Positions 1-63,780 of a DNA stretch of 63,780 nt are shown piece after piece. Both the position numbers and the translations under genes were made by a program. The notes beneath the pieces were generated by a model. That model saw only the letters and a list, made by a program, of their open reading frames with translations, did no database searches and was not told the origin of the DNA. The stretch comes from Sulfurimonadaceae bacterium (GTDB lineage: Bacteria; Campylobacterota; Campylobacteria; Campylobacterales; Sulfurimonadaceae): NCBI GenBank assembly GCA_016744905.1, contig JADGDM010000008.1, positions 1-63,780 on the forward strand, given 5' to 3'. Position 1 is the first letter of the stretch; every line of letters begins with the position of its first letter.

Positions 1-350
1 CGAGTTTGTGGCATTGGGCCATCCGCTGCAGAAACAACAAGAATAGCACCATCCATTTGTGCAGCACCAGTAATCATGTTTTTAACATAATCGGCGTGAC
101 CTGGACAGTCAACGTGTGCATAGTGACGTGTATCAGTTTCGTACTCTACGTGAGAAGTAGCGATTGTGATACCACGTTCGCGCTCTTCAGGAGCGTTATC
201 GATTTGATCATAATCCATAAGTGCAGCACCATTAGTTACTGCTAGAACTGCAGTAATTGCAGCTGTTAGTGTAGTTTTACCATGATCGACGTGACCAATA
301 GTACCAATGTTACAATGCGGTTTATTCCGTTCGAATTTTTCTTTTGCCAT
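1..350 (-). CDS. tuf: Elongation factor Tu, 5' part (cut by window edge)
   Basis: This is the amino-terminal part of EF-Tu, the GTPase that brings aminoacyl-tRNA to the ribosome. The gene starts at the ATG at 350-348 and runs off the left edge after about 116 codons. The G1 loop GHVDHGKT, the switch region with RGITI, and the G3 motif DCPGH are all readable. It is the last gene of the tRNA-Thr/Tyr/Gly/Thr-tuf cluster, an order also known from enterobacterial tufB. It is presumably transcribed from the promoter at 998-1026. Identification is certain; only the 3' end is missing. Confidence 0.98.
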
Positions 351-403
351 AGGGTTCTCCAATGTGATTTTGTAATATAAATGGAATTGTATCCAAAAAT
401 TAC

Positions 404-557
<154 letters not shown>

Positions 558-682
558 ACAATTGTAAATTAATTAGATTGGTGCAAACTATATATTACCT
601 ATGGTAATTTAAGTTTTAAAAGTGAAGAAGTAGTTATTGTACTTCAGCTCCCAGATTGGAACATATTGTTTCTAAGATTCAA

Positions 683-759
683 TGGAGCGGGTGAAGGGAC
701 TCGAACCCTCGACCCTCAGCTTGGAAGGCTGACGCTCTAGCCAACTGAGCTACGCCCGC
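683..759 (-). tRNA. tRNA-Gly (anticodon TCC)
   Basis: This is a 77-nt cloverleaf on the minus strand. It begins GCGGGCG and ends CGCTCCA with encoded CCA. The anticodon arm is TCAGC-CTTCCAA-GCTGA, giving anticodon TCC. The T arm carries GGTTCGAGTC. It is the third of four tRNAs in transcription order. The 163-nt stretch between it and tRNA-Thr(GGT) holds no gene. Confidence 0.96.
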
Positions 760-770
760 GTACATTGATA

Positions 771-855
771 TGGTGATGAGAGAAGGAGTCGAACCTTCGA
801 ACCCATAGGGAGCAGATTTACAGTCTGCCGTCGTTGGCCACTTGACTATCTCACC
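771..855 (-). tRNA. tRNA-Tyr (anticodon GTA)
   Basis: This is an 85-nt class II tRNA on the minus strand with a long variable arm, as expected for bacterial tRNA-Tyr. The anticodon arm is GCAGA-CTGTAAA-TCTGC with anticodon GTA. The acceptor GGTGAGA pairs with TCTCATC through one G-T pair, and CCA is encoded. Confidence 0.96.
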
Positions 856-902
856 ATTTCTTAATATCTGGTCTAACACTGTTTCTAATATTCAACTAAC
901 GA

Positions 903-979
903 TGGTGCCGACACGAGGATTTGAACCCCGGGCCTGCTGATTACAAATCAGCTGCTCTAGCCAACTGAGCTATGTCGGC
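903..979 (-). tRNA. tRNA-Thr (anticodon TGT)
   Basis: This is a 77-nt cloverleaf on the minus strand, starting GCCGACA and ending TGTCGGCACCA. The anticodon arm is GCTGA-TTTGTAA-TCAGC, giving anticodon TGT. It is the first gene of the tRNA-tuf transcription unit, about 12 nt after the expected start of transcription. Confidence 0.96.
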
Positions 980-997
980 ATCGATTGTTGAGGTGGA

Positions 998-1026
998 ATT
1001 ATAGGCAATTTTATTTTTAATGTCAA
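998..1026 (-). promoter_or_regulatory. Consensus sigma70 promoter of the tRNA-tuf operon
   Basis: Read on the minus strand, TTGACA (1026-1021) and TATAAT (1003-998) are separated by exactly 17 nt. Both hexamers are perfect. The promoter is placed so that transcription starts a few bases before tRNA-Thr(TGT). Housekeeping promoters of Campylobacter and Helicobacter usually lack a recognisable -35 box, so this one is unusually canonical. Confidence 0.85.
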
Positions 1027-1037
1027 GCTTTTTTGAT

Positions 1038-1835
1038 TTAAAATGTAATTTTGTCTCCATCTTTCAATACATTACTCTTCCAAATCCCCTGTAGCTGGGC
1101 TATTTCATCAATAATAGTTTTTTCAAAAAGTGGTTTAATATGATTTATATAGAGTGTTATCTCTCTACCTTCTACACTTTTTATTCTCTCAAATAGAAGC
1201 TGAGGCGTTAAATGCTTACTCTCTTTGGCCAATACTTCCATAGATGAAGGGAATGAACATTCAACCACCATAGAAGTAATAGAGTCGTCTTCTTTTAAAA
1301 CCTCTAACATTGTACTTAAATCGTACGTATCTGCAGTAATAAGTACAGAGGTCTCATTTTTCTTAACAACATAACCACAGCTTGGTACCGTATGATCTGT
1401 TTTAAAAGCCATAATGCTTGTTTCATTGTCTAATTCATAAACTTCGCCTATCTCAATAGGAACATAAACGACGCTCATCTCTTTAGAGTTAAGTAGAGGT
1501 ATCTTAGAAAAATCTGGCCAGATAACATCATTTAAAAAATGTTTTTTGACAGCATTTAGTGTTTGTGGCAATCCCATTAATTTTAATGGCTTAGCGCGCT
1601 GATCAAAATAACTGTCCAATATATACGCAATGTCCATTATATGATCTAAATGGGAATGGGTTAACCATATTCCATCAATCTCACCAGCAATATTGCCCAG
1701 TGATCGCAATAAATTACCTGCGTCTATAACATGATGTCTGGTAATCCAAAAGGAAGAGGTCTCATTTTTATGTCCTTTAGTACCATAGGCACCTAGGATT
1801 GTTATCTCATTTTTAGAATTCATCTTTAAACTCAT
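1038..1835 (-). CDS. Class II cyclic-nucleotide phosphodiesterase (MBL fold)
   Basis: This predicted metallo-beta-lactamase-fold enzyme would hydrolyse 3',5'-cAMP (or cGMP). The metal-binding motif HSHLDH stands near residue 60, preceded by IWLT, in the form typical of class II phosphodiesterases (PF02112, yeast PDE1 and bacterial CpdP). Later ligands are likely the TADTYD and NHIKP segments. There is no signal peptide. It is the last gene of the FecR-cyclase-HD-GYP operon and overlaps the stop of the preceding gene. Three starts are possible: TTG at 1847, ATG at 1835 and ATG at 1823. None has a strong ribosome site; conserved sequence begins just after the last. The adjacent adenylate cyclase supports a cAMP substrate. 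Confidence 0.82.
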   Translation of the reverse strand: MSLKMNSKNEITILGAYGTKGHKNETSSFWITRHHVIDAGNLLRSLGNIAGEIDGIWLTHSHLDHIMDIAYILDSYFDQRAKPLKLMGLPQTLNAVKKHFLNDVIWPDFSKIPLLNSKEMSVVYVPIEIGEVYELDNETSIMAFKTDHTVPSCGYVVKKNETSVLITADTYDLSTMLEVLKEDDSITSMVVECSFPSSMEVLAKESKHLTPQLLFERIKSVEGREITLYINHIKPLFEKTIIDEIAQLQGIWKSNVLKDGDKITF

Positions 1836-2925
1836 TTCGTACTTCAAGGAATTTATCTAAATTCTCAAAAAACAGATCTGTTAATTTTGGATCAAAATGT
1901 TTAGCGCGTTCTTCTTCAAAAAGATTAAAAATCTTCTCATCATCCCACGCTTTTTTGTACACCCTATCACTACCTAATGCATCAAACACATCTGCAATGG
2001 CTGTAATACGACCAAAGATGTGAATATCTTCTCCACTGAGTTTTCTTGGATAGCCTGAGCCATCCCATTTTTCATGATGCTCATACGCTACAATAGATGC
2101 TGCTTTTAAAAGTGGTCTATCTGAGTGACGAATCATGTCATAGCCCAACTTGGCATGGGTATCCATAACCGCACGTTCTTCCGCATCAAAACGACCAGGT
2201 TTATTTAAAACAGAATCAGGAATAGCGACTTTACCAATGTCATGCATTGGTGAAGCATCTTTTAGTAATTGCGCTTGCTCTTCACTCAGACCATACGCTA
2301 AAGCCAGGATCTTAGAATATTCTGCCACACGCTTTACATGGTTACCTGTCTCTTTAGAACGGCTCTCACCAATAGCGCCCATAGTAAAGACAACCTCTTT
2401 TTGCGTATCTTCAATCTCTCGTACCAAGCGCGCTGACTCCAAAGTTTCTGCTGCGTAGGTTGAGGAGAGCATCAACCTTTCCATATCTCTTTTATCAAAG
2501 ACCTCTTCATCACCCAATCGATTAATAGCCTGAAAAGCACCAATGATTTCATCATCTTTATTGTACATAGGAACAACCATCATACTTTTAGTACGATAAC
2601 CTGTTTTTTTATCTACTTCAGGATTAAAACGATAGTCATGGTATACATCATTAATCATAATACGTTCTCTACTACTAACCGCACTACCAACAATACCTGA
2701 GTTAATATCTATCTCTATAGCATCCATACCATGAGCTACTTGTGTCCATAGCCTTTTTTTATCATCACTTACTACCCAAACCGTACAACGGTCTGCACTG
2801 GTGATTGCACGACCCATATCAGCGAGTACAATAAGTACATTTTTATGCGAGCGCGTAGATGATATTTTAGTGATATATTTAAAGATTAAAGCCATTACTT
2901 CTGAGGCATTTAAACTATTATTCAT
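1813..2925 (-). CDS. GAF domain / HD-GYP c-di-GMP phosphodiesterase
   Basis: This is a 370-residue cytoplasmic sensor-phosphodiesterase. A GAF domain spans roughly residues 20-160. An HD-GYP domain follows (about 180-365) with the HD pair at 228-229 (MHDIGKVAIP) and an intact HHEKWDGSGYP around 283-293. All hallmark residues for c-di-GMP hydrolysis are present, so it should be active rather than degenerate. A short helical linker joins the two domains. It lies 21 bp after the adenylate cyclase and overlaps the cyclic-nucleotide phosphodiesterase, indicating co-transcription. The GAF domain might bind a cyclic nucleotide made next door; that is inference. Confidence 0.92.
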   Translation of the reverse strand: MNNSLNASEVMALIFKYITKISSTRSHKNVLIVLADMGRAITSADRCTVWVVSDDKKRLWTQVAHGMDAIEIDINSGIVGSAVSSRERIMINDVYHDYRFNPEVDKKTGYRTKSMMVVPMYNKDDEIIGAFQAINRLGDEEVFDKRDMERLMLSSTYAAETLESARLVREIEDTQKEVVFTMGAIGESRSKETGNHVKRVAEYSKILALAYGLSEEQAQLLKDASPMHDIGKVAIPDSVLNKPGRFDAEERAVMDTHAKLGYDMIRHSDRPLLKAASIVAYEHHEKWDGSGYPRKLSGEDIHIFGRITAIADVFDALGSDRVYKKAWDDEKIFNLFEEERAKHFDPKLTDLFFENLDKFLEVRNEFKDEF

Positions 2926-2946
2926 CTATTTTTCCTTTACTTTACT

Positions 2947-5028
2947 TTACTTTGTAGTCATTTTATGGATACCCCAAGGTGTATCATTCTCTAAGAGATC
3001 TATATAATAAGTAGCAACCCTATCATTTGATTCAGTTAAAAGCTTTTTAAAAGCTTCTAGCGCACTTGCGTGATCACCTGCTTTATAAAATTCCAAAGCC
3101 ACATCATGTTCTTCTTTAATAACCTGATTTTTAATACTTACTTTCATCAATTCAAATAAGCTAACTGCTTCATTTTTACCCTTAACCATAACACTCTCAA
3201 TCTCTCTGGTTAAAAAACGATCTTCCAACAGTGGCAAAGTAAACTCTGTAATCAAAATCTTAACCCCATAGTTTTTAGTTAAGCCCTCGACACGTGAAGC
3301 AAGATTTACACCATCACCGATAACCGTATAGTTAAATCTTGTATCTGAACCCATATTACCAACAACTACTTCAGCGGTGTTGATTCCAATACCTATCTCT
3401 ATTGCTGCAATACCCTCTTTTTTAAGTACCTCATTAAGTTTGTCCAACTCTTCTATCATCTCTAGCGCGCTGTCACAAGCTGCTGATGGATGATTTTTAA
3501 CATCAACAGGTGCATTAAAAAATGCCATTAATGCATCACCGATATATTTATCCAACATACCACCATGATTTAATACAGAGTTTGTCATCGGGGTAAAATA
3601 ACGATTTAAAAGTGTAATTAAGGCTTCTGGACTCATAGACTCAGAGATAGAGGTGAAAGAGCGAATATCACTAAATAGCACTGTTAACTCTTTATTCTCT
3701 CCCCCAAGGTTTAAGCCCTCAGGATTTTCAATAAGCTGATCTAAAAGATCTCCAGAGAGATAATTCGAAAAGGCCCCTTTTACAAATCTACTTTTCTGCT
3801 CTTGCAATGTAAATTCAATAATCTCCAATATTGCCCCACTTAAAAAGATCGCAATTAAGGGATAAAACACATCTATATAAATGTAATTCTCTACAAACAT
3901 CCAGCGTGCAAAGAAAAATAGTGCTACATAAGTGGAAATATAAATAACTACCCGCAGACCCGTTCTGTTCACTATAAATATCAATAGAAGTGGCAAAAGA
4001 ATTAAAAAAGAGAGTGCAAAAGCAGTTATTTTATACGAGTCATTGATAAGATGGTTCTCTAAAACATTTGAGATAAATGTGTAGTGCAACAGTGGCCCAG
4101 GAATCTCTCCAAGAGGCGTTGCACGAATATCCCCGGCCCCAATATCTGTAATCCCTAAGATAACAATCTTATTTTCAAAAAAGTCTTTGCTGTAACGCTT
4201 TGAAATAAGATCTGAGAAGGAGATACTCTGGTAGAGCTCTTTTTTATAGTAGTTCAGGCGTACAAAACCTTTTTCATTAAGCTCTAAGACTCTATTTGCC
4301 AAAGAGAGGTGTGTATCATCAACACGTAAGATGTCTGAGTTGGTACGTAGTCGTAAGGCCTGAACACCTAAAGATGGATAAATAAGTTCTGAGTCGTGTT
4401 CATCTAAGTCTCCATTTTCTTCAGCGATAAAATATGCCGTGGGGTAACCTCTAAGTAGTTGATCTTCATCGCGAATGGTTGAGAAAGCGCCCGACATAGA
4501 ACACCCATCAAGAATAGTTTCGATGTTCATCTCTGTATAAGGGGCGCTAACAAAGTTTGGTTTATTGTTGTTTGCGCGTATCTGAACTAAAAGTCTGTCT
4601 AAGGCTGAGTCCACTAAAACATCTTCTTGTTCTTCAGAGATGTTTTGTGTCGACTTTTTACGTAGAAAAAATCCACAGACGCTATTATTTAGTCCATCTA
4701 ATGCTTCACCAAGTGCTTCATCTTGTTCTTCTAGGGTTGGCTCAGAAAAAATCATATCCATTAAAACAACATCTGCTTTGCTTAATTGATCTAAGCCTTG
4801 CGCAATAATTTCCCTGTTCCAAGGCCAACGTCCATAAATATTTACGCTCGGTTCATCAACTGCCACAAAAAGAACATCACCACTAGGTGTTTTATCTTGT
4901 CGCACAAAATTTCCATCTGAAAAACTCTGAGAATATGCCTTAAATGGAGCGTCTTTACCTAGCCATAACCAAAAAGTAAATATACCAATTAACAGCGCTG
5001 ATAAAGAGAGAAAGAAAAACCTTTGCAA
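2947..5028 (-). CDS. CHASE2-domain class III adenylate cyclase
   Basis: This 693-residue membrane enzyme is predicted to make cAMP. Order: an amino-terminal membrane helix (5-24), an extracytoplasmic CHASE2 sensor (about 30-325), three membrane helices (about 335-405), then a class III cyclase domain (about 445-620). Catalytic residues are visible: metal-binding Asp454 (FSDIRSF) and Asp498 (DKYIGDA), Lys494 and Thr568 at the base-recognition positions (favouring ATP over GTP), and Asn575/Arg579 (GVNLASR) for the transition state. A short TPR-like tail follows. The gene starts 1 bp after the FecR gene, so the FecR protein and CHASE2 domain probably meet in the periplasm. Confidence 0.93.
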   Translation of the reverse strand: MQRFFFLSLSALLIGIFTFWLWLGKDAPFKAYSQSFSDGNFVRQDKTPSGDVLFVAVDEPSVNIYGRWPWNREIIAQGLDQLSKADVVLMDMIFSEPTLEEQDEALGEALDGLNNSVCGFFLRKKSTQNISEEQEDVLVDSALDRLLVQIRANNNKPNFVSAPYTEMNIETILDGCSMSGAFSTIRDEDQLLRGYPTAYFIAEENGDLDEHDSELIYPSLGVQALRLRTNSDILRVDDTHLSLANRVLELNEKGFVRLNYYKKELYQSISFSDLISKRYSKDFFENKIVILGITDIGAGDIRATPLGEIPGPLLHYTFISNVLENHLINDSYKITAFALSFLILLPLLLIFIVNRTGLRVVIYISTYVALFFFARWMFVENYIYIDVFYPLIAIFLSGAILEIIEFTLQEQKSRFVKGAFSNYLSGDLLDQLIENPEGLNLGGENKELTVLFSDIRSFTSISESMSPEALITLLNRYFTPMTNSVLNHGGMLDKYIGDALMAFFNAPVDVKNHPSAACDSALEMIEELDKLNEVLKKEGIAAIEIGIGINTAEVVVGNMGSDTRFNYTVIGDGVNLASRVEGLTKNYGVKILITEFTLPLLEDRFLTREIESVMVKGKNEAVSLFELMKVSIKNQVIKEEHDVALEFYKAGDHASALEAFKKLLTESNDRVATYYIDLLENDTPWGIHKMTTK

Positions 5029-5029
5029 A

Positions 5030-5743
5030 CTATAAGCTTTTCATAAGTTCTTTAAAGTGCTCAAACTGCTGTTCTTGTTCCTCTTTAAAAGCACGTTCGT
5101 CCACCCTGTCATTTGCACCAAATGAAATTGATTTTCCTGCTTCAAGATCAAACTCTTTCACATTGGTAATAATGTCCTCTTCCATACTCTTTTTAAACGC
5201 TTCAAAACCCATCTCTTGTTCTGCTTTATAACGTGCATATTCATCCATCACTTTTTTACGGTGTAGTTCAAACTCTTCATGTAAACTCGCGACACCAATA
5301 AGTCCCTCTTTTAAAGAGACACCCTTCGTCTCATTTTTATCATTGACAATAAAAGTAGTTCCTTTAATTCCGATAATAGCGAATTCTGTTTTGATTTTAA
5401 GAGAGTTCTTTTTTCCACGCTTGACGATATTATAATAGACAGAACCCTTGTTTTGGTGGATCTCATTTTCAGCCATAAACTGTATCTGTGAATTTTTATC
5501 CAAAACAACGTCTGAACCATCAAGCAGTTTAATCATCACATGGGCATTTTTATAAGTAATCAACAGATCACCTGCATTCACTTCATAACCCGCTTTGACC
5601 TTCTCTTTTTTAATCGAGTCTTTTTTAAGTACTTTTACCTTGCCACTTGACTTGGCTAAAACACCTATCTTTTCAGCAAATACCGTAGAAGAGAACAAAG
5701 AGGTCACAAGGAGAGTCTGAATTAATAACATAAATAAACGCAT
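5030..5743 (-). CDS. FecR-domain periplasmic protein
   Basis: This is a secreted 237-residue protein with a signal peptide ending near VFA-EK. A FecR-type beta domain covers roughly residues 25-150 (GDLLITYKNA, LLDGSDVVLD, IKGTTFIVN), followed by a charged helical tail with likely coiled coil. FecR domains usually occur in TonB-linked regulators, but stand-alone FecR proteins beside CHASE2 cyclases are a recurring pairing. The start at 5743 is chosen because GGAAA lies at the right distance upstream; an ATG four codons earlier has no such site. It is the first gene of the second-messenger operon and probably tunes the CHASE2 sensor. Confidence 0.85.
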   Translation of the reverse strand: MRLFMLLIQTLLVTSLFSSTVFAEKIGVLAKSSGKVKVLKKDSIKKEKVKAGYEVNAGDLLITYKNAHVMIKLLDGSDVVLDKNSQIQFMAENEIHQNKGSVYYNIVKRGKKNSLKIKTEFAIIGIKGTTFIVNDKNETKGVSLKEGLIGVASLHEEFELHRKKVMDEYARYKAEQEMGFEAFKKSMEEDIITNVKEFDLEAGKSISFGANDRVDERAFKEEQEQQFEHFKELMKSL

Positions 5744-5834
5744 AGTATTTTCCATTTAACGAATTTTCTAAATTATATCATGAATAACGATACAATGGCG
5801 TTAAAAATGAATAAAAGTATATTGAAGGATAAAA

Positions 5835-6560
5835 ATGGTCATTCTTTTCTCACCCTCAGAAGGTAAAAATAGTGAAAATAGTTCAGATAAAATGGAACTT
5901 CTCTTTGGCATAGAAGGTCGTCAAGAGATCTTAAAAACCTACAATGAAACCATAGCGCGCTATGATATAGAAGAGTTAAAAAAACTATTTGGACGAAAAA
6001 AAGAGAGTGATTTTCAAGAGTACTTGGTTGATATATTCAATGCACCAACGGCTAAGGCTGTAGCGCGCTATGATGGGGTAGCGTATGAGTATCTAAAATA
6101 TGAAACGCTCTCTCACGCTGAACAAAGCTATATTGATAAAAACACCTTAATCTTTTCAAATCTTTTTGGAGCAGTGCGCGCTGATGATTTGATTCCAAAT
6201 TATAAAATCAAACAAGGTGAAAGCCTCTCTAACATCGCTCCTGATAAGTTTTACAAGTCTGCTTATACAAAAGAGTTAGATAACTATCTTGAAAACGAAG
6301 AAATTTTAGACCTGCGCGCTGGTTATTATGATAAGTTTTACAAAATCACAAAGTCTTACACCACCATGAAATTTTTAAAAGGTGGTAAAACTGTCAGTCA
6401 CTGGGCGAAGGCATATCGTGGCAATGTTTTGCGTGCTTTGGCAAAGAATAACATCACAAGTATTGAAGCAGTATTAAAACTAAAAATAGAGGATTTAGAA
6501 ATCACAGAGATTAAAACAACAAAAAACAAGCAGGAGATTATCTATAATATTATTGACTAA
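5835..6560 (+). CDS. yaaA: YaaA family peroxide stress protein
   Basis: This 241-residue cytoplasmic protein of the YaaA/DUF328 family limits intracellular iron and oxidative DNA damage in E. coli. Family motifs are the opening FSPSEGK, ARYDGVAYEYL, LFGAVRADDLIPNYKIK and SHWAKAYRGNVLR. It is divergent from the FecR operon across a 91-bp spacer, and an AAGGATAAAA ribosome site precedes its ATG. It carries two exact copies of AGCGCGCT (5954 and 6062) plus two one-mismatch copies, the densest patch in the window. Confidence 0.93.
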   Translation: MVILFSPSEGKNSENSSDKMELLFGIEGRQEILKTYNETIARYDIEELKKLFGRKKESDFQEYLVDIFNAPTAKAVARYDGVAYEYLKYETLSHAEQSYIDKNTLIFSNLFGAVRADDLIPNYKIKQGESLSNIAPDKFYKSAYTKELDNYLENEEILDLRAGYYDKFYKITKSYTTMKFLKGGKTVSHWAKAYRGNVLRALAKNNITSIEAVLKLKIEDLEITEIKTTKNKQEIIYNIID

Positions 6561-6585
6561 TTAATAATTATGATAAAATTACATT

Positions 6586-6906
6586 ATGCAAACAATTGAA
6601 TCAATAAATGAAATAATCAAAAATAATGTCGCAGTAATGCTCTACTTCAGCGCGCCAACATGTAATGTCTGTCATGCCCTTAAACCTAAGTTACTCGCAG
6701 GGATAGAAGATAATTTTAAAGAGTTTGAGATTATCTCTGTTGATGTTTCTGTCGAGATGGAAGTAGCCGCACACTTTAGTGTTTTTGCTATTCCTACTGT
6801 ATTAATCTTTCTTGATGGACGAGAGTATGTACGTAAAAGTCGTCATATGAGCGTAGACGCCGTGATTGATGAGATCCGTCGCCCTTATGAAATGATGATG
6901 TCATAA
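6586..6906 (+). CDS. Thioredoxin-like protein with CNVC active site
   Basis: This small 106-residue thioredoxin-fold protein has the redox motif APTCNVCHAL in place of WCGPC. It has a cis-proline segment AIPTVLIF and no signal peptide, so it should act in the cytoplasm as a thiol-disulfide reductant. It lies 25 bp after yaaA on the same strand and may be co-expressed, which would fit an oxidative stress role. Its substrate is not evident. Confidence 0.85.
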   Translation: MQTIESINEIIKNNVAVMLYFSAPTCNVCHALKPKLLAGIEDNFKEFEIISVDVSVEMEVAAHFSVFAIPTVLIFLDGREYVRKSRHMSVDAVIDEIRRPYEMMMS

Positions 6907-6923
6907 AAATAAAAGCTTCTAAA

Positions 6924-9218
6924 TTACTCTACATTTTCTAATATAGAGGTCAAGGCAGAGTGTTTTAAGTCAGCACTAAAACCAGCATCCACGACTGCTT
7001 TGGTGTACGTATCTTTAAATGCAGGTACTATCACTTCAGAAAAGCCAGTAAATGTTTCAAGATAGCTGTCTTCACCATAGTCAACAACCCCTTTTTTCAT
7101 CGCATCACTCATCACAACAATGTTAAACCACCCCTGAACAATGTCAATAGACTCTTGTGCATCTGGAACGGGATTTATTCCAAGAAAAAGTAAATTGAGA
7201 TAAATAGTTTGATTGACAATTCTCATTGCACTGAGTGCCTCTATAAAAAGTTTAGATCCGTGTGGTGTTTTAAATATAGCATATAAAAATTTTGCATTAT
7301 ATACTTCATTTGCATCCTCGGTATCTGTGCTACCTGTATTAAAAAAGAGACTGGAAAATCTTGCATTTTCACCCTGCTTCGTATCAATACTTTCTGGAAC
7401 AATCAAATATTTTGCTGCATAATCCACCATCAGATTCATCATTGCCTCAGTGGTATACTCATTTTTATGTACTGATGAATATGGTAGAGTATCGCTATCA
7501 ACTAAAATATGTGCATCAGAAGAGTTCACCATAGCTATCGCCAGTGCATCATACATATCAACATCTATATAGGTAAAGAGAAGATCTGCCATACTTTCAT
7601 GTTTCAGACACAACTCCATAAACTTTTCAGAAAAAGCAAGGTTACTTTCATCTCTCATCATCGATAAAGTCTTCAGTGAGAAAATTTCCCAACCTTTATC
7701 GTCACTAAAACTATTTGCCAGTGTGTCCGCTATAGTTTCAGAATCAATACCCATCTGTAAAATCTCTTTTGCAATTTCATCATGATCCAATGAAATAATG
7801 AGTGCTACACGAAAAAGAGTGAGGTTATTATCCACATCACTGAGGGCAATATTGTCAATAATAGAGGAGACAATTAAAACTTCTCTTTCCCTTTCACTCT
7901 TTGATTCAAACCTTGTTTTAACATCACCGGTAAGTAGTGTTGATACAAGGGCCTTTGAATCAATAGGTATCGTCTCTTTTTCACCTTTTTGTACTGCTTG
8001 AGAGAGTGTAAAAAGGACATCACTAAACTTTAAAGGTAGATTTTGGACCTGATAACGTTTTAGCATATTCGAGGTAGTAGAAAGAACCTCTTCGCTCAAG
8101 CTTTGATTAATATCTCCTAGTGCAGTTGCACTTAAAAGTTCCACATTTAATTCCTGAGAGAGAGCATCTAGAATACTGATATTAATATCCTTGAAAGCAC
8201 GATTATTTGCGGTATCTATGGCGACTAGAGTTATGTTATACTGCTCTTTTGTTGCATAAATTGGAGGTGCATTAAATTTTAGTACGCTATTGTTCAAATC
8301 AAAATATGTACCGTCTTCGCCTTCAATACTTAATACTGCTTCAGCATCATCCGTTAAAAAATTCAAGACAAAATGCTCATTTTCATTCACATCAATATAA
8401 ACATTACTATCTATCACTGGAGCTAAAGTATCTATGATACTGATATTGATATCTTTAAAAGCACGATTATTCGCATTGTCTATGGCTACTAATCTTATAT
8501 TGTATTGGTGCTTTACTATATATATTGGAGGATTTTTTAGACTTAATATTGAATTGTCTAAATTAAAATAAGCACTGTCTTCACCTTCGATACTCAAATC
8601 TGCTCCAGAATCATCTGTTGAGAATTTCAAAACAAATTGTTCTTTTTCATCTACTCGAATATTCATATTATTATTTATCACTGGAGCTAAATTATCTATA
8701 ATAGTGATATTAATATCTTTAAAAGCACGGTTGTTTGAGGCGTCTAGCGCTACTAATGTGATATTATAGTACTGTTTTACTGCATATATAGGAGCAGTTT
8801 TAAAACTTACTACTGAACTATTAAGATCAAAATATGTACTATCTTCACCTTCAATACTTAATACCGATCCAGCATCATCCGTTAAAAAGTTCAAGACAAA
8901 ACGCTCTTTTTCATTCACGTCAATATCAGACTCATTATTTATCACTGGAGATATAGTGTCTTTTTCTACTACTGGAGTTATCGGAGTTGTACTATTGTCC
9001 TCTTTAGGATCAATGACTTCATCAACTTCATCTTCTTTAGGATCAATGACTTCATCAACTTCATCTTCTTTCGGTTCAACACTTTTATCTTCTTTAGGAT
9101 CAGCAATCTGCTCTCTATCCACAGCCACTTCACCCTCATCAGTAGTATCGGCACAACCAGTCAAAGAGCTTAGAAGTAAGAGTGTACTAAAAATATACGC
9201 TAAAAATTTAGATTGCAT
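6924..9218 (-). CDS. Large lipoprotein: acidic stalk, three cadherin-like repeats, novel C-terminal domain
   Basis: This 764-residue protein has a signal peptide and lipobox LTGC (Cys22), so it should be lipid-anchored. An acidic Pro/Lys/Glu/Asp linker with tandem repeats follows (about 30-85). Three repeats of about 92 residues come next, each opening SPVI/APVI-N and ending AFKDINI-T/S-I, which look like cadherin-type beta domains. The remainder (about 375-764) is helical and clearly homologous to the lipoprotein at 31993-34296. In a 49-residue block starting DESNLAF, 29 positions match. I do not recognise this domain. It converges with the thioredoxin gene 17 bp away. Confidence 0.8.
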   Translation of the reverse strand: MQSKFLAYIFSTLLLLSSLTGCADTTDEGEVAVDREQIADPKEDKSVEPKEDEVDEVIDPKEDEVDEVIDPKEDNSTTPITPVVEKDTISPVINNESDIDVNEKERFVLNFLTDDAGSVLSIEGEDSTYFDLNSSVVSFKTAPIYAVKQYYNITLVALDASNNRAFKDINITIIDNLAPVINNNMNIRVDEKEQFVLKFSTDDSGADLSIEGEDSAYFNLDNSILSLKNPPIYIVKHQYNIRLVAIDNANNRAFKDINISIIDTLAPVIDSNVYIDVNENEHFVLNFLTDDAEAVLSIEGEDGTYFDLNNSVLKFNAPPIYATKEQYNITLVAIDTANNRAFKDINISILDALSQELNVELLSATALGDINQSLSEEVLSTTSNMLKRYQVQNLPLKFSDVLFTLSQAVQKGEKETIPIDSKALVSTLLTGDVKTRFESKSEREREVLIVSSIIDNIALSDVDNNLTLFRVALIISLDHDEIAKEILQMGIDSETIADTLANSFSDDKGWEIFSLKTLSMMRDESNLAFSEKFMELCLKHESMADLLFTYIDVDMYDALAIAMVNSSDAHILVDSDTLPYSSVHKNEYTTEAMMNLMVDYAAKYLIVPESIDTKQGENARFSSLFFNTGSTDTEDANEVYNAKFLYAIFKTPHGSKLFIEALSAMRIVNQTIYLNLLFLGINPVPDAQESIDIVQGWFNIVVMSDAMKKGVVDYGEDSYLETFTGFSEVIVPAFKDTYTKAVVDAGFSADLKHSALTSILENVE
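8998..9063 (-). repeat. 33-bp tandem repeat in the acidic linker of the lipoprotein
   Basis: Two 33-bp units (8998-9030 and 9031-9063) differ at one base, and a degenerate third copy follows. Each encodes an 11-residue unit containing PKEDEVDEVI. Such near-identical tandem units are prone to copy-number change, which would alter the length of the stalk. Confidence 0.8.
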
Positions 9219-9276
9219 ACGCTATCTCCAATATTTTATTTTGATGATTATATCTTATCTCTTAAGGCATTTGTTA

Positions 9277-10086
9277 CTATTTTGTGATCCATTTTAAGAG
9301 ATCTTGTTTAAACTGCTCTTTCTCTACATCAGCATGAATTTCATGCATTGATTTTTTAAAACTGATAAACTCTTTTTTCTCAATTTTCAATTTTTTATAA
9401 AATGCGTAGGCTGCGTCATGCTCATTAATCTGATCATTTTCCCCATGAACAAAGAGAGTAGGAATTTCAAAGTGACTTAGTTTTTTCGTCTCTTCTACTG
9501 TTTTTAATATCTCCGTACCCCAGCGCGCTGAGGCAACACCAAACATTTTTTTATCTTCACGTGCACGTTTAACAACCTCAGCATCTGAACACGTACCCTC
9601 TGTATTAAATTTCAATGAAACACTCAATCGAGGATATATATTTGAAAATATTTTGGCCAAGAGAATAAGGTAAGGTTTGGTTGCAGAAACAGTCTTCATA
9701 AATACTCCACTGAGTATCAATGCGCTGAGTTTAGATTGATCGAAATTTTGCATATAAGAGAGCGCTATTACAGAGCCCATAGAGTGGGCAAAAAGTATTG
9801 GTTTCATCTTTGTCTCTTCAGACACAAGGTCTATAAACTGATTAAGATCTTCACTGTACTCTTTGAAGTCCATCACATGAGCGCGCTGACCTTCACTATC
9901 ACCATGACCACGATGATCAAAACCATAAACGGCAATATTGTTCGCATTTAAAAAATCAATCAAATCAGAATAACGTTCAAAATACTCAGCGTATCCATGC
10001 GCTATGATAAGTACTTTATCATAGCGCGCTGGAATAAAACTGTTGTAATAGAGTTGTGTATTGTCTAAGTTTGAGTGAAAAAACAT
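9277..10086 (-). CDS. Alpha/beta hydrolase, monoacylglycerol lipase / lysophospholipase type
   Basis: This 269-residue cytoplasmic serine hydrolase has FDHRGHGDSEG after the oxyanion region and the nucleophile elbow AHSMGS. The catalytic Asp is likely in HGENDQINE and the His in KKSMHEIHAD. It belongs to the Serine aminopeptidase S33/Hydrolase_4 family, like monoacylglycerol lipases. Its ATG overlaps the stop of the TrmH gene by one base, so the two are probably translationally coupled. It carries three AGCGCGCT copies (9522, 9880, 10023). It resembles the exported hydrolase at 19598-20641 in plan but lacks a signal peptide. Confidence 0.87.
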   Translation of the reverse strand: MFFHSNLDNTQLYYNSFIPARYDKVLIIAHGYAEYFERYSDLIDFLNANNIAVYGFDHRGHGDSEGQRAHVMDFKEYSEDLNQFIDLVSEETKMKPILFAHSMGSVIALSYMQNFDQSKLSALILSGVFMKTVSATKPYLILLAKIFSNIYPRLSVSLKFNTEGTCSDAEVVKRAREDKKMFGVASARWGTEILKTVEETKKLSHFEIPTLFVHGENDQINEHDAAYAFYKKLKIEKKEFISFKKSMHEIHADVEKEQFKQDLLKWITK

Positions 10087-10847
10087 TACGGTAAAAAGGC
10101 GATAATTCCCGCAGTGACTGCCACATTTAAAGATTCAACATCACGTTTCATAGGGATACGTAGACGATTGGTACACATCATTTCCACTTCTGAGCTCACA
10201 CCCTCACTCTCATTTCCTAAAACAAACACTTCTCTGTCTTGTCGTTTATAATCATGTAAATCTTGACGGGTATGAGAAGAGAGCATATTGATCTCTGCGC
10301 CGGCTACTTCAAGTGCATCTAAAATTGGCACCATAGTTTTACAAAAGAAGATGTCGATTTTAAACAGTGTCCCAGCACTTGCCTTTACAACCAGTGGAGA
10401 GATCTTTGCACTGCCTTCACTCGGAAGGATAATACCATCAATATTTCCTGCCGCACAAGAGCGTACAATCATTCCTAAATTTTGAGGATTTTCTATCCCA
10501 TCAAGCGCCATCAATCTAAACCCATCAGGATAAGTCTCTAAGATATCATCTACATTTTTGTAATTTGGTGCAATAACGTCAATCGCCACACCCTGATCTT
10601 GTTTGGCATTTTTAGAGATACGTGAGAGACCTTTTTTGTCCCACATCTTAATCTCGACACCTCTTTTTTTAGCCAGCGCACGGATACTTTTAATGTCTCC
10701 ATCTTCTTGATTAGAGTCTGCTAAGTGCAGTTTATGTACTTTCATACTCTCATCTTCTAGAACTTCTAAAACAACATTACGCCCATAAAGTGTAATTAAC
10801 GAATCAAAAAACTTTTTTCTTTTTAAATACTCTGGTGAATCATTCAT
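10086..10847 (-). CDS. TrmH/SpoU family RNA 2'-O-methyltransferase
   Basis: This 253-residue SPOUT-class enzyme would methylate a ribose in tRNA or rRNA using S-adenosylmethionine. The carboxy-terminal knot is complete: LDGIENPQNLGMIVRSC, ILPSEGSAKISPLVVKASAGT, VLGNESEGVS and IPMKRDVESLNVAV. An amino-terminal substrate-binding domain resembling L30e precedes it. The exact target (RlmB-like or TrmH-like) cannot be told from sequence. It is followed immediately by the hydrolase gene. Confidence 0.9.
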   Translation of the reverse strand: MNDSPEYLKRKKFFDSLITLYGRNVVLEVLEDESMKVHKLHLADSNQEDGDIKSIRALAKKRGVEIKMWDKKGLSRISKNAKQDQGVAIDVIAPNYKNVDDILETYPDGFRLMALDGIENPQNLGMIVRSCAAGNIDGIILPSEGSAKISPLVVKASAGTLFKIDIFFCKTMVPILDALEVAGAEINMLSSHTRQDLHDYKRQDREVFVLGNESEGVSSEVEMMCTNRLRIPMKRDVESLNVAVTAGIIAFLP

Positions 10848-10863
10848 AATTATATTTCCTATT

Positions 10864-12732
10864 TTAATCTAGTAGTGTTTTACAGTGCTCAAAAAGAACA
10901 CTTTTTGCATCTTCAATTTTTATCAAGCCATTTGAATCATTGGCGATGTAGAGTGATTTTGAACCATTACTCTGTTCATCAAGTTTAAGGTCACGGACAG
11001 TGGTCTGCTCTAAAACATTCGCCCCTGCAAAATAAGCAACCCCACAGAGCTGAGGATTTTGACTATAACTAATGTCAAGAATTTTAATACCACCGCTAAG
11101 GTCTGCTATAAAAAGAGCTTTATTATTTTTAGAACCTTCGACTTTAATAATCTCTGTATTTGTACTAAAATGCGCACCCTCTGTCTGATAACGTCCCTTA
11201 GAAACTACACTACTACTATCATCTGAAGTGTTATATATTTGTATCCCATTATCCGTTGAGATATAAAGCTCATTGTGGTTGGGTATACGATAAAGGTCAT
11301 AAGCACTTTCATTATTTTCCAATACTACTGGTCCACTCACCACGGGAGATGATCCTTTGATATCGACAATATAAATACCATTAGCGCCATCTGCACTATA
11401 AACTTTCACCCCATTGCTCGATGTTAGCACTGATCTGGAATCGGTACCAATATTACTACTGTTGTAACGGCTGGTTGAGGTAAGCGTATTGCTTACATTA
11501 CACTCAATATCTTGAATATCCACAATCTCTAAACCTGCTATTCCATTGGCGACTAAGAGATATTCTAACGAGTCTGTATTTGTTTTAAAATACTGGACGT
11601 CATAGACACTGGCATTAAGTTCTAAACTTTTATACGACCCAATAATCTTACTCACATTAATATCATTTACATCACTAAGGGGATCAACTCCATAAATTTC
11701 AACTTGATTTTGCATTGAAGCGACAAAGATACAACGATTATCACTTTTATCTACATAATCCAACTCAGTAGCAAAAACTTTTGTACTTCCATTATAATCA
11801 TTAGATAAACGTGAGGTTGCACTACTGGTATCAACGGTGTCTAACCCATCATTACCTGCAGCGATATAAGCCAGATTATTTATAGTATCCAAGCTCAGTG
11901 CAAAATAAGCGAGGTCTTTATTATTATATTCAGAAGAGAGTAATGCGGTACTTGGAATATTTTCAATGGCATCTAAATATTCACTGTTAAGATAATCAGG
12001 AATTCTAGGTTTTTCATTTTCAATAGCGCGTGTAACCAACTTTTGATCTATCAGTGCCAGTGCACTAAGGGATTCATTGTATTTTACCGCGTTGACTATA
12101 CTTTTAGTACTCAAAAACTGTGTATAAAAATCACTAATGAGTTTATATGGTTCTGCTAAAGTTTCAAGTTTTGTTGGATCAAAGCGAAGGTTTTCTTTTT
12201 CAAAAGTCAGGGTGTCACTTAAGATTCCCACATTTTTACTGCTCGCCGTTCTTGGGGTTTGATGTTCGATATCATCAGCACTTAAAGAGAAACGTGTCTG
12301 CATATCTACTAGCGCGCTGGCATATTTAGTGGTGTTAAACTCATTAGTACTATTTAAATCTGCGGCATGTAGTAAGGCGTCATTTAAGTGTGTAATCGCT
12401 TGTATGGAGTTCGAGTGTAGCTCTTCATCATAAACCAAGTCAAAAGCAGAACGTTTTCCATCAAAGTCAGTATCTATAAATGTTGTTTTTTCATTAGTCG
12501 TTGCACTCAGTGGAAGTTCCGGTTTTGTAGTAAAAGTATAAATATTTGTAGAGAGATTTTTCTGTACAGCAATTTGACCATTTTTATCAACTACAACAGC
12601 CAATAAAACAGGTGCCAGCGCGTACAGTTTCACTTCATAAACAACAGGGGTAACTGGTGGTACATCATCTTCTCTGCTACAAGAAGTTAAAACAAGCAAT
12701 GTAAATAGTAGTATAAATAGTTTAATAATCAT
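10864..12732 (-). CDS. Lipoprotein with LVIVD-like beta-propeller repeats
   Basis: The protein has about 622 residues from the ATG at 12732. The signal peptide ends in lipobox LTSC. An amino-terminal half of unknown fold (about 25-270) is followed by repeats of the type YLLVANGIAGLEIVDI, VYSADGANGIYIVDI, LYISTDNGIQIYN, LFIADLSGGIKILDI and LYIANDSNGLIKIED. These match the LVIVD repeat of surface beta-propellers. Reading could begin at a GTG nine codons earlier, but the ATG starts directly at the signal sequence. Its binding partner is unknown. It lies between trmH and nhaA on the same strand. Confidence 0.8.
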   Translation of the reverse strand: MIIKLFILLFTLLVLTSCSREDDVPPVTPVVYEVKLYALAPVLLAVVVDKNGQIAVQKNLSTNIYTFTTKPELPLSATTNEKTTFIDTDFDGKRSAFDLVYDEELHSNSIQAITHLNDALLHAADLNSTNEFNTTKYASALVDMQTRFSLSADDIEHQTPRTASSKNVGILSDTLTFEKENLRFDPTKLETLAEPYKLISDFYTQFLSTKSIVNAVKYNESLSALALIDQKLVTRAIENEKPRIPDYLNSEYLDAIENIPSTALLSSEYNNKDLAYFALSLDTINNLAYIAAGNDGLDTVDTSSATSRLSNDYNGSTKVFATELDYVDKSDNRCIFVASMQNQVEIYGVDPLSDVNDINVSKIIGSYKSLELNASVYDVQYFKTNTDSLEYLLVANGIAGLEIVDIQDIECNVSNTLTSTSRYNSSNIGTDSRSVLTSSNGVKVYSADGANGIYIVDIKGSSPVVSGPVVLENNESAYDLYRIPNHNELYISTDNGIQIYNTSDDSSSVVSKGRYQTEGAHFSTNTEIIKVEGSKNNKALFIADLSGGIKILDISYSQNPQLCGVAYFAGANVLEQTTVRDLKLDEQSNGSKSLYIANDSNGLIKIEDAKSVLFEHCKTLLD

Positions 12733-12769
12733 GCACTTTCTAAGCAATAAACATACCACTCATTAAGGT

Positions 12770-13936
12770 TTACGCTTTTCTCAACTGCCACTTTAAAACC
12801 AAGTAGCCTATGATACCTGACAGCAGTGAACCAAGTAAGATGCCCAAGCGCTCATCAACCATATCAAAACAGACTCCCCCACTACACTCAAAGGCCAAAG
12901 AACCAATGAAAAGACTCATTGTAAAACCGATACCACTCAAAATAGAAACCCCATAAAGGTGACCCCATTTAACACCCTCAGGCAGGGCACCAATTTTCAA
13001 CTTAATGGCCAGTGCGCTGAATAGAAATACCCCCAACTGCTTTCCAAACAAAAGACCAAAGGTAATGCCCATTGTGACGTTGTCCTTCAGATCACTAAGG
13101 CTGACTTGTGCAAAACTAATACCCGCATTGGCAAAAGCAAAAATAGGCAAAATCACATAATTCACAGGCGTATGCAAAGAGTGCATCAGTTCTTCAAAAC
13201 TTTTTTCATTATTTTTTAGAGGAATCATCAAACCAAGAATTACCCCCGCTAAAGTGGCATGAACACCTGACTTTAATACTGCTGTCCAGAGTATGATTCC
13301 TACTAAGACATAGGCACTATTGTTGACAACTCCACGTCTGTTCATAACAAATAGAACAGTAAACATTAGAAGTGCTATCTCTATAGAGAGTGTAGATATT
13401 TCGGAGGTGTAGAAAAAAGCGATAATAAGAATGGCCCCTAAGTCATCAATGATGGCCAAAGCCAATAAAAACACCTTTAAGCCTACTGGTACTCTATTGC
13501 CCAACAAAGAGAGAATTCCCAATGCAAAAGCGATATCTGTCGCCGCAGGGATGGCCCAACCTTTCATCGCACCTTCATCGCCATAATTAAAATAAGTATA
13601 AATAAGTGCGGGCACAAGCATCCCACCAATAGCCGCAAAAGTCGGCAGTGCGAGTTTAGAGAGGCTGTTTAAACTGCCCATCACAACTTCGCGCTTAACT
13701 TCTAGACCGACCATAAAAAAGAAGACTGCCATTAAACCATCATTGATCCATAACAAAAGAGGCTTGGCAATAGTAAAAGTAGAGATACTTACTACAACAG
13801 GAACACTCATTAAGTCATTATAATAAGCGTCAAAAGAGGTATTTGCCATCAACATGGCCAAGGCTGTTGCGAACATCAATAAAAAGCCTATAGAGGACTC
13901 TTTTTTAAAAAAGGATAAAAGCGAGTGTGTTAACAT
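12770..13936 (-). CDS. nhaA: Na+/H+ antiporter NhaA
   Basis: This inner-membrane antiporter of 388 residues exchanges sodium for protons. It has about 11-12 membrane segments. The ion-binding pair is in LAIIDDLGAILI, and the family motifs NDGLMAVFFFMVGLEVKRE and PAATDIAFALG are present. The ATG at 13936 has GGAAAA upstream; a TTG four codons earlier is less likely. It follows tkt after a terminator-like hairpin, so it probably has its own promoter. Confidence 0.96.
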   Translation of the reverse strand: MLTHSLLSFFKKESSIGFLLMFATALAMLMANTSFDAYYNDLMSVPVVVSISTFTIAKPLLLWINDGLMAVFFFMVGLEVKREVVMGSLNSLSKLALPTFAAIGGMLVPALIYTYFNYGDEGAMKGWAIPAATDIAFALGILSLLGNRVPVGLKVFLLALAIIDDLGAILIIAFFYTSEISTLSIEIALLMFTVLFVMNRRGVVNNSAYVLVGIILWTAVLKSGVHATLAGVILGLMIPLKNNEKSFEELMHSLHTPVNYVILPIFAFANAGISFAQVSLSDLKDNVTMGITFGLLFGKQLGVFLFSALAIKLKIGALPEGVKWGHLYGVSILSGIGFTMSLFIGSLAFECSGGVCFDMVDERLGILLGSLLSGIIGYLVLKWQLRKA

Positions 13937-13975
13937 TATATTTTCCAATAGTTATATGAAATGAATGTAAGAGGA

Positions 13976-13998
13976 TAACATACCGCAATGGTATGTTA
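13976..13998 (-). terminator. Hairpin between tkt and nhaA
   Basis: TAACATACC at 13976-13984 and GGTATGTTA at 13990-13998 form a perfect 9-bp stem with a 5-nt loop. It lies directly after the tkt stop codon on the minus strand. The tail is only moderately T-rich (ATCCTCTT), so termination may be partial. Confidence 0.6.
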
Positions 13999-14009
13999 GT
14001 TAAAAAGAG

Positions 14010-15935
14010 CTATTTAATACGTTCAGCGATTGCTTCTGGCGTAAAACCAAATTTTTCAAATAATAATGCAGCAGGTGCTGAAGCTCCGAAACTGTCCATA
14101 GAGATAACAGTATCTGCAAATCTGTACCACTCTAAACCACGAGCCGCTTCGATGGCAACAGTTTTAAGTCCTTGTTTCACAACCGCATTGATATAACTTG
14201 CATCTTGTTCGATGAAAAGATCAAAACATGGAACAGACACTACGTTAACTGGAACTGATTTAGCATTTAGAGTTGCTTTGACTTTAAGTGCTAACTCTAC
14301 TTCAGATCCTGTTGCGATCAATGTAATCACTGCATTTTCATCTTCACTTAAAAGATAACCACCCTTGGTTGCATCACCTAAAACAGGAGCTGGAAGCACT
14401 GCTAAATTTTGACGTGAACCAACAAAGGCAGATGGAGAATTTTTCATCTCTAAGGCTACTTTCCATGCAGCTACATTTTCAGCGCCATCAGCTGGACGCC
14501 AAACATAAAAGTTTGGCAGTGCGCGAAACTGAGAAAGATGCTCGATAGGCTGATGGGTTGGGCCATCTTCACCCACACCGATACTGTCATGTGTCCAGAT
14601 AAAAAACTGCTGAATACCCGCTAAAGAAGCGATACGTGCAGCTGGTTTTAGATAATCTGAAAAGACAAAGAAAGTTGCTGAATAAGGCATGATAGGACCA
14701 TATAGTGCCATCGCATTGGTTAGTGATGCCATAGCATGTTCACGAATACCAAAGTGAATATTACGTCCCTTAGGAAATTCACCCATATCTTTTAGTTCTG
14801 TTTTGTTTGATGGTGCTAAATCAGCAGATCCACCTAAGAAACCAGGAATTGCTCGCGCTATTGCATTGATAATTGTTCCATTTGTTGAACGTGTTGCTTG
14901 TGCTTTCTCTTTATCAAACTCAGGCCACTGAATTCTTGAAAAGTCAGGGTTTTGAAGTGCAAGTAGTGCTTCATTTTGCTCTGAAAGAGGCAATGTTTTT
15001 AAAGAGTGAATCCAAGCGCGCTCACTCATATCACCCTCTTCAATAGCACATCTAAAACGTACCATCACATCTTCATCAACATGAAAAGTCAGTTTAGGGT
15101 CAAAACCAGCCTTGATTTTAGCATTGGCAATTTCATCATCTCCTAGAGGTGCACCATGTGCATGGTGTGTACCTTCTAACTTATCCGCACCTTTTGCAAT
15201 GATAGTGTTTGCAATAATTAAGGCCGGTTTATTAGAAGCTTTTGCATCATTAATAGCCTTATCAATTGCATCAAAATCGTGACCATCACACTCAAAAACA
15301 TCCCAGTTTTGAGACTCAAAACGTCCACGTATATCTTCAGATGTTGAAAGGTCTGTTGAACCCTCAATCGTAATACGGTTAGAATCAAAAATACAGATAA
15401 GGTTATCTAGTTTCATATGACCCGCAATAGAAGCGGCCTCATAAGAGATACCCTCTTCTAAGTCGCCATCTCCACAAAGTACATAAACATTATGATCAAT
15501 AACATCCGCCGTATCAGAGTTTGTCTGTGCGCCAACAAATTTAGAAGCCATTGAAAAACCAACAGCGTTTGCTACACCTTGACCTAATGGACCGGTAGTG
15601 ATTTCAACACCTTTAGTATGTTTATACTCAGGATGTCCTGGGGTTAAAGAGTCAAGTTGACGAAACTGTTTTAAGTCTTCAAGCTCTAAACCGTATCCCC
15701 AAAGATAGTAAAGAGAGTAAATCAAACCTGTTCCATGACCACCTGAGAATACCAATCTATCACGGTTTAACCAATCAGGATTTTTAGGGTTATGGCTTAA
15801 GTGTTCACCTAAAACGACAGCGATATCCGCTAATCCCATCGGGGCACCCGGATGACCTGAGTTGGCTGCTTGAACCATATCTGCTGCTAAAAATCTAATT
15901 GTATCGGCCATTTTTTGACGCATAGTGTTGCTCAT
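14010..15935 (-). CDS. tkt: Transketolase
   Basis: This 641-residue thiamine-diphosphate enzyme of the pentose phosphate and Calvin-type carbon rearrangements has the normal length. Hallmarks are AANSGHPGAPMGLADI near the start, the cofactor motif GDGDLEEGISYEAASIAGH, and the pyrimidine domain with GIREHAMASLTNAMALYG and THDSIGVGEDGPTHQPIEHL. It begins 1 bp before the ispA reading frame end region, so ispA lies immediately upstream in the same operon. Tkt next to a prenyl diphosphate synthase fits precursor supply for the DXP route, but that link is inference. Confidence 0.97.
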   Translation of the reverse strand: MSNTMRQKMADTIRFLAADMVQAANSGHPGAPMGLADIAVVLGEHLSHNPKNPDWLNRDRLVFSGGHGTGLIYSLYYLWGYGLELEDLKQFRQLDSLTPGHPEYKHTKGVEITTGPLGQGVANAVGFSMASKFVGAQTNSDTADVIDHNVYVLCGDGDLEEGISYEAASIAGHMKLDNLICIFDSNRITIEGSTDLSTSEDIRGRFESQNWDVFECDGHDFDAIDKAINDAKASNKPALIIANTIIAKGADKLEGTHHAHGAPLGDDEIANAKIKAGFDPKLTFHVDEDVMVRFRCAIEEGDMSERAWIHSLKTLPLSEQNEALLALQNPDFSRIQWPEFDKEKAQATRSTNGTIINAIARAIPGFLGGSADLAPSNKTELKDMGEFPKGRNIHFGIREHAMASLTNAMALYGPIMPYSATFFVFSDYLKPAARIASLAGIQQFFIWTHDSIGVGEDGPTHQPIEHLSQFRALPNFYVWRPADGAENVAAWKVALEMKNSPSAFVGSRQNLAVLPAPVLGDATKGGYLLSEDENAVITLIATGSEVELALKVKATLNAKSVPVNVVSVPCFDLFIEQDASYINAVVKQGLKTVAIEAARGLEWYRFADTVISMDSFGASAPAALLFEKFGFTPEAIAERIK

Positions 15936-15936
15936 A

Positions 15937-16785
15937 TTATTCCTTATGTCTGTTTATATAATTTGTTAGTAGAGGTAAAAGTGTTTGACTCAGCGCGCTG
16001 TCAAAAGTTTCTAGCGCGCTGAGAAGTTCATCTGCAAGTGTATTAGCTTCGCGCATAGAGGCTTCAAGTCCCATAAGTGTTACAAAGCTGTTTTTATCAC
16101 CATCATTATTGGTGGTCTTACCTGCGACTTCTGAACTCTGTGTCACATCTAAGATGTCATCTTGAATCTGAAACAGAAGACCCAATTTAATTCCAAACTC
16201 GTAAAGTGTATCACCAAGCTCTTTTTTATCCACGATAATCGCACCCATTTTTAGTGAAGCAGCGATGAGTTTGGCTGTTTTGTTAATATGTAAAACTTTA
16301 ACCTGATCTAAAGAGAGTGGCTGATTTTCAAAGTGACAATCAATCGCTTGACCTAAAACCATTCCATGCAGTCCACCATTATGTGAAAGTTCACGAATGA
16401 GCTTTACACGTACTGCATCTGAAAAGGGGGCATTACTTAAAACTTCAAAAGCATAGGTATTTAATGCATCTCCCACCAAAACAGCAGTAACCTCATCAAA
16501 ACGTTTATGCAGTGTTGGATGTCCACGACGTAAATCCGCATCATCCATACTTGGTAGGTCATCATGTATCAACGAGTAAGTATGTAAAAGTTCTATCGCG
16601 TAGGCCGCATGAAGCGCAGAAGGAATCATCAAAGCATTAAAGCTACGAACTACCCCTAAAAGAAGTTGTGGACGAAAACGCTTTCCACCAGCCAACAACA
16701 TATTTTGAAGTGCCTCTTCATAGTGTGGATGAAAGCTATTTTGTGTTGGTAAATGTTCATTTAAAAACGCTTCAAATTCGTTCAT
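15937..16785 (-). CDS. ispA: Polyprenyl (farnesyl/geranylgeranyl) diphosphate synthase
   Basis: This 282-residue cytoplasmic enzyme condenses isopentenyl diphosphate units. The first Asp-rich motif is HDDLPSMDDADLRRGHPT and the second is FQIQDDILDVT, both intact. The start at 16785 is preferred because AGGTCAAAT precedes it; an upstream ATG at 16812 is possible. The stop lies 1 bp before the tkt start, so the two are co-transcribed. It carries two AGCGCGCT sites only 21 bp apart (15992 and 16013). Confidence 0.93.
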   Translation of the reverse strand: MNEFEAFLNEHLPTQNSFHPHYEEALQNMLLAGGKRFRPQLLLGVVRSFNALMIPSALHAAYAIELLHTYSLIHDDLPSMDDADLRRGHPTLHKRFDEVTAVLVGDALNTYAFEVLSNAPFSDAVRVKLIRELSHNGGLHGMVLGQAIDCHFENQPLSLDQVKVLHINKTAKLIAASLKMGAIIVDKKELGDTLYEFGIKLGLLFQIQDDILDVTQSSEVAGKTTNNDGDKNSFVTLMGLEASMREANTLADELLSALETFDSALSQTLLPLLTNYINRHKE

Positions 16786-16821
16786 ATTTGACCTATTTTT
16801 GATTTGCGTCATTTTACCATT

Positions 16822-17430
16822 TTAGTAATGAAAATTAAGCCCGATTGATAAATTTATGGTATTTTCTTGCACTGTTATATTTTGAGTGAGCGCTTGTTCG
16901 TAATTATAATCACCCCATGCGCGGTGTCTAAGGAAAATTTGTGTCTCTAATTCGATCATATTCATACGGTTTAACATACCCACACCCAGTTTCCAAGCTG
17001 TGTAATTTGCATTATCTTGAACGTATCCTTCTAAATCCATAAAACCAAAATCAAAACCACCCACAATAGTAGGCATAAAAACAGCAGAGACAGGGAAAGC
17101 TTTCATCATTTCAAAACCAAATGAATAGATAAAACCATTATCTTTATGTTGATCCTCATCACTGAAATCTTTAGGGAAAAGATCTCCTTCGTACTGTGTC
17201 ATACCAAAGGTTAGGTTTGTACGAAGATTGCCTTCTGCTTCCCCACCAATTAAAATTTTTAATCCATATGCATTTTGTTCAAAATCTTTTTGTTCTGTCG
17301 TTCCAGCAAAGGCTTGCTGTTCTTGATGACTTCTAAATGTTTGAGATCCTTCTATTGCAAATCCCATATAAGCACCTTGCGCCATTAAACTGATTGCACT
17401 TAAAAGTGTTATTAATACTGTTTTTTTCAC
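16822..17430 (-). CDS. Small outer-membrane beta-barrel protein (function unknown)
   Basis: This 202-residue protein has a signal peptide ending near LMAQGA. The rest alternates polar and aromatic residues in short strands and ends in GLNFHY, a terminal aromatic residue as in BAM-assembled barrels. An eight-stranded barrel would suit this length. I do not recognise a specific family. Its ATG follows the PDZ protein by a one-base overlap, so the two are coupled and may work together in the envelope. Confidence 0.7.
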   Translation of the reverse strand: MKKTVLITLLSAISLMAQGAYMGFAIEGSQTFRSHQEQQAFAGTTEQKDFEQNAYGLKILIGGEAEGNLRTNLTFGMTQYEGDLFPKDFSDEDQHKDNGFIYSFGFEMMKAFPVSAVFMPTIVGGFDFGFMDLEGYVQDNANYTAWKLGVGMLNRMNMIELETQIFLRHRAWGDYNYEQALTQNITVQENTINLSIGLNFHY

Positions 17431-18404
17431 TATTTATTCTTCCTAAATTTTATGAAAAATTGGAATCCATTACGTTCTAGCAAAAATGTTAAGTTCTCAG
17501 GTGAATGCATAATACTCTCTCTAACACTCATAATATCTTCAACTTTTTCACCATTGATAGCCACTAATTTATCTGCAATTTTTATTTTGGAATTTGTAGG
17601 TGTTGCTACAAAATTTAATTCTCTGTCTAGAAAAAGTGAAAAACGCTCCAAGTACGTATCACTTAGGAGTCCCCCACCATATCGTTTATCAAAAGTAACT
17701 TTTAAAGGAATATTCACTCCCTCACGCTTAATGCGAAAATGATGCATGGTATTTGGTTTTGAAAATAGTATCTTTTGCATTAAAGCAGAAGTAGAATAAA
17801 CAAGTTTTTTATCCATGTAAAGTATCTCATCACCGACAAGAAATTTTTGGTCTCTCATATAAGGATCGATTGAAGTAACAATTGCTTTTTTATTGTTAAG
17901 GCCTAGGCGAAATCCTGCGTCAGCATACCCAAATTCTTTAGTGCTGACAAAATGTTCAAGGTAGTCTTTTTCAATAATCCCATCTTCTACTGAAAGCCCA
18001 TGTAAAGAGCAGCAGGTGTCATTAATCATACCAAATGGAAGTCGCCTAAGCGCTTGACTCCATTGGCTCAAACCGATTTGAGGTTTACTATTGGAAAGTG
18101 TTTTAACTATGGGACTTGAAATCACTGCAAGCGTATCACTCTCTTTTAATGAAAACAGATAAGGAAATTTATTATTTTGATTCTCTAAAATATAGAGACC
18201 CAAGTATGGATTTGATTTTAAAATTTTAAATGGAGGTTGTTGTTTTGAATACAGTAAAGATTGTGTTTTAGACAGCGGTATGATTAAGGTATTGTTGCTC
18301 TCTACCCCAGCGTCAAAATATTTATCTTGACACTGTGTGAAAGAAGTGGGACATGCCAGCGCGCTGAGTAAAAAAATATGTATCACTATAAGATAACGAT
18401 ACAT
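17430..18404 (-). CDS. Exported PDZ-domain protein
   Basis: This 324-residue protein has a signal peptide (cleavage near LSALAC-PT). A domain of unknown fold with a CC pair (MINDTCCSLHG) comes first, then a PDZ domain at about 150-240 (FGYADAGFRLGL, SIDPYMRDQKFLVGDEILYMD) and a second PDZ-like segment at about 255-320 (KIADKLVAINGEKVEDI). There is no protease domain, so it is more likely a periplasmic scaffold or adaptor. It sits between ybaB and the small barrel protein in a tight same-strand run. Confidence 0.78.
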   Translation of the reverse strand: MYRYLIVIHIFLLSALACPTSFTQCQDKYFDAGVESNNTLIIPLSKTQSLLYSKQQPPFKILKSNPYLGLYILENQNNKFPYLFSLKESDTLAVISSPIVKTLSNSKPQIGLSQWSQALRRLPFGMINDTCCSLHGLSVEDGIIEKDYLEHFVSTKEFGYADAGFRLGLNNKKAIVTSIDPYMRDQKFLVGDEILYMDKKLVYSTSALMQKILFSKPNTMHHFRIKREGVNIPLKVTFDKRYGGGLLSDTYLERFSLFLDRELNFVATPTNSKIKIADKLVAINGEKVEDIMSVRESIMHSPENLTFLLERNGFQFFIKFRKNK

Positions 18405-18418
18405 TTTAAACCTTTTAG

Positions 18419-18751
18419 TTATTTGGATCCAAACGGATTCATTGCGCCTAAGTCACCCAGTCCACCAAGCAACCCCATCGCTGAATTCTTTTTATCGTCT
18501 TCAACCATTTTGGTGGCGTCATTCATCGCAGCGATGAGTAAAATTTGCAGTGAGCTTTTATCATCAAGTAGTGAATCGTCAATATTCAAATCAATGACTT
18601 CACCACTTCCACTCATAGTCACTTCAACCATTCCACCACCACTTTTAACGGTGTAACGTTTTGTAGCCATCTCATCTTGCATCTTTTGAGTCTGCTCTTG
18701 CATGCCCTCAAGCATTTTACCCATATCGCCCAGATTCATATTGCCAAACAT
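18419..18751 (-). CDS. ybaB: YbaB/EbfC family nucleoid-associated protein
   Basis: This 110-residue DNA-binding protein is of the YbaB/EbfC family. The coiled amino-terminal helix MLEGMQEQTQKMQDEM is followed by the strand pair with GGGMVEVTMSGSGEVIDL. Its ATG overlaps the panD stop by one base. It usually sits next to recR or dnaX; here it is with panD, as is common in Campylobacterota. Confidence 0.9.
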   Translation of the reverse strand: MFGNMNLGDMGKMLEGMQEQTQKMQDEMATKRYTVKSGGGMVEVTMSGSGEVIDLNIDDSLLDDKSSLQILLIAAMNDATKMVEDDKKNSAMGLLGGLGDLGAMNPFGSK

Positions 18752-19116
18752 TAGATACTCTTTACAATCTCGTCAATATTGTTTTCATCATTAAGCAAAA
18801 CAACACATGGTTCGTAAGTTTCTAAATCTTTTTCGTCATATGTTGCGTACGCAACGATAATAACTTTATCACCCTTATGCACTTTTCTTGCCGCCGCACC
18901 ATTAAGACAGATATCACGTTGTCCGCGCTCGCCTAAAATGATGTAGGTAGAAAATCGCTCGCCATTGTTAATATTTAAAATCTCAACTTTTTGACCAACA
19001 CGCATTTTTGAAGCTTCAAGAAGCTCCTCATCGATAGTAATTGAACCAACATAATTAAGGTTGGCATCTGTTACCGTGGCACGATGTATTTTACTGTAGA
19101 GCATTTCTATTGTCAT
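18751..19116 (-). CDS. panD: Aspartate 1-decarboxylase proenzyme
   Basis: This pyruvoyl enzyme makes beta-alanine for pantothenate and coenzyme A. The self-cleavage site Gly24-Ser25 is present in [26 protein letters not shown], near residues 72-88, is the usual core. At 121 residues it has the normal length. A ketopantoate reductase-like gene occurs 37 kb away at 55927-56832, so two pantothenate steps may be encoded in the window. Confidence 0.96.
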
Positions 19117-19124
19117 AAAACTGC

Positions 19125-19499
19125 CTATCTACCCATCTGTTTAGCCATAGCAGCTGGTGTAATTGGTGCATCCCACATCTCAGAATCAATAACAAACTCT
19201 TCAACAATGTTCCCGCCGATAATATGCTCTTCAACGATACGTGTAATTTTGTCTTTATTAAGACCTGTATACATTACGTGACCTGGTTCTACTAACATAA
19301 CAGGACCTTGCTGACAACGGTTAAGACAACCTGTACGAATTGGTTGAACAGTTCCGATAATACCTTTTTGCATTAGCGTTGTTGCTAGGTGCTGAAAAAG
19401 GTCTTGTGTATCTGGACCAACACATGAAGGTTTTGGCATGCCAGGAGGTGCTGACTGCTCACATTTGAAAATATAAAAAGATGGTTGAGGAATACCCAT
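19125..19499 (-). CDS. Thioredoxin-like [2Fe-2S] ferredoxin
   Basis: This 124-residue protein has the cysteine spacing of thioredoxin-fold 2Fe-2S ferredoxins. Cys lies in [16 protein letters not shown] (two residues) and in [10 protein letters not shown] (two residues). It would carry electrons in the cytoplasm. It lies 8 bp upstream of panD on the same strand. A TATAAT-type -10 (19531-19526) lies in its short leader. Confidence 0.88.
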
Positions 19500-19537
19500 T
19501 GTTTCTCCGTTAAGTCTACATTTAAATTATATAGACT

Positions 19538-19566
19538 AGAATTTTGCGAAATTATAGCAAAATTCT
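19538..19566 (-). terminator. Hairpin after the pldB-like gene
   Basis: AGAATTTTGC (19538-19547) and GCAAAATTCT (19557-19566) form a perfect 10-bp stem with a 9-nt loop. It lies between the hydrolase stop and the ferredoxin gene. The stem is AT-rich and the tail is not a clean T run, so its strength is uncertain. Confidence 0.5.
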
Positions 19567-19597
19567 TTCACTTTAGGGTAATAGAAGAAATTAGATT

Positions 19598-20641
19598 TTA
19601 AATATTAGCATTAAAGAAGTTTAGAGTTTTAGTGAGTACCTTATTACGGATTTCGTCACGTTCGATAAATATTTCATGTTCAGCATCTTCAATACTAAAA
19701 GCTTTACAAAACTCTGACGCATTATCACAAAATTTCTCTTGGGCCTTTTCACTCACAATATCATCACTTTGTGCACTAAAAAGAAGAAAGGGGATTTTAA
19801 TTTTATGGGCTTCTTTCACACTTTTTTTACTGTATTCACATGACTGAGCCAACCATCTACTACTGGGACCACCTATCTTTGCTTCTGGATACTGTTCATA
19901 CGCATCAAGCGCTATTGTGTAGCGGAGAAGTGAACGTGTAAAAATCTTGTAGTTTGCGCTTGCAATACTGCTGTCATAACTGGAGGTACCTATCACATAG
20001 TCAATACGTTTTTGTCGTTCTTTTTTATAAAATCCACAAACCAATCCTGTTGTAAATCCAGAACCAATCTTTGGTTGATGCATTGGTGAACTTAATGCCG
20101 CTGCCGTAAAATCAAATGGATAACGTTCCATATAAAGCGAAGAGATAGCCCCACCCATAGAATGAGAAAGTAAAAAAAGTTTTTGCTTACTCTCCTTTTG
20201 AACAACATCATTAACAAAGGTTTTTAAGTCATCAACATAGTAAGTAAACGCTTCTACGTCTCCTAATTGTGTATCTACGTCTTGTGTTCGACCAGAGAGT
20301 CCCTGCCCTCTATGATCCAATATAAATACATTAAAACCATTACGCGTTAAATCAAAAATAAGCTCTTGATATTTCACCATTGACTCAGTTCGCCCACTTG
20401 CAATCACAATCGACGCTTTTGCATTGTGCGTTTTAAAAACTTTATAGGCTATTTTGACATCCAATTTGCCTTTGAAATAATGAAGTTCTGAATTTTTAAA
20501 ACGAGGATGTATCTTTTTACTGTAGCGCAATAAAAGGCTCTTCTCTGTTGTAAAATCATAATTATTTGTTTTTATATCAAGTAGAGAAAAGGCGGATAAG
20601 GAGCTAACTAATAGCAAAAAGAGTAAAGGTAATTGCAACAC
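19598..20641 (-). CDS. pldB: Exported lysophospholipase, PldB-like
   Basis: This 347-residue alpha/beta hydrolase has a signal peptide (LLLVSSLSAFS). Sequence around IASGRTESMVKYQELIFDLTRNGFNVFILDHRGQGLSGR, followed by YVDDLKTF and LSHSMGGAISSLYMERYP, matches the lysophospholipase L2 pattern. The catalytic Ser is in HSMGG, the Asp probably in SAQSDDIVS, and the His in EDAEHEIF. The signal peptide indicates action in the envelope, unlike the related cytoplasmic hydrolase at 9277-10086. Confidence 0.85.
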   Translation of the reverse strand: MLQLPLLFLLLVSSLSAFSLLDIKTNNYDFTTEKSLLLRYSKKIHPRFKNSELHYFKGKLDVKIAYKVFKTHNAKASIVIASGRTESMVKYQELIFDLTRNGFNVFILDHRGQGLSGRTQDVDTQLGDVEAFTYYVDDLKTFVNDVVQKESKQKLFLLSHSMGGAISSLYMERYPFDFTAAALSSPMHQPKIGSGFTTGLVCGFYKKERQKRIDYVIGTSSYDSSIASANYKIFTRSLLRYTIALDAYEQYPEAKIGGPSSRWLAQSCEYSKKSVKEAHKIKIPFLLFSAQSDDIVSEKAQEKFCDNASEFCKAFSIEDAEHEIFIERDEIRNKVLTKTLNFFNANI

Positions 20642-20664
20642 TAATCCTAAAGATAAATTTGAGA

Positions 20665-20691
20665 AGATAAAATTCTAATTGAATTTTATCT
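20665..20691 (-). terminator. Terminator hairpin of the giant lipoprotein gene
   Basis: AGATAAAATTC (20665-20675) and GAATTTTATCT (20681-20691) are a perfect 11-bp stem with a 5-nt loop. It begins 11 bp after the stop of the 1322-residue lipoprotein on the minus strand. It also lies 24 bp upstream of the pldB-like start, so it separates the two genes. Confidence 0.65.
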
Positions 20692-20702
20692 AAACTCTTC
20701 AG

Positions 20703-23700
20703 TTATTCTGTGACAACCACATCATAGGTCATATTATTATCATTGCTAAAGTTTTTGATACCGATACAATATTCTCCTGTTACACTGAAGTCATATTCGA
20801 TACTGTCCATAGTAGTAGATAACCCTGAACTGGTAGTTATAACAGTTGTACATCCATCTTCATATATCCATATATCTAAGTCACCCTCTGGCGCAAAATT
20901 ACTGATCGATATATTTCTAATTCCAGCAGATACGACACTTAATCCATAATAACTATTTTCCTCATCTAAAGTGTCTGTACCGACACTTCCTTCATGAGAG
21001 ACGCCTACACTTAAAGGTATTGGATGCGCTTGTGTGCCCTCATTCATACTTTCGTAAACTCTAATGGCGAAAGTCCCAGATTCTCCTGATGAATAAGGAA
21101 AAATTTTAATATATACTTTTTCACTACTCGTTGGTACTATTGTTTCTGACACATCGACGTCATTATCAGCATCTATAAAGTATTCAGTAGTCAAATCAGC
21201 CCTATAGGCACTACTTTTAATGTCCAAAGTAGCAACACCACTCGCTGGTTGAGAAAATCCATCATACGTCAATAAAGAGTATGTTTTTCCTAAGATGGCG
21301 TCAAATTCGTACCAGATAAAAGTATCAATGTATTCACCTATAATATAATCTCCACCCAGCACGAGACTTGTAATATTGTCATCATTCGCAACTGTAGCAG
21401 CATTGACTGTAACAGCTACTGCTGTACTTTGCCCTGATCCACCAGAAATATCTATACTGGCCGTACCTTCACTGACTGCGCTCAAAGTCATCACCGAACC
21501 TGAAATTGAGACTGTTACAATATTTACATCAGATGATGTAGCATCAAAAGTATCTGCCGTTGTACCATCCGTCGTTACTGTGACATTCAGTAGCTGTGTA
21601 TCGTTGATATCCAATGTCACGTTGAGCATATCTACAGACAGAGTTGGTTGTACTAAGGATGCAATATTATGGACATATAAAGCGCCTATTGCACTCGCAT
21701 TACTATAAGTACCCGCCACAATACTAGACCCACTCATAGAGACACCATACCCTACAGTATCGCCAGCTATACTATCACTGGCTGTGATTTTCGCAATTTG
21801 ATTAAATGTATCAGATCCATCATTCTCAAACAGATACAGGGCTCCTGTATTTTCTACACTCTCATTTAGATCAAAATTATAAGCACCCACTAAAACCCTA
21901 TCTTCACTCATCGAAATATTGGCACCAAATAGTGAGAATTTTTGTGGATCTAAGGCAACCAATTTATCAATAAACGAGAAGTTTCCATCACTACTATCAT
22001 ATTTATAGATATCTGTTGTTCCATAATAGGTTTCTGCTTCTGCACCATAAGATTCACCAATGGCTAAATACTCATTCTCTAGGGAAATATCAGAACCAAA
22101 GTAAGAGTAAGAGGATGTAGGAGAGACAATTTTTTGACTGTGTACAAAATCTCCTGAACCATCTTGTCTAAAAAGGTACACTGCTCCCTTATTTGATCTG
22201 TCATTTTGTGCGGAAACAACAAGTAAATCACTCTCGATCTCTACATCTGCACCAAAACGTTTATTCACACCATCTGAATCATAGGCAAGGAGTTTGTTCA
22301 GCTGTGAATAGTTGTCTGATCCATCATTTATAAATACATAAACGCTGTCACGTAAACTACCTACGACGACATACAGGCCATCGAGCGCGACAGAGGCACC
22401 CAACTTGGTGTCCGTATAAGGATCATCAGCTACCAGTTTTGCAATTTGGGAGAATGTATCGTCTCCATTGTTTTTAAAGACATAGGCTGCCCCATAATTA
22501 TCCGCTCCATTACGACTATCTCCGACTATAATATAGGCACCATTCATTGTCACACTTGAACCAAAGTCATTGCTATTCTCTGCGTCAGAAGCTTCTAATT
22601 CATAAATTTTCTCTAACTGATTGTTTGTATTATATTTATAAACAAAAACAACACCACCCGCAGATGTGCTGCTGGTCGATTCATCTACTGAAGCGACTAT
22701 CACATATTCTTCATCAGCATACAAACTTTTTGATGCATAACCATAGCGGGTATCCCCCACTTCTGGAAGTACTTTTTGCGTAAAATTCAGATCAATATTT
22801 GTAGCAGTTTTTGCATTAACGGTGTAATTAAAAAGAGTAACTACACTGTCTGTTCCATCACTAAGCATGATACTTACATTATAATTACCTACAATACTTG
22901 GTGTTCCTGATATCACTCCAGAAGATGCGTTTATTATCAAACCAAGCGGTAAAGTACTCGAACTATAACTTAATACATCTCCACTATCTATATCACTTCC
23001 ATCAACACTGATAGGAGTGATTTCAAGGTTCACTTCTGAACTTTTATTTTCTATAGTAGTAAGTATTGGAGCATTATTGGTGTCAACAACTTCTCTAACA
23101 GTATAAACAAAATTTTCAAAGCTATTGTTTGCTTGATCACTTACTTGAACTGCAATATTATAGACACCTATGACATTTGGTGTTCCAGAGATAACACCCG
23201 TCTCCTCATCTATAATCAAACCAGGAGGTAAACCGGTCGCACTATAAGAGAGAGTATTTCCTTCTGGATCTGTTGCACTCACGCTTATAGGAGAAATACT
23301 GACATTAACATCAGAATAAACATTTTCTAGTGTTGCTATCACTGGCCGAGTATTTGCTATATGGGAGACTGTAATAGAAAAATCACCTGTTAAAAAATTA
23401 TTCTCCTCGATAACCTTAATAAGCACCAATTCATTAGCAACAGCTGTTATAAATTTTCCACTATAACCACTGTCTTGCTCCAAAGAAAATTCATAACTCT
23501 CACTAGAACCTGAACTTATATGATAGTTATAATAACTTGTTTCATCTACTCGATATACTGAGACAAGAACACCTCGACTATAGGCACTGTCATCATCTTT
23601 ATCTTTCCATTGAATGCTATACTCTTGATCCTTTGTTGCATTAAACGAGTACCATTGTGCTTCAGCTGAAGTAGTGATACTGGTTACTGTTTCGATTCCA

Positions 23701-24671
23701 AAACTGAGCGTTGTCGCATTTATAAGTGGATTTCGTATCGTATAAACAAAATTTAGAGTATCACTTAACTCTCCATCAGTAACACTAACAGATACATTAT
23801 AGGTACCTAATACAGTTGGTGTCCCGGTTATTTCACCTGCAGTAGACATACTGAATCCAGGAGGTAAACCCGTCGAACTAAAAGTCAAATCATCCCCATC
23901 TGCATCCGTTGCAGCAATAATAACAGTACTAATAACAGCATCTATTTCAAAGGTTAAATTTATTTGCGGATTTATAACTGGTGCACTGTTACTAACAACG
24001 ACACCATCTCCACTATATCCATTCACATATCCTGTATCACTTGCACTCGCCTCACCAAACTCTCCATCGATGTACGTTTTAACATAATAGTTATATAAAT
24101 TATTTTTATCTACCGTCCTGTCTTCAAATGAGGTTTTAGCGACAACAGTAATGGGTGTAAATACAGTTGCATCCTCAGGAGAGTGTGCTTTATAGATGTA
24201 ATAGATACTTGCTCCACTCACAGCGTCCCAACTAATGGTAATAGAGCGATCTTGTGTTCCATCTGTAGCACTAACATTTTGAGCTACAGAAGTGTCAACT
24301 GGACGAACTATCACGTTCACATTCACCGTCAATGATTTACCTGAACCACTTGTTACTGTTAGCGTAGCCGCACCAACACCTTTCGCCGTAATACTCACTG
24401 TTGCTGCAAAGACTTGAGCTTCGAAAACAGAACTATTAGAACTGATGACCGAGACTGTATCTACCAATCCAGCAGAAGTTTTAGCATCGACTGTAAAGTT
24501 TTCAACAGCATCTACATATACATTAACTGAACTAGTAGAAGAGCTTAATGTAGCCACTTTTTCACTAGGCTTCGTTACAGGATCTGCAGGAGGAGATGAT
24601 GTGTCTCCACAAGCAGTAAATGAGATAATTAAAAATAGGCCAAAAAATATACTAATGAAAAATGAGCGCAT
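20703..24671 (-). CDS. Giant multidomain surface lipoprotein with seven FG-GAP blades
   Basis: The protein has 1322 residues. The start at 24671 is fixed by AGGAGGTG eight bases upstream, the strongest ribosome site seen outside the ribosomal block. Signal peptide and lipobox FTAC come first. Order after that: Big-2-like Ig domain (about 30-125), fibronectin III-like (125-215), He_PIG Ig domain (230-315), PPC-like domain (320-435), two more He_PIG domains (440-620), a seven-bladed FG-GAP propeller (about 630-990), a second Big-2-like domain, then two PPC-like domains to the end. No enzyme domain is visible; it looks like an adhesin or ligand-binding surface protein. It has no AGCGCGCT copy despite its length. 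Confidence 0.85.
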   Translation of the reverse strand: MRSFFISIFFGLFLIISFTACGDTSSPPADPVTKPSEKVATLSSSTSSVNVYVDAVENFTVDAKTSAGLVDTVSVISSNSSVFEAQVFAATVSITAKGVGAATLTVTSGSGKSLTVNVNVIVRPVDTSVAQNVSATDGTQDRSITISWDAVSGASIYYIYKAHSPEDATVFTPITVVAKTSFEDRTVDKNNLYNYYVKTYIDGEFGEASASDTGYVNGYSGDGVVVSNSAPVINPQINLTFEIDAVISTVIIAATDADGDDLTFSSTGLPPGFSMSTAGEITGTPTVLGTYNVSVSVTDGELSDTLNFVYTIRNPLINATTLSFGIETVTSITTSAEAQWYSFNATKDQEYSIQWKDKDDDSAYSRGVLVSVYRVDETSYYNYHISSGSSESYEFSLEQDSGYSGKFITAVANELVLIKVIEENNFLTGDFSITVSHIANTRPVIATLENVYSDVNVSISPISVSATDPEGNTLSYSATGLPPGLIIDEETGVISGTPNVIGVYNIAVQVSDQANNSFENFVYTVREVVDTNNAPILTTIENKSSEVNLEITPISVDGSDIDSGDVLSYSSSTLPLGLIINASSGVISGTPSIVGNYNVSIMLSDGTDSVVTLFNYTVNAKTATNIDLNFTQKVLPEVGDTRYGYASKSLYADEEYVIVASVDESTSSTSAGGVVFVYKYNTNNQLEKIYELEASDAENSNDFGSSVTMNGAYIIVGDSRNGADNYGAAYVFKNNGDDTFSQIAKLVADDPYTDTKLGASVALDGLYVVVGSLRDSVYVFINDGSDNYSQLNKLLAYDSDGVNKRFGADVEIESDLLVVSAQNDRSNKGAVYLFRQDGSGDFVHSQKIVSPTSSYSYFGSDISLENEYLAIGESYGAEAETYYGTTDIYKYDSSDGNFSFIDKLVALDPQKFSLFGANISMSEDRVLVGAYNFDLNESVENTGALYLFENDGSDTFNQIAKITASDSIAGDTVGYGVSMSGSSIVAGTYSNASAIGALYVHNIASLVQPTLSVDMLNVTLDINDTQLLNVTVTTDGTTADTFDATSSDVNIVTVSISGSVMTLSAVSEGTASIDISGGSGQSTAVAVTVNAATVANDDNITSLVLGGDYIIGEYIDTFIWYEFDAILGKTYSLLTYDGFSQPASGVATLDIKSSAYRADLTTEYFIDADNDVDVSETIVPTSSEKVYIKIFPYSSGESGTFAIRVYESMNEGTQAHPIPLSVGVSHEGSVGTDTLDEENSYYGLSVVSAGIRNISISNFAPEGDLDIWIYEDGCTTVITTSSGLSTTMDSIEYDFSVTGEYCIGIKNFSNDNNMTYDVVVTE

Positions 24672-25112
24672 AATACACCTCCTAAAGATATACAACTGTA
24701 AGGGTGATAATAAAGTGAAGGATAATAAATTGGTCGAGAGTTACGAAGAATTTCTTATGATTCAGTTTAGTATCACCAAACTAAAATTTAAGAATTAAAG
24801 AACTTAAGTGAAATCCATATCGAAAAGAACTCCTCCTATCTGTTACAATTTAACAATAGAAAGCTTAAAGGTAAATGAAAAGTAACCAATCTTTTAAATT
24901 GCCTTATTAATAAGACATAATTATTATTTTTACGTGATATTACTCCAGTTAGTTGCAACTGTTCCTAAAAATATCATCTAAATACTAAGAATTATACGAG
25001 ACATGAAGAGAGGATAGGTTTATTGCAAGGAATGCTATTTTATTAGTAGGAATCTTTGTATCTTATAGAGTAGATGGACTCCCTTCATCTTTATACGCAC
25101 TAAGGAGTCGTA
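24672..25112. other. Gene-free 441-bp gap between the giant lipoprotein and murE
   Basis: I see no supported gene here. The left end carries the leader and ribosome site of the giant lipoprotein on the minus strand. GACTCC (25077-25082) and GGAGTC (25104-25109) form a weak 6-bp inverted repeat with a 21-nt loop just after the murE stop, a poor terminator candidate. The rest is AT-rich and without clear repeats. Confidence 0.6.
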
Positions 25113-26402
25113 TTAAGAAATACCTAAAATCTCTTTAACTACTTCTCTATCATCAAAAGGGAATTTTTTATCATAAATAATTTGATGCTCTTCATCGCCT
25201 TTTCCGAGGATCAAAACAATTTCTTCTTCTTCTCTCTCTTCTATCGCTTTAGCAATGGCTTCACGACGACTTAAATAAACTTCGACATTACGACTCTCTA
25301 AAATACCTTCTAAAATATCATCTATAATAGCTTGAGGATCTTCATTTCTAGGATTATCAGTAGTGAGATATATTTTTTTTGCTAAGTTAGAAGCAACTTT
25401 CCCCATCAAAGGACGTTTAGATTTATCTCTATCTCCACCCGCACCAAAAACAAGGCGGATCTCTTTTTCACGCAGTGCCGTCATCGCTTCTTGCATACCA
25501 TCAGGCGTGTGCGCAAAATCAACAATAATATTTTTACTGACCTCTTGCATACGACCACTAACACCACCAAAATTTTCTACAACATCACAGACTTCTTTGA
25601 CATCTTTACCCGTCAATATAGTTGCTGCAGCTATGGCACACATTAAGTTATAAAGATTAAAAAATCCATGCATAGGAGACGTGAAATGTTCTACTTTTTG
25701 AAAGTGCGCAACCACACCACTAATACCACCCGTTAAAGAGTAAGCCATACTTTTAAAAGTAGCTGCATTTTCAATTCCATAAGTAAATGCATTACGAAAA
25801 TTAAAGTCTGCATTTGGCTCATCTTTATTAATAAGCTTTTTACCTTCATCTTTAAAAAAACTATTTTTTACGGCTCTATACTCTTCTAAAGTATTATGAT
25901 AGTCTAGATGATCTTGCGTAATATTCGTCAAAACTTTTAGCTCAAAGTTAAGACCTTCAATACGCTTTTGAACAATGGCGTGAGAGCTCACTTCCATAAT
26001 AAAAAAATCACACTCTTGAGCAGTTGCTTGATAAATATGTCTATAAGTGGTCAGCGCGCTGGGTGTTGTTAAAGATTTACCTTCAACCGTTTCATCATTC
26101 ATGAAGAAACCGCGTGTTCCCTGTAGAGCCACTTTATAGCCAAGGTCTAAAAGAAAAGAGTAAAGTGCACTCGCTGTAGTAGTTTTACCGTTCGTTCCAG
26201 TAATACCAATAATTTTAATTTTATCGATACCAAAATAAGAGGCAATGTCTTTTAACTCAACAATAGAATGTGCCCCATTCGAGACAGCATCTTCTTTATA
26301 TTTTCTATTTTGCTCGGTTAAAACAAAGGCAGTTTCTGCGTCACATTCATTAGAGTTTTCACTCATAAATTTATAGGGGGTATCACCGAGCTGAAATTTC
26401 AA
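25113..26402 (-). CDS. murE: UDP-MurNAc-L-Ala-D-Glu:meso-diaminopimelate ligase
   Basis: This cytoplasmic ligase adds meso-diaminopimelate to the peptidoglycan precursor. The ATP loop is ITGTNGKTTTAS. The DNPRNEDP motif near the carboxy end specifies meso-DAP rather than lysine. At 429 residues it is shorter than the E. coli enzyme (about 495), with an abbreviated first domain, as in Campylobacterota. It starts 3 bp after the TPR-like gene and belongs to the same operon. Confidence 0.96.
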   Translation of the reverse strand: MKFQLGDTPYKFMSENSNECDAETAFVLTEQNRKYKEDAVSNGAHSIVELKDIASYFGIDKIKIIGITGTNGKTTTASALYSFLLDLGYKVALQGTRGFFMNDETVEGKSLTTPSALTTYRHIYQATAQECDFFIMEVSSHAIVQKRIEGLNFELKVLTNITQDHLDYHNTLEEYRAVKNSFFKDEGKKLINKDEPNADFNFRNAFTYGIENAATFKSMAYSLTGGISGVVAHFQKVEHFTSPMHGFFNLYNLMCAIAAATILTGKDVKEVCDVVENFGGVSGRMQEVSKNIIVDFAHTPDGMQEAMTALREKEIRLVFGAGGDRDKSKRPLMGKVASNLAKKIYLTTDNPRNEDPQAIIDDILEGILESRNVEVYLSRREAIAKAIEEREEEEIVLILGKGDEEHQIIYDKKFPFDDREVVKEILGIS

Positions 26403-26405
26403 ATA

Positions 26406-26978
26406 TTATCCTTGTGCTAAACGTTTTATAAGGTTTCTTAATCTGTCTTCATTAGGATAAACAGCCAAGGCGCCTTCAAGATAACTAAAAGCCATCTCAT
26501 TATAGTTATTGTCGATGAGTTTACCTAAAAAGTCTATAAAGTCCTCTTTTTGTGTGATGATAACACGTGTAGAAAACATTATATTTTCAAAAATCTTTTT
26601 AAAGTCACCATCTTCATCAACAATAGAGAGAAAATCACTATATAAAATTCCATCTTCATACTCAAGTTTGGCACTCAGTGGTTCAGCGATTAAATCACCA
26701 ATACTGTCTATAACACCATCCATCGCATTAAGTATTTCAGAGATAATAGTATCTGCTTCTTCTTTATTCTCTTTTTTTAAGACATCATAATAATCAAAAA
26801 GGGCTTGTGCACCAGACTCACCACTCATAGCCATTTCACTCAATATTGCACCGTTATAGGCCTCTTTAGAGTTAGGAAAATCTTCTAAAACCGCAGCATA
26901 TTCACGTAAAGCCTCACTAAAAGCGGATTGTGAAAAGTTTTTTGATGCCAATTCTAAGGTTTTAAATTTATTTACCAC
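26406..26978 (-). CDS. Helical TPR-like protein of unknown function
   Basis: This 190-residue acidic protein has no signal peptide. The amino end (ASKNFSQSAFSEALREYAAVLEDFPNSKEAYNG is one tetratricopeptide-like hairpin, described here in two parts: ASKNFSQSAFSEALREYA, then VLEDFPNSKEAYNG) suggests a TPR fold, and the carboxy end repeats a similar pattern. I cannot assign a function. It lies between the NifU-type gene (15 bp) and murE (3 bp), an arrangement that suggests co-expression but not a shared pathway. Confidence 0.72.
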   Translation of the reverse strand: MVNKFKTLELASKNFSQSAFSEALREYAAVLEDFPNSKEAYNGAILSEMAMSGESGAQALFDYYDVLKKENKEEADTIISEILNAMDGVIDSIGDLIAEPLSAKLEYEDGILYSDFLSIVDEDGDFKKIFENIMFSTRVIITQKEDFIDFLGKLIDNNYNEMAFSYLEGALAVYPNEDRLRNLIKRLAQG

Positions 26979-26993
26979 TATTTTTCCTCAATT

Positions 26994-27269
26994 TTATAAA
27001 GAATCTATATCATTTTCCATACCCATTGGAACATTAACTACTGTTAATTCAGGATGGATATCTATACGTAGTTGACGCTCAACTCCGTATTTTAATGTAT
27101 TTGGACTACTTGAACACCCAATACACGCTCCGCCAAGTTGCACATAAACAGCGCCGTTTTTAACAGTCACAAATTTAATATCTCCACCATCAAGTGCCAA
27201 TGATGGTCTTACTTTTTCAATACACGCGGCTACAGGTTCTAATAACTCTTCATCTGAAAATGGAATCAT
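26994..27269 (-). CDS. NifU-type Fe-S scaffold (NFU domain)
   Basis: This 91-residue stand-alone NFU domain has IRPSLALDGG-like sequence at the start (VRPSLALDGGDIKFV) and the cluster-binding CIGCSSS. Such proteins carry or deliver Fe-S clusters in the cytoplasm. It heads the short run NFU, TPR-like protein, murE. Confidence 0.92.
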   Translation of the reverse strand: MIPFSDEELLEPVAACIEKVRPSLALDGGDIKFVTVKNGAVYVQLGGACIGCSSSPNTLKYGVERQLRIDIHPELTVVNVPMGMENDIDSL

Positions 27270-27335
27270 TAATTTCCTTTAAATAGTTTAATTTTATTCT
27301 AGTTATAGAAAAATACTCAAATGGCACTTAAGAGC

Positions 27336-28553
27336 TTATGAAAAAATTTCGTTAATCTCATCAACATATGAAACTTTACGCATTCCAACTAAAACAACAT
27401 CTATTTTCTCTTCATTATTTAAAAAGTCCAATGCCTGCTTCTGCATAGGTGCTTCGCTGTGTCCAAATATATTTTTAAGTGAGGTACGCGTGGTAATACT
27501 CGACTCATAAGCTACCATTTTTCTGTACTCCCTAAAAAATAGCTCTAAAAGTTGTGACAATGCCAACTGCTCTTCAGACGCTAATGTTTCTACGACTTTT
27601 TTAATATGTGGCAAAATATTTTGATAATAGAAAGCATTATACTCATCAATAAAACCAAATTTATGTTTTACTTCATCCATTTGATTAAGCAAATTGAAAA
27701 TTGTTTTTAAACTTTCATTATCAGTTATCTCTAAAAGTTCATTCAAGTAATTATAATATTCATTGCCTTGAGGATATTCAGCCAATCTAAACATCAACTT
27801 ATCTTGCATGGCATTTAAAGGGCGGTTTACCATGACACGTAAATCATTTTTCTTAGCCCAACTTGCACATTTTAGACCCTCAAGTTCTAAAATATTGATG
27901 GGCAACTGTATGGTTCTAAAATGATGATTTTCAGCACCTGCTTTAAGAGCAGCGCGCTCCGCTATTGATAGTAGATCTTCATAAGGCAAAAATTCTAAAT
28001 TAGACACCGGAACCGAAAAAGAGTTTGAACTTATTCCATAACTCTCTATATGTCCAGCAATCACCTCTTCTTCTAGTGCAATAAAAACTTCATAAAAGCG
28101 TCTATACATTTCATCCAATGCACTAGAGCGCTTAACTCCCTTGTTAAGTGCATCAAGTAAATAGTATTCAGGATTATGTAAAAGGTAAGCATCTATTTTC
28201 TTAACATCCAGTCTTTGTAATGTATCAAAGAGTTGATCTCGCATAAAGTCAGGATGTATACAGTGAGAAATATGTGAAGCAAACTCAACTATCTCACTGT
28301 AGTTTTTAGACTTTACAGCTTCAAGTTGTGTGCCTTGAATGTAGCCAAACTTACTGGTAATTTTAATTGCATCTTTTTTATCATCATCGAGTTCAAACAT
28401 TGCTTTACCAATAGCGCGCTCTGCACCACCAGCCATATAATTACTAGATGTGTCAATAACAGTGATTCCACTATCAAAAGCCGCCCGTAATGATTCAACA
28501 TGTTCAGGATCTAAGTCTGTTACTCGGTATGTACCAAAGCCAATTTGTGCCAT
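27336..28553 (-). CDS. Aldo/keto reductase family protein
   Basis: This 405-residue TIM-barrel oxidoreductase starts with the family pattern GFGTYRVTDLDPEHVESLRAAFD at its amino end (here split: GFGTYRVTDLDP, then ALRAAFD-like SLRAAFDSG). VIDTSSNYMAGGAERAIG carries the catalytic Asp and Tyr, and ITSKFGY the catalytic Lys. Residues LDVKKIDAYLLHNPEYYL carry the usual His. About 80 residues longer than typical members, with extra helices in the carboxy half. Substrate unknown; NADPH use is expected from the family. It carries two AGCGCGCT copies. Confidence 0.85.
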   Translation of the reverse strand: MAQIGFGTYRVTDLDPEHVESLRAAFDSGITVIDTSSNYMAGGAERAIGKAMFELDDDKKDAIKITSKFGYIQGTQLEAVKSKNYSEIVEFASHISHCIHPDFMRDQLFDTLQRLDVKKIDAYLLHNPEYYLLDALNKGVKRSSALDEMYRRFYEVFIALEEEVIAGHIESYGISSNSFSVPVSNLEFLPYEDLLSIAERAALKAGAENHHFRTIQLPINILELEGLKCASWAKKNDLRVMVNRPLNAMQDKLMFRLAEYPQGNEYYNYLNELLEITDNESLKTIFNLLNQMDEVKHKFGFIDEYNAFYYQNILPHIKKVVETLASEEQLALSQLLELFFREYRKMVAYESSITTRTSLKNIFGHSEAPMQKQALDFLNNEEKIDVVLVGMRKVSYVDEINEIFS

Positions 28554-28619
28554 GCTAATATTCCTTGAATGGTTATATGAAGATAAAAAAGTGAATTATT
28601 TAGTTTAGAAGAAGTAAGA

Positions 28620-28639
28620 TTAAAGGGCAAGCCCTTTAA
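28620..28639 (-). terminator. Terminator after rplQ (end of alpha operon)
   Basis: TTAAAGGGC (28620-28628) and GCCCTTTAA (28631-28639) form a perfect 9-bp inverted repeat with a 2-nt centre. It lies 13 bp after the rplQ stop on the minus strand and is followed by a pyrimidine-rich tail. This is the expected end of the alpha operon transcript. Confidence 0.75.
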
Positions 28640-28652
28640 ATATGTTTATGAA

Positions 28653-29003
28653 CTATACTAGTTCGATAAATGCCATACCTGTTGCGTCACCGCGACGGAT
28701 ACGAGTTTTAGTGATACGAGTATATCCACCAGTACGCTCAGCGTAACGAGGTGCAATATCTGTAACAAGTTTGTTTGTTGACTCTTTACATTGTAAAGAT
28801 GCAAAAACTGCTCTATGAGCATTTGAATCACCCTTACGAGCGATAGTGATTAGTTTTTCAACATAAGAACGTAACTCTTTAGCTTTTGCTAAAGTAGTTT
28901 CGATTTTCTCATTTGTAATAATCGCAATACTAAGATTTTTAAGTAAAGCTGCACGGTGTGCAGATGTACGATTTAGTTTACGATATCCATGACGATGTCT
29001 CAT
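28653..29003 (-). CDS. rplQ: 50S ribosomal protein L17
   Basis: This 116-residue protein of the large subunit opens [17 protein letters not shown] and has the typical [18 protein letters not shown] segment. It is last in the alpha operon, 9 bp after rpoA. Confidence 0.98.
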
Positions 29004-29012
29004 TAGTACCCT

Positions 29013-30005
29013 TTATTCAGCTTCAATTTTCTTTTTAAGAGCATTAGCCAATTCATCAGTTAGGTTTTCACCTACGTTAAAACCGTACTCTTCGATTTTT
29101 TCAACGATTTCGTCGAAAGATTTTTTACCTAGATTTTTAACATTTTTAAGATCATTTTGACTCATCAATACGATCTCACCAATGTATTTAATACTAGAGC
29201 GATCTAGACAGTTAAAACTACGTGCACTTAAACCTAAATCTTCGATATTAGATACAAGTTTTTTAAGCTCTGGACTTTCGTCTACGCGCTCAATAGCCAC
29301 TGGAGCTTTAATGCTTATCTCACTATTAAATACTGCAAGTTGCGCATACATAACTTCTAAAGAGTTTTTGAATGCATCAACAGGAGAAATTTGTCCATCA
29401 GTAACAATATTTAAAACAACTTTTTCAAAGTTAGGATTATCTTCTACTAGAACATTTTCAATTTCATAAGTTGCTTTTCTTACCGGAGTAAAGTAAGCAT
29501 CAAGTGCAATATATTCATCATCTACTTCGTCACGAATATCTTCACTAGGAACATAACCGATACCTTGGTAAACTTTGATTGAAAAGTTTAAAGTAGCATC
29601 CTCATTTAGAGTTGCTAAAAATGAATTTGGTGTTACCACTTCAACTTCATCATTTGCTAAATCAGACCCTTTAATTTCACAAGGACCTGTGAAAGAGTAG
29701 TTGATTTCAGCATTAGTCACGCCTTCGCCTAATTTAAAACGAATAGCTTTCATATTAATGATAAAGTCAGAAATATCTTCAAGCATACCACGTACAGAGT
29801 CAAACTCGTGACGGGCACCTTCAATTTTAATGGCTACAGGTGCGTATCCTACAGATGAGCTAAGCAAAAAGCGACGAAGCGGGTGTGCCAAAGAGACAGC
29901 AAAACCTGGCTCGAATGGGAAAACAATAATGTTTGCTTCAGTATCACTAATTTGCTCAACCTCAAACTCTTGAGGAAGAAGCGGAGATGTTTTAATCTTG
30001 TCCAT
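29013..30005 (-). CDS. rpoA: RNA polymerase subunit alpha
   Basis: This 330-residue subunit dimerises to start polymerase assembly. The amino domain has [20 protein letters not shown]. The carboxy domain (about 245-315) that contacts UP elements and activators has [18 protein letters not shown] and [14 protein letters not shown]. It lies between rpsD and rplQ as in most bacteria. Confidence 0.98.
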
Positions 30006-30028
30006 ATACAGCGCCTTTTTTTATGTGT

Positions 30029-30655
30029 TTATTTTGAGAATAACTCGACGATTAGACGTTCTTCAACTGGAATAACGACCTCTTCACGTTCTGGAAGACG
30101 AGTAAAAATACCAAATACTTTTTCAGCATCGATATCAACCCAACCAGCAACACCAGTTTGGTTAACTAACTCTAAAGCACGAACGACTTGAGGATTAGTT
30201 TTACTTTTCTCACGGATCTCAACTTTTTGTCCTGGTTTAACACGGTATGATGCAATATCAACACGTTTACCATCAACAAGTACATGACGGTGATTTACTA
30301 ACTGACGTGCGAAACGACGAGTTGAAGCAAATCCCATTCTGTAAACTACGTTATCAAGACGTTGTTCGATTAGGTTAATAAGGTTTGTACCTGTATTACC
30401 ATCACGACGTTTAGCTTCTGCAAATAATGAACGAAGTTGCTTCTCAGAAACACCATACATGAATTTTGCTTTTTGCTTCTCATTTAACTGAAGACCATAC
30501 TCAGAAACTTTCTTACGACGTTGGCCATGTTGACCTGGACCGTAAGGACGTTTATCTAAAGCTGACTTACCATTAAGACGACGCTCACCTTTTAAATTAA
30601 GGCTTACACCAAATCTACGTTCAATTTTTTCTACTGGACCTCTATATCTTGCCAC
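30029..30655 (-). CDS. rpsD: 30S ribosomal protein S4
   Basis: This 208-residue protein is of the small subunit. It opens [16 protein letters not shown] and has the S4 RNA-binding domain with [20 protein letters not shown]. It lacks the cysteine zinc motif of some S4 forms. It is the third gene before rplQ in the alpha operon, where S4 acts as autoregulator in E. coli. Confidence 0.98.
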
Positions 30656-30664
30656 AGTTACTCC

Positions 30665-31057
30665 TTAAACTCTACGACGCTTAGGTGCGCGACATCCGTT
30701 ATGTGGTAGTGGTGTAACATCTTTCATAAATGTAACACGTATACCTTCGATTGCACCTACAGCTTTTACTGCTGTTTCACGACCTGAACCAGGACCCTGA
30801 ACTTTAATACCTAACTCTTTAATACCATGAACTTGAGCTTTTGCTACTGCATCTTCTACCGCTGCTTGCGCTGCGAAAGGTGTAGATTTTTTAGAACCCT
30901 TGAAACCAAGTGAACCAGCTGAACTCCAAGCAATCATGTTACCCATCTCATCAGTGATGGTAACTAGAGTGTTATTGAATGACGCTGCAATGTGGCAAAT
31001 ACCACGTGCAATATGTTTTTTTACTACTTTTTTACGAGTAACTTTTCTTTTTGCCAT
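30665..31057 (-). CDS. rpsK: 30S ribosomal protein S11
   Basis: This 130-residue protein contains [31 protein letters not shown] and the ending [13 protein letters not shown], all diagnostic of S11. It lies 12 bp after rpsM. Confidence 0.98.
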
Positions 31058-31069
31058 ACTCTAATTCCC

Positions 31070-31432
31070 TTACGCTGCGCCGACAGTTTTACGTTTACCC
31101 TTACGAGTACGCGCATTTGTCTTAGTTTTTTGACCACGACATGGAAGACCACGACGGTGACGAAGACCACGATATGAACCGATGTCCATTAGTCCCTTAA
31201 TATCCATTGCAACTTTCTTACGAAGGTCACCCTCAACCATGAAACTTTCACGGATTTCTTGAGTAATTGCTGCAATTTCAGTTTCGTTAAGATCGAAAAC
31301 TCTTTTGTTATAATCAATACCTGTCGCATCTAAAATTGCGCGAGAAGTATGAAGGCCAATACCATAGATGTATGTTAGACCATACTCTATACGTTTTTTC
31401 TTAGGTAAGTCTACACCAGAAATACGTGCCAT
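31070..31432 (-). CDS. rpsM: 30S ribosomal protein S13
   Basis: This 120-residue protein begins [10 protein letters not shown] and contains [14 protein letters not shown] and [18 protein letters not shown]. It starts 2 bp after rpmJ. Confidence 0.98.
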
Positions 31433-31434
31433 TC

Positions 31435-31548
31435 TTATCCTTGTCTTTGTTTGTGTTTTGGATTCTTGCAGATTACTCTGACAATACCTTTACGTTTGAT
31501 GATTTTACAATCATCACACATCTTCTTAACTGAAGCGCGTACTTTCAT
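31435..31548 (-). CDS. rpmJ: 50S ribosomal protein L36
   Basis: This 37-residue protein reads [16 protein letters not shown] at the start and KHKQRQG at the end. Three Cys and one His (CDDC, C, H) form the zinc ribbon of the classical L36 type. The ATG is at 31548-31546 with GGGAGC upstream. Here it is the first gene of the alpha operon and has lost its usual neighbour infA, which lies at 44549-44767. Confidence 0.97.
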
Positions 31549-31992
31549 TGAAAGCTCCCACGAGTATAAATTTTCCGTCTTTACTAGCTTCTAGGCTCTA
31601 AACATATACTCAGAGCCAATCTTTGTATGTATGTATAAGAATATAAATGCATACAATCATTCATGCAATATGTTCAAACTAGTAAATAGGAAGCGAATAA
31701 TAGCCTAGTTAAGGTAAAAGTTTTATTAAACCATTTTAAGAACGCCATTATTGGGTTAATCGGGATTAAAAGAAGATAAATATCTTCTCATTTTAGTCTT
31801 ACATATTATATATAGGCTTGACAAGGCGTGTTATTTATTATTATCACAGACCTATCACTACTTTGAGGCAATTAAAAAATTGGTGAAATTTAGTAACAGA
31901 TATCACTATTCATAATACTTTCATGATTTTTTCATGTGCAAATGGATGATTTTTTCTTATAATCACCTTAGTTATTTTAATAAAGGATACAA
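31549..31992. promoter_or_regulatory. Divergent 444-bp regulatory region between rpmJ and a lipoprotein gene
   Basis: No gene is visible. On the minus side, TATACT (31568-31563) is a candidate -10 for the alpha operon, about 15 bp before rpmJ, and a hairpin GGCTCT (31594-31599) / AGAGCC (31612-31617) lies behind it. AGAAGATA (31771-31778) and TATCTTCT (31781-31788) form an operator-like inverted repeat in the middle. On the plus side, TTGACA occurs at 31818-31823 without a good -10 at proper distance. The -10 for the lipoprotein is listed separately. Confidence 0.5.
31958..31963 (+). promoter_or_regulatory. Candidate -10 box of the 767-residue lipoprotein gene
   Basis: A perfect TATAAT lies 29 bp before the ATG in T-rich DNA, with no good -35. 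This is the usual Campylobacterota promoter style. The ribosome site AAAGGATA follows. Confidence 0.55.
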
Positions 31993-34296
31993 ATGAAAAA
32001 ATATACAGCCCTATTAGGTTCAGCCGCTCTAGCTGCAACTCTATTTACTGGATGTGGTGAGTCTTCAGATACAGAAACTGTAGCAGATGCTCCAAGTACA
32101 GTTAAACAGTATAATGCAACTTCTTTGCGTTCAGCGTCTAATATGTTGAAACGTGATCAAGTTACAAACAGCAGCGAGATTGCTTTCTCAGATGTAGTAC
32201 TAACACTGGTAAAAAACACAGCAGATGAAACTGCTGCTGGTAATATTGTTGATGCTAAACAATTTATTGTTGATGGACTAAATGCAAGTGATGCAGAAGA
32301 GTTCAATGCACTTAGTGAGTTAGAAAAAGAGACTTTAATTACAGAAGCAATCGCTAGTATTGTAACTGGTAATAATGCTCCTCAACGTAGAAGTATACTA
32401 GACGATCTTAAAGATGGTATCGTTGATTTAATTGGTACTGATTTAGGTACGGATGTTACTGTTGCTGCTTTTAAGGTTGTTCTTGAAAGTGATGGAGTAA
32501 CTAACGTAATGTTAGATATGGCTATCAATTCACAAACGATTACAGACGTTATGATTACTGCTATGGATAACGAGCAAGGTTGGAATGACCTTACTCCTAA
32601 AATGTCAGAAATGCTACGTGACCCTTCAAACATGGCATTTGCAGAAAAATTCATGCAACTATGTTATGAACGTCCAAATATGGCGGAATTTGTATTTACT
32701 TGGATTGATGCACCTATGTATGACGCTGTAGCTGACGCAATGATTATCTCTTCTGATGCACACGTAGCTTCAGGCGCAGGTGTTACACCAGATGGTTCTG
32801 AGCATGCTGAAGAGTATACAACAGCAACTATGGGTAGATTGATGGCAACTTATGCATCAAGATACTTTGTAATTCCTACAACATCAGAAATTGCGCAAGG
32901 TGATGATTCACGTTTCGCAAGTTTGATGTTTGATTCAGCTACTGCCGTACGTGGTGATGGTAATGAACTTATCAATGAGAAATTTTTCTACGCACTATTT
33001 AAAACTCCAGGTTCAACTGAGTCTTTTATAGAAGCAATGAAAGCTATTCCAAATGATAAAGAAACATATATGGACCTCTTCTTCACAGGTGTAAACCCTA
33101 TCGAAGATGCAGCTTCTGCACAAGATGTTAACCAATCATACAACTACATCATCGCTATCGCTGGTGGTATGTACAAAGGTACAACTGATTATGGTGTTGG
33201 TGCATATACTGACTCATTTTTAGGTTTTGCTGGAATCGTTCCAACTGAAAAATACTGGACATATGGTAAGTCATTTATGATGGCTGGATATGCTTGGGGT
33301 GAGATGAATGGTTACTCTCCATTAACTGGTGCATTTGATCTTGTATCTGGTTGGATGAGTGATGATGAGAACACTTCTGCTGAAGCACCTGCTCTTAGAG
33401 GTTTTGTTTATAATGGAGAAAATGGTTTAGGTGATGATGACAGAAATCAAACTCAATGGGGTGGATTTGCTTACGATACTGTAAAAACAGAATTGGTAGA
33501 CAGATTTGCTAATTGGGATACTGCAGCTTTAGCGTGGGATGCACTTTATGACTACGTTCTTGGTGATGAGAACTCTACTGTTGCCGCTGACGCTTATGCA
33601 TCTTTAGAGAGTAACTTAACAGTTGCAAGTACTAATATTCAAGAGTCTTTTAGATCTGAACTTGAATTAGAACTAAACGAAGATATTCGTGGATTTAATG
33701 AACTAGACAATGCAGGCGAAGATGTTGCTGAGTTAGCTCTACCAGCATTTGCTGATATGAATGTAACATACATTTATACTGAAGTAAGTGACCGCACATT
33801 AAGCTATATCTATGCGATTGATTCAAAATGGATCTCAGAGATGAGTGAAAACCAATATGTACAAGAGTATGTTTATTCACAATTTGGTGACATGAATGAT
33901 ACCAAATGGGAATACATTCCTAACTGGATGGCAAACCTAGACTGGTTGAAACTTCCAGAGATTTATACTGATTCTGGTTACAATGATTGGGGATTTGACT
34001 ATACAACTGGTCTGTTTGATATCTACATCGTAACTGAACTTGCTGACGCTGAAGATCGTCTTCTAAGTGATACAGGTCTAGTATGGACAGCAGCTGCAGA
34101 AGGTGATGAGCCATTATCATCTGATCTTGATGCTGAATACAGTGTTTATGTAACATCTGTAAATCTTTACGAATTAGTAAACTTTGACCTTGATGCGCTT
34201 ATGGAAAGCATCTCTGGTTATGCCAATGGTGTAGCAGTGAAAGTTGGCTTAGCTGACGCTCCTGCTGAAGATACAAATACAACAACTGAAGGTTAA
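31993..34296 (+). CDS. Large lipoprotein, paralogue of the one at 6924-9218
   Basis: This 767-residue protein has a signal peptide and lipobox FTGC (Cys21). From about residue 43 it matches the carboxy-terminal region of the other lipoprotein: SNMLKRDQV, FSDVVLTL, the block at 210-258 around AFAEKFMQLC and MYDAVADAM, then EYTTATMGRLMATYAS and FFYALFKTP. The last 330 residues (about 440-767) are acidic, rich in Trp and Tyr, and have no counterpart in the paralogue. I do not recognise the shared domain. It stands alone between its own promoter and a strong terminator. The sequence has a low-complexity acidic composition typical of exported proteins. Confidence 0.8.
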   Translation: MKKYTALLGSAALAATLFTGCGESSDTETVADAPSTVKQYNATSLRSASNMLKRDQVTNSSEIAFSDVVLTLVKNTADETAAGNIVDAKQFIVDGLNASDAEEFNALSELEKETLITEAIASIVTGNNAPQRRSILDDLKDGIVDLIGTDLGTDVTVAAFKVVLESDGVTNVMLDMAINSQTITDVMITAMDNEQGWNDLTPKMSEMLRDPSNMAFAEKFMQLCYERPNMAEFVFTWIDAPMYDAVADAMIISSDAHVASGAGVTPDGSEHAEEYTTATMGRLMATYASRYFVIPTTSEIAQGDDSRFASLMFDSATAVRGDGNELINEKFFYALFKTPGSTESFIEAMKAIPNDKETYMDLFFTGVNPIEDAASAQDVNQSYNYIIAIAGGMYKGTTDYGVGAYTDSFLGFAGIVPTEKYWTYGKSFMMAGYAWGEMNGYSPLTGAFDLVSGWMSDDENTSAEAPALRGFVYNGENGLGDDDRNQTQWGGFAYDTVKTELVDRFANWDTAALAWDALYDYVLGDENSTVAADAYASLESNLTVASTNIQESFRSELELELNEDIRGFNELDNAGEDVAELALPAFADMNVTYIYTEVSDRTLSYIYAIDSKWISEMSENQYVQEYVYSQFGDMNDTKWEYIPNWMANLDWLKLPEIYTDSGYNDWGFDYTTGLFDIYIVTELADAEDRLLSDTGLVWTAAAEGDEPLSSDLDAEYSVYVTSVNLYELVNFDLDALMESISGYANGVAVKVGLADAPAEDTNTTTEG

Positions 34297-34308
34297 TCCC
34301 TTCACCTT

Positions 34309-34337
34309 TTACAATCCGAAACCTTTTCGGATTGTAA
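34309..34337 (+). terminator. Perfect terminator hairpin after the lipoprotein gene
   Basis: TTACAATCCGAAA (34309-34321) and TTTCGGATTGTAA (34325-34337) form a perfect 13-bp stem with a 3-nt loop, 12 bp after the stop codon. The stem itself carries T-rich ends rather than a separate T run. Confidence 0.8.
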
Positions 34338-34430
34338 TCCCTCAATTTCTTATCTTATCTGTTACCTCTAATCACAATTAACATATAATACAAGCAATTA
34401 AAATGCTCGAATAAATTTTAGGAACAAACT

Positions 34431-35960
34431 ATGATTAAAAAATTACTACTTATCTCTGCCATTGCCTCTAGCGCGCTGTATGCAACTAACGGTGTAAATA
34501 TGATTGGAACCAGTACCATTTCACGTTCAATGGGTGGAACAGGTGTCGCCCACTATGAGAGTGGTGTCAGTGCTATTCATAAAAATCCAGCCCTCTTGGC
34601 CAACTCAAAAAAAGACGAGTTTGAAATTGATGTTACTTATTTTTCTGCTGGGGTAAGTTCCACCATATATGACGAAATGCCTCTAAACACCATGACAACT
34701 TCAAACTCTAGGCACAACCCTTACACTGGAGATTCTACCTCACATATTGATACGTCTGTTATTCCGACAATGGGATATGTTGCACATATTGATGACAAAA
34801 TGAACTTTGGTATCTCTATGATTGGTGCGGCAGGGATGGGTGTTGATTATGTTGGTCAGCCTGATTTGAGAAAAATGAAAACATCAATGATGTTGATGAA
34901 AATCATTCCTGCACTCTCGTACGCCGCAACTGAAAATGTCAACTTTGGTGTGGCACCAGTATTGGGTCTGGGTTCGCTTTCAATCAACTACGATGATGAT
35001 ATCACCAAGCGTAATGCTGCTGGTGAGAAAGTACAATCAACACGTGAAGGTCTATTTGGAACTCAAATCGGAGGAGATACGTTAGTCCCAGCCCTTGGTT
35101 ATGAACTGGGTATGGAAGTAAAGGTATTTGATAACTTAAGAGTAGGTATCGCTTATAACTCCTCGCTTAAATATACTTACTCTAAAATAGCCAACTTTGA
35201 ACAGTTTGGTGTTGATGGTATGGTGTATACCTTAGAAGACTTCCTTCAAACTACACAAAATGATTCTTTAGAAAACTATGTTGGTGATCCAGATGGATTA
35301 ACGGATGCCTTAGCAGGTTATATAGGAGATACGGCGGCAGGTGTTGTTAGTTCTATCATTAGTGCTGGTACTACGAGTATTGCCCAATCACTTGAGCGCG
35401 CTAAGCCAACAGATGCAAATCTTGATGATTTAACTATGCAGCAGCCATGGGAAATGGCGATTGGTTTTACCTATGATCCAATGAAAAATATGACACTGAC
35501 TGCTGACTATCGCTACATCGCTTGGGGCGATGCTGAGGGTTATGGTGACTTTGGATGGAGTAATCAACATGTATTTGCGCTGGGTTTTGAACTGCGTCGT
35601 AAAAACTTAAGCCTGCGTGGTGGGTATAACTACGCAGCGACTCCAATGCCTACGGATGAAGGACGTTTTGGTATTGGACTTGTAGACATGCAAGACCATA
35701 TCATTTTTGAACAAGCCGTTCAGATGCTTAATACCGTTGGTTTCCCTGCTATTTCTGAAACACATTTTACTTTTGGTTTTGGATATGACTTTACTGAAAA
35801 CTTTGAATTGGATATGGCATTTGTATTCTCTCCTCTTGAAGAGTACACTTCAAATGGTTATCTGGTTCCAGATATTTTACTTTTTGAACTTTATCAATAT
35901 GAGTACAAAACAGAAATGGAACAGTTTACAGCATCTATGGGTGTGACATATCGCTGGTAA
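34431..35960 (+). CDS. OmpP1/FadL family outer-membrane transporter
   Basis: This 509-residue outer-membrane barrel has a signal peptide ending near LYA-TNG. The amino plug has SRSMGGTGVAHYESGVSAIHKNPALLA, described here by its core NPA motif that closes the hatch domain in FadL proteins. The protein ends in GVTYRW with a terminal aromatic residue. Members move hydrophobic compounds such as fatty acids or hydrocarbons inward; the substrate here is unknown. A TATAAT box lies at 34384-34389, and AGGAACAA precedes the ATG. It carries two AGCGCGCT copies. Confidence 0.9.
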   Translation: MIKKLLLISAIASSALYATNGVNMIGTSTISRSMGGTGVAHYESGVSAIHKNPALLANSKKDEFEIDVTYFSAGVSSTIYDEMPLNTMTTSNSRHNPYTGDSTSHIDTSVIPTMGYVAHIDDKMNFGISMIGAAGMGVDYVGQPDLRKMKTSMMLMKIIPALSYAATENVNFGVAPVLGLGSLSINYDDDITKRNAAGEKVQSTREGLFGTQIGGDTLVPALGYELGMEVKVFDNLRVGIAYNSSLKYTYSKIANFEQFGVDGMVYTLEDFLQTTQNDSLENYVGDPDGLTDALAGYIGDTAAGVVSSIISAGTTSIAQSLERAKPTDANLDDLTMQQPWEMAIGFTYDPMKNMTLTADYRYIAWGDAEGYGDFGWSNQHVFALGFELRRKNLSLRGGYNYAATPMPTDEGRFGIGLVDMQDHIIFEQAVQMLNTVGFPAISETHFTFGFGYDFTENFELDMAFVFSPLEEYTSNGYLVPDILLFELYQYEYKTEMEQFTASMGVTYRW

Positions 35961-36006
35961 GAAAAAAAAGGAGAGTGTCACGCTAGGTGATTATAAACTC
36001 TCTTAT

Positions 36007-36165
36007 ATGCTCGGTGAAGATTTAGTCAAGCTTATACTTTTCAATCCTACTAAAATGGAGTGTGAAGTTGTTATTACTGAAAAAGATGGCAATAAAAAGA
36101 AAACCGCAGTTGCTTATGCACAACTACCTAAAAGTATTAAAAAAACACTTGGTGCACTAAAGTAA
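36007..36165 (+). CDS. Small conserved-looking reading frame without a clear start
   Basis: From ATG 36007 it encodes 52 residues (opening MLGEDLVKLILF, ending GALK). The same frame stays open upstream to a stop at 35944-35946 and reads KESVTLGDYKLSY just before the ATG. That looks like protein sequence with no start codon. AAGGAGAG at 35968-35975 is a good ribosome site but is 32 bp from the ATG. Either the true start is non-canonical or the 5' end decayed after fusion to the end of the FadL gene. The stop lies in a bidirectional palindromic terminator, as a real gene end would. Function unknown. Confidence 0.45.
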   Translation: MLGEDLVKLILFNPTKMECEVVITEKDGNKKKTAVAYAQLPKSIKKTLGALK

Positions 36166-36178
36166 ATTTACTTTAGTG
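36155..36178. terminator. 24-bp perfect palindrome shared by two convergent gene ends
   Basis: CACTAAAGTAAA followed at once by its reverse complement TTTACTTTAGTG gives a 24-bp palindrome without spacer. The plus-strand stop TAA (36163-36165) and the minus-strand stop of cvfB (36170-36168) both lie inside it, so both reading frames end in Leu-Lys-stop. It would serve as a bidirectional terminator, though the stem is AT-rich. Confidence 0.7.
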
Positions 36179-37010
36179 TCATTCCACCTTCATCTATCTC
36201 TATTCTACCCGCTTCGATTAAACCCGTTAAACTTTTTTTGTAGACTTTTTTACTCAAACCAAATACATTAACTATTCTATCAGAAGCACTTTTATAGTTG
36301 TATGGCATTGTTCCACCATTTTTTACAAGCATATCAAGAATTTTCTGCTCATTTTCATCTTTACTGTTTCCACCAATACGCGTTAAAGAGAGATCAATCA
36401 TACCATCTGCACGAATATTTTTAACAAAGGCAACTTTTTTATCCCCTACTTTTACATTTTCAAAAATCTCATTATGAAAGAGTAACCCTTCATAACGATT
36501 GTTTACAATAGCCTTATAACCCAGGTCCGTCTCATCAAAAACAAGGACATTAACTTTTTCATACTGCTTAACACGTTTATGTGCGCTCAGCAGATCTGTT
36601 TGAAATCTTTGTGTTGCGATAAGACGCTCTGTTTGTGTATCTTTTGCCACTTTAAGAAGTTTAAAATCACCTACTTCAAAAGCTCTTTTTTGACGTGAAT
36701 TAGGCACTAAAAGATCTTTATCCAAACCCCAATCAACAAAGGCACCAAAAGAGGTTGTATCAACCACTTCAAAGAGACCAAATTCACCAAGTAGCGCGAT
36801 AGGACGCTCTGTCGTAGCAACTACTCTATCTTCTGAGTCCGTGTAGACAAATACCTCCAACTCCTCATCAATAATCATATCATCAGTCATATACTTGAAA
36901 GGGAGTAAAACATCTTCCTCATCTAAGGCATGAAGGTAGAGACCCTGCGCCATTTTTCTGTCAATTCTTAAAGTGTTTATCAGACCAATTTCTAAGTGTT
37001 CATTTATCAT
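36168..37010 (-). CDS. cvfB: CvfB/YitL family S1-like RNA-binding protein
   Basis: This 280-residue cytoplasmic protein matches CvfB, built of S1-like domains and a carboxy-terminal winged helix. Recognisable parts are VATTERPIALLGEFGLFEVV, SFGAFVDWGLDKDLLVP, and YEGLLFHNEIFENVKVGD. In Staphylococcus CvfB affects virulence gene expression through RNA; the role in this lineage is unknown. It converges with the small reading frame at the shared palindrome. Confidence 0.87.
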   Translation of the reverse strand: MINEHLEIGLINTLRIDRKMAQGLYLHALDEEDVLLPFKYMTDDMIIDEELEVFVYTDSEDRVVATTERPIALLGEFGLFEVVDTTSFGAFVDWGLDKDLLVPNSRQKRAFEVGDFKLLKVAKDTQTERLIATQRFQTDLLSAHKRVKQYEKVNVLVFDETDLGYKAIVNNRYEGLLFHNEIFENVKVGDKKVAFVKNIRADGMIDLSLTRIGGNSKDENEQKILDMLVKNGGTMPYNYKSASDRIVNVFGLSKKVYKKSLTGLIEAGRIEIDEGGMTLK

Positions 37011-37128
37011 AATTTATCTTTTTTTTGTGTAGTTTATTTACATTTTTAACATTATAGCGAGTCCACACACTATTTCAACATTTTTATTAGTTATATTTAT
37101 CTATAATAATAGATTATAAAGGTTAAAT

Positions 37129-38037
37129 ATGAAAATCAAATTCTTACAATTCGCTGTATTATTTGTCGCAACACTATTCATTACCGCATGTGGTGAAGTT
37201 GAAAGTGAAACAGTAGTAGAACAAGACCCAAGTAATGCCCCAACAAAAGCATTGGCCGGAAAGTGGGATGGTACCTTATCTGTTTACCAAAGTGATATAA
37301 ATACCACTTGTAATTACGATATTTTATCTATTAAACTCTATGAAAATGTAAAGACCCATGAGGTTCGTGGATCAATTGTCGCAGACAGAGAAGAGTGGAT
37401 AGCAACTCAGCGAATAAAGGGATGTATAGAGTTGATAAATCAACAAATTACAGGAACATTCCTTGATGATGTTCTAAGCTTCGATGTAGATCTTGATGGA
37501 TTAAAAATTCCTGTTCAAACAACTTTTTCAAACTACCTTTTAAATGGATATTCAAATGATCTCAATACAAGTAAATACAACGTATCTCTTATCAATAATG
37601 ATTTAAAAGATGCCTATGAATTGCTTAATCCCGATAGTACTGGAACAGGTGGATCAGGTTGTTCAGTGGCTTCAGATGGCGCCTCCGCAGTAGACTTAGT
37701 CGGGACTTGGAGTGGTCAAATCAATAATTTTGGTTGCTACTACGAACTTACAATTGTAATGGAAGCACTCATCACCAATGTTTCAGCCATTAGACTCGAT
37801 AATATCTCTCACTCAGGATGTCCACCAACTTTAGAAGATGCAAATGCAGGGACTACCTTTGTTAATGATGTTTTTGTCAATGACAATTTAGACTTCTCAA
37901 TTAAGATAGATAGTAATTCTACAGACACACTAAATTTTGTTGGATCTTATAACAGTCAAAACATGTGTGGAAATGCTATTCATACTTATACTGGCGGAAA
38001 AGATTCAGATTGGATTTGGAGCGTGAGTAAAAAATAA
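37129..38037 (+). CDS. Lipoprotein with two lipocalin-like repeats
   Basis: This 302-residue protein has a signal peptide and lipobox FITAC (Cys21). Two related halves each begin with a G-x-W motif: LAGKWDGTLSVYQSD near 40 and LVGTWSGQINNFGCYY near 190. Each carries paired Cys (for example CNYD and GCIE; GCYY and GCPP) that could form disulfides. The G-x-W start is typical of small lipocalin-like barrels. Function is unknown. A TATAAT (37102-37107) and AAAGGTTAAAT precede the ATG. Confidence 0.75.
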   Translation: MKIKFLQFAVLFVATLFITACGEVESETVVEQDPSNAPTKALAGKWDGTLSVYQSDINTTCNYDILSIKLYENVKTHEVRGSIVADREEWIATQRIKGCIELINQQITGTFLDDVLSFDVDLDGLKIPVQTTFSNYLLNGYSNDLNTSKYNVSLINNDLKDAYELLNPDSTGTGGSGCSVASDGASAVDLVGTWSGQINNFGCYYELTIVMEALITNVSAIRLDNISHSGCPPTLEDANAGTTFVNDVFVNDNLDFSIKIDSNSTDTLNFVGSYNSQNMCGNAIHTYTGGKDSDWIWSVSKK

Positions 38038-38047
38038 TTTACTCTCT

Positions 38048-40690
38048 CTAGCGCGTTACTTCTGGAGAAAATTCAAACCAATCACTTTTCGGTTTTAGAT
38101 GCAGCTTAAATGCTTTTCCCTCTTGAGCTTGACCTTCAGGTTCATTAGGAATTACCATCCCAATTCCCCCTTTCATCATAGTTGCCACAGTTTCTGTACT
38201 TATTTTGACACCAGTCAGTCCAATTGTCATACCAAATGCTGTGGCATTATAAAAGATAGAGTTTTCACGTACAAGGTGTCTATATTTATCTTCAATAAAC
38301 AGTGTCAACTCAACATTTTGTGCATTACTACCCAATACATAACTCTCAATACTCCCTATTTGTACTTGTCTATAGTACACAGGAGAACTCTGTTTTAAAG
38401 AACTTTTGCGATCTCCCTTAACCACAATTCTTAGGCCTTTTTTTCCATAAAAAGGAGAAGGCTTTTCAAGACTTAACACAAACTCTTTTTGAGTATCCAG
38501 CGCGCCTCCGATGCTTACATGAATACTTGGACCAAATACAGCGGCTCCTGCATTTTTAATTCCACCCAGTCCAGCTTCAAATTTTTCAAGATAGAAAAGT
38601 GAATCACTTTTTAAAATATTTTCATGTTTTCTTAAAAGAGACACTTTAGCCACTATTTCATCTGCCTCAAATCGTAGTGAAGAGACTCTTCCAATTTTCA
38701 TATCTTTATAAATCAGCGCGCTGCCTTTTTTAAGATCATATCCTCGCGACATTTTAATCTCAAAGATAATATCTTTTTCATCCGCAGCATGAACATCACT
38801 ATAGAGTTTAAATTTATGGCTTTGTGTCACTCTTTTAGCTTCTCTATCCAGTGTTATAAAAGCCAACCCTCCTTGAACAATGGTTTGCAAAGACTGTGTT
38901 TGGATACTAATATTGTCTCGGTTCATCTCTATTTGAACCCCACTTACATTATAAAAATGCGTTGAACTGTTCACTAACTTTGAAAATTTCTCATCCACAT
39001 AAAGTTCAACTGAAATCTTATTTTTATCAAAGTCATAGTTGTATCCCATCACTTCGCCTGCTTTGATATTTTTATAATAAATAGGGTCACCCTTACTTAA
39101 AGAGCCAAGTTCATCAAGTAGAAGTATGAATTGTTCTCCACCAGAAAGCAGATAACGCCTACTCATTACTTTTGAATAGCCCTCAAAAAGTTCAAAATGT
39201 TTTCCCTTATTAGCCTTGACTAGGGGAGTAATAAAACTAATTCCGCCGTGTATCATACTGCTAATTGGGGCACTTTTAATATACATATGATCCAAAGAGG
39301 CTTCAAATTCTAAGGGACTTTGTAAATAAAAGAGTGAGGAACTGTTAATTAGATGACTGCTTTTTTTATCAATACTTGCTTTTACAATCACATCATTTGT
39401 AGAATTTTGCAATTTAACAGAGGTGACCTCTCCAATCTCAAAACCTTTATAAAAAATACCAACACCTTTTTTCAAAGAGACAGCTTTTTGACTTTTTAAT
39501 ACAATCTCAAAACCATCTACTTCTTTGTCAGATGTGTTTAGAATATACTCACTTTTGATTTCTGCCAGACGTTCACCCACATTCAATTTAATATAGGGCC
39601 CTCTAGCAATGGCATCTAAACCTTCAACTTCTTGTAGTGATAAATGTGGGATTACTATTTTAAAATAGCTTTCATGATTAAGTAGTGCATAAAATTCATC
39701 TTTAAGTTGTATTTTGACAAAAGTCATATCACGATTAGGATGATATTCAACTTCTTTAACAACACCCGCATGTATACCATTAAAATAAATGGCACTCATA
39801 TCTGATTGTAGACTATATCCTTCTTCCGCACGCAAGGTAATAACATTGGGATTAAGACCAATGTCATCATCTGTTTTGTAGAGTGGATAAACTTTATGAT
39901 TTTTAGTAACTACACTAGAAGATTCTGGAGAATCAAACATAACACCACCGGCCAACAATGAGGCGATATTTCCCAATTCAACTTTTATACCAGAGAGTGA
40001 TGCTTTTAACTCTATTCCAGAAAGATTCCAAAAATGGGAATCCTCTTTAACGAGATTTTTATACTTGTCTTCAATTAAGGCTGTATAAATAATTTCCCTA
40101 TCAATCAACTCTTTTTTAAGAATTTCACCCACTAGAAACTTTTTAAAAAGAATAGGTGCTCCAATATTTAAATCACCCTTCTGCGAGCTAATTTTAATAT
40201 AACGCCCTTTACTAAACTCATCTATAGGCTTTTCATGAATACCTATAAAGTTGTATTGGTGTGTACCTTTTGAAATATCATCAAAAGTATTTGCAATAGG
40301 AATAACTTCAATATAAGAACCACTCAACAGAGTATCTAAGCCACTCACTTCAGTAATACTTACCTTCGGTTCTACCTTCCAAAACTGTGTACCTTGGCGC
40401 GCCACAAGTTTAGCAGGACCTTTTTCGATTGTAATGGTTACAAAAAATTCATCTAGGTTTTCAGGATTCACATCGATAGATTTCACTAAACCTATTTTAA
40501 TACCTTTATAGTTTAGTGCTGTTTTACCTTCAGTAAAGCCTTTCGCACTGTCAAACTTGACTATGATATCAACACCTTTTTCATCAAAGTGTTTGTACAA
40601 CATCCATCCAGTCATTACTAAGGCCAATAGGGGAACCAACCAGACAATTAAAATCGAACTTTTTCTTTTTTTGATACTTTCTTGACTCAT
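38048..40690 (-). CDS. letB: LetB-like protein with seven MCE domains
   Basis: This 880-residue protein has one amino-terminal membrane helix (about 12-30) and then seven MCE domains. Each has the pattern of an initial beta strand, a hydrophobic loop and the segment Y-K/N-G/x-I-x-x-G-x-V. Examples are LNYKGIKIGLVKSI, IYFNGIHAGVVKEV, IFYKGFEIGEVTSV, IYYKNIKAGEVMGY, LIYKDMKIGRVSSL and VYYRQVQIGSIESY. Length and number match E. coli LetB (YebT, 877 residues, seven MCE), which forms a tunnel for lipids across the periplasm, rather than three-domain PqiB. The ATG overlaps the second LetA half by 4 bp. Confidence 0.9.
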   Translation of the reverse strand: MSQESIKKRKSSILIVWLVPLLALVMTGWMLYKHFDEKGVDIIVKFDSAKGFTEGKTALNYKGIKIGLVKSIDVNPENLDEFFVTITIEKGPAKLVARQGTQFWKVEPKVSITEVSGLDTLLSGSYIEVIPIANTFDDISKGTHQYNFIGIHEKPIDEFSKGRYIKISSQKGDLNIGAPILFKKFLVGEILKKELIDREIIYTALIEDKYKNLVKEDSHFWNLSGIELKASLSGIKVELGNIASLLAGGVMFDSPESSSVVTKNHKVYPLYKTDDDIGLNPNVITLRAEEGYSLQSDMSAIYFNGIHAGVVKEVEYHPNRDMTFVKIQLKDEFYALLNHESYFKIVIPHLSLQEVEGLDAIARGPYIKLNVGERLAEIKSEYILNTSDKEVDGFEIVLKSQKAVSLKKGVGIFYKGFEIGEVTSVKLQNSTNDVIVKASIDKKSSHLINSSSLFYLQSPLEFEASLDHMYIKSAPISSMIHGGISFITPLVKANKGKHFELFEGYSKVMSRRYLLSGGEQFILLLDELGSLSKGDPIYYKNIKAGEVMGYNYDFDKNKISVELYVDEKFSKLVNSSTHFYNVSGVQIEMNRDNISIQTQSLQTIVQGGLAFITLDREAKRVTQSHKFKLYSDVHAADEKDIIFEIKMSRGYDLKKGSALIYKDMKIGRVSSLRFEADEIVAKVSLLRKHENILKSDSLFYLEKFEAGLGGIKNAGAAVFGPSIHVSIGGALDTQKEFVLSLEKPSPFYGKKGLRIVVKGDRKSSLKQSSPVYYRQVQIGSIESYVLGSNAQNVELTLFIEDKYRHLVRENSIFYNATAFGMTIGLTGVKISTETVATMMKGGIGMVIPNEPEGQAQEGKAFKLHLKPKSDWFEFSPEVTR

Positions 40691-41292
40691 TTTTTCTCTC
40701 TTTTATCCCATAATAATCTTGGATCAAAACTCTCAGTAGCAATCATCGTCATCACAACGGCTAAAGCAAAGGCCAAAGCAGCTTCTCCGGTATTGATTGT
40801 TGCTAAGTTTTTAAACTGTACCATAGCCACCATTAGGGCCACCACAAAGATATCTAACATTGACCATTTCCCAATAAAACTAATGATGCGATAATATTTC
40901 ATTGCACCATATGCTTTTTGCGTTTTATTCCAATACACAATATAAAGCAGGTAAAACAACACACTTAATTTAAACGCAGGTACCGCGATACTGGCAATAA
41001 ATATAACTGCTCCTATTCCATACGCTCCATGATGAAAGAAGTAAATCACCCCGCCCATAATAGTACCTGGGTCTTTATTTCCTAAAGAAGTCACCACCAT
41101 AATCGGCAGTAAATTCGCAGGTATTAAAAATATTAAAGATGATATTGCAAATAAAAATGTTTTTACTAATGAATTGTCTTTTCTTTGATGTAAGTCAGCA
41201 CCACAACGATTACAAACTTCATCCACTTCATCAAAAAGCAATCCACAGTGTGTACATAATATTTTTTGAGCTTCTATATCACTTTTAATCAT
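40687..41292 (-). CDS. LetA/PqiA half-protein, second half
   Basis: This 201-residue inner-membrane protein has a zinc ribbon (CTHCG and CNRCG) followed by four membrane helices with KWSMLDIFVVALMVA. It corresponds to one of the two repeats that are fused in E. coli LetA (about 427 residues). The ATG at 41292 lies inside the end of the first half gene, and GAGTG precedes it. Its stop overlaps the letB start in ATGA. The two halves presumably assemble into the LetA partner of LetB. Confidence 0.88.
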   Translation of the reverse strand: MIKSDIEAQKILCTHCGLLFDEVDEVCNRCGADLHQRKDNSLVKTFLFAISSLIFLIPANLLPIMVVTSLGNKDPGTIMGGVIYFFHHGAYGIGAVIFIASIAVPAFKLSVLFYLLYIVYWNKTQKAYGAMKYYRIISFIGKWSMLDIFVVALMVAMVQFKNLATINTGEAALAFALAVVMTMIATESFDPRLLWDKREKK

Positions 41293-41890
41293 CGTCACTC
41301 TTTTGTTGATGCCAAATATCATGGGGGTTAAACCAAACCATGGTAATGTACATCGTAATTAGAAAAGCGATAAAGAGGAAAAAACCCTCCCCGATTATTA
41401 ACATCGCCATCTTTTGTAATTTAATGATGGCCACAAGGATACTTATTAAATAAACTTCTCCCATACTCCACTCTGTAAGATGTTCATACAAATTAAAGAG
41501 TGTGGCTACTTTTCTTGGACTAACCCCATAATGAATCGGAATAAGAATCATTAAAATAAGGGTCAACATTAAAAAAGGGATAATAATTCCACTTAGAAGC
41601 ACCAAGACAGCAATAAAAGTATATCCATCTCCAAAAAATGACCATACCGCTTCTACTAAAGTCGTGCTTTGCTCCATACCAGCTATATTGAGGGTTAAAA
41701 TAGGTAATAAAATTGCAGGGAAGAACAGTATTATTGAAGAGAGTGCCATTAATATAATGTAATGGAACTCTTGACCTGAACGATAGAGCATCGCATCGCA
41801 TCGTGGACAGTAATACTGGTGTTCACGATCAACAGCGGGCTGAGCAACCAGCGCGCCACACTCTTTACAAGCAGTATCCATCAAACTCAC
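41285..41890 (-). CDS. LetA/PqiA half-protein, first half
   Basis: This 201-residue protein has a zinc ribbon (CKECG and CPRCD) and four membrane helices with EWSMGEVYLISILVA, matching the other half at the same place. It corresponds to the amino-terminal repeat of LetA. It overlaps the second half by 8 bp. It follows the ABC permease gene by 33 bp in the same operon. Confidence 0.88.
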   Translation of the reverse strand: MSLMDTACKECGALVAQPAVDREHQYYCPRCDAMLYRSGQEFHYIILMALSSIILFFPAILLPILTLNIAGMEQSTTLVEAVWSFFGDGYTFIAVLVLLSGIIIPFLMLTLILMILIPIHYGVSPRKVATLFNLYEHLTEWSMGEVYLISILVAIIKLQKMAMLIIGEGFFLFIAFLITMYITMVWFNPHDIWHQQKSDDD

Positions 41891-41923
41891 TTTTTTAACT
41901 AATTATATCTTAATCGTTTTATT

Positions 41924-43051
41924 TTATTGGGTGATACGTTTAAACTTAATAATGCTTAATATGGTAAAAAGTAGACTAAATGCAGTTAATGCTGCAAAGG
42001 GAATAATCATGTCTGTCATCAAAGTTTGCTTAATAAGTAAACCTCTAATAATCTCTACAAAGTAGGTAAAAGGAATCATATACGCAATGGGTCTGATATA
42101 CTCATGCATGGCTTCTATTGGAAAAATAAATCCAGCTAAAAGAATAGATGGAATGATTACAAAGATAGCCAAGAACATTGCTTGTTGCTGTGTTTGTGAA
42201 ACCGTTGAAATTAACAGTCCTAGTGATATCATAGACGCTGTATAGACGACAGAGAGCAATACAAGCCCACCAATGGCACTACTGGGTATTGGTATCTCAA
42301 ACATACTCCAACCAATAAACAGTATAAAGTAAAATTCAAATAGAGATATTAATACATAAGGGAACATTTTTCCTAAGATAAAATCCACCTTACTCAATGG
42401 GCTAACTAAAAGTTGTTCCAAAGTATTTGACTCTCTTTCACGAACCACTGAAGTCCCCGCCAATATCAAAGCAATCTGCATAATTAAAACCCCAATAACT
42501 CCAGGAAGAAAAAACCATGTCTCTTTTTCATCAGGATTAAAAAGAACTTCAGTGTCCATGATAAATGGCTCTGCTGCGATAACTGTTGAAGTGTCATCTT
42601 CATCTAAAAAATACATATCATTGGTCACTTCATCATCATTCAACGCGCTGGACTTGTTACGCATAGCAGTAGTAAGCGATGGCATTGTACCATCTACATA
42701 AAAAACAACATGTGGCTGCGCATTGTCCGTTAGTAGTTTAGAGAAAGTTTTATCAATATAGAGTCCCGCTTTTGCATTACCTTTTCTGATTTCCTCTTCG
42801 ATGCCCTCTTTTGTAGAGACCTCATACAGTTCAAAATATCCTTCATTCCAAAGATTTGTTTTAATCAAATTAGAAAAATATGATTTATCATTATCTACAA
42901 AGGCCATCTTTACATTTTTAGGCTCTAGTCGTAAACCATATCCAAAAAGTATCATCAACATAATAGGCATAAATATCAAAAATCCAATAAGTCGCGGATC
43001 ACGTTTAAGTTGAATTAACTCTTTCTTTGCAAAAGGTATTATACTTTTCAT
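41924..43051 (-). CDS. ABC-2 type exporter permease
   Basis: This 375-residue protein has an amino-terminal membrane helix (about 20-38), a large periplasmic domain (about 40-185), and five more helices in the carboxy half. REREsNTLEQLLVSPLS (with VVRERESNTLEQLLVSP readable) is the DrrB/YhhJ-type signature before the transmembrane core. It pairs with the ATPase upstream by one-base overlap. Substrate unknown; the adjacency to letA/letB suggests an envelope compound. Confidence 0.9.
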   Translation of the reverse strand: MKSIIPFAKKELIQLKRDPRLIGFLIFMPIMLMILFGYGLRLEPKNVKMAFVDNDKSYFSNLIKTNLWNEGYFELYEVSTKEGIEEEIRKGNAKAGLYIDKTFSKLLTDNAQPHVVFYVDGTMPSLTTAMRNKSSALNDDEVTNDMYFLDEDDTSTVIAAEPFIMDTEVLFNPDEKETWFFLPGVIGVLIMQIALILAGTSVVRERESNTLEQLLVSPLSKVDFILGKMFPYVLISLFEFYFILFIGWSMFEIPIPSSAIGGLVLLSVVYTASMISLGLLISTVSQTQQQAMFLAIFVIIPSILLAGFIFPIEAMHEYIRPIAYMIPFTYFVEIIRGLLIKQTLMTDMIIPFAALTAFSLLFTILSIIKFKRITQ

Positions 43052-43956
43052 TACATCTCCTCTTGTGTTAGGGCAATAAATACATCTTCTAAATTTGGAC
43101 TACTTTCAAGTAACTCAAACTCTTCATCAACATAAGGTTCAATCAATTTATGAAGTTGCTCTTTTGATAGTGATTTATTTACTACAAAGCGCAACTCTTC
43201 TCCATACTGATTAATCAATCTTATTTCTTCTTTCCTATCTAACTCTTTAACCAAGTTACTGCCAAACTTTGCTTTTAGTAAATAAACATCATTTTCACTC
43301 AATGAATGCCTAATCTCATCAGGTGAACCTTGGGCAACAATGTTTCCACTGTTTAAAAATGCAATGTTATTACAGCGCGCTGCCTCTTCCATATAATGGG
43401 TGGTCACAAAAAGTGTTTTCCCATTTTGCGCCAACTCATAAAAAAGATCCCATAAAACTTTTCTCGTTACTGGGTCAATTCCTGCGGTTGGTTCATCTAA
43501 CAGTAAGATATCTGGATCGTGAGTCAGCGCACAGATAAGGGCTAAACGTCTTAAATAACCACCGGATAAATCGCCTGAACGTTTGTTCACAAAGTGGTCT
43601 ATCTTATATGTTTTCATTAATTCATGAAACAACTCTTCATTGTCTATTCCATATAATGAAGCATAAAAACGTATATTTTCAATGACACTTAGTTCTTCGT
43701 AAAGACCAAAATATTGCGCTACATAGCCTATGCGTAGTTTTATTTCATTAGGTTGAGTAAACAGATCAAGATTCGCCATTGTCGCTTCACCTGAACTGGG
43801 GGTGATGGCAGTCGCCAACATACGAATAGTTGTTGTTTTACCAGCGGCATTTGGACCAAGTAGTCCATATATCTCGCCTTTATTTACTTCAAAATTTATA
43901 GAATTAACAACTCTTTTTTTGCCATAAACTTTACTAATATTTTTAACTTTAATCAT
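43051..43956 (-). CDS. ABC-2 type exporter ATP-binding protein
   Basis: This 301-residue ATPase has Walker A LLGPNAAGKTTTIRM, a Q loop (VAQYFG), signature LSGGYLRRL and Walker B ILLLDEPTAGIDP with the switch His in VTTHYMEEA. The signature LSGGY is the form of DrrA/YbhF-like drug and lipid exporters. The ATG at 43956 overlaps the stop of the ScsD-like gene in ATGA, and GGTGGG precedes it. Confidence 0.93.
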   Translation of the reverse strand: MIKVKNISKVYGKKRVVNSINFEVNKGEIYGLLGPNAAGKTTTIRMLATAITPSSGEATMANLDLFTQPNEIKLRIGYVAQYFGLYEELSVIENIRFYASLYGIDNEELFHELMKTYKIDHFVNKRSGDLSGGYLRRLALICALTHDPDILLLDEPTAGIDPVTRKVLWDLFYELAQNGKTLFVTTHYMEEAARCNNIAFLNSGNIVAQGSPDEIRHSLSENDVYLLKAKFGSNLVKELDRKEEIRLINQYGEELRFVVNKSLSKEQLHKLIEPYVDEEFELLESSPNLEDVFIALTQEEM

Positions 43957-44462
43957 AATGATGCCCACCATAAACGTAAATACAGACCTAAGGTACTGGT
44001 GTACCCAACTTCACTAAATACCAATTCTCCATCTTTATCATAAATAAATGTAGTTGGATAAGCGGCTACTGAAAAACCATGTGCGATTTCACTGTCTTTA
44101 TCATTGATAACTTTAAAATCCAAATCACGTTCATTCATAAAACTTTGAATTTCCTCATCACTTCCTGATTTAGAAGCAATACTGATGACATCATAACTAC
44201 GCGCTATGGTATCAATATTTCCTATTTCAGTTTTACAAACTGGGCACCAGGTCGCCCAGATATGTAGCATCAAAGCTTTTCCTTTATATTCATCCGTATT
44301 AAAACGTTGTTTATCGATGAGTATATATTCCATCTGCGGTAATGCACTGGAGCTAAGATCTGGTTTTTTAAAATAGGAGATAATATTGGCAAAGATAACT
44401 ACAAGAATAAGTGTGGAAAGAATTTCTTTAATGATTTTTTTAAAGGTGAGGTTTTTAAACAA
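43953..44462 (-). CDS. Membrane-anchored thiol-disulfide protein, ScsD-like
   Basis: This 169-residue protein has one amino-terminal membrane anchor (about 12-30) and a periplasmic thioredoxin fold with WATWCPVCKTE. The cis-Pro segment is AAYPTTFIYD. The ending GYTSTLGLYLRLWWA is characteristic of the ScsD/DsbE-like disulfide reductase group. It is the first gene of the operon that continues into the ABC transporter and letA/letB. It may reduce cysteines in exported partners. Confidence 0.87.
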   Translation of the reverse strand: MFKNLTFKKIIKEILSTLILVVIFANIISYFKKPDLSSSALPQMEYILIDKQRFNTDEYKGKALMLHIWATWCPVCKTEIGNIDTIARSYDVISIASKSGSDEEIQSFMNERDLDFKVINDKDSEIAHGFSVAAYPTTFIYDKDGELVFSEVGYTSTLGLYLRLWWASL

Positions 44463-44470
44463 GAGAGTTC

Positions 44471-44507
44471 CTAAATATTGGTTATTAAAATTATAACCAA
44501 TATTTAG
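44471..44507 (-). promoter_or_regulatory. Perfect 15-bp inverted repeat upstream of the ScsD-ABC-Let operon
   Basis: CTAAATATTGGTTAT (44471-44485) and ATAACCAATATTTAG (44493-44507) are perfect arms around a 7-nt spacer. It lies just before the first gene of the operon and after the infA terminator. It could be a second terminator or an operator; its spacing to the start (about 9-45 bp) and lack of GC favour an operator or leader structure. Confidence 0.6.
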
Positions 44508-44520
44508 AAATTCAAGAGAT

Positions 44521-44536
44521 AACCACGAAGGTGGCT
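44521..44536 (-). terminator. Terminator after infA
   Basis: In the minus-strand transcript AGCCAC and GUGGUU pair (one G-U) around a CUUC loop, 12 bp after the infA stop. A U-rich tail (AUCUCUUGAAUUU) follows. It marks the end of the S10-spc transcript here. Confidence 0.65.
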
Positions 44537-44548
44537 AACTCGAAAACA

Positions 44549-44767
44549 TTACTTATATCTATAAGTAATACGACCTTTATCAAGGCTGTATGGAGTAAGT
44601 TCAAGTTTAACCTTGTCTCCAGGAAGAATTTTAATATAGTGCATACGCATTTTCCCTGCGATATGACATAAGATAACATGGCCATTTTCTAACTCAACTC
44701 TAAAAGTTGCATTAGGTAACGCCTCAACAATTTTTCCATCTACTTCAATTACATCTGCTTTTGACAC
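44549..44767 (-). CDS. infA: Translation initiation factor IF-1
   Basis: This 72-residue OB-fold factor blocks the ribosomal A site during initiation. It has [20 protein letters not shown] and [22 protein letters not shown]-type sequence ([17 protein letters not shown]). It ends the secY-map-infA run, whereas rpmJ, its usual neighbour, lies 13 kb away. Confidence 0.98.
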
Positions 44768-44779
44768 GATAATTCCTTT

Positions 44780-45544
44780 CTAATCTCTTACTACAGAGAG
44801 TATTTCAGCTTTACCGTTGACAATAGCAACAGTATGCTCATAGTGAGATCCACGCAATGCGTCGGAACTTACAACATCCCATCCATTTTCCAAAATAACT
44901 GCTTTAGATTCCTTCTGACAAATCATAGGTTCTAAACAAAATACCATTCCGTTTTTAATCTTCGGACCAGATTTTGGATTCCCACCTTCTAGGTAGTTAG
45001 GAATCTCAGGTTCTTCATGAGGTTTTTTACCAATTCCATGTCCACAAAAGCCACGTAATGGAATAAATCCTCTTGAGAGGATAAATTGCTCCATTAAATG
45101 AGAAAGCTCTTTAAATCGCATGCCCTCTTTGATATTTTCTATCGCATGATAGAGTGTATCTTTTGCACAAGCGATAAGCGCTTCATCTTCTGGGGTAACT
45201 TTGCCAACAGCAACAGAGATCGCTGCGTCACCAAAATAACCATCTAATTCAGTCCCAATGTCATAGCCAATTACATCACCCTCTTGAAGTTTGTATATCG
45301 AAGGAATTCCGTGAATAATCACTTCATTTAACGAGGTACAAACAGAACATGGAAATCCGTATAAACCTTTAAATGAGGGTTTTGCACCTCTATCAAGGAT
45401 ATATTTTTCTGCCATATTATTGAGGTCTAGTAAAGAGGCACCGACTTTGGTGTTTTCGCGAAGTAGGTTAAGTGCACCGGCAACGATTTCGTTGGCGGCG
45501 CGAAGTTTTTCAATTTCATTTGGTTTGCGAAGCGCAATGGCCAT
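44780..45544 (-). CDS. map: Methionine aminopeptidase type I
   Basis: This 254-residue enzyme removes the initiator Met. The metal ligands Asp/Asp/His/Glu/Glu are in GYDIGTELDGYFGDAAIS, RGFCGHGIG, VFCLEPMIC and EHTVAIV. It starts 2 bp after secY, as in many Campylobacterota and Firmicutes. Confidence 0.97.
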   Translation of the reverse strand: MAIALRKPNEIEKLRAANEIVAGALNLLRENTKVGASLLDLNNMAEKYILDRGAKPSFKGLYGFPCSVCTSLNEVIIHGIPSIYKLQEGDVIGYDIGTELDGYFGDAAISVAVGKVTPEDEALIACAKDTLYHAIENIKEGMRFKELSHLMEQFILSRGFIPLRGFCGHGIGKKPHEEPEIPNYLEGGNPKSGPKIKNGMVFCLEPMICQKESKAVILENGWDVVSSDALRGSHYEHTVAIVNGKAEILSVVRD

Positions 45545-45546
45545 TT

Positions 45547-46809
45547 TTATAGACCAACCGCGCTTAAAGTTTCGTATTTGCTCATGTATACTTGAGCTTC
45601 TATCTTACGCATTGTGTCAAGGGCTACTTGAACAACGATTAAAACAGCCGTTCCTCCGAAGAAGAATGGAACACCCATACCTTTTACAATTACCCATGGA
45701 AGTGTTGCCACTAAACCTAAATAAATTGCACCAGTAAGTGTTAAACGAGACGCTGTTTCATTTAAGAACTCAGCAGTAGATGCACCAGGTCTAACACCTG
45801 GGATAAATCCACCTTGACGCTTTAAATTATCTGAAATATCTTTTGCATTAAATACGATTGACGCATAAAAGTAAGCAAAAAAGACAACAAAGAAAAAGGT
45901 TAAAACATTAAAGAAGTAACCATTTGGATTTAAAACATCCGCAATTGCTTGAATAGTAGGATTTGAGCTACTAGATAAGACAGTCATTGGAAACATCAAA
46001 ATTGCACTAGCAAAGATAACTGGAATAACACCAGAGAGATTCACTTTAATTGGGATGTAGTTCATTACACGCTTGTTCTGATTATCCATCATCACTTTTT
46101 TAGCGTATGTTACCGGGATACGACGCTCACCAAGCTCAACATAGATAATAATACCTACGGTTGCTAAGATCAGTGCCAATATCGCAAGAACAGTAATAAA
46201 ACTCATTGCACCTGTGTTTACCATAGAGATTGTTTGACCAATCGCTGATGGGATAGCAGAGACAATACCCGCAAAGATAATAAGTGAAATACCATTACCA
46301 ATACCACTTTGAGTAATTTGTTCACCAATCCACATAAGAAGCATCGTTCCTGCAAGCATAGAGACTGCAGAGACAATGATAAATGTGTTATGATCCACTA
46401 AAATAGCGGAGTTACCGGTAGGTCCAGTCATACTTTGTAAACCTATACTCACACCGACTGCTTGAATTAAAGTAATTACAATAGTCGCATAACGAATAAT
46501 TTGCATATATTTAACCATACCGTCACGTTCTTTTTTCATTTGTGCTAAATTCGGAAATGTAGCTGCTAAAAGTTCCATAATGATTGAGGCTGTAATATAA
46601 GGCATGATACCCAAAGAGATGATAGATAGACGTTCAACAGCGTTACCACTGAACATATTAAGTAGACCTAACGCGTCACCCGCGTGTGAATCAAAGAAAG
46701 ATGCAATAACTGCAGTATCAACTCCCGGTACCGGCACATATGCCAGTAGACGGTATAAAAATAAAAATCCCATTGTAATGAGGATTTTATTAATGAGTTG
46801 TTTATTCAT
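45547..46809 (-). CDS. secY: Protein translocase subunit SecY
   Basis: This 420-residue channel subunit has ten membrane helices. YVPVPGVD near the start, FSGNAVERLSIISLGIMPYI, and ELGERRIPVTYAKK in a cytoplasmic loop are diagnostic. It exports unfolded proteins with SecE/SecG/SecA. It follows rplO in the spc operon. Confidence 0.98.
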   Translation of the reverse strand: MNKQLINKILITMGFLFLYRLLAYVPVPGVDTAVIASFFDSHAGDALGLLNMFSGNAVERLSIISLGIMPYITASIIMELLAATFPNLAQMKKERDGMVKYMQIIRYATIVITLIQAVGVSIGLQSMTGPTGNSAILVDHNTFIIVSAVSMLAGTMLLMWIGEQITQSGIGNGISLIIFAGIVSAIPSAIGQTISMVNTGAMSFITVLAILALILATVGIIIYVELGERRIPVTYAKKVMMDNQNKRVMNYIPIKVNLSGVIPVIFASAILMFPMTVLSSSSNPTIQAIADVLNPNGYFFNVLTFFFVVFFAYFYASIVFNAKDISDNLKRQGGFIPGVRPGASTAEFLNETASRLTLTGAIYLGLVATLPWVIVKGMGVPFFFGGTAVLIVVQVALDTMRKIEAQVYMSKYETLSAVGL

Positions 46810-46817
46810 TGTTACTA

Positions 46818-47216
46818 CTATTTACCAGTAAAAACAACGTTATCGTCTTTGATCTTAGCGCTTAAATCTTTTGCAGATTTACCAACTAATTTCACAGACT
46901 TAACTGTTTTAGAAATTTTATGAACCGCACGAATGCTTTCCATTGTAATTTCTTCTAAAGCAGCAACAACTAAAACACGTTCTACATTAATAACGTAAGG
47001 CTTTACGTTATCAACATGGAAACCGATTTTCGGCATACGCTTTGCAAGTGGCATTTGACCACCTTCAAAGTTACGCTTACGGCTGTAACCTGTACGTGAT
47101 TTCTGACCTTTTTGACCACGAGTAGCAGTTTTACCCATACCCGAGCCTTGACCACGACCTACACGTTTACGGCTGTGAGTTGAACCCTCAGCTGGAGATA
47201 AATTATCAATTGCCAT
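46818..47216 (-). CDS. rplO: 50S ribosomal protein L15
   Basis: This 132-residue protein has [20 protein letters not shown] near the start and [20 protein letters not shown]. It starts 3 bp after rpsE; rpmD (L30), which lies here in E. coli, is absent. Confidence 0.98.
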
Positions 47217-47219
47217 ATT

Positions 47220-47663
47220 CTATCCTTTTAGACGTGAAAGTGCTTCAATAGTAGCACGTACAACAGTGTTTGGGTTATTTGAACCAATAGACTTAGTCAA
47301 GATATCTTGAATACCTGCAAGCTCAAGAACTGGACGTAATGCACCACCGGCGATTACCCCTGTACCTTCAGATGCTGGCTTCAAAAGAATACGACTCGCA
47401 TTATATTTATGTTCAATATCGTGAGCAATAGTAGTACCTTTGATACTAACTGTAGTTAAGTTAGCAAAAGCATCATCTACCGCTTTACGAATAGCATCAG
47501 GAACTTCTTTCGCTTTTCCTGTACCAAAACCTACTGTACCATTTTTGTTACCAACAACTACAAGTGCAGTAAAACGAAAACGTCTACCACCCTTTGCAAC
47601 TTTAGTAACACGACCAATATTTACAATTGATTCTTCAAAATCTTCTCTGTTAATAGCTTCCAT
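47220..47663 (-). CDS. rpsE: 30S ribosomal protein S5
   Basis: This 147-residue protein has [20 protein letters not shown] and [20 protein letters not shown] second ATG at 47666 directly precedes; AGGGGC fits the inner one better. Confidence 0.97.
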
Positions 47664-47671
47664 CATTGCCC

Positions 47672-48028
47672 CTAGAACTTAATTTCGTTAGCACGAAGTG
47701 CTTCTGCGAATGATTTAACAACACCGTGATATTGGTAACCATTACGATCAAAAACAATTTCAGAAACTTTTGCTTCCTTAAGTGTTGCAGCAAATGCCTC
47801 ACCTAATTTAGCAGCGTCTGTTGCGTTAGCACGAAGACCCATAGCTTTTGAGCTGATAGCAGCCACAGTTGTTTGAGTATCGTCATTAATCGCTTGAACG
47901 CTTACAAATCTATTTGAACGAAAGATAGATACACGAGGAATCATCTCCGAACCGCTAATATTTGCACGGATACGACGCTTACGTTGAACACGCTTTGCAG
48001 CTTTAACTTTTAAAGTTTTTCCAGTCAT
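47672..48028 (-). CDS. rplR: 50S ribosomal protein L18
   Basis: This 118-residue 5S rRNA-binding protein has [30 protein letters not shown] and [20 protein letters not shown]. It lies 12 bp after rplF. Confidence 0.97.
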
Positions 48029-48040
48029 TTTACGCCTCCC

Positions 48041-48577
48041 TTATTTCTTAGCAGTTTTACCGGCTTTACGCACGATATGCTCTTCTAGATATTTAACACC
48101 TTTACCCTTGTAAGGCTCTGGTGGTCTAAATGCACGGATCTCAGCAGCAGCTTGACCCACTTTTTGATTGTCGTTACCTTTGATCGTAATAAGGTTTTTC
48201 TCTACGCTCATCTCTAAACCATCTACAATATCATAGTTGATATCATGAGAGTGACCGAGTTGAAGATTAAGAACCTTACCTTGAACTTTAGCACGATAAC
48301 CAACACCGTTGATTTCAAGTTGTTTTTGAAAACCAGTTGTTAAACCAGTTACGATATTTGCAGCTAGTGAACGGTATGTTCCCCAAAATGCTCTATCTTG
48401 ACGTTCTTCAGAAAGTGTTCCAAAAGTTAATGCAGATCCTTCAACAGAAGCTGTAACATTACCTTTAGTATCTAGTGTACGTGTATCTTTACCTTTAACA
48501 AAAGTAACGATATCGCCAGCAACGCTAACAGTGATGTCAGCAGGAAATTCGACAGGTTTTTTACCAATTCTTGACAT
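48041..48577 (-). CDS. rplF: 50S ribosomal protein L6
   Basis: This 178-residue protein opens MSRIGKKPVEFP and carries GVGYRAKVQGKVLNLQLGHS and RPPEPYKGKGVKY, the L6 signature. Confidence 0.98.
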   Translation of the reverse strand: MSRIGKKPVEFPADITVSVAGDIVTFVKGKDTRTLDTKGNVTASVEGSALTFGTLSEERQDRAFWGTYRSLAANIVTGLTTGFQKQLEINGVGYRAKVQGKVLNLQLGHSHDINYDIVDGLEMSVEKNLITIKGNDNQKVGQAAAEIRAFRPPEPYKGKGVKYLEEHIVRKAGKTAKK

Positions 48578-48587
48578 TACCTACCCC

Positions 48588-48983
48588 CTACCAAATCGTA
48601 CACATTACTTCGCCACCGATACCAAGCTCGAAAGCTTTATCGTTAGGAAGAACGCCTTTAGATGTAGAAACGATAATCGTTCCATATCCATTTTTGAAAC
48701 GTTTAATCTCAGATGCTGGTTTGTAAACACGGCGACCTGGTTTAGATACACGTTTCATTTCATTGATCACAGTACGACCATTTTCATCATACTTTAAAAC
48801 TACATTAACAGTTTTCTTTGGACCATTTTCGATTACGTTAAAACTTTCAACATAACCTTTTTCTACTAAAATTCCTACCATTGCTTCTACCGACTTAGAA
48901 TGTACAAGAGTTGTAACATCCATACGACGCATAGCTGCATTACGAATACGTGTTAACGAATCCGAAATTAAATCATTAATCAT
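48588..48983 (-). CDS. rpsH: 30S ribosomal protein S8
   Basis: This 131-residue protein has [20 protein letters not shown] and [14 protein letters not shown]-type sequence ([20 protein letters not shown]). The 67-nt gap upstream is the only long gap in the spc run and is rich in short palindromes; see the separate entry. Confidence 0.98.
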
Positions 48984-49050
48984 TAATTTTCCTTATTTGC
49001 TAGAAGTAAACTTCTGCTGTTGTTAGGAGTTTCCAATTGGAAGCCAAAGG
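48984..49050 (-). promoter_or_regulatory. Structured spacer between rpsZ-type S14 and rpsH
   Basis: Read on the minus strand, the 67-nt spacer holds AGCC-TTT-GGCT, the palindrome TTCCAATTGGAA, and AGAAG-TTTA-CTTCT before the rpsH ribosome site. Neighbouring ribosomal genes are 0-13 bp apart. In E. coli S8 controls the spc operon by binding its mRNA near rplE, so this could be the equivalent site. That role is inference. Confidence 0.45.
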
Positions 49051-49236
49051 CTACCAAGAAGACTTTCTAACACCTGGGATTAGACCTTCATTTGCCATTT
49101 TTCTGAAACAGATACGACAAATTCCGAAGTCACGTAGAACAGAGTGTGGACGACCACAGATCTGACAACGTGTATAACCACGTACTTTAAATTTAGGTGT
49201 ACGTTTCGCTTTCGCGATCATTGACTTTTTAGCCAT
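49051..49236 (-). CDS. rpsN: 30S ribosomal protein S14, zinc (type Z) form
   Basis: This 61-residue protein binds zinc through CQICGRP and CRICFRK. It is the short type Z form, not the 101-residue zinc-free form. Its ATG overlaps the rplE stop by one base. Confidence 0.97.
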
Positions 49237-49781
49237 TATTTGCTCCCTTTAGTGAAAGGCATACCCATTACTTCAAGTAATTTTAATGCGTGAGTATCTG
49301 AACCTGCAGTTGTTACTACAGTGATGTTCATCCCGTGAATTTGCATGATTGAATCATAATCAACTTCTGGGAAGATCAACTGTTCTTGTAAACCGAAGTT
49401 ATAGTTACCACGACCATCAAAACCATTACGTGGAATACCACGGAAATCTTTCATACGTGGAAGAGCGATAGCTACTAAACGGTCTAAAAATTCATACATT
49501 TTAGTACCACGTAAAGTAACTTTAACACCTACTGGCATACCTTCACGTACTTTAAAACCTGCAACAGATTTTTTAGCTGCAACAACCAATGCTTTTTGAC
49601 CAGCGATTGCTGAGATAGTATCTTGAATGTTTTGAATTAGTTTTGTATCTTTCATAGCAAAACCAGTACCTACAGAAATAAGAATTTTCTCAATCTGAGG
49701 AACGTCCATAACATTTTTGATATCAAGGTCAGCTTGAAGCTGAGGCTTGAGTGATAAATATTTTTCTTTTAAACGTGCCAT
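49236..49781 (-). CDS. rplE: 50S ribosomal protein L5
   Basis: This 181-residue 5S rRNA-binding protein starts [10 protein letters not shown] at 49781. Typical segments are [20 protein letters not shown] and [20 protein letters not shown]. An upstream in-frame ATG would overlap rplX and is rejected. Confidence 0.97.
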
Positions 49782-49785
49782 ATGG

Positions 49786-50016
49786 TTACGCCTCCACTTT
49801 GCGAACGTTAGAGATATCAACTGGCATTTCTTTATTTAAAAATCCGCCTTTTGGGTTCTCTTCAGTAGGTTTTACAGTTTTTTTAGCAACTTTAACACCC
49901 TTAACGATCACTTTATTTTTCTTAAGCATTACTTCTAGAACTTCTGCTTTTGTGCCACGATCGTCGCCCGCAAGAATCTCTACAGTATCACCCTTTTTAA
50001 AATTTAACTTTGCCAT
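49786..50016 (-). CDS. rplX: 50S ribosomal protein L24
   Basis: This 76-residue protein has [20 protein letters not shown] and a KOW motif. Its ATG overlaps the rplN stop. It is shorter than E. coli L24 (about 104), as in other Campylobacterota. Confidence 0.96.
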
Positions 50017-50384
50017 TAAACTACCTCCGGTGCAAGTGAAACAATTTTCATGAAACCAGCGTAACGTACTTCACGACCAACAGGGCCGAAGATACGTGTA
50101 CCAATAGGTTCACCCTTACCATCAAGAATAACTGCTGCATTGTCATCAAAACGAATTAATGAACCATTTTCACGTTGTACTTCTTTATGAGTACGAACGA
50201 TAACAGCCTTAATAACTTGACCTTTTTTAACTTTACCAGTCGGAGTAGCTTTTTTTACAGAAGCTACAATGATGTCACCAATAGATGCGTAGCGGCGTTT
50301 AGAACCACCAAGCACTTTGATACACATAATTTCTTTAGCACCAGTATTATCAGCCACTTTTAGACGAGAAAAACTTTGGATCAT
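50016..50384 (-). CDS. rplN: 50S ribosomal protein L14
   Basis: This 122-residue protein opens [20 protein letters not shown] and ends in the [13 protein letters not shown]-like tail ([13 protein letters not shown]). It overlaps its neighbours on both sides by one base. Confidence 0.98.
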
Positions 50385-50632
50385 TACTTAGCTCCTGTTA
50401 CAAGAGTTTTAAGTTTGTATGATTTAGTTTTAGACATTGGTCTACACTCAATCGCAACAATCTCATCTCCAACATTAAGAGAGTTATCTTGATCATGAAC
50501 CAAGTACTTCTTAAAACGTTTTACAACTTTATGATAACGAGGGTGCATAACACGGCGTTCTACAACAATAGAAACTGTCTTATCGCCTGAAATTTTTACA
50601 ACTTTACCTTGAACTTCACGTTTATGTGTCAT
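50384..50632 (-). CDS. rpsQ: 30S ribosomal protein S17
   Basis: This 82-residue OB-fold protein has [20 protein letters not shown] and [18 protein letters not shown]. Confidence 0.97.
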
Positions 50633-50640
50633 GAATTTCC

Positions 50641-50826
50641 TTATTTCGCTGCAGTAATTGCAGTGTTGATACGAGCGATTGTTTTTTTAGCGTCACGAAG
50701 TTCGCTAGTATTTTGCAATTGCATCATTTTTTGCTTAATTTTAAGAGTAAAAAGCTCTGTTTTTTTCTCTTTAAGCATTCCGCTTAATTCAGCTACTGTT
50801 TTCTCTGCTAAATCAGAATATTTCAT
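50641..50826 (-). CDS. rpmC: 50S ribosomal protein L29
   Basis: This 61-residue two-helix protein has [20 protein letters not shown] and the ending [15 protein letters not shown]. It overlaps the rplP end by 14 bp. Confidence 0.96.
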
Positions 50827-51238
50827 TGTTCATCTCCGCAGTAATGATTTTAGTTTTGAATGGTAATTTGTGAATTGCCAATGTTAAAGCTTCACGAGCT
50901 ACATCATGTGGAACTCCACCCATTTCAAAAATGATACGACCTGGTTTAATATTCATAACCCACTTATCAACTGGACCTTTACCTTTACCCATACGAGTTT
51001 CAAGAGGCTTAGCAGTGATAGGCTTAGCTGGGAATACACGAATCCAGATTTTACCTTGACGTTTAATATGACGAGTCGCAGTAATACGAGCCGCTTCAAT
51101 TTGACGAGAGTTAATACGACCTGCTTCAGTCGCTTTAATAGCGATATCACCAAATGCTAGTGTATAACCACTACGAGCATAACCACGGTTACGCCCTTTC
51201 ATCATTTTACGATATTTTGTTCTTTTAGGCATCAACAT
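50813..51238 (-). CDS. rplP: 50S ribosomal protein L16
   Basis: This 141-residue protein opens [19 protein letters not shown] and has [20 protein letters not shown]-type sequence ([20 protein letters not shown]). Confidence 0.98.
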
Positions 51239-51240
51239 TG

Positions 51241-51942
51241 TTAGTCATCCTTTTTCGGTGCACGTTTATTACGACGCTCACGTTTAGGTTCTTCTACTTC
51301 TGCTGGAACACCCTTAGTAAGTACTTCACCTTTGAAGATCCATACTTTAATACCAATGATTCCGTAAGTAGTTAAAGCTTCAGCAAAACCGTAATCGATT
51401 TTAGCACGAAGTGTATGTAAAGGAACACGTCCCTCAAGGTACCACTCAGTACGTGCCATTTCAGCACCACCAAGACGACCAGCTACAGCGATTTTAATCC
51501 CTTTAGCGCCAGAACGTTGTGCATTTTGCATAACTTTTTTCATAGCACGACGGAAAGCAACACGACGCTCAAGTTGAGTAGCAACATTCTCAGCAACAAG
51601 TTGCGCTGAAGTTTGTGCTTTTTTCTCTTCTTTGATGTTAACAGAGATAGCTTTACCAATCAATTTTTGTAGATTAGTTTTAAGTTTCTCAATATCCGCA
51701 CCTTTTTTACCAATGATGATACCAGGACGAGCAGCAACGATAGTAACACGAAGACGCTTCGCAGTACGCTCGATGATGATGTTAGCAACACCAGCATAGT
51801 AAAGTTCTTTTTTCAAGAACGTACGAATTTTGTAATCTTCACCTAGGTTAGCAGCAGCTGTATCAAACGATGGGTACCAACGTGATTCCCAGTTACGGTT
51901 AATTCCAAGACGAAGTCCTACAGGATTTACTTTATGACCCAT
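51241..51942 (-). CDS. rpsC: 30S ribosomal protein S3
   Basis: This 233-residue protein has [20 protein letters not shown], the KH domain [14 protein letters not shown], and [20 protein letters not shown]. Confidence 0.98.
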
Positions 51943-51943
51943 A

Positions 51944-52261
51944 CTATTTCCCCTCTACTTCAACTAAGATATGTGCAGTTGGTTTACGAATACCTGACGC
52001 CATACCACGAGCACGTGGACGGAAACGCTTAAGTACTGGACCATTGTCTACACGACATGATTTAACGATACAATCTTCAGCTTCTTCACCACTGTTAGCT
52101 ACTGCAGATGCAAGAACTTTAGCGATGATTTTAGCTGCTTTGTTTGGAGTAAACTCTAAAGCTGCTAATGCTTCTTCAGCGTTCATTCCTTGAATCTCAC
52201 GTGCAATAAGACGTGATTTAATTGGTGAAACACGGATAAATTTTAATAATGCTCTAGCCAT
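51944..52261 (-). CDS. rplV: 50S ribosomal protein L22
   Basis: This 105-residue protein has [20 protein letters not shown] and the tunnel loop [20 protein letters not shown], the site of macrolide contacts in other bacteria. Confidence 0.97.
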
Positions 52262-52263
52262 GA

Positions 52264-52542
52264 TTAACCAACCTTCTTCTGTACTGAACCTTTATGGCCC
52301 TTAAAAGTACGTGTAGGTGCAAATTCACCTAGTTTGTATCCGATATGGTTTTCAGTCACATATACAGGTACGAATTGACGTCCATTATGAACATTCAATG
52401 TAAAACCGATCATATCTGGAAGAATCGTTGAACGACGGCTCCAAGTTTTGATTGGCTTATTGTTGCCAGATTCTTTCATAGCAACAATTTTTTTCATTAA
52501 ATGGTCATCTACGAATGGACCTTTTTTTACTGATCTAGCCAT
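52264..52542 (-). CDS. rpsS: 30S ribosomal protein S19
   Basis: This 92-residue protein opens [18 protein letters not shown] and has [20 protein letters not shown] and [14 protein letters not shown]. Confidence 0.98.
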
Positions 52543-52544
52543 AA

Positions 52545-53390
52545 TTAACCTACCCTTTTAGCATTTGGTTTACGACGTGTAATAATTAAGCGATCGCTTG
52601 ATTTTTTACGACGAGTTTTAGCACCCTTAGTCGGTTTACCCCATGGAGTAACTGGATGACGACCTGAGTTCGTTTTACCTTCACCACCACCATGCGGGTG
52701 ATCAATTGGATTCATTGCTGAACCACGAGTCTGAGGACGGATACCACGGTGACGTGAACGACCCGCTTTAGCCCATACGATGTTACCAAACTCTTCATTA
52801 CCAACTTGACCGATAGTTGCTAGACATTCACCTAGAACTAAACGCATCTCTGAACTTGGAAGACGAAGTGATACATATTTACCATCACGACCCATGATCT
52901 GAGCAGAACCGCCAGCAGAACGAACCATTTGGCCACCCTTACCTGGTTTAAGTTCAATGTTGTGAACCAATGTACCAACTGGGATACTTTTAAGTTTCAT
53001 AGCGTTACCAGTTTTGATATCAAGACCAGCTTCAGCAGAGTTAATAACCTGACCGACTTCTAAACCACGTGGTTGAAGAATGTAACGTTTCTCACCATCA
53101 GCATATGTGATTAGTGCGATACGACAGTTACGGTATGGATCGTATTCGATTGTGCTTACTTTACCTTCAATACCAAACTTATTACGTTTGAAATCGATAA
53201 TACGGTAAATCTTTTTAGCACCAGCTTGTTTATGACGAGAAGTGATACGACCATTACTGTTACGACCAGCGTGAGCAGGTAGTTTTTTTAGTAGTGAACG
53301 AACACTTGGTTTAGCCGTAATATCACTGCTGTCAATGTTTGTATAAAAACGACGACTTGGTGTTATCGGTCTATAAGTTTTCATTGCCAT
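52545..53390 (-). CDS. rplB: 50S ribosomal protein L2
   Basis: This 281-residue protein starts [15 protein letters not shown] at 53390, 1 bp after rplW. Typical segments are [20 protein letters not shown] and [20 protein letters not shown], the peptidyl transferase-proximal loop. An in-frame ATG ten codons earlier overlaps rplW and is rejected. Confidence 0.98.
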
Positions 53391-53391
53391 C

Positions 53392-53673
53392 TTATACCGC
53401 CAAACTTTCGATTTGTGCACCCTCTGGTAAGGTTACATAAAACTTCTTGAAGTTGTTTTGTTTACCAGCTACACCACGGAAACGTTTAACTTTTCCCGCT
53501 TGGTTAAGTGAGTTGATATTCATTGGAATAATTCCAAAATACTCACGAAACACCTCTTTAAGACCTGTTTTAGTCATACGTGGTGAAGTTTGAACAACTA
53601 CAACACCATTTTCTTGTAAACCGATGGTCTTTTCTGTATATAAAATCGACTTGATGTCTGTAATATCTGCCAT
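53392..53673 (-). CDS. rplW: 50S ribosomal protein L23
   Basis: This 93-residue protein at the exit tunnel has [19 protein letters not shown] and [20 protein letters not shown]. Confidence 0.96.
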
Positions 53674-53675
53674 TC

Positions 53676-54287
53676 TTAAGCCTCTTTAGTTAAGTTTTCC
53701 CATACCGCTTTTTCAATTACTACTGAACGGTATGTTGCTGCTAAAAATGCGTTAAGTTCATTTGACTCAACAACATAAGCAGACTGAATGTTACGGAACG
53801 CTAAGAAAGTTTTCTCGTCGATCATGTCCTTAACAATAAGAACGTCACGTTGATTTAACTTATCCATAATTGACTGAGCATCTTTAGTTTTACCTGAAGC
53901 TACTTCAATGCTGTCTACGATAAAAAGTTTTCCCTCAGTTGCTAGTGCATCTAGAGCAAAATTTAAAGCTAATTTCTTTTGCTTTTTATTAACTTTTTGA
54001 ATGTAGTTACGGTTAGCTGATGGACCAAATGAGATACCACCTGATCTCCAGATTGGAGAACGAGTAGAACCTGCACGAGCACCACCACGACCTTTTTGAG
54101 CCCATGGTTTCTTACCACCACCGCTTACTTCAGAACGAGTCTTAGTAGATGCAGTGTTGGCACGGATACCAGCTTGGTATGATTTAACATAAAGATAAAG
54201 GTTATGACCATTGATACCTGAGTAAGACTCTGGTAACGCTAATTCGCTATCTTTTTCAAAATTATTATTTAATACTATTGCGCTCAT
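53676..54287 (-). CDS. rplD: 50S ribosomal protein L4
   Basis: This 203-residue protein has the tunnel loop [20 protein letters not shown] and [19 protein letters not shown]. In E. coli L4 represses the S10 operon through its leader. It overlaps rplC by one base. Confidence 0.97.
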
Positions 54288-54862
54288 TATTTAGCTACCT
54301 TTACACGACCTAGTGCTCCATTTGCTCCAGGAATCGCACCTTTTACAACTAAGATGCCATTTTCAGCATCAAAAGAGATAACATCATTTTTAACAGTTCT
54401 CATGTCAGTTCCGTAATGTCCAGGCATTTTTTTACCCTTCATTACACGACCTGGCCACTCAGCATTACCGATAGAACCTGTACGACGACCGAAACGGTGA
54501 CCGTGAGAAGCAGGACCGCCTCCGAAGTTCCAACGTTTCATACCACCAGCAAAACCACGACCTTTAGTAATAAAAGATGATTTAACTAATTTAGCTTCAC
54601 CTAAAGTTGCTGTGTCTAAATCACCAGCTTCTTCTTGTGATACTTCTAATGTAACAAAACGGTTAAATTCAGCTGCTAAAGAGTATTTCTTTTGCTGACC
54701 TTCAATTGATTTGTTCATTTTCTTGCCTGAACTGTATGCAACGATTGCAGTACCTTCGTTCACTTCACACACTTTAGCTTCAAGAACTTTTAGTAGTGTT
54801 ACAGGAACTGAAGGAACAGTGATAGTACGGCTCATGCCGATTTTTTCAACGATAAATTCCAT
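54287..54862 (-). CDS. rplC: 50S ribosomal protein L3
   Basis: This 191-residue protein has [20 protein letters not shown] and [20 protein letters not shown] followed by [10 protein letters not shown]. Confidence 0.98.
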
Positions 54863-54873
54863 ATCTTACCTTC

Positions 54874-55185
54874 CTACTTGTCCATAGAACGTACTTCTAC
54901 GTCTACTTCTGGGGCTAAATCTAATTTCATTAATGAATCAACTGTCTCGGGAGTAGCTGATACAATGTCGATTAGACGTGCATGCATACGGATTTCAAAC
55001 TGCTCACGTGCATCTTTATTTACGTGAACTGATTTCAATACTGTATATTTACGAATTTTTGTTGGTAAAGGGATTGGGCCACGAATTTGTGCTCCAGTAC
55101 GCTTTACAGCTTCAACAATTGACGCAACTGAACGATCAAGTACTCTATGATCGTATGCTCTAAGTTTCAAACGAATCTTTTCCAT
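54874..55185 (-). CDS. rpsJ: 30S ribosomal protein S10
   Basis: This 103-residue protein opens [20 protein letters not shown] and has [20 protein letters not shown]. It is the first gene of the S10-spc block, 57 bp from the -10 box of the promoter upstream. Confidence 0.98.
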
Positions 55186-55206
55186 GTTTTTCCTTCTAAA
55201 GAACTC

Positions 55207-55224
55207 GTTAGCTCAATGGCTAAC
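55207..55224 (-). promoter_or_regulatory. Hairpin in the S10 operon leader
   Basis: GTTAGC (55207-55212) and GCTAAC (55219-55224) form a 6-bp stem with a 6-nt loop in the roughly 50-nt leader before rpsJ. It may be a simple leader hairpin or a control site; it is far shorter than the E. coli S10 leader. Confidence 0.5.
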
Positions 55225-55241
55225 TATTTTAGTGAAGCGGA

Positions 55242-55270
55242 ATTATACTGAGATCAGAGATGATATTCAA
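55242..55270 (-). promoter_or_regulatory. Sigma70 promoter of the S10-spc operon
   Basis: On the minus strand TTGAAT (55270-55265) is followed after exactly 17 nt by TATAAT (55247-55242). It is 57 bp upstream of rpsJ. Together with the tRNA-tuf promoter it shows that the highest-output operons here use both hexamers. Confidence 0.8.
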
Positions 55271-55373
55271 GGTTTTAGGGGGTTTTATTTGAAATAAGTG
55301 TTTTTTCACTTCCTTACTAAAAGGAAATAAAAAAGAGTGCTGTTCAAAAATGAAGTAATAATTGACTTATTAT

Positions 55374-55910
55374 TTAGTGAGAAACTGAGATTAACTTTGT
55401 AAAGTTTTGCATAAATTTTTGAACTTTCGGACGAACAACGGCTTGACAATATCCTTGGTTTGGATTCTTTTTAAAATAGAGTTGATGATAATCTTCTGCC
55501 TTATAAAATGTAGGCGCTTCAGATAACTCTGTAACAATTTTATCTCTAAAGTCGTTTGATAACTCTTTCATCACAGCCAGCGCGCTCTCTTCTTGCTCTT
55601 CATTTAAATAGAAAATAACAGAACGATACTGTGTACCTCTGTCTCCACCTTGTTGATTTAACGTTGTTGGATCATGAATTACAAAAAATATCTTTAAAAG
55701 TTCACCATACGAGATCACATCACTATCATAAGTAATTTCAACTACTTCTGCATGTCCCGTAGCACCGGTACAAATTTGCTCATACGAAGGATTTGGACGC
55801 GCTCCACCTGCATAACCACTGATTGCAGAGCTTACCCCTTTTGTCATACTGTATACTGCTTCTACACACCAAAAACATCCACCACCGATTATTGCTTTTT
55901 CTATTGCCAT
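55374..55910 (-). CDS. msrA: Peptide methionine-S-sulfoxide reductase A
   Basis: This 178-residue cytoplasmic enzyme repairs oxidised Met (S form). The catalytic Cys12 is in GGGCFWCVEAVY; GHAEVVEITYD and YRSVIFYLNEEQ are conserved. A carboxy-terminal Cys in GYCQAVVRPKVQKF is the resolving candidate. It carries AGCGCGCT at 55579. Confidence 0.97.
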   Translation of the reverse strand: MAIEKAIIGGGCFWCVEAVYSMTKGVSSAISGYAGGARPNPSYEQICTGATGHAEVVEITYDSDVISYGELLKIFFVIHDPTTLNQQGGDRGTQYRSVIFYLNEEQEESALAVMKELSNDFRDKIVTELSEAPTFYKAEDYHQLYFKKNPNQGYCQAVVRPKVQKFMQNFTKLISVSH

Positions 55911-55926
55911 AATATTTCCTAATAAA

Positions 55927-56832
55927 TTAATTTGTGTATGATTGCTCTTTTTCCTTTAGAGCTTTATATAGTTTCGACATTAGTGGTGTAGCCAAGCCTT
56001 TGGCTTTAGCTTCATAAACGATGTATCCACTGAGTGTTTCAAGTTCAGTTTGTCGGTGCGCTGTAAAATCTTTATGCATGGATGTAGACGCATCATGAGG
56101 TAGTGAGCGCGCTACAGTCATAGACTTTTCGATCTCATTGTCAATATTTATATCCTTAGAACGCGCAACAGAAGCAATTTCGTTTAATAATATAGACACC
56201 TCTTTTTCATGATGACTCACCAATTCATAAATACTTTTATCATAATAGGCACTTAGTGAAGCAAAACAAGATATAAAAATATATTTCTTCCATAAAGCCT
56301 CTTTTATATTCAGAGGTGTTTTATACCGTAATTCTGCTTTTTCAAAGAGCTTCTCTACTTTCTCAACACTTTGAGGAGCATCCACACTTCCAAATATTGC
56401 AGCAAATACTTTCCCTTTTTTACGAACAACCCCAGCACGCTCAATATGGGCTAATATATATACACAGGCATCCAAGACCTGCGCAGCAGTTAGCTGACGT
56501 ATTTTATCAGCGTGGCTTACCCCATTTGAAATAGGCATCACAATACTGTTATCATCAAGATGTTTTATTAGATGCTTCATAGATGTATCAATATCATAAC
56601 TTTTGACACTCAATAAAACATAATCATAAATACCCTCTAGTTCATCAATCTCGCATACTCTGTTCGGAACTACGGTATAGCTATTTTCATCTTCTATTAT
56701 ATGTAAGCCATTTTTCTCTATCACTTCTTTATGTTTTCCTCTTGCAATAAAGGTAACATGATTGTCATTACTGCACAAGGCTGAACCAATAATTCCACCA
56801 ACCCCACCAACGCCTACTATTGCTATTCTCAT
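55927..56832 (-). CDS. panE: Ketopantoate reductase-like protein
   Basis: This 301-residue NAD(P)-dependent reductase of the PanE/ApbA family has the Rossmann motif IVGVGGVGGIIGSAL and a carboxy-terminal helical domain with the conserved Lys/Asn region (EALWKKYIFI). It would reduce 2-dehydropantoate to pantoate, but family members differ in substrate. It lies 16 bp upstream of msrA on the same strand. Confidence 0.82.
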   Translation of the reverse strand: MRIAIVGVGGVGGIIGSALCSNDNHVTFIARGKHKEVIEKNGLHIIEDENSYTVVPNRVCEIDELEGIYDYVLLSVKSYDIDTSMKHLIKHLDDNSIVMPISNGVSHADKIRQLTAAQVLDACVYILAHIERAGVVRKKGKVFAAIFGSVDAPQSVEKVEKLFEKAELRYKTPLNIKEALWKKYIFISCFASLSAYYDKSIYELVSHHEKEVSILLNEIASVARSKDINIDNEIEKSMTVARSLPHDASTSMHKDFTAHRQTELETLSGYIVYEAKAKGLATPLMSKLYKALKEKEQSYTN

Positions 56833-56905
56833 TTATACCCTTACTTCTTCATTAATAGAATAATATCACATTTTTCTCTAATGACGTTAAAAGATAGAAT
56901 TACTA

Positions 56906-56934
56906 TTGACTTTAACCGTCAAATATTGTAGTAT
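56906..56934 (+). promoter_or_regulatory. Candidate promoter with operator-like repeat before the SQR-like gene
   Basis: TTGACT (56906-56911) and TAGTAT (56929-56934) are 17 nt apart. Over the -35, TTGAC and GTCAA (56906-56910 and 56918-56922) form an inverted repeat with a 7-nt centre, suggesting a regulator binding site. It is 45 bp before the ATG. Confidence 0.55.
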
Positions 56935-56979
56935 TATCAAATCAAATGACTTTAATAAATTCAACTTAAGGAAAACAGA

Positions 56980-58158
56980 ATGAATAAAAATAAAAAAGTA
57001 CTTATTCTAGGTGGAGGATTTGGTGGTGTTGATGCCGCTTCATTTCTAAAAAAAGAGAATTATGACGTTACCTTAGTCAGTGAACGTGATTACTTTTATA
57101 TCTACCCAACTTCTATTTGGGTACCCACCCATGACGCCTCTTTTGAGGATGTTTGCGTTGACCTTAAGGAATTACAAGCAGCACATATGTTTCATCTAAT
57201 AGTTGACAGTGTGACCAAGATAGAAGCAAAAGAGAAACGTGTGACCTTAGCTTCTGGAAAGGTTTTAGAAGACTATGATGTACTTATCATAGCCATTGGT
57301 GCAGGAAAAATGAAACACATGGGTCTTGAAAATACCTTATCAATCTGTGGTGCACCTCAAATGTCTTTAGATATCCGTGACCGACTTGATGCATTGGTAG
57401 AAAAAGGCAGTGGAAAAATTGCCTTTGGTTTTGGTGGAAATCCAAAAGACACGACAGCTGTTCGCGGTGGTCCAGGTTTTGAATTACTTTTTAATGTTCA
57501 CCATATGTTGAAGAAAAAAGGAATCCGTGACAACTTTGAGCTTACAATGTTTGCACCTATGGTAAAACCCGGAGCGCGCATGGGTCCTCAAGCACTCAGC
57601 ATGATGGATAAAATGTTTGGAAAAATGGATATAGGAAGACGTTTTGGTAAAAAAATCAAAATGTTTGAAAATGATGGTGTGATTTTTGAAGATGATTCAA
57701 AACTTGATGCTGATTTTACAATGTTTATTCCAGCAGGAACCGGTCATCAAGTTGTCGTAGACTCTGATTTGCCGATGAATGAGACAGGATTTATCACCAT
57801 CAATGACTACTGTGAAGTTGAAGGTATCGAAGATGTATACGCAGTTGGTGATTCAGCGGCACTTCAAGGTCCAGATTGGACAGCGAAGCAAGGCCATGTA
57901 GCTGAAGTAATGGCTAAAAATACTGCCTTTAATATCGTCGCTAAAGATAAAGGCTTAATAGAACGTAAAGGGTATATTGAGCATCTCAACATTATCTGTG
58001 TTATGGATAGTGGGGATGGGGCAGGATTTGTTTTTAGAAACAATGATAAAGCCTTTATGTTGCCAATGCCAGTTATTGGTCACTGGCTTAAAAAAGGGTG
58101 GGGAACATACTGTCGTCACTCAAAACTAGGGAATATCCCTAGAATACCAGGAATGTAA
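56980..58158 (+). CDS. Sulfide:quinone reductase-like FAD oxidoreductase
   Basis: This 392-residue flavoprotein has FAD-binding LILGGGFGGVDAASFL at the start and VYAVGDSAAL near 285. Cys123 (SICGAPQM), Cys278 (DYCEVEG) and Cys340 (NIICVMDSGDG) lie at or near the sites of the three redox Cys of sulfide:quinone reductases, but the middle one is much later than usual. The carboxy end is amphipathic, suiting membrane contact. It could be a divergent SQR, a flavocytochrome c sulfide dehydrogenase flavin subunit, or a related type II oxidoreductase. No signal peptide is seen. It leads a three-gene run. Confidence 0.75.
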   Translation: MNKNKKVLILGGGFGGVDAASFLKKENYDVTLVSERDYFYIYPTSIWVPTHDASFEDVCVDLKELQAAHMFHLIVDSVTKIEAKEKRVTLASGKVLEDYDVLIIAIGAGKMKHMGLENTLSICGAPQMSLDIRDRLDALVEKGSGKIAFGFGGNPKDTTAVRGGPGFELLFNVHHMLKKKGIRDNFELTMFAPMVKPGARMGPQALSMMDKMFGKMDIGRRFGKKIKMFENDGVIFEDDSKLDADFTMFIPAGTGHQVVVDSDLPMNETGFITINDYCEVEGIEDVYAVGDSAALQGPDWTAKQGHVAEVMAKNTAFNIVAKDKGLIERKGYIEHLNIICVMDSGDGAGFVFRNNDKAFMLPMPVIGHWLKKGWGTYCRHSKLGNIPRIPGM

Positions 58159-58160
58159 AT

Positions 58161-58514
58161 ATGATATACGCAGCACCCTTTAAAATGAATAAAACAGATT
58201 CCGCAATTACCAATGTGTTTGGTAAGGCAAAGTATTTTGGTCTTTATAATGATGAAACTCAAGAGACCAAGGCCATTGTTAATGAAAATACAGGTGGTCC
58301 ACTTATCTTAGAAGAGTTAAAAGTTCTTGGTGTCGAAACTATCTTAACACCACACCTAGGTCCACGTCCATTGCAGATTGCCCATCAGCTCGGCATGCGT
58401 GTATTTTATTGTGGTGCAGATAGAATTTTACTAGAAGAAGCCGTTCTTAGTTTTAAAGCAGGTAGTTTTCCAGAAATTACTACACAGAATATAGAACAAT
58501 ACCATTCACATTAA
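58161..58514 (+). CDS. NifX/NafY-like dinitrogenase iron-molybdenum cofactor family protein
   Basis: This 117-residue protein has the Nitro_FeMo-Co fold: AITNVFGKAKYFGLYND at the start, then GVETILTPHLGPRPLQIAHQ-like sequence and GMRVFYCGAD. Families of this type often work outside nitrogen fixation, including near sulfur oxidation genes. No nif genes are in the window. It starts 2 bp after the flavoprotein, so it is almost certainly co-translated. Confidence 0.8.
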   Translation: MIYAAPFKMNKTDSAITNVFGKAKYFGLYNDETQETKAIVNENTGGPLILEELKVLGVETILTPHLGPRPLQIAHQLGMRVFYCGADRILLEEAVLSFKAGSFPEITTQNIEQYHSH

Positions 58515-58527
58515 GCAAAGGGAAACA

Positions 58528-58908
58528 GTGACACAAGAAAACTATCAAAATAAATTTCCAATATTTAAAAAAACAATCTTAAAAAACAACTTTGCTAATG
58601 CTGATGCAGTAGTGGCACACTTAAAAGCCAAGATCGATGCGCATCCAGTTGCTACATTTATCTCAACCTTTGATCATTATGCACACACAAAGTCTCTTCC
58701 AAATGGTAATGTTCCTGAAGATGTACTTGATACTAAAAATTTAATTTTTTGTTTTGGTGCTGATCTTAGTATCGTAGAGATGTTGGCTGTAAGACCCCGT
58801 TCTTTTGGAATTATGGAGTACCCAGATAAAATTATTATAACATTTTTAGAAGCGCCTGCCCCAATGCCTCAACAGACTATGAGTACTTGGATTGGAGAGC
58901 TAGAATAG
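58528..58908 (+). CDS. DUF6858-like conserved protein
   Basis: This 126-residue protein begins at GTG 58528 with GGGAAACA before it. It resembles a domain I know as DUF6858, found with NifX-like and SQR-like genes in Campylobacterota; this match is from memory and not certain. Conserved-looking parts are ATFISTFDHYAHT and PRSFGIMEYPDKIIITFLEAP. There is no signal peptide or membrane segment. Function unknown; the setting suggests sulfur or redox metabolism. Confidence 0.6.
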   Translation: MTQENYQNKFPIFKKTILKNNFANADAVVAHLKAKIDAHPVATFISTFDHYAHTKSLPNGNVPEDVLDTKNLIFCFGADLSIVEMLAVRPRSFGIMEYPDKIIITFLEAPAPMPQQTMSTWIGELE

Positions 58909-58921
58909 ATACAATATAGTT

Positions 58922-59806
58922 ATGAATACTATAATTGATCCCTACACACTTGGCGCCACTTTATTTGTTCCCTTAAATCATAATGACTTAAGTGCTATTT
59001 TAGTGCGTCAAAAGCTTCCTACGCTACGTTCTATTGTCATTGATTCAGAAGATGGTCTTAGTGCTAGCGCGCTGGAGCATTCACTTGAAAACTTTAAGTT
59101 TCTACTTCAAACATTAATAAAAAATGATCTTATTATATTTTTTAGAGTCCGTAATATTAAACTTCTAGAAACTGTACTTGAGTACGCATTTATCGAGAAG
59201 ATCGATGGCTTTATCCTTCCTAAATTTTCACTCTCAAATGCTGAGCAGTATTTGGATATTTTTAGATTTAACTCTTCGTTTAATTTTATGCCTTCCATTG
59301 AAGGAGCAGAACTTTTTGATTTTTATAAACTTAATGAGTTAAAATCCCTTCTTCTTCCTTTTAAAACACAGATTATTCTCATTCGCTTTGGTGCACAAGA
59401 TATGTTTTCACAACTTTCACTTAAACGCGCTTGCGAAGACACCCTGTATGCATTAAGTAGTAGTTCACTAGTAATAGGCAATCTAGTAAGCATCTTCAAA
59501 TCCTCAGGCTTTGACATTAGTGCAGCCGTCTATCCGTGTTATAAAAACTTAGATGTTTTAAAAACGGAATGTAATTTAGATGTCAAAAATGGATTAGTGA
59601 GTAAAACTACTATTCATCCTTCCCAAATTCCTGTTATAGAAAAGAGTTACAAGATAACTGAAAATGAATATTCCAGTGCGCTACAGATATTAGAAAGTGA
59701 TGATCTCATATCCTCAAATAATGGGTCTATGCTAGAGCCACATACTGATTTAAATTGGGCAAATAATATTATAAAAAGGCATAAAATCTATGGTTTAAAG
59801 GTATAA
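58922..59806 (+). CDS. HpcH/HpaI aldolase / citrate lyase family protein
   Basis: This 294-residue TIM-barrel protein has IVIDSEDGLSASALE (metal/substrate motif), FRVRN, FMPSIEGAELF, ILIRFGAQDMFS and SKTTIHPSQIPVIEK near the end. These match the CitE-like group that often occurs with tellurium-resistance type gene sets or alone. It would cleave or form C-C bonds on acyl-CoA or dicarboxylates; the substrate is unknown. No CoA ligase or ter genes are nearby. It carries AGCGCGCT at 59066 read as Ser-Ala-Leu. Confidence 0.75.
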   Translation: MNTIIDPYTLGATLFVPLNHNDLSAILVRQKLPTLRSIVIDSEDGLSASALEHSLENFKFLLQTLIKNDLIIFFRVRNIKLLETVLEYAFIEKIDGFILPKFSLSNAEQYLDIFRFNSSFNFMPSIEGAELFDFYKLNELKSLLLPFKTQIILIRFGAQDMFSQLSLKRACEDTLYALSSSSLVIGNLVSIFKSSGFDISAAVYPCYKNLDVLKTECNLDVKNGLVSKTTIHPSQIPVIEKSYKITENEYSSALQILESDDLISSNNGSMLEPHTDLNWANNIIKRHKIYGLKV

Positions 59807-59840
59807 ATTGTTATTTTAGGTATACTTTATAAAAAAGAAT

Positions 59841-61517
59841 ATGCAAAAATATACCCATTATTCCAAAGATAAAAATAGCGCAACCATCCGTTATATCAAT
59901 GTCTTTTCATTTATATACATACTTGCAATGATAATTTTTGGTAACAACACCAATGAAGTAAACCCTATACTGGCACAAATCGAGCGCACACTTGCCGTTG
60001 TAGCCACCCTAAATCTACTATACTTGTACTACTCAAATAACACTAAAATACCTGCCACCGTTTTATTATTGGTCATTGCCATTGTCTTGTTGGCTATTTA
60101 TATTGATGGAGGAATTGCAGATACTGGAAATGTTTGGTTAACAATTTTCCCACTAGTCGCCTACTACTTAAAGGGTGAACGATATGGTACCTATTGGGTG
60201 ATTGTATTTTCTATAGTTATCATAGCTATTGATATTTTAATTCTTAAAAACCTTATCCATAGTGATTTTTCTCCCTTGTACCTTAGACAGACATTTTTAG
60301 TCTATTTTATAGTTTTACTCTTGAGCTACTCTAATGAACGCATTAAACGTATGACAACTTCACATGTACTAAAGTCACAAAGAGAGTTATCGAGTATCTT
60401 TGAAAATATGCAAGATACCTTTTTTAGAACAGATAATGAAAGTACTATTATCGATATAACTCCTTCCATAGAAAAACTGCTTGGATATACCAGCGATGAG
60501 ATTATTGGAAAAAAACTCTCTGATTTTTTTAAACACCATAATGACACTTTACGATTCTTGCGCGCTTTGAAATATAACAAAGGAAAGATAACAGATTTTG
60601 AAATTCCTCTTATACACAAAGATAATCATACCGTATGGATTTTAGCCAACACACAATACTTTTATGACGATAGAGGAGAAATATCAGGTATTGAAGGTAG
60701 TACAAAAGATATTACAACCTTAAAAAGCACACAAGAAGATCTCCTTCGACTGAATCAAAATCTTGAACAAAATATTGCAAAAAGGGTTGATGAATTACGC
60801 AATAAAGATGCCATGATGTTACAGCAAGCCAGACTCGCACAGATGGGAGAGATGCTCTCTATGATTGCGCATCAATGGCGACAACCACTCTCTTCAATTG
60901 CCGCTATAAATGGTAATATAAAATTAGATATCGCTATTGAGGGAGAGGTTAAAGTAGATACCTTGCAAAGTGAAATAGAAAAAATTGATGCACATGTTAA
61001 TTATCTATCAAATACTATCGAAGACTTTCGCAACTTCTTTAATCCTGGGAATAAAGCACAAGAATTTGAATTAAATGAAATTATTGAAAAAGCTTTACAG
61101 GTTCTCAGTAATAACATCCAAAAAAACAATATCACAATTGAAGAAAATTTAGAAGACTCCCTGAATCTTCTGAGTCATAAAAATGAATTGATACAAGTAA
61201 TTATTAATATCATCAACAATGCTATTGATGCACTAAATGAGAATAATACAGATAGTGAAAAGATCATCCATATTGATACATATAAGACCCAAGAAGTAGC
61301 TATTATCAATATTTATGACAATGCAGGAGGGATTCCAGAACATATCATCCCAAAAATATTTGACCCCTACTTCTCAACTAAAGATGCTAAAAATGGAACA
61401 GGTTTAGGTCTTTATATGTCAAAAATGATCATAGAAGATCACTGTCAAGGTGAGCTAATAGTCAAAAACTTCAATAAAGGCGCACACTTTGTTATTAGTT
61501 TGCCTAATCAATTTTGA
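59841..61517 (+). CDS. Orphan sensor histidine kinase with PAS domain
   Basis: This 558-residue protein has six membrane helices (about 20-165), a PAS domain (about 180-295), a coiled coil (296-335), then the phospho-acceptor His344 (MIAHQWRQPLSSI) and an ATPase domain with NIINNAIDAL, DNAGGIPEHI and GTGLGLYMSKMI. All catalytic boxes are intact. No response regulator is adjacent, so its partner is elsewhere. Its stop overlaps the ligase start (TTGA), an unexpected coupling. Confidence 0.92.
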   Translation: MQKYTHYSKDKNSATIRYINVFSFIYILAMIIFGNNTNEVNPILAQIERTLAVVATLNLLYLYYSNNTKIPATVLLLVIAIVLLAIYIDGGIADTGNVWLTIFPLVAYYLKGERYGTYWVIVFSIVIIAIDILILKNLIHSDFSPLYLRQTFLVYFIVLLLSYSNERIKRMTTSHVLKSQRELSSIFENMQDTFFRTDNESTIIDITPSIEKLLGYTSDEIIGKKLSDFFKHHNDTLRFLRALKYNKGKITDFEIPLIHKDNHTVWILANTQYFYDDRGEISGIEGSTKDITTLKSTQEDLLRLNQNLEQNIAKRVDELRNKDAMMLQQARLAQMGEMLSMIAHQWRQPLSSIAAINGNIKLDIAIEGEVKVDTLQSEIEKIDAHVNYLSNTIEDFRNFFNPGNKAQEFELNEIIEKALQVLSNNIQKNNITIEENLEDSLNLLSHKNELIQVIINIINNAIDALNENNTDSEKIIHIDTYKTQEVAIINIYDNAGGIPEHIIPKIFDPYFSTKDAKNGTGLGLYMSKMIIEDHCQGELIVKNFNKGAHFVISLPNQF

Positions 61518-62329
61518 ATAAGCTCCTACTATTACTGATATTATCCTTATCATTATTCGCCCAAAAACCTGAGTTATTTCTTCTTAATATTTACAAAGAA
61601 GATATGAATATCAGCGGGTTCCTTATGAGTGAAAAACTCGATGGTGTCCGCGCTTATTGGGATGGTAAACATCTTATTTCGAGGGGTGGAAAAATATTCT
61701 CAGCACCTAAAATTTTCACTAAAGATTTTCCAAATTTTGAACTTGATGGGGAACTCTGGAGTAAAAGAAATGACTTTGAAAATATCAGCTCTATTGTACG
61801 CACTCAAAACAGCCCAGCGCGCTGGAGTGAACTCAGTTACAATATTTTTGAAGTTCCTCATGCAGAGGGAGGTTTAAGTAGAAGGTTAGAAAATGTCAAT
61901 CCTTATAAAAGTGAATATTTAAAGATCATCAAACAAACTGTCTGTAAAAATACAAAATCTCTAATACATTACAAAAAAAGTATTCTAAAACTCGGCGGAG
62001 AAGGAGTTGTTTTAAGAGACTCCCAATCACCTTATCATATTAAAAGAAGTAATAAAGATCTAAAAGTAAAACCCTATTTTGATGAAGAATGTACCGTTAT
62101 TGGCTATACAAAAGGCAAAGGAAAGTATCTCAATCAAGTTGGCGCACTGAAGTGTAAACTAAAAGATGGTAAAATGATAAAAATTGGAAGTGGATTGAGT
62201 GATAAAGAGCGTCAAAACCCTCCAGAAATTGGAACAATAATCACTTTTAAGTATTATGGATTTACTAAGCATGGGATACCTAAGTTCCCAGTATTTTTAA
62301 GAATAAGAGAGAAAACAGATGTCAAATAA
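61514..62329 (+). CDS. Exported ATP-dependent DNA ligase (LigE-like)
   Basis: This 271-residue ligase has a signal peptide ([14 protein letters not shown]), then the adenylation Lys in [31 protein letters not shown] and [11 protein letters not shown] are motifs III-V of minimal ligases. It has no DNA-binding clamp domain. Such periplasmic ligases (LigE) are linked to natural competence and biofilm DNA in Neisseria. It starts at a TTG overlapping the kinase stop and overlaps gmd by 11 bp. Confidence 0.88.
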
Positions 62330-63440
62330 AAAAGTAGCTTTAATAACAGGAATAACAGGACAAGATGGTTCTTATCTAGCAGAATTCCTCCTTAAAAAAG
62401 GCTATATCGTCCACGGTATGAAACGCCGCTCTTCTCTTTTCAATACTGATCGTATAGATCATCTCTACGAAGATCCGCAAGTTGAAAATCGCTCTTTAAT
62501 CCTTCATTACGGAGAGATGACAGACTCTATGAACATCACCCGTATCATCCAAGAAGTACAACCTGATGAGATCTATAACCTTGCAGCCATGTCTCACGTA
62601 GCTGTATCATTTGAAACACCTGAGTATGTATCCAATGCAGATGGAACAGGAACACTTCGTATCCTTGAAGCAGTGAAACTTTTAGGTCTAAGTAAAAAGA
62701 CACGTATCTATCAAGCATCAACTTCTGAGCTTTATGGAAAAGTACAAGAGACCCCTCAAAGTGAAACAACACCTTTTTATCCAAGAAGCCCTTACGCAGT
62801 AGCTAAGATGTATGCTTACTGGATTACAGTCAATTACCGTGAAGCTTATGATATGTTTGCTTGTAATGGTATCCTTTTCAATCATGAGTCACCTGTTCGT
62901 GGTGAAACCTTTGTAACAAGAAAGATTACAAGAGCTGCAAGTAAAATTGCACTGGGTCTACAAGATAAACTATATCTTGGTAACCTCGATGCCAAACGTG
63001 ATTGGGGTCATGCAAAAGACTACATCAAAATGATGTGGTTAATCCTTCAAGCTGATGAACCAGAAGACTGGGTAATTGCAACAGGTAAAACAACAACGGT
63101 ACGTGACTTTGTTAGAATGTCTTTCTCTTACGCTGGAATTGAGTTAGAGTTCAAAGGTGTTGGTAAAGAAGAGAAAGCTTATGTAGTCTCTTGTTCTAAC
63201 CCTGAGTATCAAGTAGAGATAGGGACAAACGTTGTCTCTGTTGATCCTAAATACTTCCGTCCTACTGAAGTTGATCTTCTTTTAGGTGATCCTACTAAAG
63301 CAGAACAGAAACTTGGTTGGAAACGTGAGTACCAACTTAAAGAACTTGTAGATGATATGATGCAGTCAGATCTTAAACTAATGACTAAAGATGTTTATCT
63401 TAAAGATGGTGGATATAAAACTTTGAGTTATTTTGAGTAA
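62319..63440 (+). CDS. gmd: GDP-mannose 4,6-dehydratase
   Basis: This 373-residue short-chain dehydrogenase makes GDP-4-keto-6-deoxymannose, precursor of fucose, rhamnose-type and perosamine sugars for surface polysaccharide. The NADP motif [19 protein letters not shown], the STSELYG motif and the active site YAVAKMY are intact. A partner such as fcl or per is expected beyond the window. It overlaps the ligase end. Confidence 0.96.
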
Positions 63441-63454
63441 GAAGGATTAAAACT

Positions 63455-63685
63455 ATGCATACTTTAAAATTAAATATACAAGACAGTGTTTTTGATAAGG
63501 TAATTTATTTTTTACAGAATCTACCTAAGCATGAAGTTTCCATTATTGAAGATAAAATTGCTGATCAAAGTATTACTAGCTCCAATAATAAAGACAGCGA
63601 CATAGAGCTTCAAGCCTTTTCTAATCATACTGCAAGCCTTATTCAAGAGTGGCAAGATGAAACAGAGGATGATGTATGGAAGTAA
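63455..63685 (+). CDS. Putative antitoxin of a type II toxin-antitoxin pair
   Basis: This 76-residue acidic protein begins MHTLKLNIQDSVFDKVIYFL, a short strand-helix as in small DNA-binding antitoxins, and ends in WQDETEDDVWK. Its last codons overlap the following toxin start by 10 bp, the usual antitoxin-first order. I cannot name the antitoxin family. Confidence 0.65.
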   Translation: MHTLKLNIQDSVFDKVIYFLQNLPKHEVSIIEDKIADQSITSSNNKDSDIELQAFSNHTASLIQEWQDETEDDVWK

Positions 63686-63780
63686 AACACTTGGACATAG
63701 TTTTATGTAAGTTTTACTTTACTGATTTAAAAAAATCTAAAAAGAGACCTGTGTTGATATTTAAAGACAACTTACCTCAT
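63676..63780 (+). CDS. MazF/PemK-like toxin, 5' part (cut by window edge)
   Basis: The ATG at 63676 starts a frame reading MEVKHLDIVLCKFYFTDLKK then SKKRPVLIFKDNLPH before the window ends. The phrase VLCKFYFTD...KKRPVLIFKD fits the first strands of MazF/PemK endoribonucleases, which cut mRNA. Only 35 codons are visible, so the family call is tentative. Confidence 0.6.
   Translation, partial: MEVKHLDIVLCKFYFTDLKKSKKRPVLIFKDNLPH

Follow-up and report, generated by a model that had tools for sequence, protein, structure and literature searches.

Gene content and layout

Within the window, the whole 63,780-nucleotide stretch of a Sulfurimonadaceae genome (contig JADGDM010000008.1) analysed here, four minus-strand genes lie between positions 1038 and 5755 in the order FecR-domain protein, CHASE2-cyclase, GAF-HD-GYP protein and class II cyclic-nucleotide phosphodiesterase (PDE). 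Open reading frames and Pfam matches confirmed both this set and the tight spacing described in an earlier, sequence-only reading. The first gene (5030..5755, starting at 5755 or at an ATG at 5743) encodes a predicted periplasmic protein with a Sec signal peptide and holds the same place in relatives. The CHASE2-cyclase gene (2947..5028) opens with a TTG 1 bp past the FecR stop and is separated by 21 bp from the GAF-HD-GYP gene (1813..2925), whose ATG is preceded by AAAGGA. The GAF-HD-GYP stop overlaps the PDE start by 11 bp in different frames (1813..1823); in Sulfurimonas the two genes are joined in frame at this junction. The PDE frame as listed (1038-1847) opens with a TTG at 1847, and the ATG at 1823 is the likelier start (PDE, 1038..1823). 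All domains scored above their Pfam cut-offs (FecR, PF04773, 42.1 bits; CHASE2, PF05226, 126.7; Guanylate_cyc, PF00211, 89.3; GAF, 47; HD_5, 117; PDEase_II, PF02112, 55.3).

The operon is flanked by a divergent yaaA-like gene on one side and a tRNA-tuf cluster on the other, with the tuf synteny kept in relatives. A perfect TTGACA-17-TATAAT sequence (998-1026, minus strand) begins 12 bp past the PDE stop, directed towards the tRNA-Thr/Tyr/Gly/Thr-tuf cluster, and the operon is not set off from this cluster by any clear terminator. Further along the same strand (6924-9218), a 764-aa lipoprotein-like frame combines repeated modules with an acidic repeat (PKEDEVDEVID), and had no Pfam match.

The FecR-domain protein begins with a signal peptide (MRLFMLLIQTLLVTSLFSSTVFA) followed by the FecR domain. 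We rejected a classical FecR-FecI system: the anti-sigma region is absent from the protein, and a sigma gene is absent among the open reading frames of window positions 1-9218. Judged by its domain content, this 'FecR' is not an anti-sigma factor but a FecR-domain protein of the periplasm.

The second gene encodes CHASE2, transmembrane helices and a class III cyclase domain with the motifs FSDIRSFT, DKYIGDA, YTVIGD and YTVIGDGVNLASR, in which the two metal-binding Asp, the Lys and Thr substrate residues and the Asn/Arg pair are all present. A Lys/Thr pair is typical of class III adenylate cyclases, and the closest structures in the PDB are those of bacterial adenylate cyclases, CyaB among them. 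The substrate residues point to ATP, hence to cAMP rather than cGMP as the predicted product. The same genome has a second FecR/CHASE2-cyclase pair (L055, contig C113, 6052-9033), with a GGDEF protein about 3 kb away and neither PDE nor HD-GYP beside it, and a third CHASE2-cyclase on contig C116 (L054).

Residues of the GAF-HD-GYP protein and the class II PDE

The GAF-HD-GYP protein aligned end to end with the crystallised enzyme PmGH (4mcw; 353 bits over 359 aa, 45% identity). It retains PmGH residues E185, H189, H221, D222, K225, H250, H276, H277, the GYP motif, D305, D308, R314 and K317, so that the eight metal ligands are complete; with the E of ETG among these ligands and HHExxDGxGYP with I, it belongs to the trinuclear (PmGH) type of HD-GYP domain. 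The sole change at the positions checked is Ser in place of D183, a substitution found in 37 of 41 relatives, whereas PmGH has Asp. C-di-GMP hydrolysis has been measured for PmGH, in which D183 is not among the eight ligands and is proposed to be catalytic, and D183A strongly reduces activity (PMC4159591). The claim that all catalytic residues of the operon are intact thus stood for the cyclase, the PDE and the HD-GYP ligands, and failed at the D183 position. As read from the alignment, this Ser lowers the claim of activity and leaves the subfamily placement as it is. The D183A phenotype and the prevalence of Ser could mean that the HD-GYP protein is a cAMP reader, serving as trigger or scaffold with weak or zero c-di-GMP hydrolysis; we regard this as very improbable, given that all eight metal ligands, K225, GYP, R314 and K317 are kept.

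PmGH is 72% identical to the GAF-HD-GYP protein of L127, a member of an operon in Aquificota, and the two group together. The hydrolysis measured for PmGH thus gives the family its firmest biochemical footing. Persephonella, the source of PmGH, presumably belongs to the Hydrogenothermaceae (Aquificota), so the closest relatives of PmGH, which has the same architecture and identical metal ligands, would lie in a four-gene operon within its own family.

Besides PmGH, the nearest solved relatives of the GAF domain are the cAMP-binding GAF domains of CyaB2 and those of mammalian PDEs. In CyaB2 GAFb, cAMP is contacted by R291, T293, I308, D356 and N359 (PMC4411481); the window GAF has R, T, V, D and T at these positions, and V and T also occupy positions 308 and 359 in CyaB2 GAFa. 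Across 41 GAF-HD-GYP proteins of the window type (type 1), R291 and D356 are invariant, V stands at 308 in 40 of the proteins, and 293 and 359 are each either T or S. These residues predict that the GAF domain binds cAMP, in line with the earlier suggestion that it could bind the product of the neighbouring cyclase. The NKFDE motif reads N-R-F-D-M in the window GAF and N-[HKR]-F-D-[ML] in the type-1 set, and is complete, as read from sequence, in L106, a protein of a second GAF-HD-GYP subfamily (type 2) described below. The type-2 GAF lacks the cAMP-contact arginine.

The PDE, of metallo-beta-lactamase fold, matches the class II profile (PF02112) and carries all metal ligands of the class: HxHLDH plus the downstream H, D and H, kept in 22 of 22 relatives. 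Its AlphaFold model (pLDDT 96.7) has yeast PDE1 as its top fold match (4ojv, TM 0.84), and the two share the fold, the metal ligands, the N-x3-WPDF region and the HxKP motif. CpdP has these features as well. The difference from yeast PDE1 and CpdP is that the window-type PDE is paired with, or fused to, a c-di-GMP phosphodiesterase. RNase Z was rejected as an identity, the NCBIfam RNase Z model reaching 52 bits where 293 are required, and a plasmid search with the PDE as query returned zero matches. A tandem pair of class II PDE genes follows GAF-HD-GYP in another Campylobacterota family (L261, 5171-6714). Taken with their conservation, the domains predict a unit that makes cAMP, probably breaks cAMP and breaks c-di-GMP, as the sequence-only reading had proposed.

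Partnership, fusion and co-occurrence across genomes

Our survey covered 200 genomes that by name belong to the same family, Sulfurimonadaceae. Of these, 89 have a class III cyclase; the PDE was found in 83 of the 89, and window-type HD-GYP in 59 of them as against 6 of the 111 cyclase-less genomes. Among 84 genomes with a window-type PDE, 58 had both HD-GYP and cyclase, 15 had neither, five had HD-GYP only and six had cyclase only, giving an association between HD-GYP and cyclase with Fisher p of 4e-8 in a test that takes no account of kinship. On the PDE tree, independent pairs gave five to six concordant and, in most pairings, zero discordant cases (p about 0.03-0.06), which is borderline. 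HD-GYP thus tends to go missing with the cyclase while the PDE often stays; several of the surveyed genomes are incomplete, which blurs absences.

The PDE occurs without a class III cyclase in 55 of the 200 genomes, and in L047, L048 and L059 it stands alone between YaaA and tuf. Its retention without the cyclase means that it may have substrates besides cAMP, or a main substrate other than cAMP, and its retention without both HD-GYP and cyclase that it may have a further role. The enzyme might then mainly cleave cGMP, 2',3'-cyclic nucleotides, cAMP from outside or another cyclic phosphate, so that the molecule made by the operon and the one broken would differ; its fold is also that of RNase Z, PhnP and Apyc1. 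Against this stand the presence of the PDE in nearly all cyclase-bearing genomes, its position directly behind a CHASE2-cyclase in several Proteobacteria, yeast PDE1 as top match by both fold and sequence, and a PF02112 score well over the cut-off with RNase Z models far under theirs. We consider a different main substrate improbable.

HD-GYP and PDE genes are close partners. In the 200 genomes, 62 of 64 full GAF-HD-GYP orthologues adjoin the PDE, a pairing beyond chance, and 45 form a single fused open reading frame; the two non-adjacent cases are an incomplete match and one with the PDE on a separate contig. Orthologous cyclases adjoin HD-GYP in 37 of 47 cases. The fused frames (638-669 aa) were confirmed by Pfam and also occur in genomes assembled as one contig. 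AlphaFold modelled the fusion poorly (pLDDT 76, pTM 0.46), and this model was left out of the evidence.

Three kinds of fusion were distinguished. One has the order GAF-HDGYP-PDE (for example, L041 and L076). Another has the order PDE-GAF-HDGYP, about 780-810 aa, and an HD-GYP domain of another subfamily, type 2 (L050, L106, L256), which scored 219-272 bits against stand-alone proteins from Proteobacteria and no more than 75 bits against the window type. This PDE-first fusion lies after or near another CHASE2-cyclase in relatives of Sulfurospirillum, Arcobacter and Sulfurimonas, and Sulfuricurvum also has this fusion. The remaining kind has the order PDE-GAF-HDGYP with a window-type GAF-HD-GYP, about 640 aa (L249-L251). 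A CHASE2-cyclase is the usual neighbour of HD-GYP/PDE fusions. In the tree, the HD-GYP-first fusions form one clade nested in split forms, apart from the PDE-first ones. Two domain orders, two HD-GYP subfamilies and this tree together imply at least three separate fusion events. The idea that the split genes of the window are a broken fusion was rejected: in the tree, the split proteins fall outside the fused clade, and L035 is among the relatives of the window that also have separate genes.

The repeated joining of the two enzymes points to a putative dedicated link between cAMP and c-di-GMP. The genes might instead be merely co-regulated or co-inherited, with the two phosphodiesterases acting on separate pools and the GAF domain sensing another ligand or only dimerising the HD-GYP domain. 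PmGH was crystallised and is active without a known GAF ligand, the ligands of GAF domains are many, and the key arginine is absent from the type-2 GAF, all of which suit co-inheritance. This reading is unlikely in our judgement, in view of the three or more separate fusions in both orders, the tendency of HD-GYP to be absent along with the cyclase, and the near-invariant cAMP-contact residues of the GAF domain.

The gene set is conserved far beyond the strain, into Aquificota. Two Hydrogenothermaceae metagenome-assembled genomes (L126, L127) have GAF-HD-GYP, FecR, CHASE2-cyclase and PDE in one operon, and a Desulfurobacterium one (L129) has the PDE next to GAF-HD-GYP. In Burkholderiales and other Proteobacteria the PDE directly follows the CHASE2-cyclase, and at several proteobacterial loci a GAF-MshEN-T2SSE ATPase and a GAF-HD-GYP lie downstream of the cyclase-PDE pair.

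These ATPases combine GAF, MshEN (of the c-di-GMP-binding type) and T2SSE domains (L136, 8931-11315; L140, 7815-10214; L139, 7793-10222; L128, 7788-10151; L147, 4188-6965) and, in Proteobacteria, are encoded at or near a class II PDE, in most cases together with a GAF-HD-GYP. Of their GAF domains, four were aligned, and these keep the cAMP-type Arg and Thr. The ATPase may drive a pilus or secretion system and respond to both messengers. At L140 (2671-6867), a CHASE2-protein kinase, a PP2C phosphatase and an FHA protein precede the PDE, and a CHASE2-cyclase was not found in the locus.

A candidate link between cAMP and c-di-GMP

Part of this gene set is already known. As reported in the main text of Mo 2022 (PMC9239204), every Campylobacterota cyclase is a CHASE2 protein, 21% of the species have a cyclase, and the cyclases are mostly encoded in a cluster together with FecR and TPR proteins and a cAMP phosphodiesterase. 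The cluster described there and the window locus share the phylum and the grouping of CHASE2 cyclase, cAMP phosphodiesterase and FecR protein; they differ in that a separate TPR gene is missing from the window locus. Membership of HD-GYP, the fusion of the two phosphodiesterases and the cAMP-type GAF are absent from that main text, and we found no described HD-GYP/class II PDE fusion in the open-access literature searched. Set against the main text of Mo 2022, what is new here is the fixed HD-GYP/class II PDE partnership and its fusions, which extend the published cluster.

C-di-GMP enzymes gated by cAMP are likewise known: Tlr0485, Lcd1 and Bd1971 (PMC8846402, PMC6717892). Tlr0485 of Thermosynechococcus is also a GAF-HD-GYP protein and is reported to be activated by cAMP (reviewed in PMC8846402). 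Bd1971 (CNB-EAL) and Lcd1 (GAF-GGDEF) are similarly c-di-GMP enzymes under cAMP control, but their architectures differ from GAF-HD-GYP and do not include a cAMP phosphodiesterase.

In the genome that contains the window, 63 matches to GGDEF and three class III cyclases were counted, and the PDE of the operon is the single PF02112 member (a count of that class alone). The genome also encodes twelve CNB domains. Proteins whose CNB domain has a canonical phosphate cassette all lack an HTH; they include a CNB-only protein, a SulP-STAS transporter and an 828-aa membrane protein. The sequence-only reading had called for a search for a Crp-type receptor; the Crp/Fnr-type HTH proteins of the genome lack the phosphate-cassette arginine, and a Crp HTH together with the cNMP cassette GE...R[ST]A was not found in any one protein of the genome (a low-scoring candidate, L166, was judged by eye only). 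A classical Crp output is therefore unlikely, and the cAMP receptors are likely to be other CNB proteins and the GAF domain itself.

On balance we lean towards reading the operon as a two-messenger switch. The periplasmic FecR-domain protein and CHASE2 would respond to an envelope condition by controlling how much cAMP the cytoplasmic cyclase makes, as their domains suggest. The GAF domain would bind cAMP and alter c-di-GMP hydrolysis by the HD-GYP domain, most likely activating it; here the argument draws on the binding-site residues, the co-occurrence with the cyclase and the precedents named above. The class II PDE, adjacent to or in one chain with HD-GYP, would clear cAMP and so reset the system. 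The net effect would be a local drop in c-di-GMP upon an envelope signal, in a cell rich in GGDEF proteins, with cAMP also free for non-Crp cyclic-nucleotide-binding proteins. Short pulses of cAMP, as had been suggested from the sequence, are plausible. Our confidence in the switch is tempered by the PDE without cyclase, the Ser at D183, the partial NKFDE motif, the type-2 GAF without the arginine and the borderline pair test. More tentatively, and with somewhat less than even confidence, we propose that single-chain cAMP and c-di-GMP hydrolases, gated by cAMP at the GAF domain, arose at least three times beside CHASE2-cyclases, and that PmGH belongs with them, its GAF domain being a cAMP receptor.

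Networks of cAMP and of c-di-GMP are mostly treated as separate, with few cases of one messenger gating an enzyme of the other. Since both off-switches repeatedly occur in one protein beside a source of cAMP, their coupling can be tested on a single purified protein. For PmGH there is now a concrete prediction of its GAF ligand, cAMP, and cAMP signalling in free-living Campylobacterota becomes a specific question. Repeated fusion is the distinctive evidence for this candidate variant of cAMP/c-di-GMP cross-talk, which extends a published cluster and is not a wholly new kind of system.
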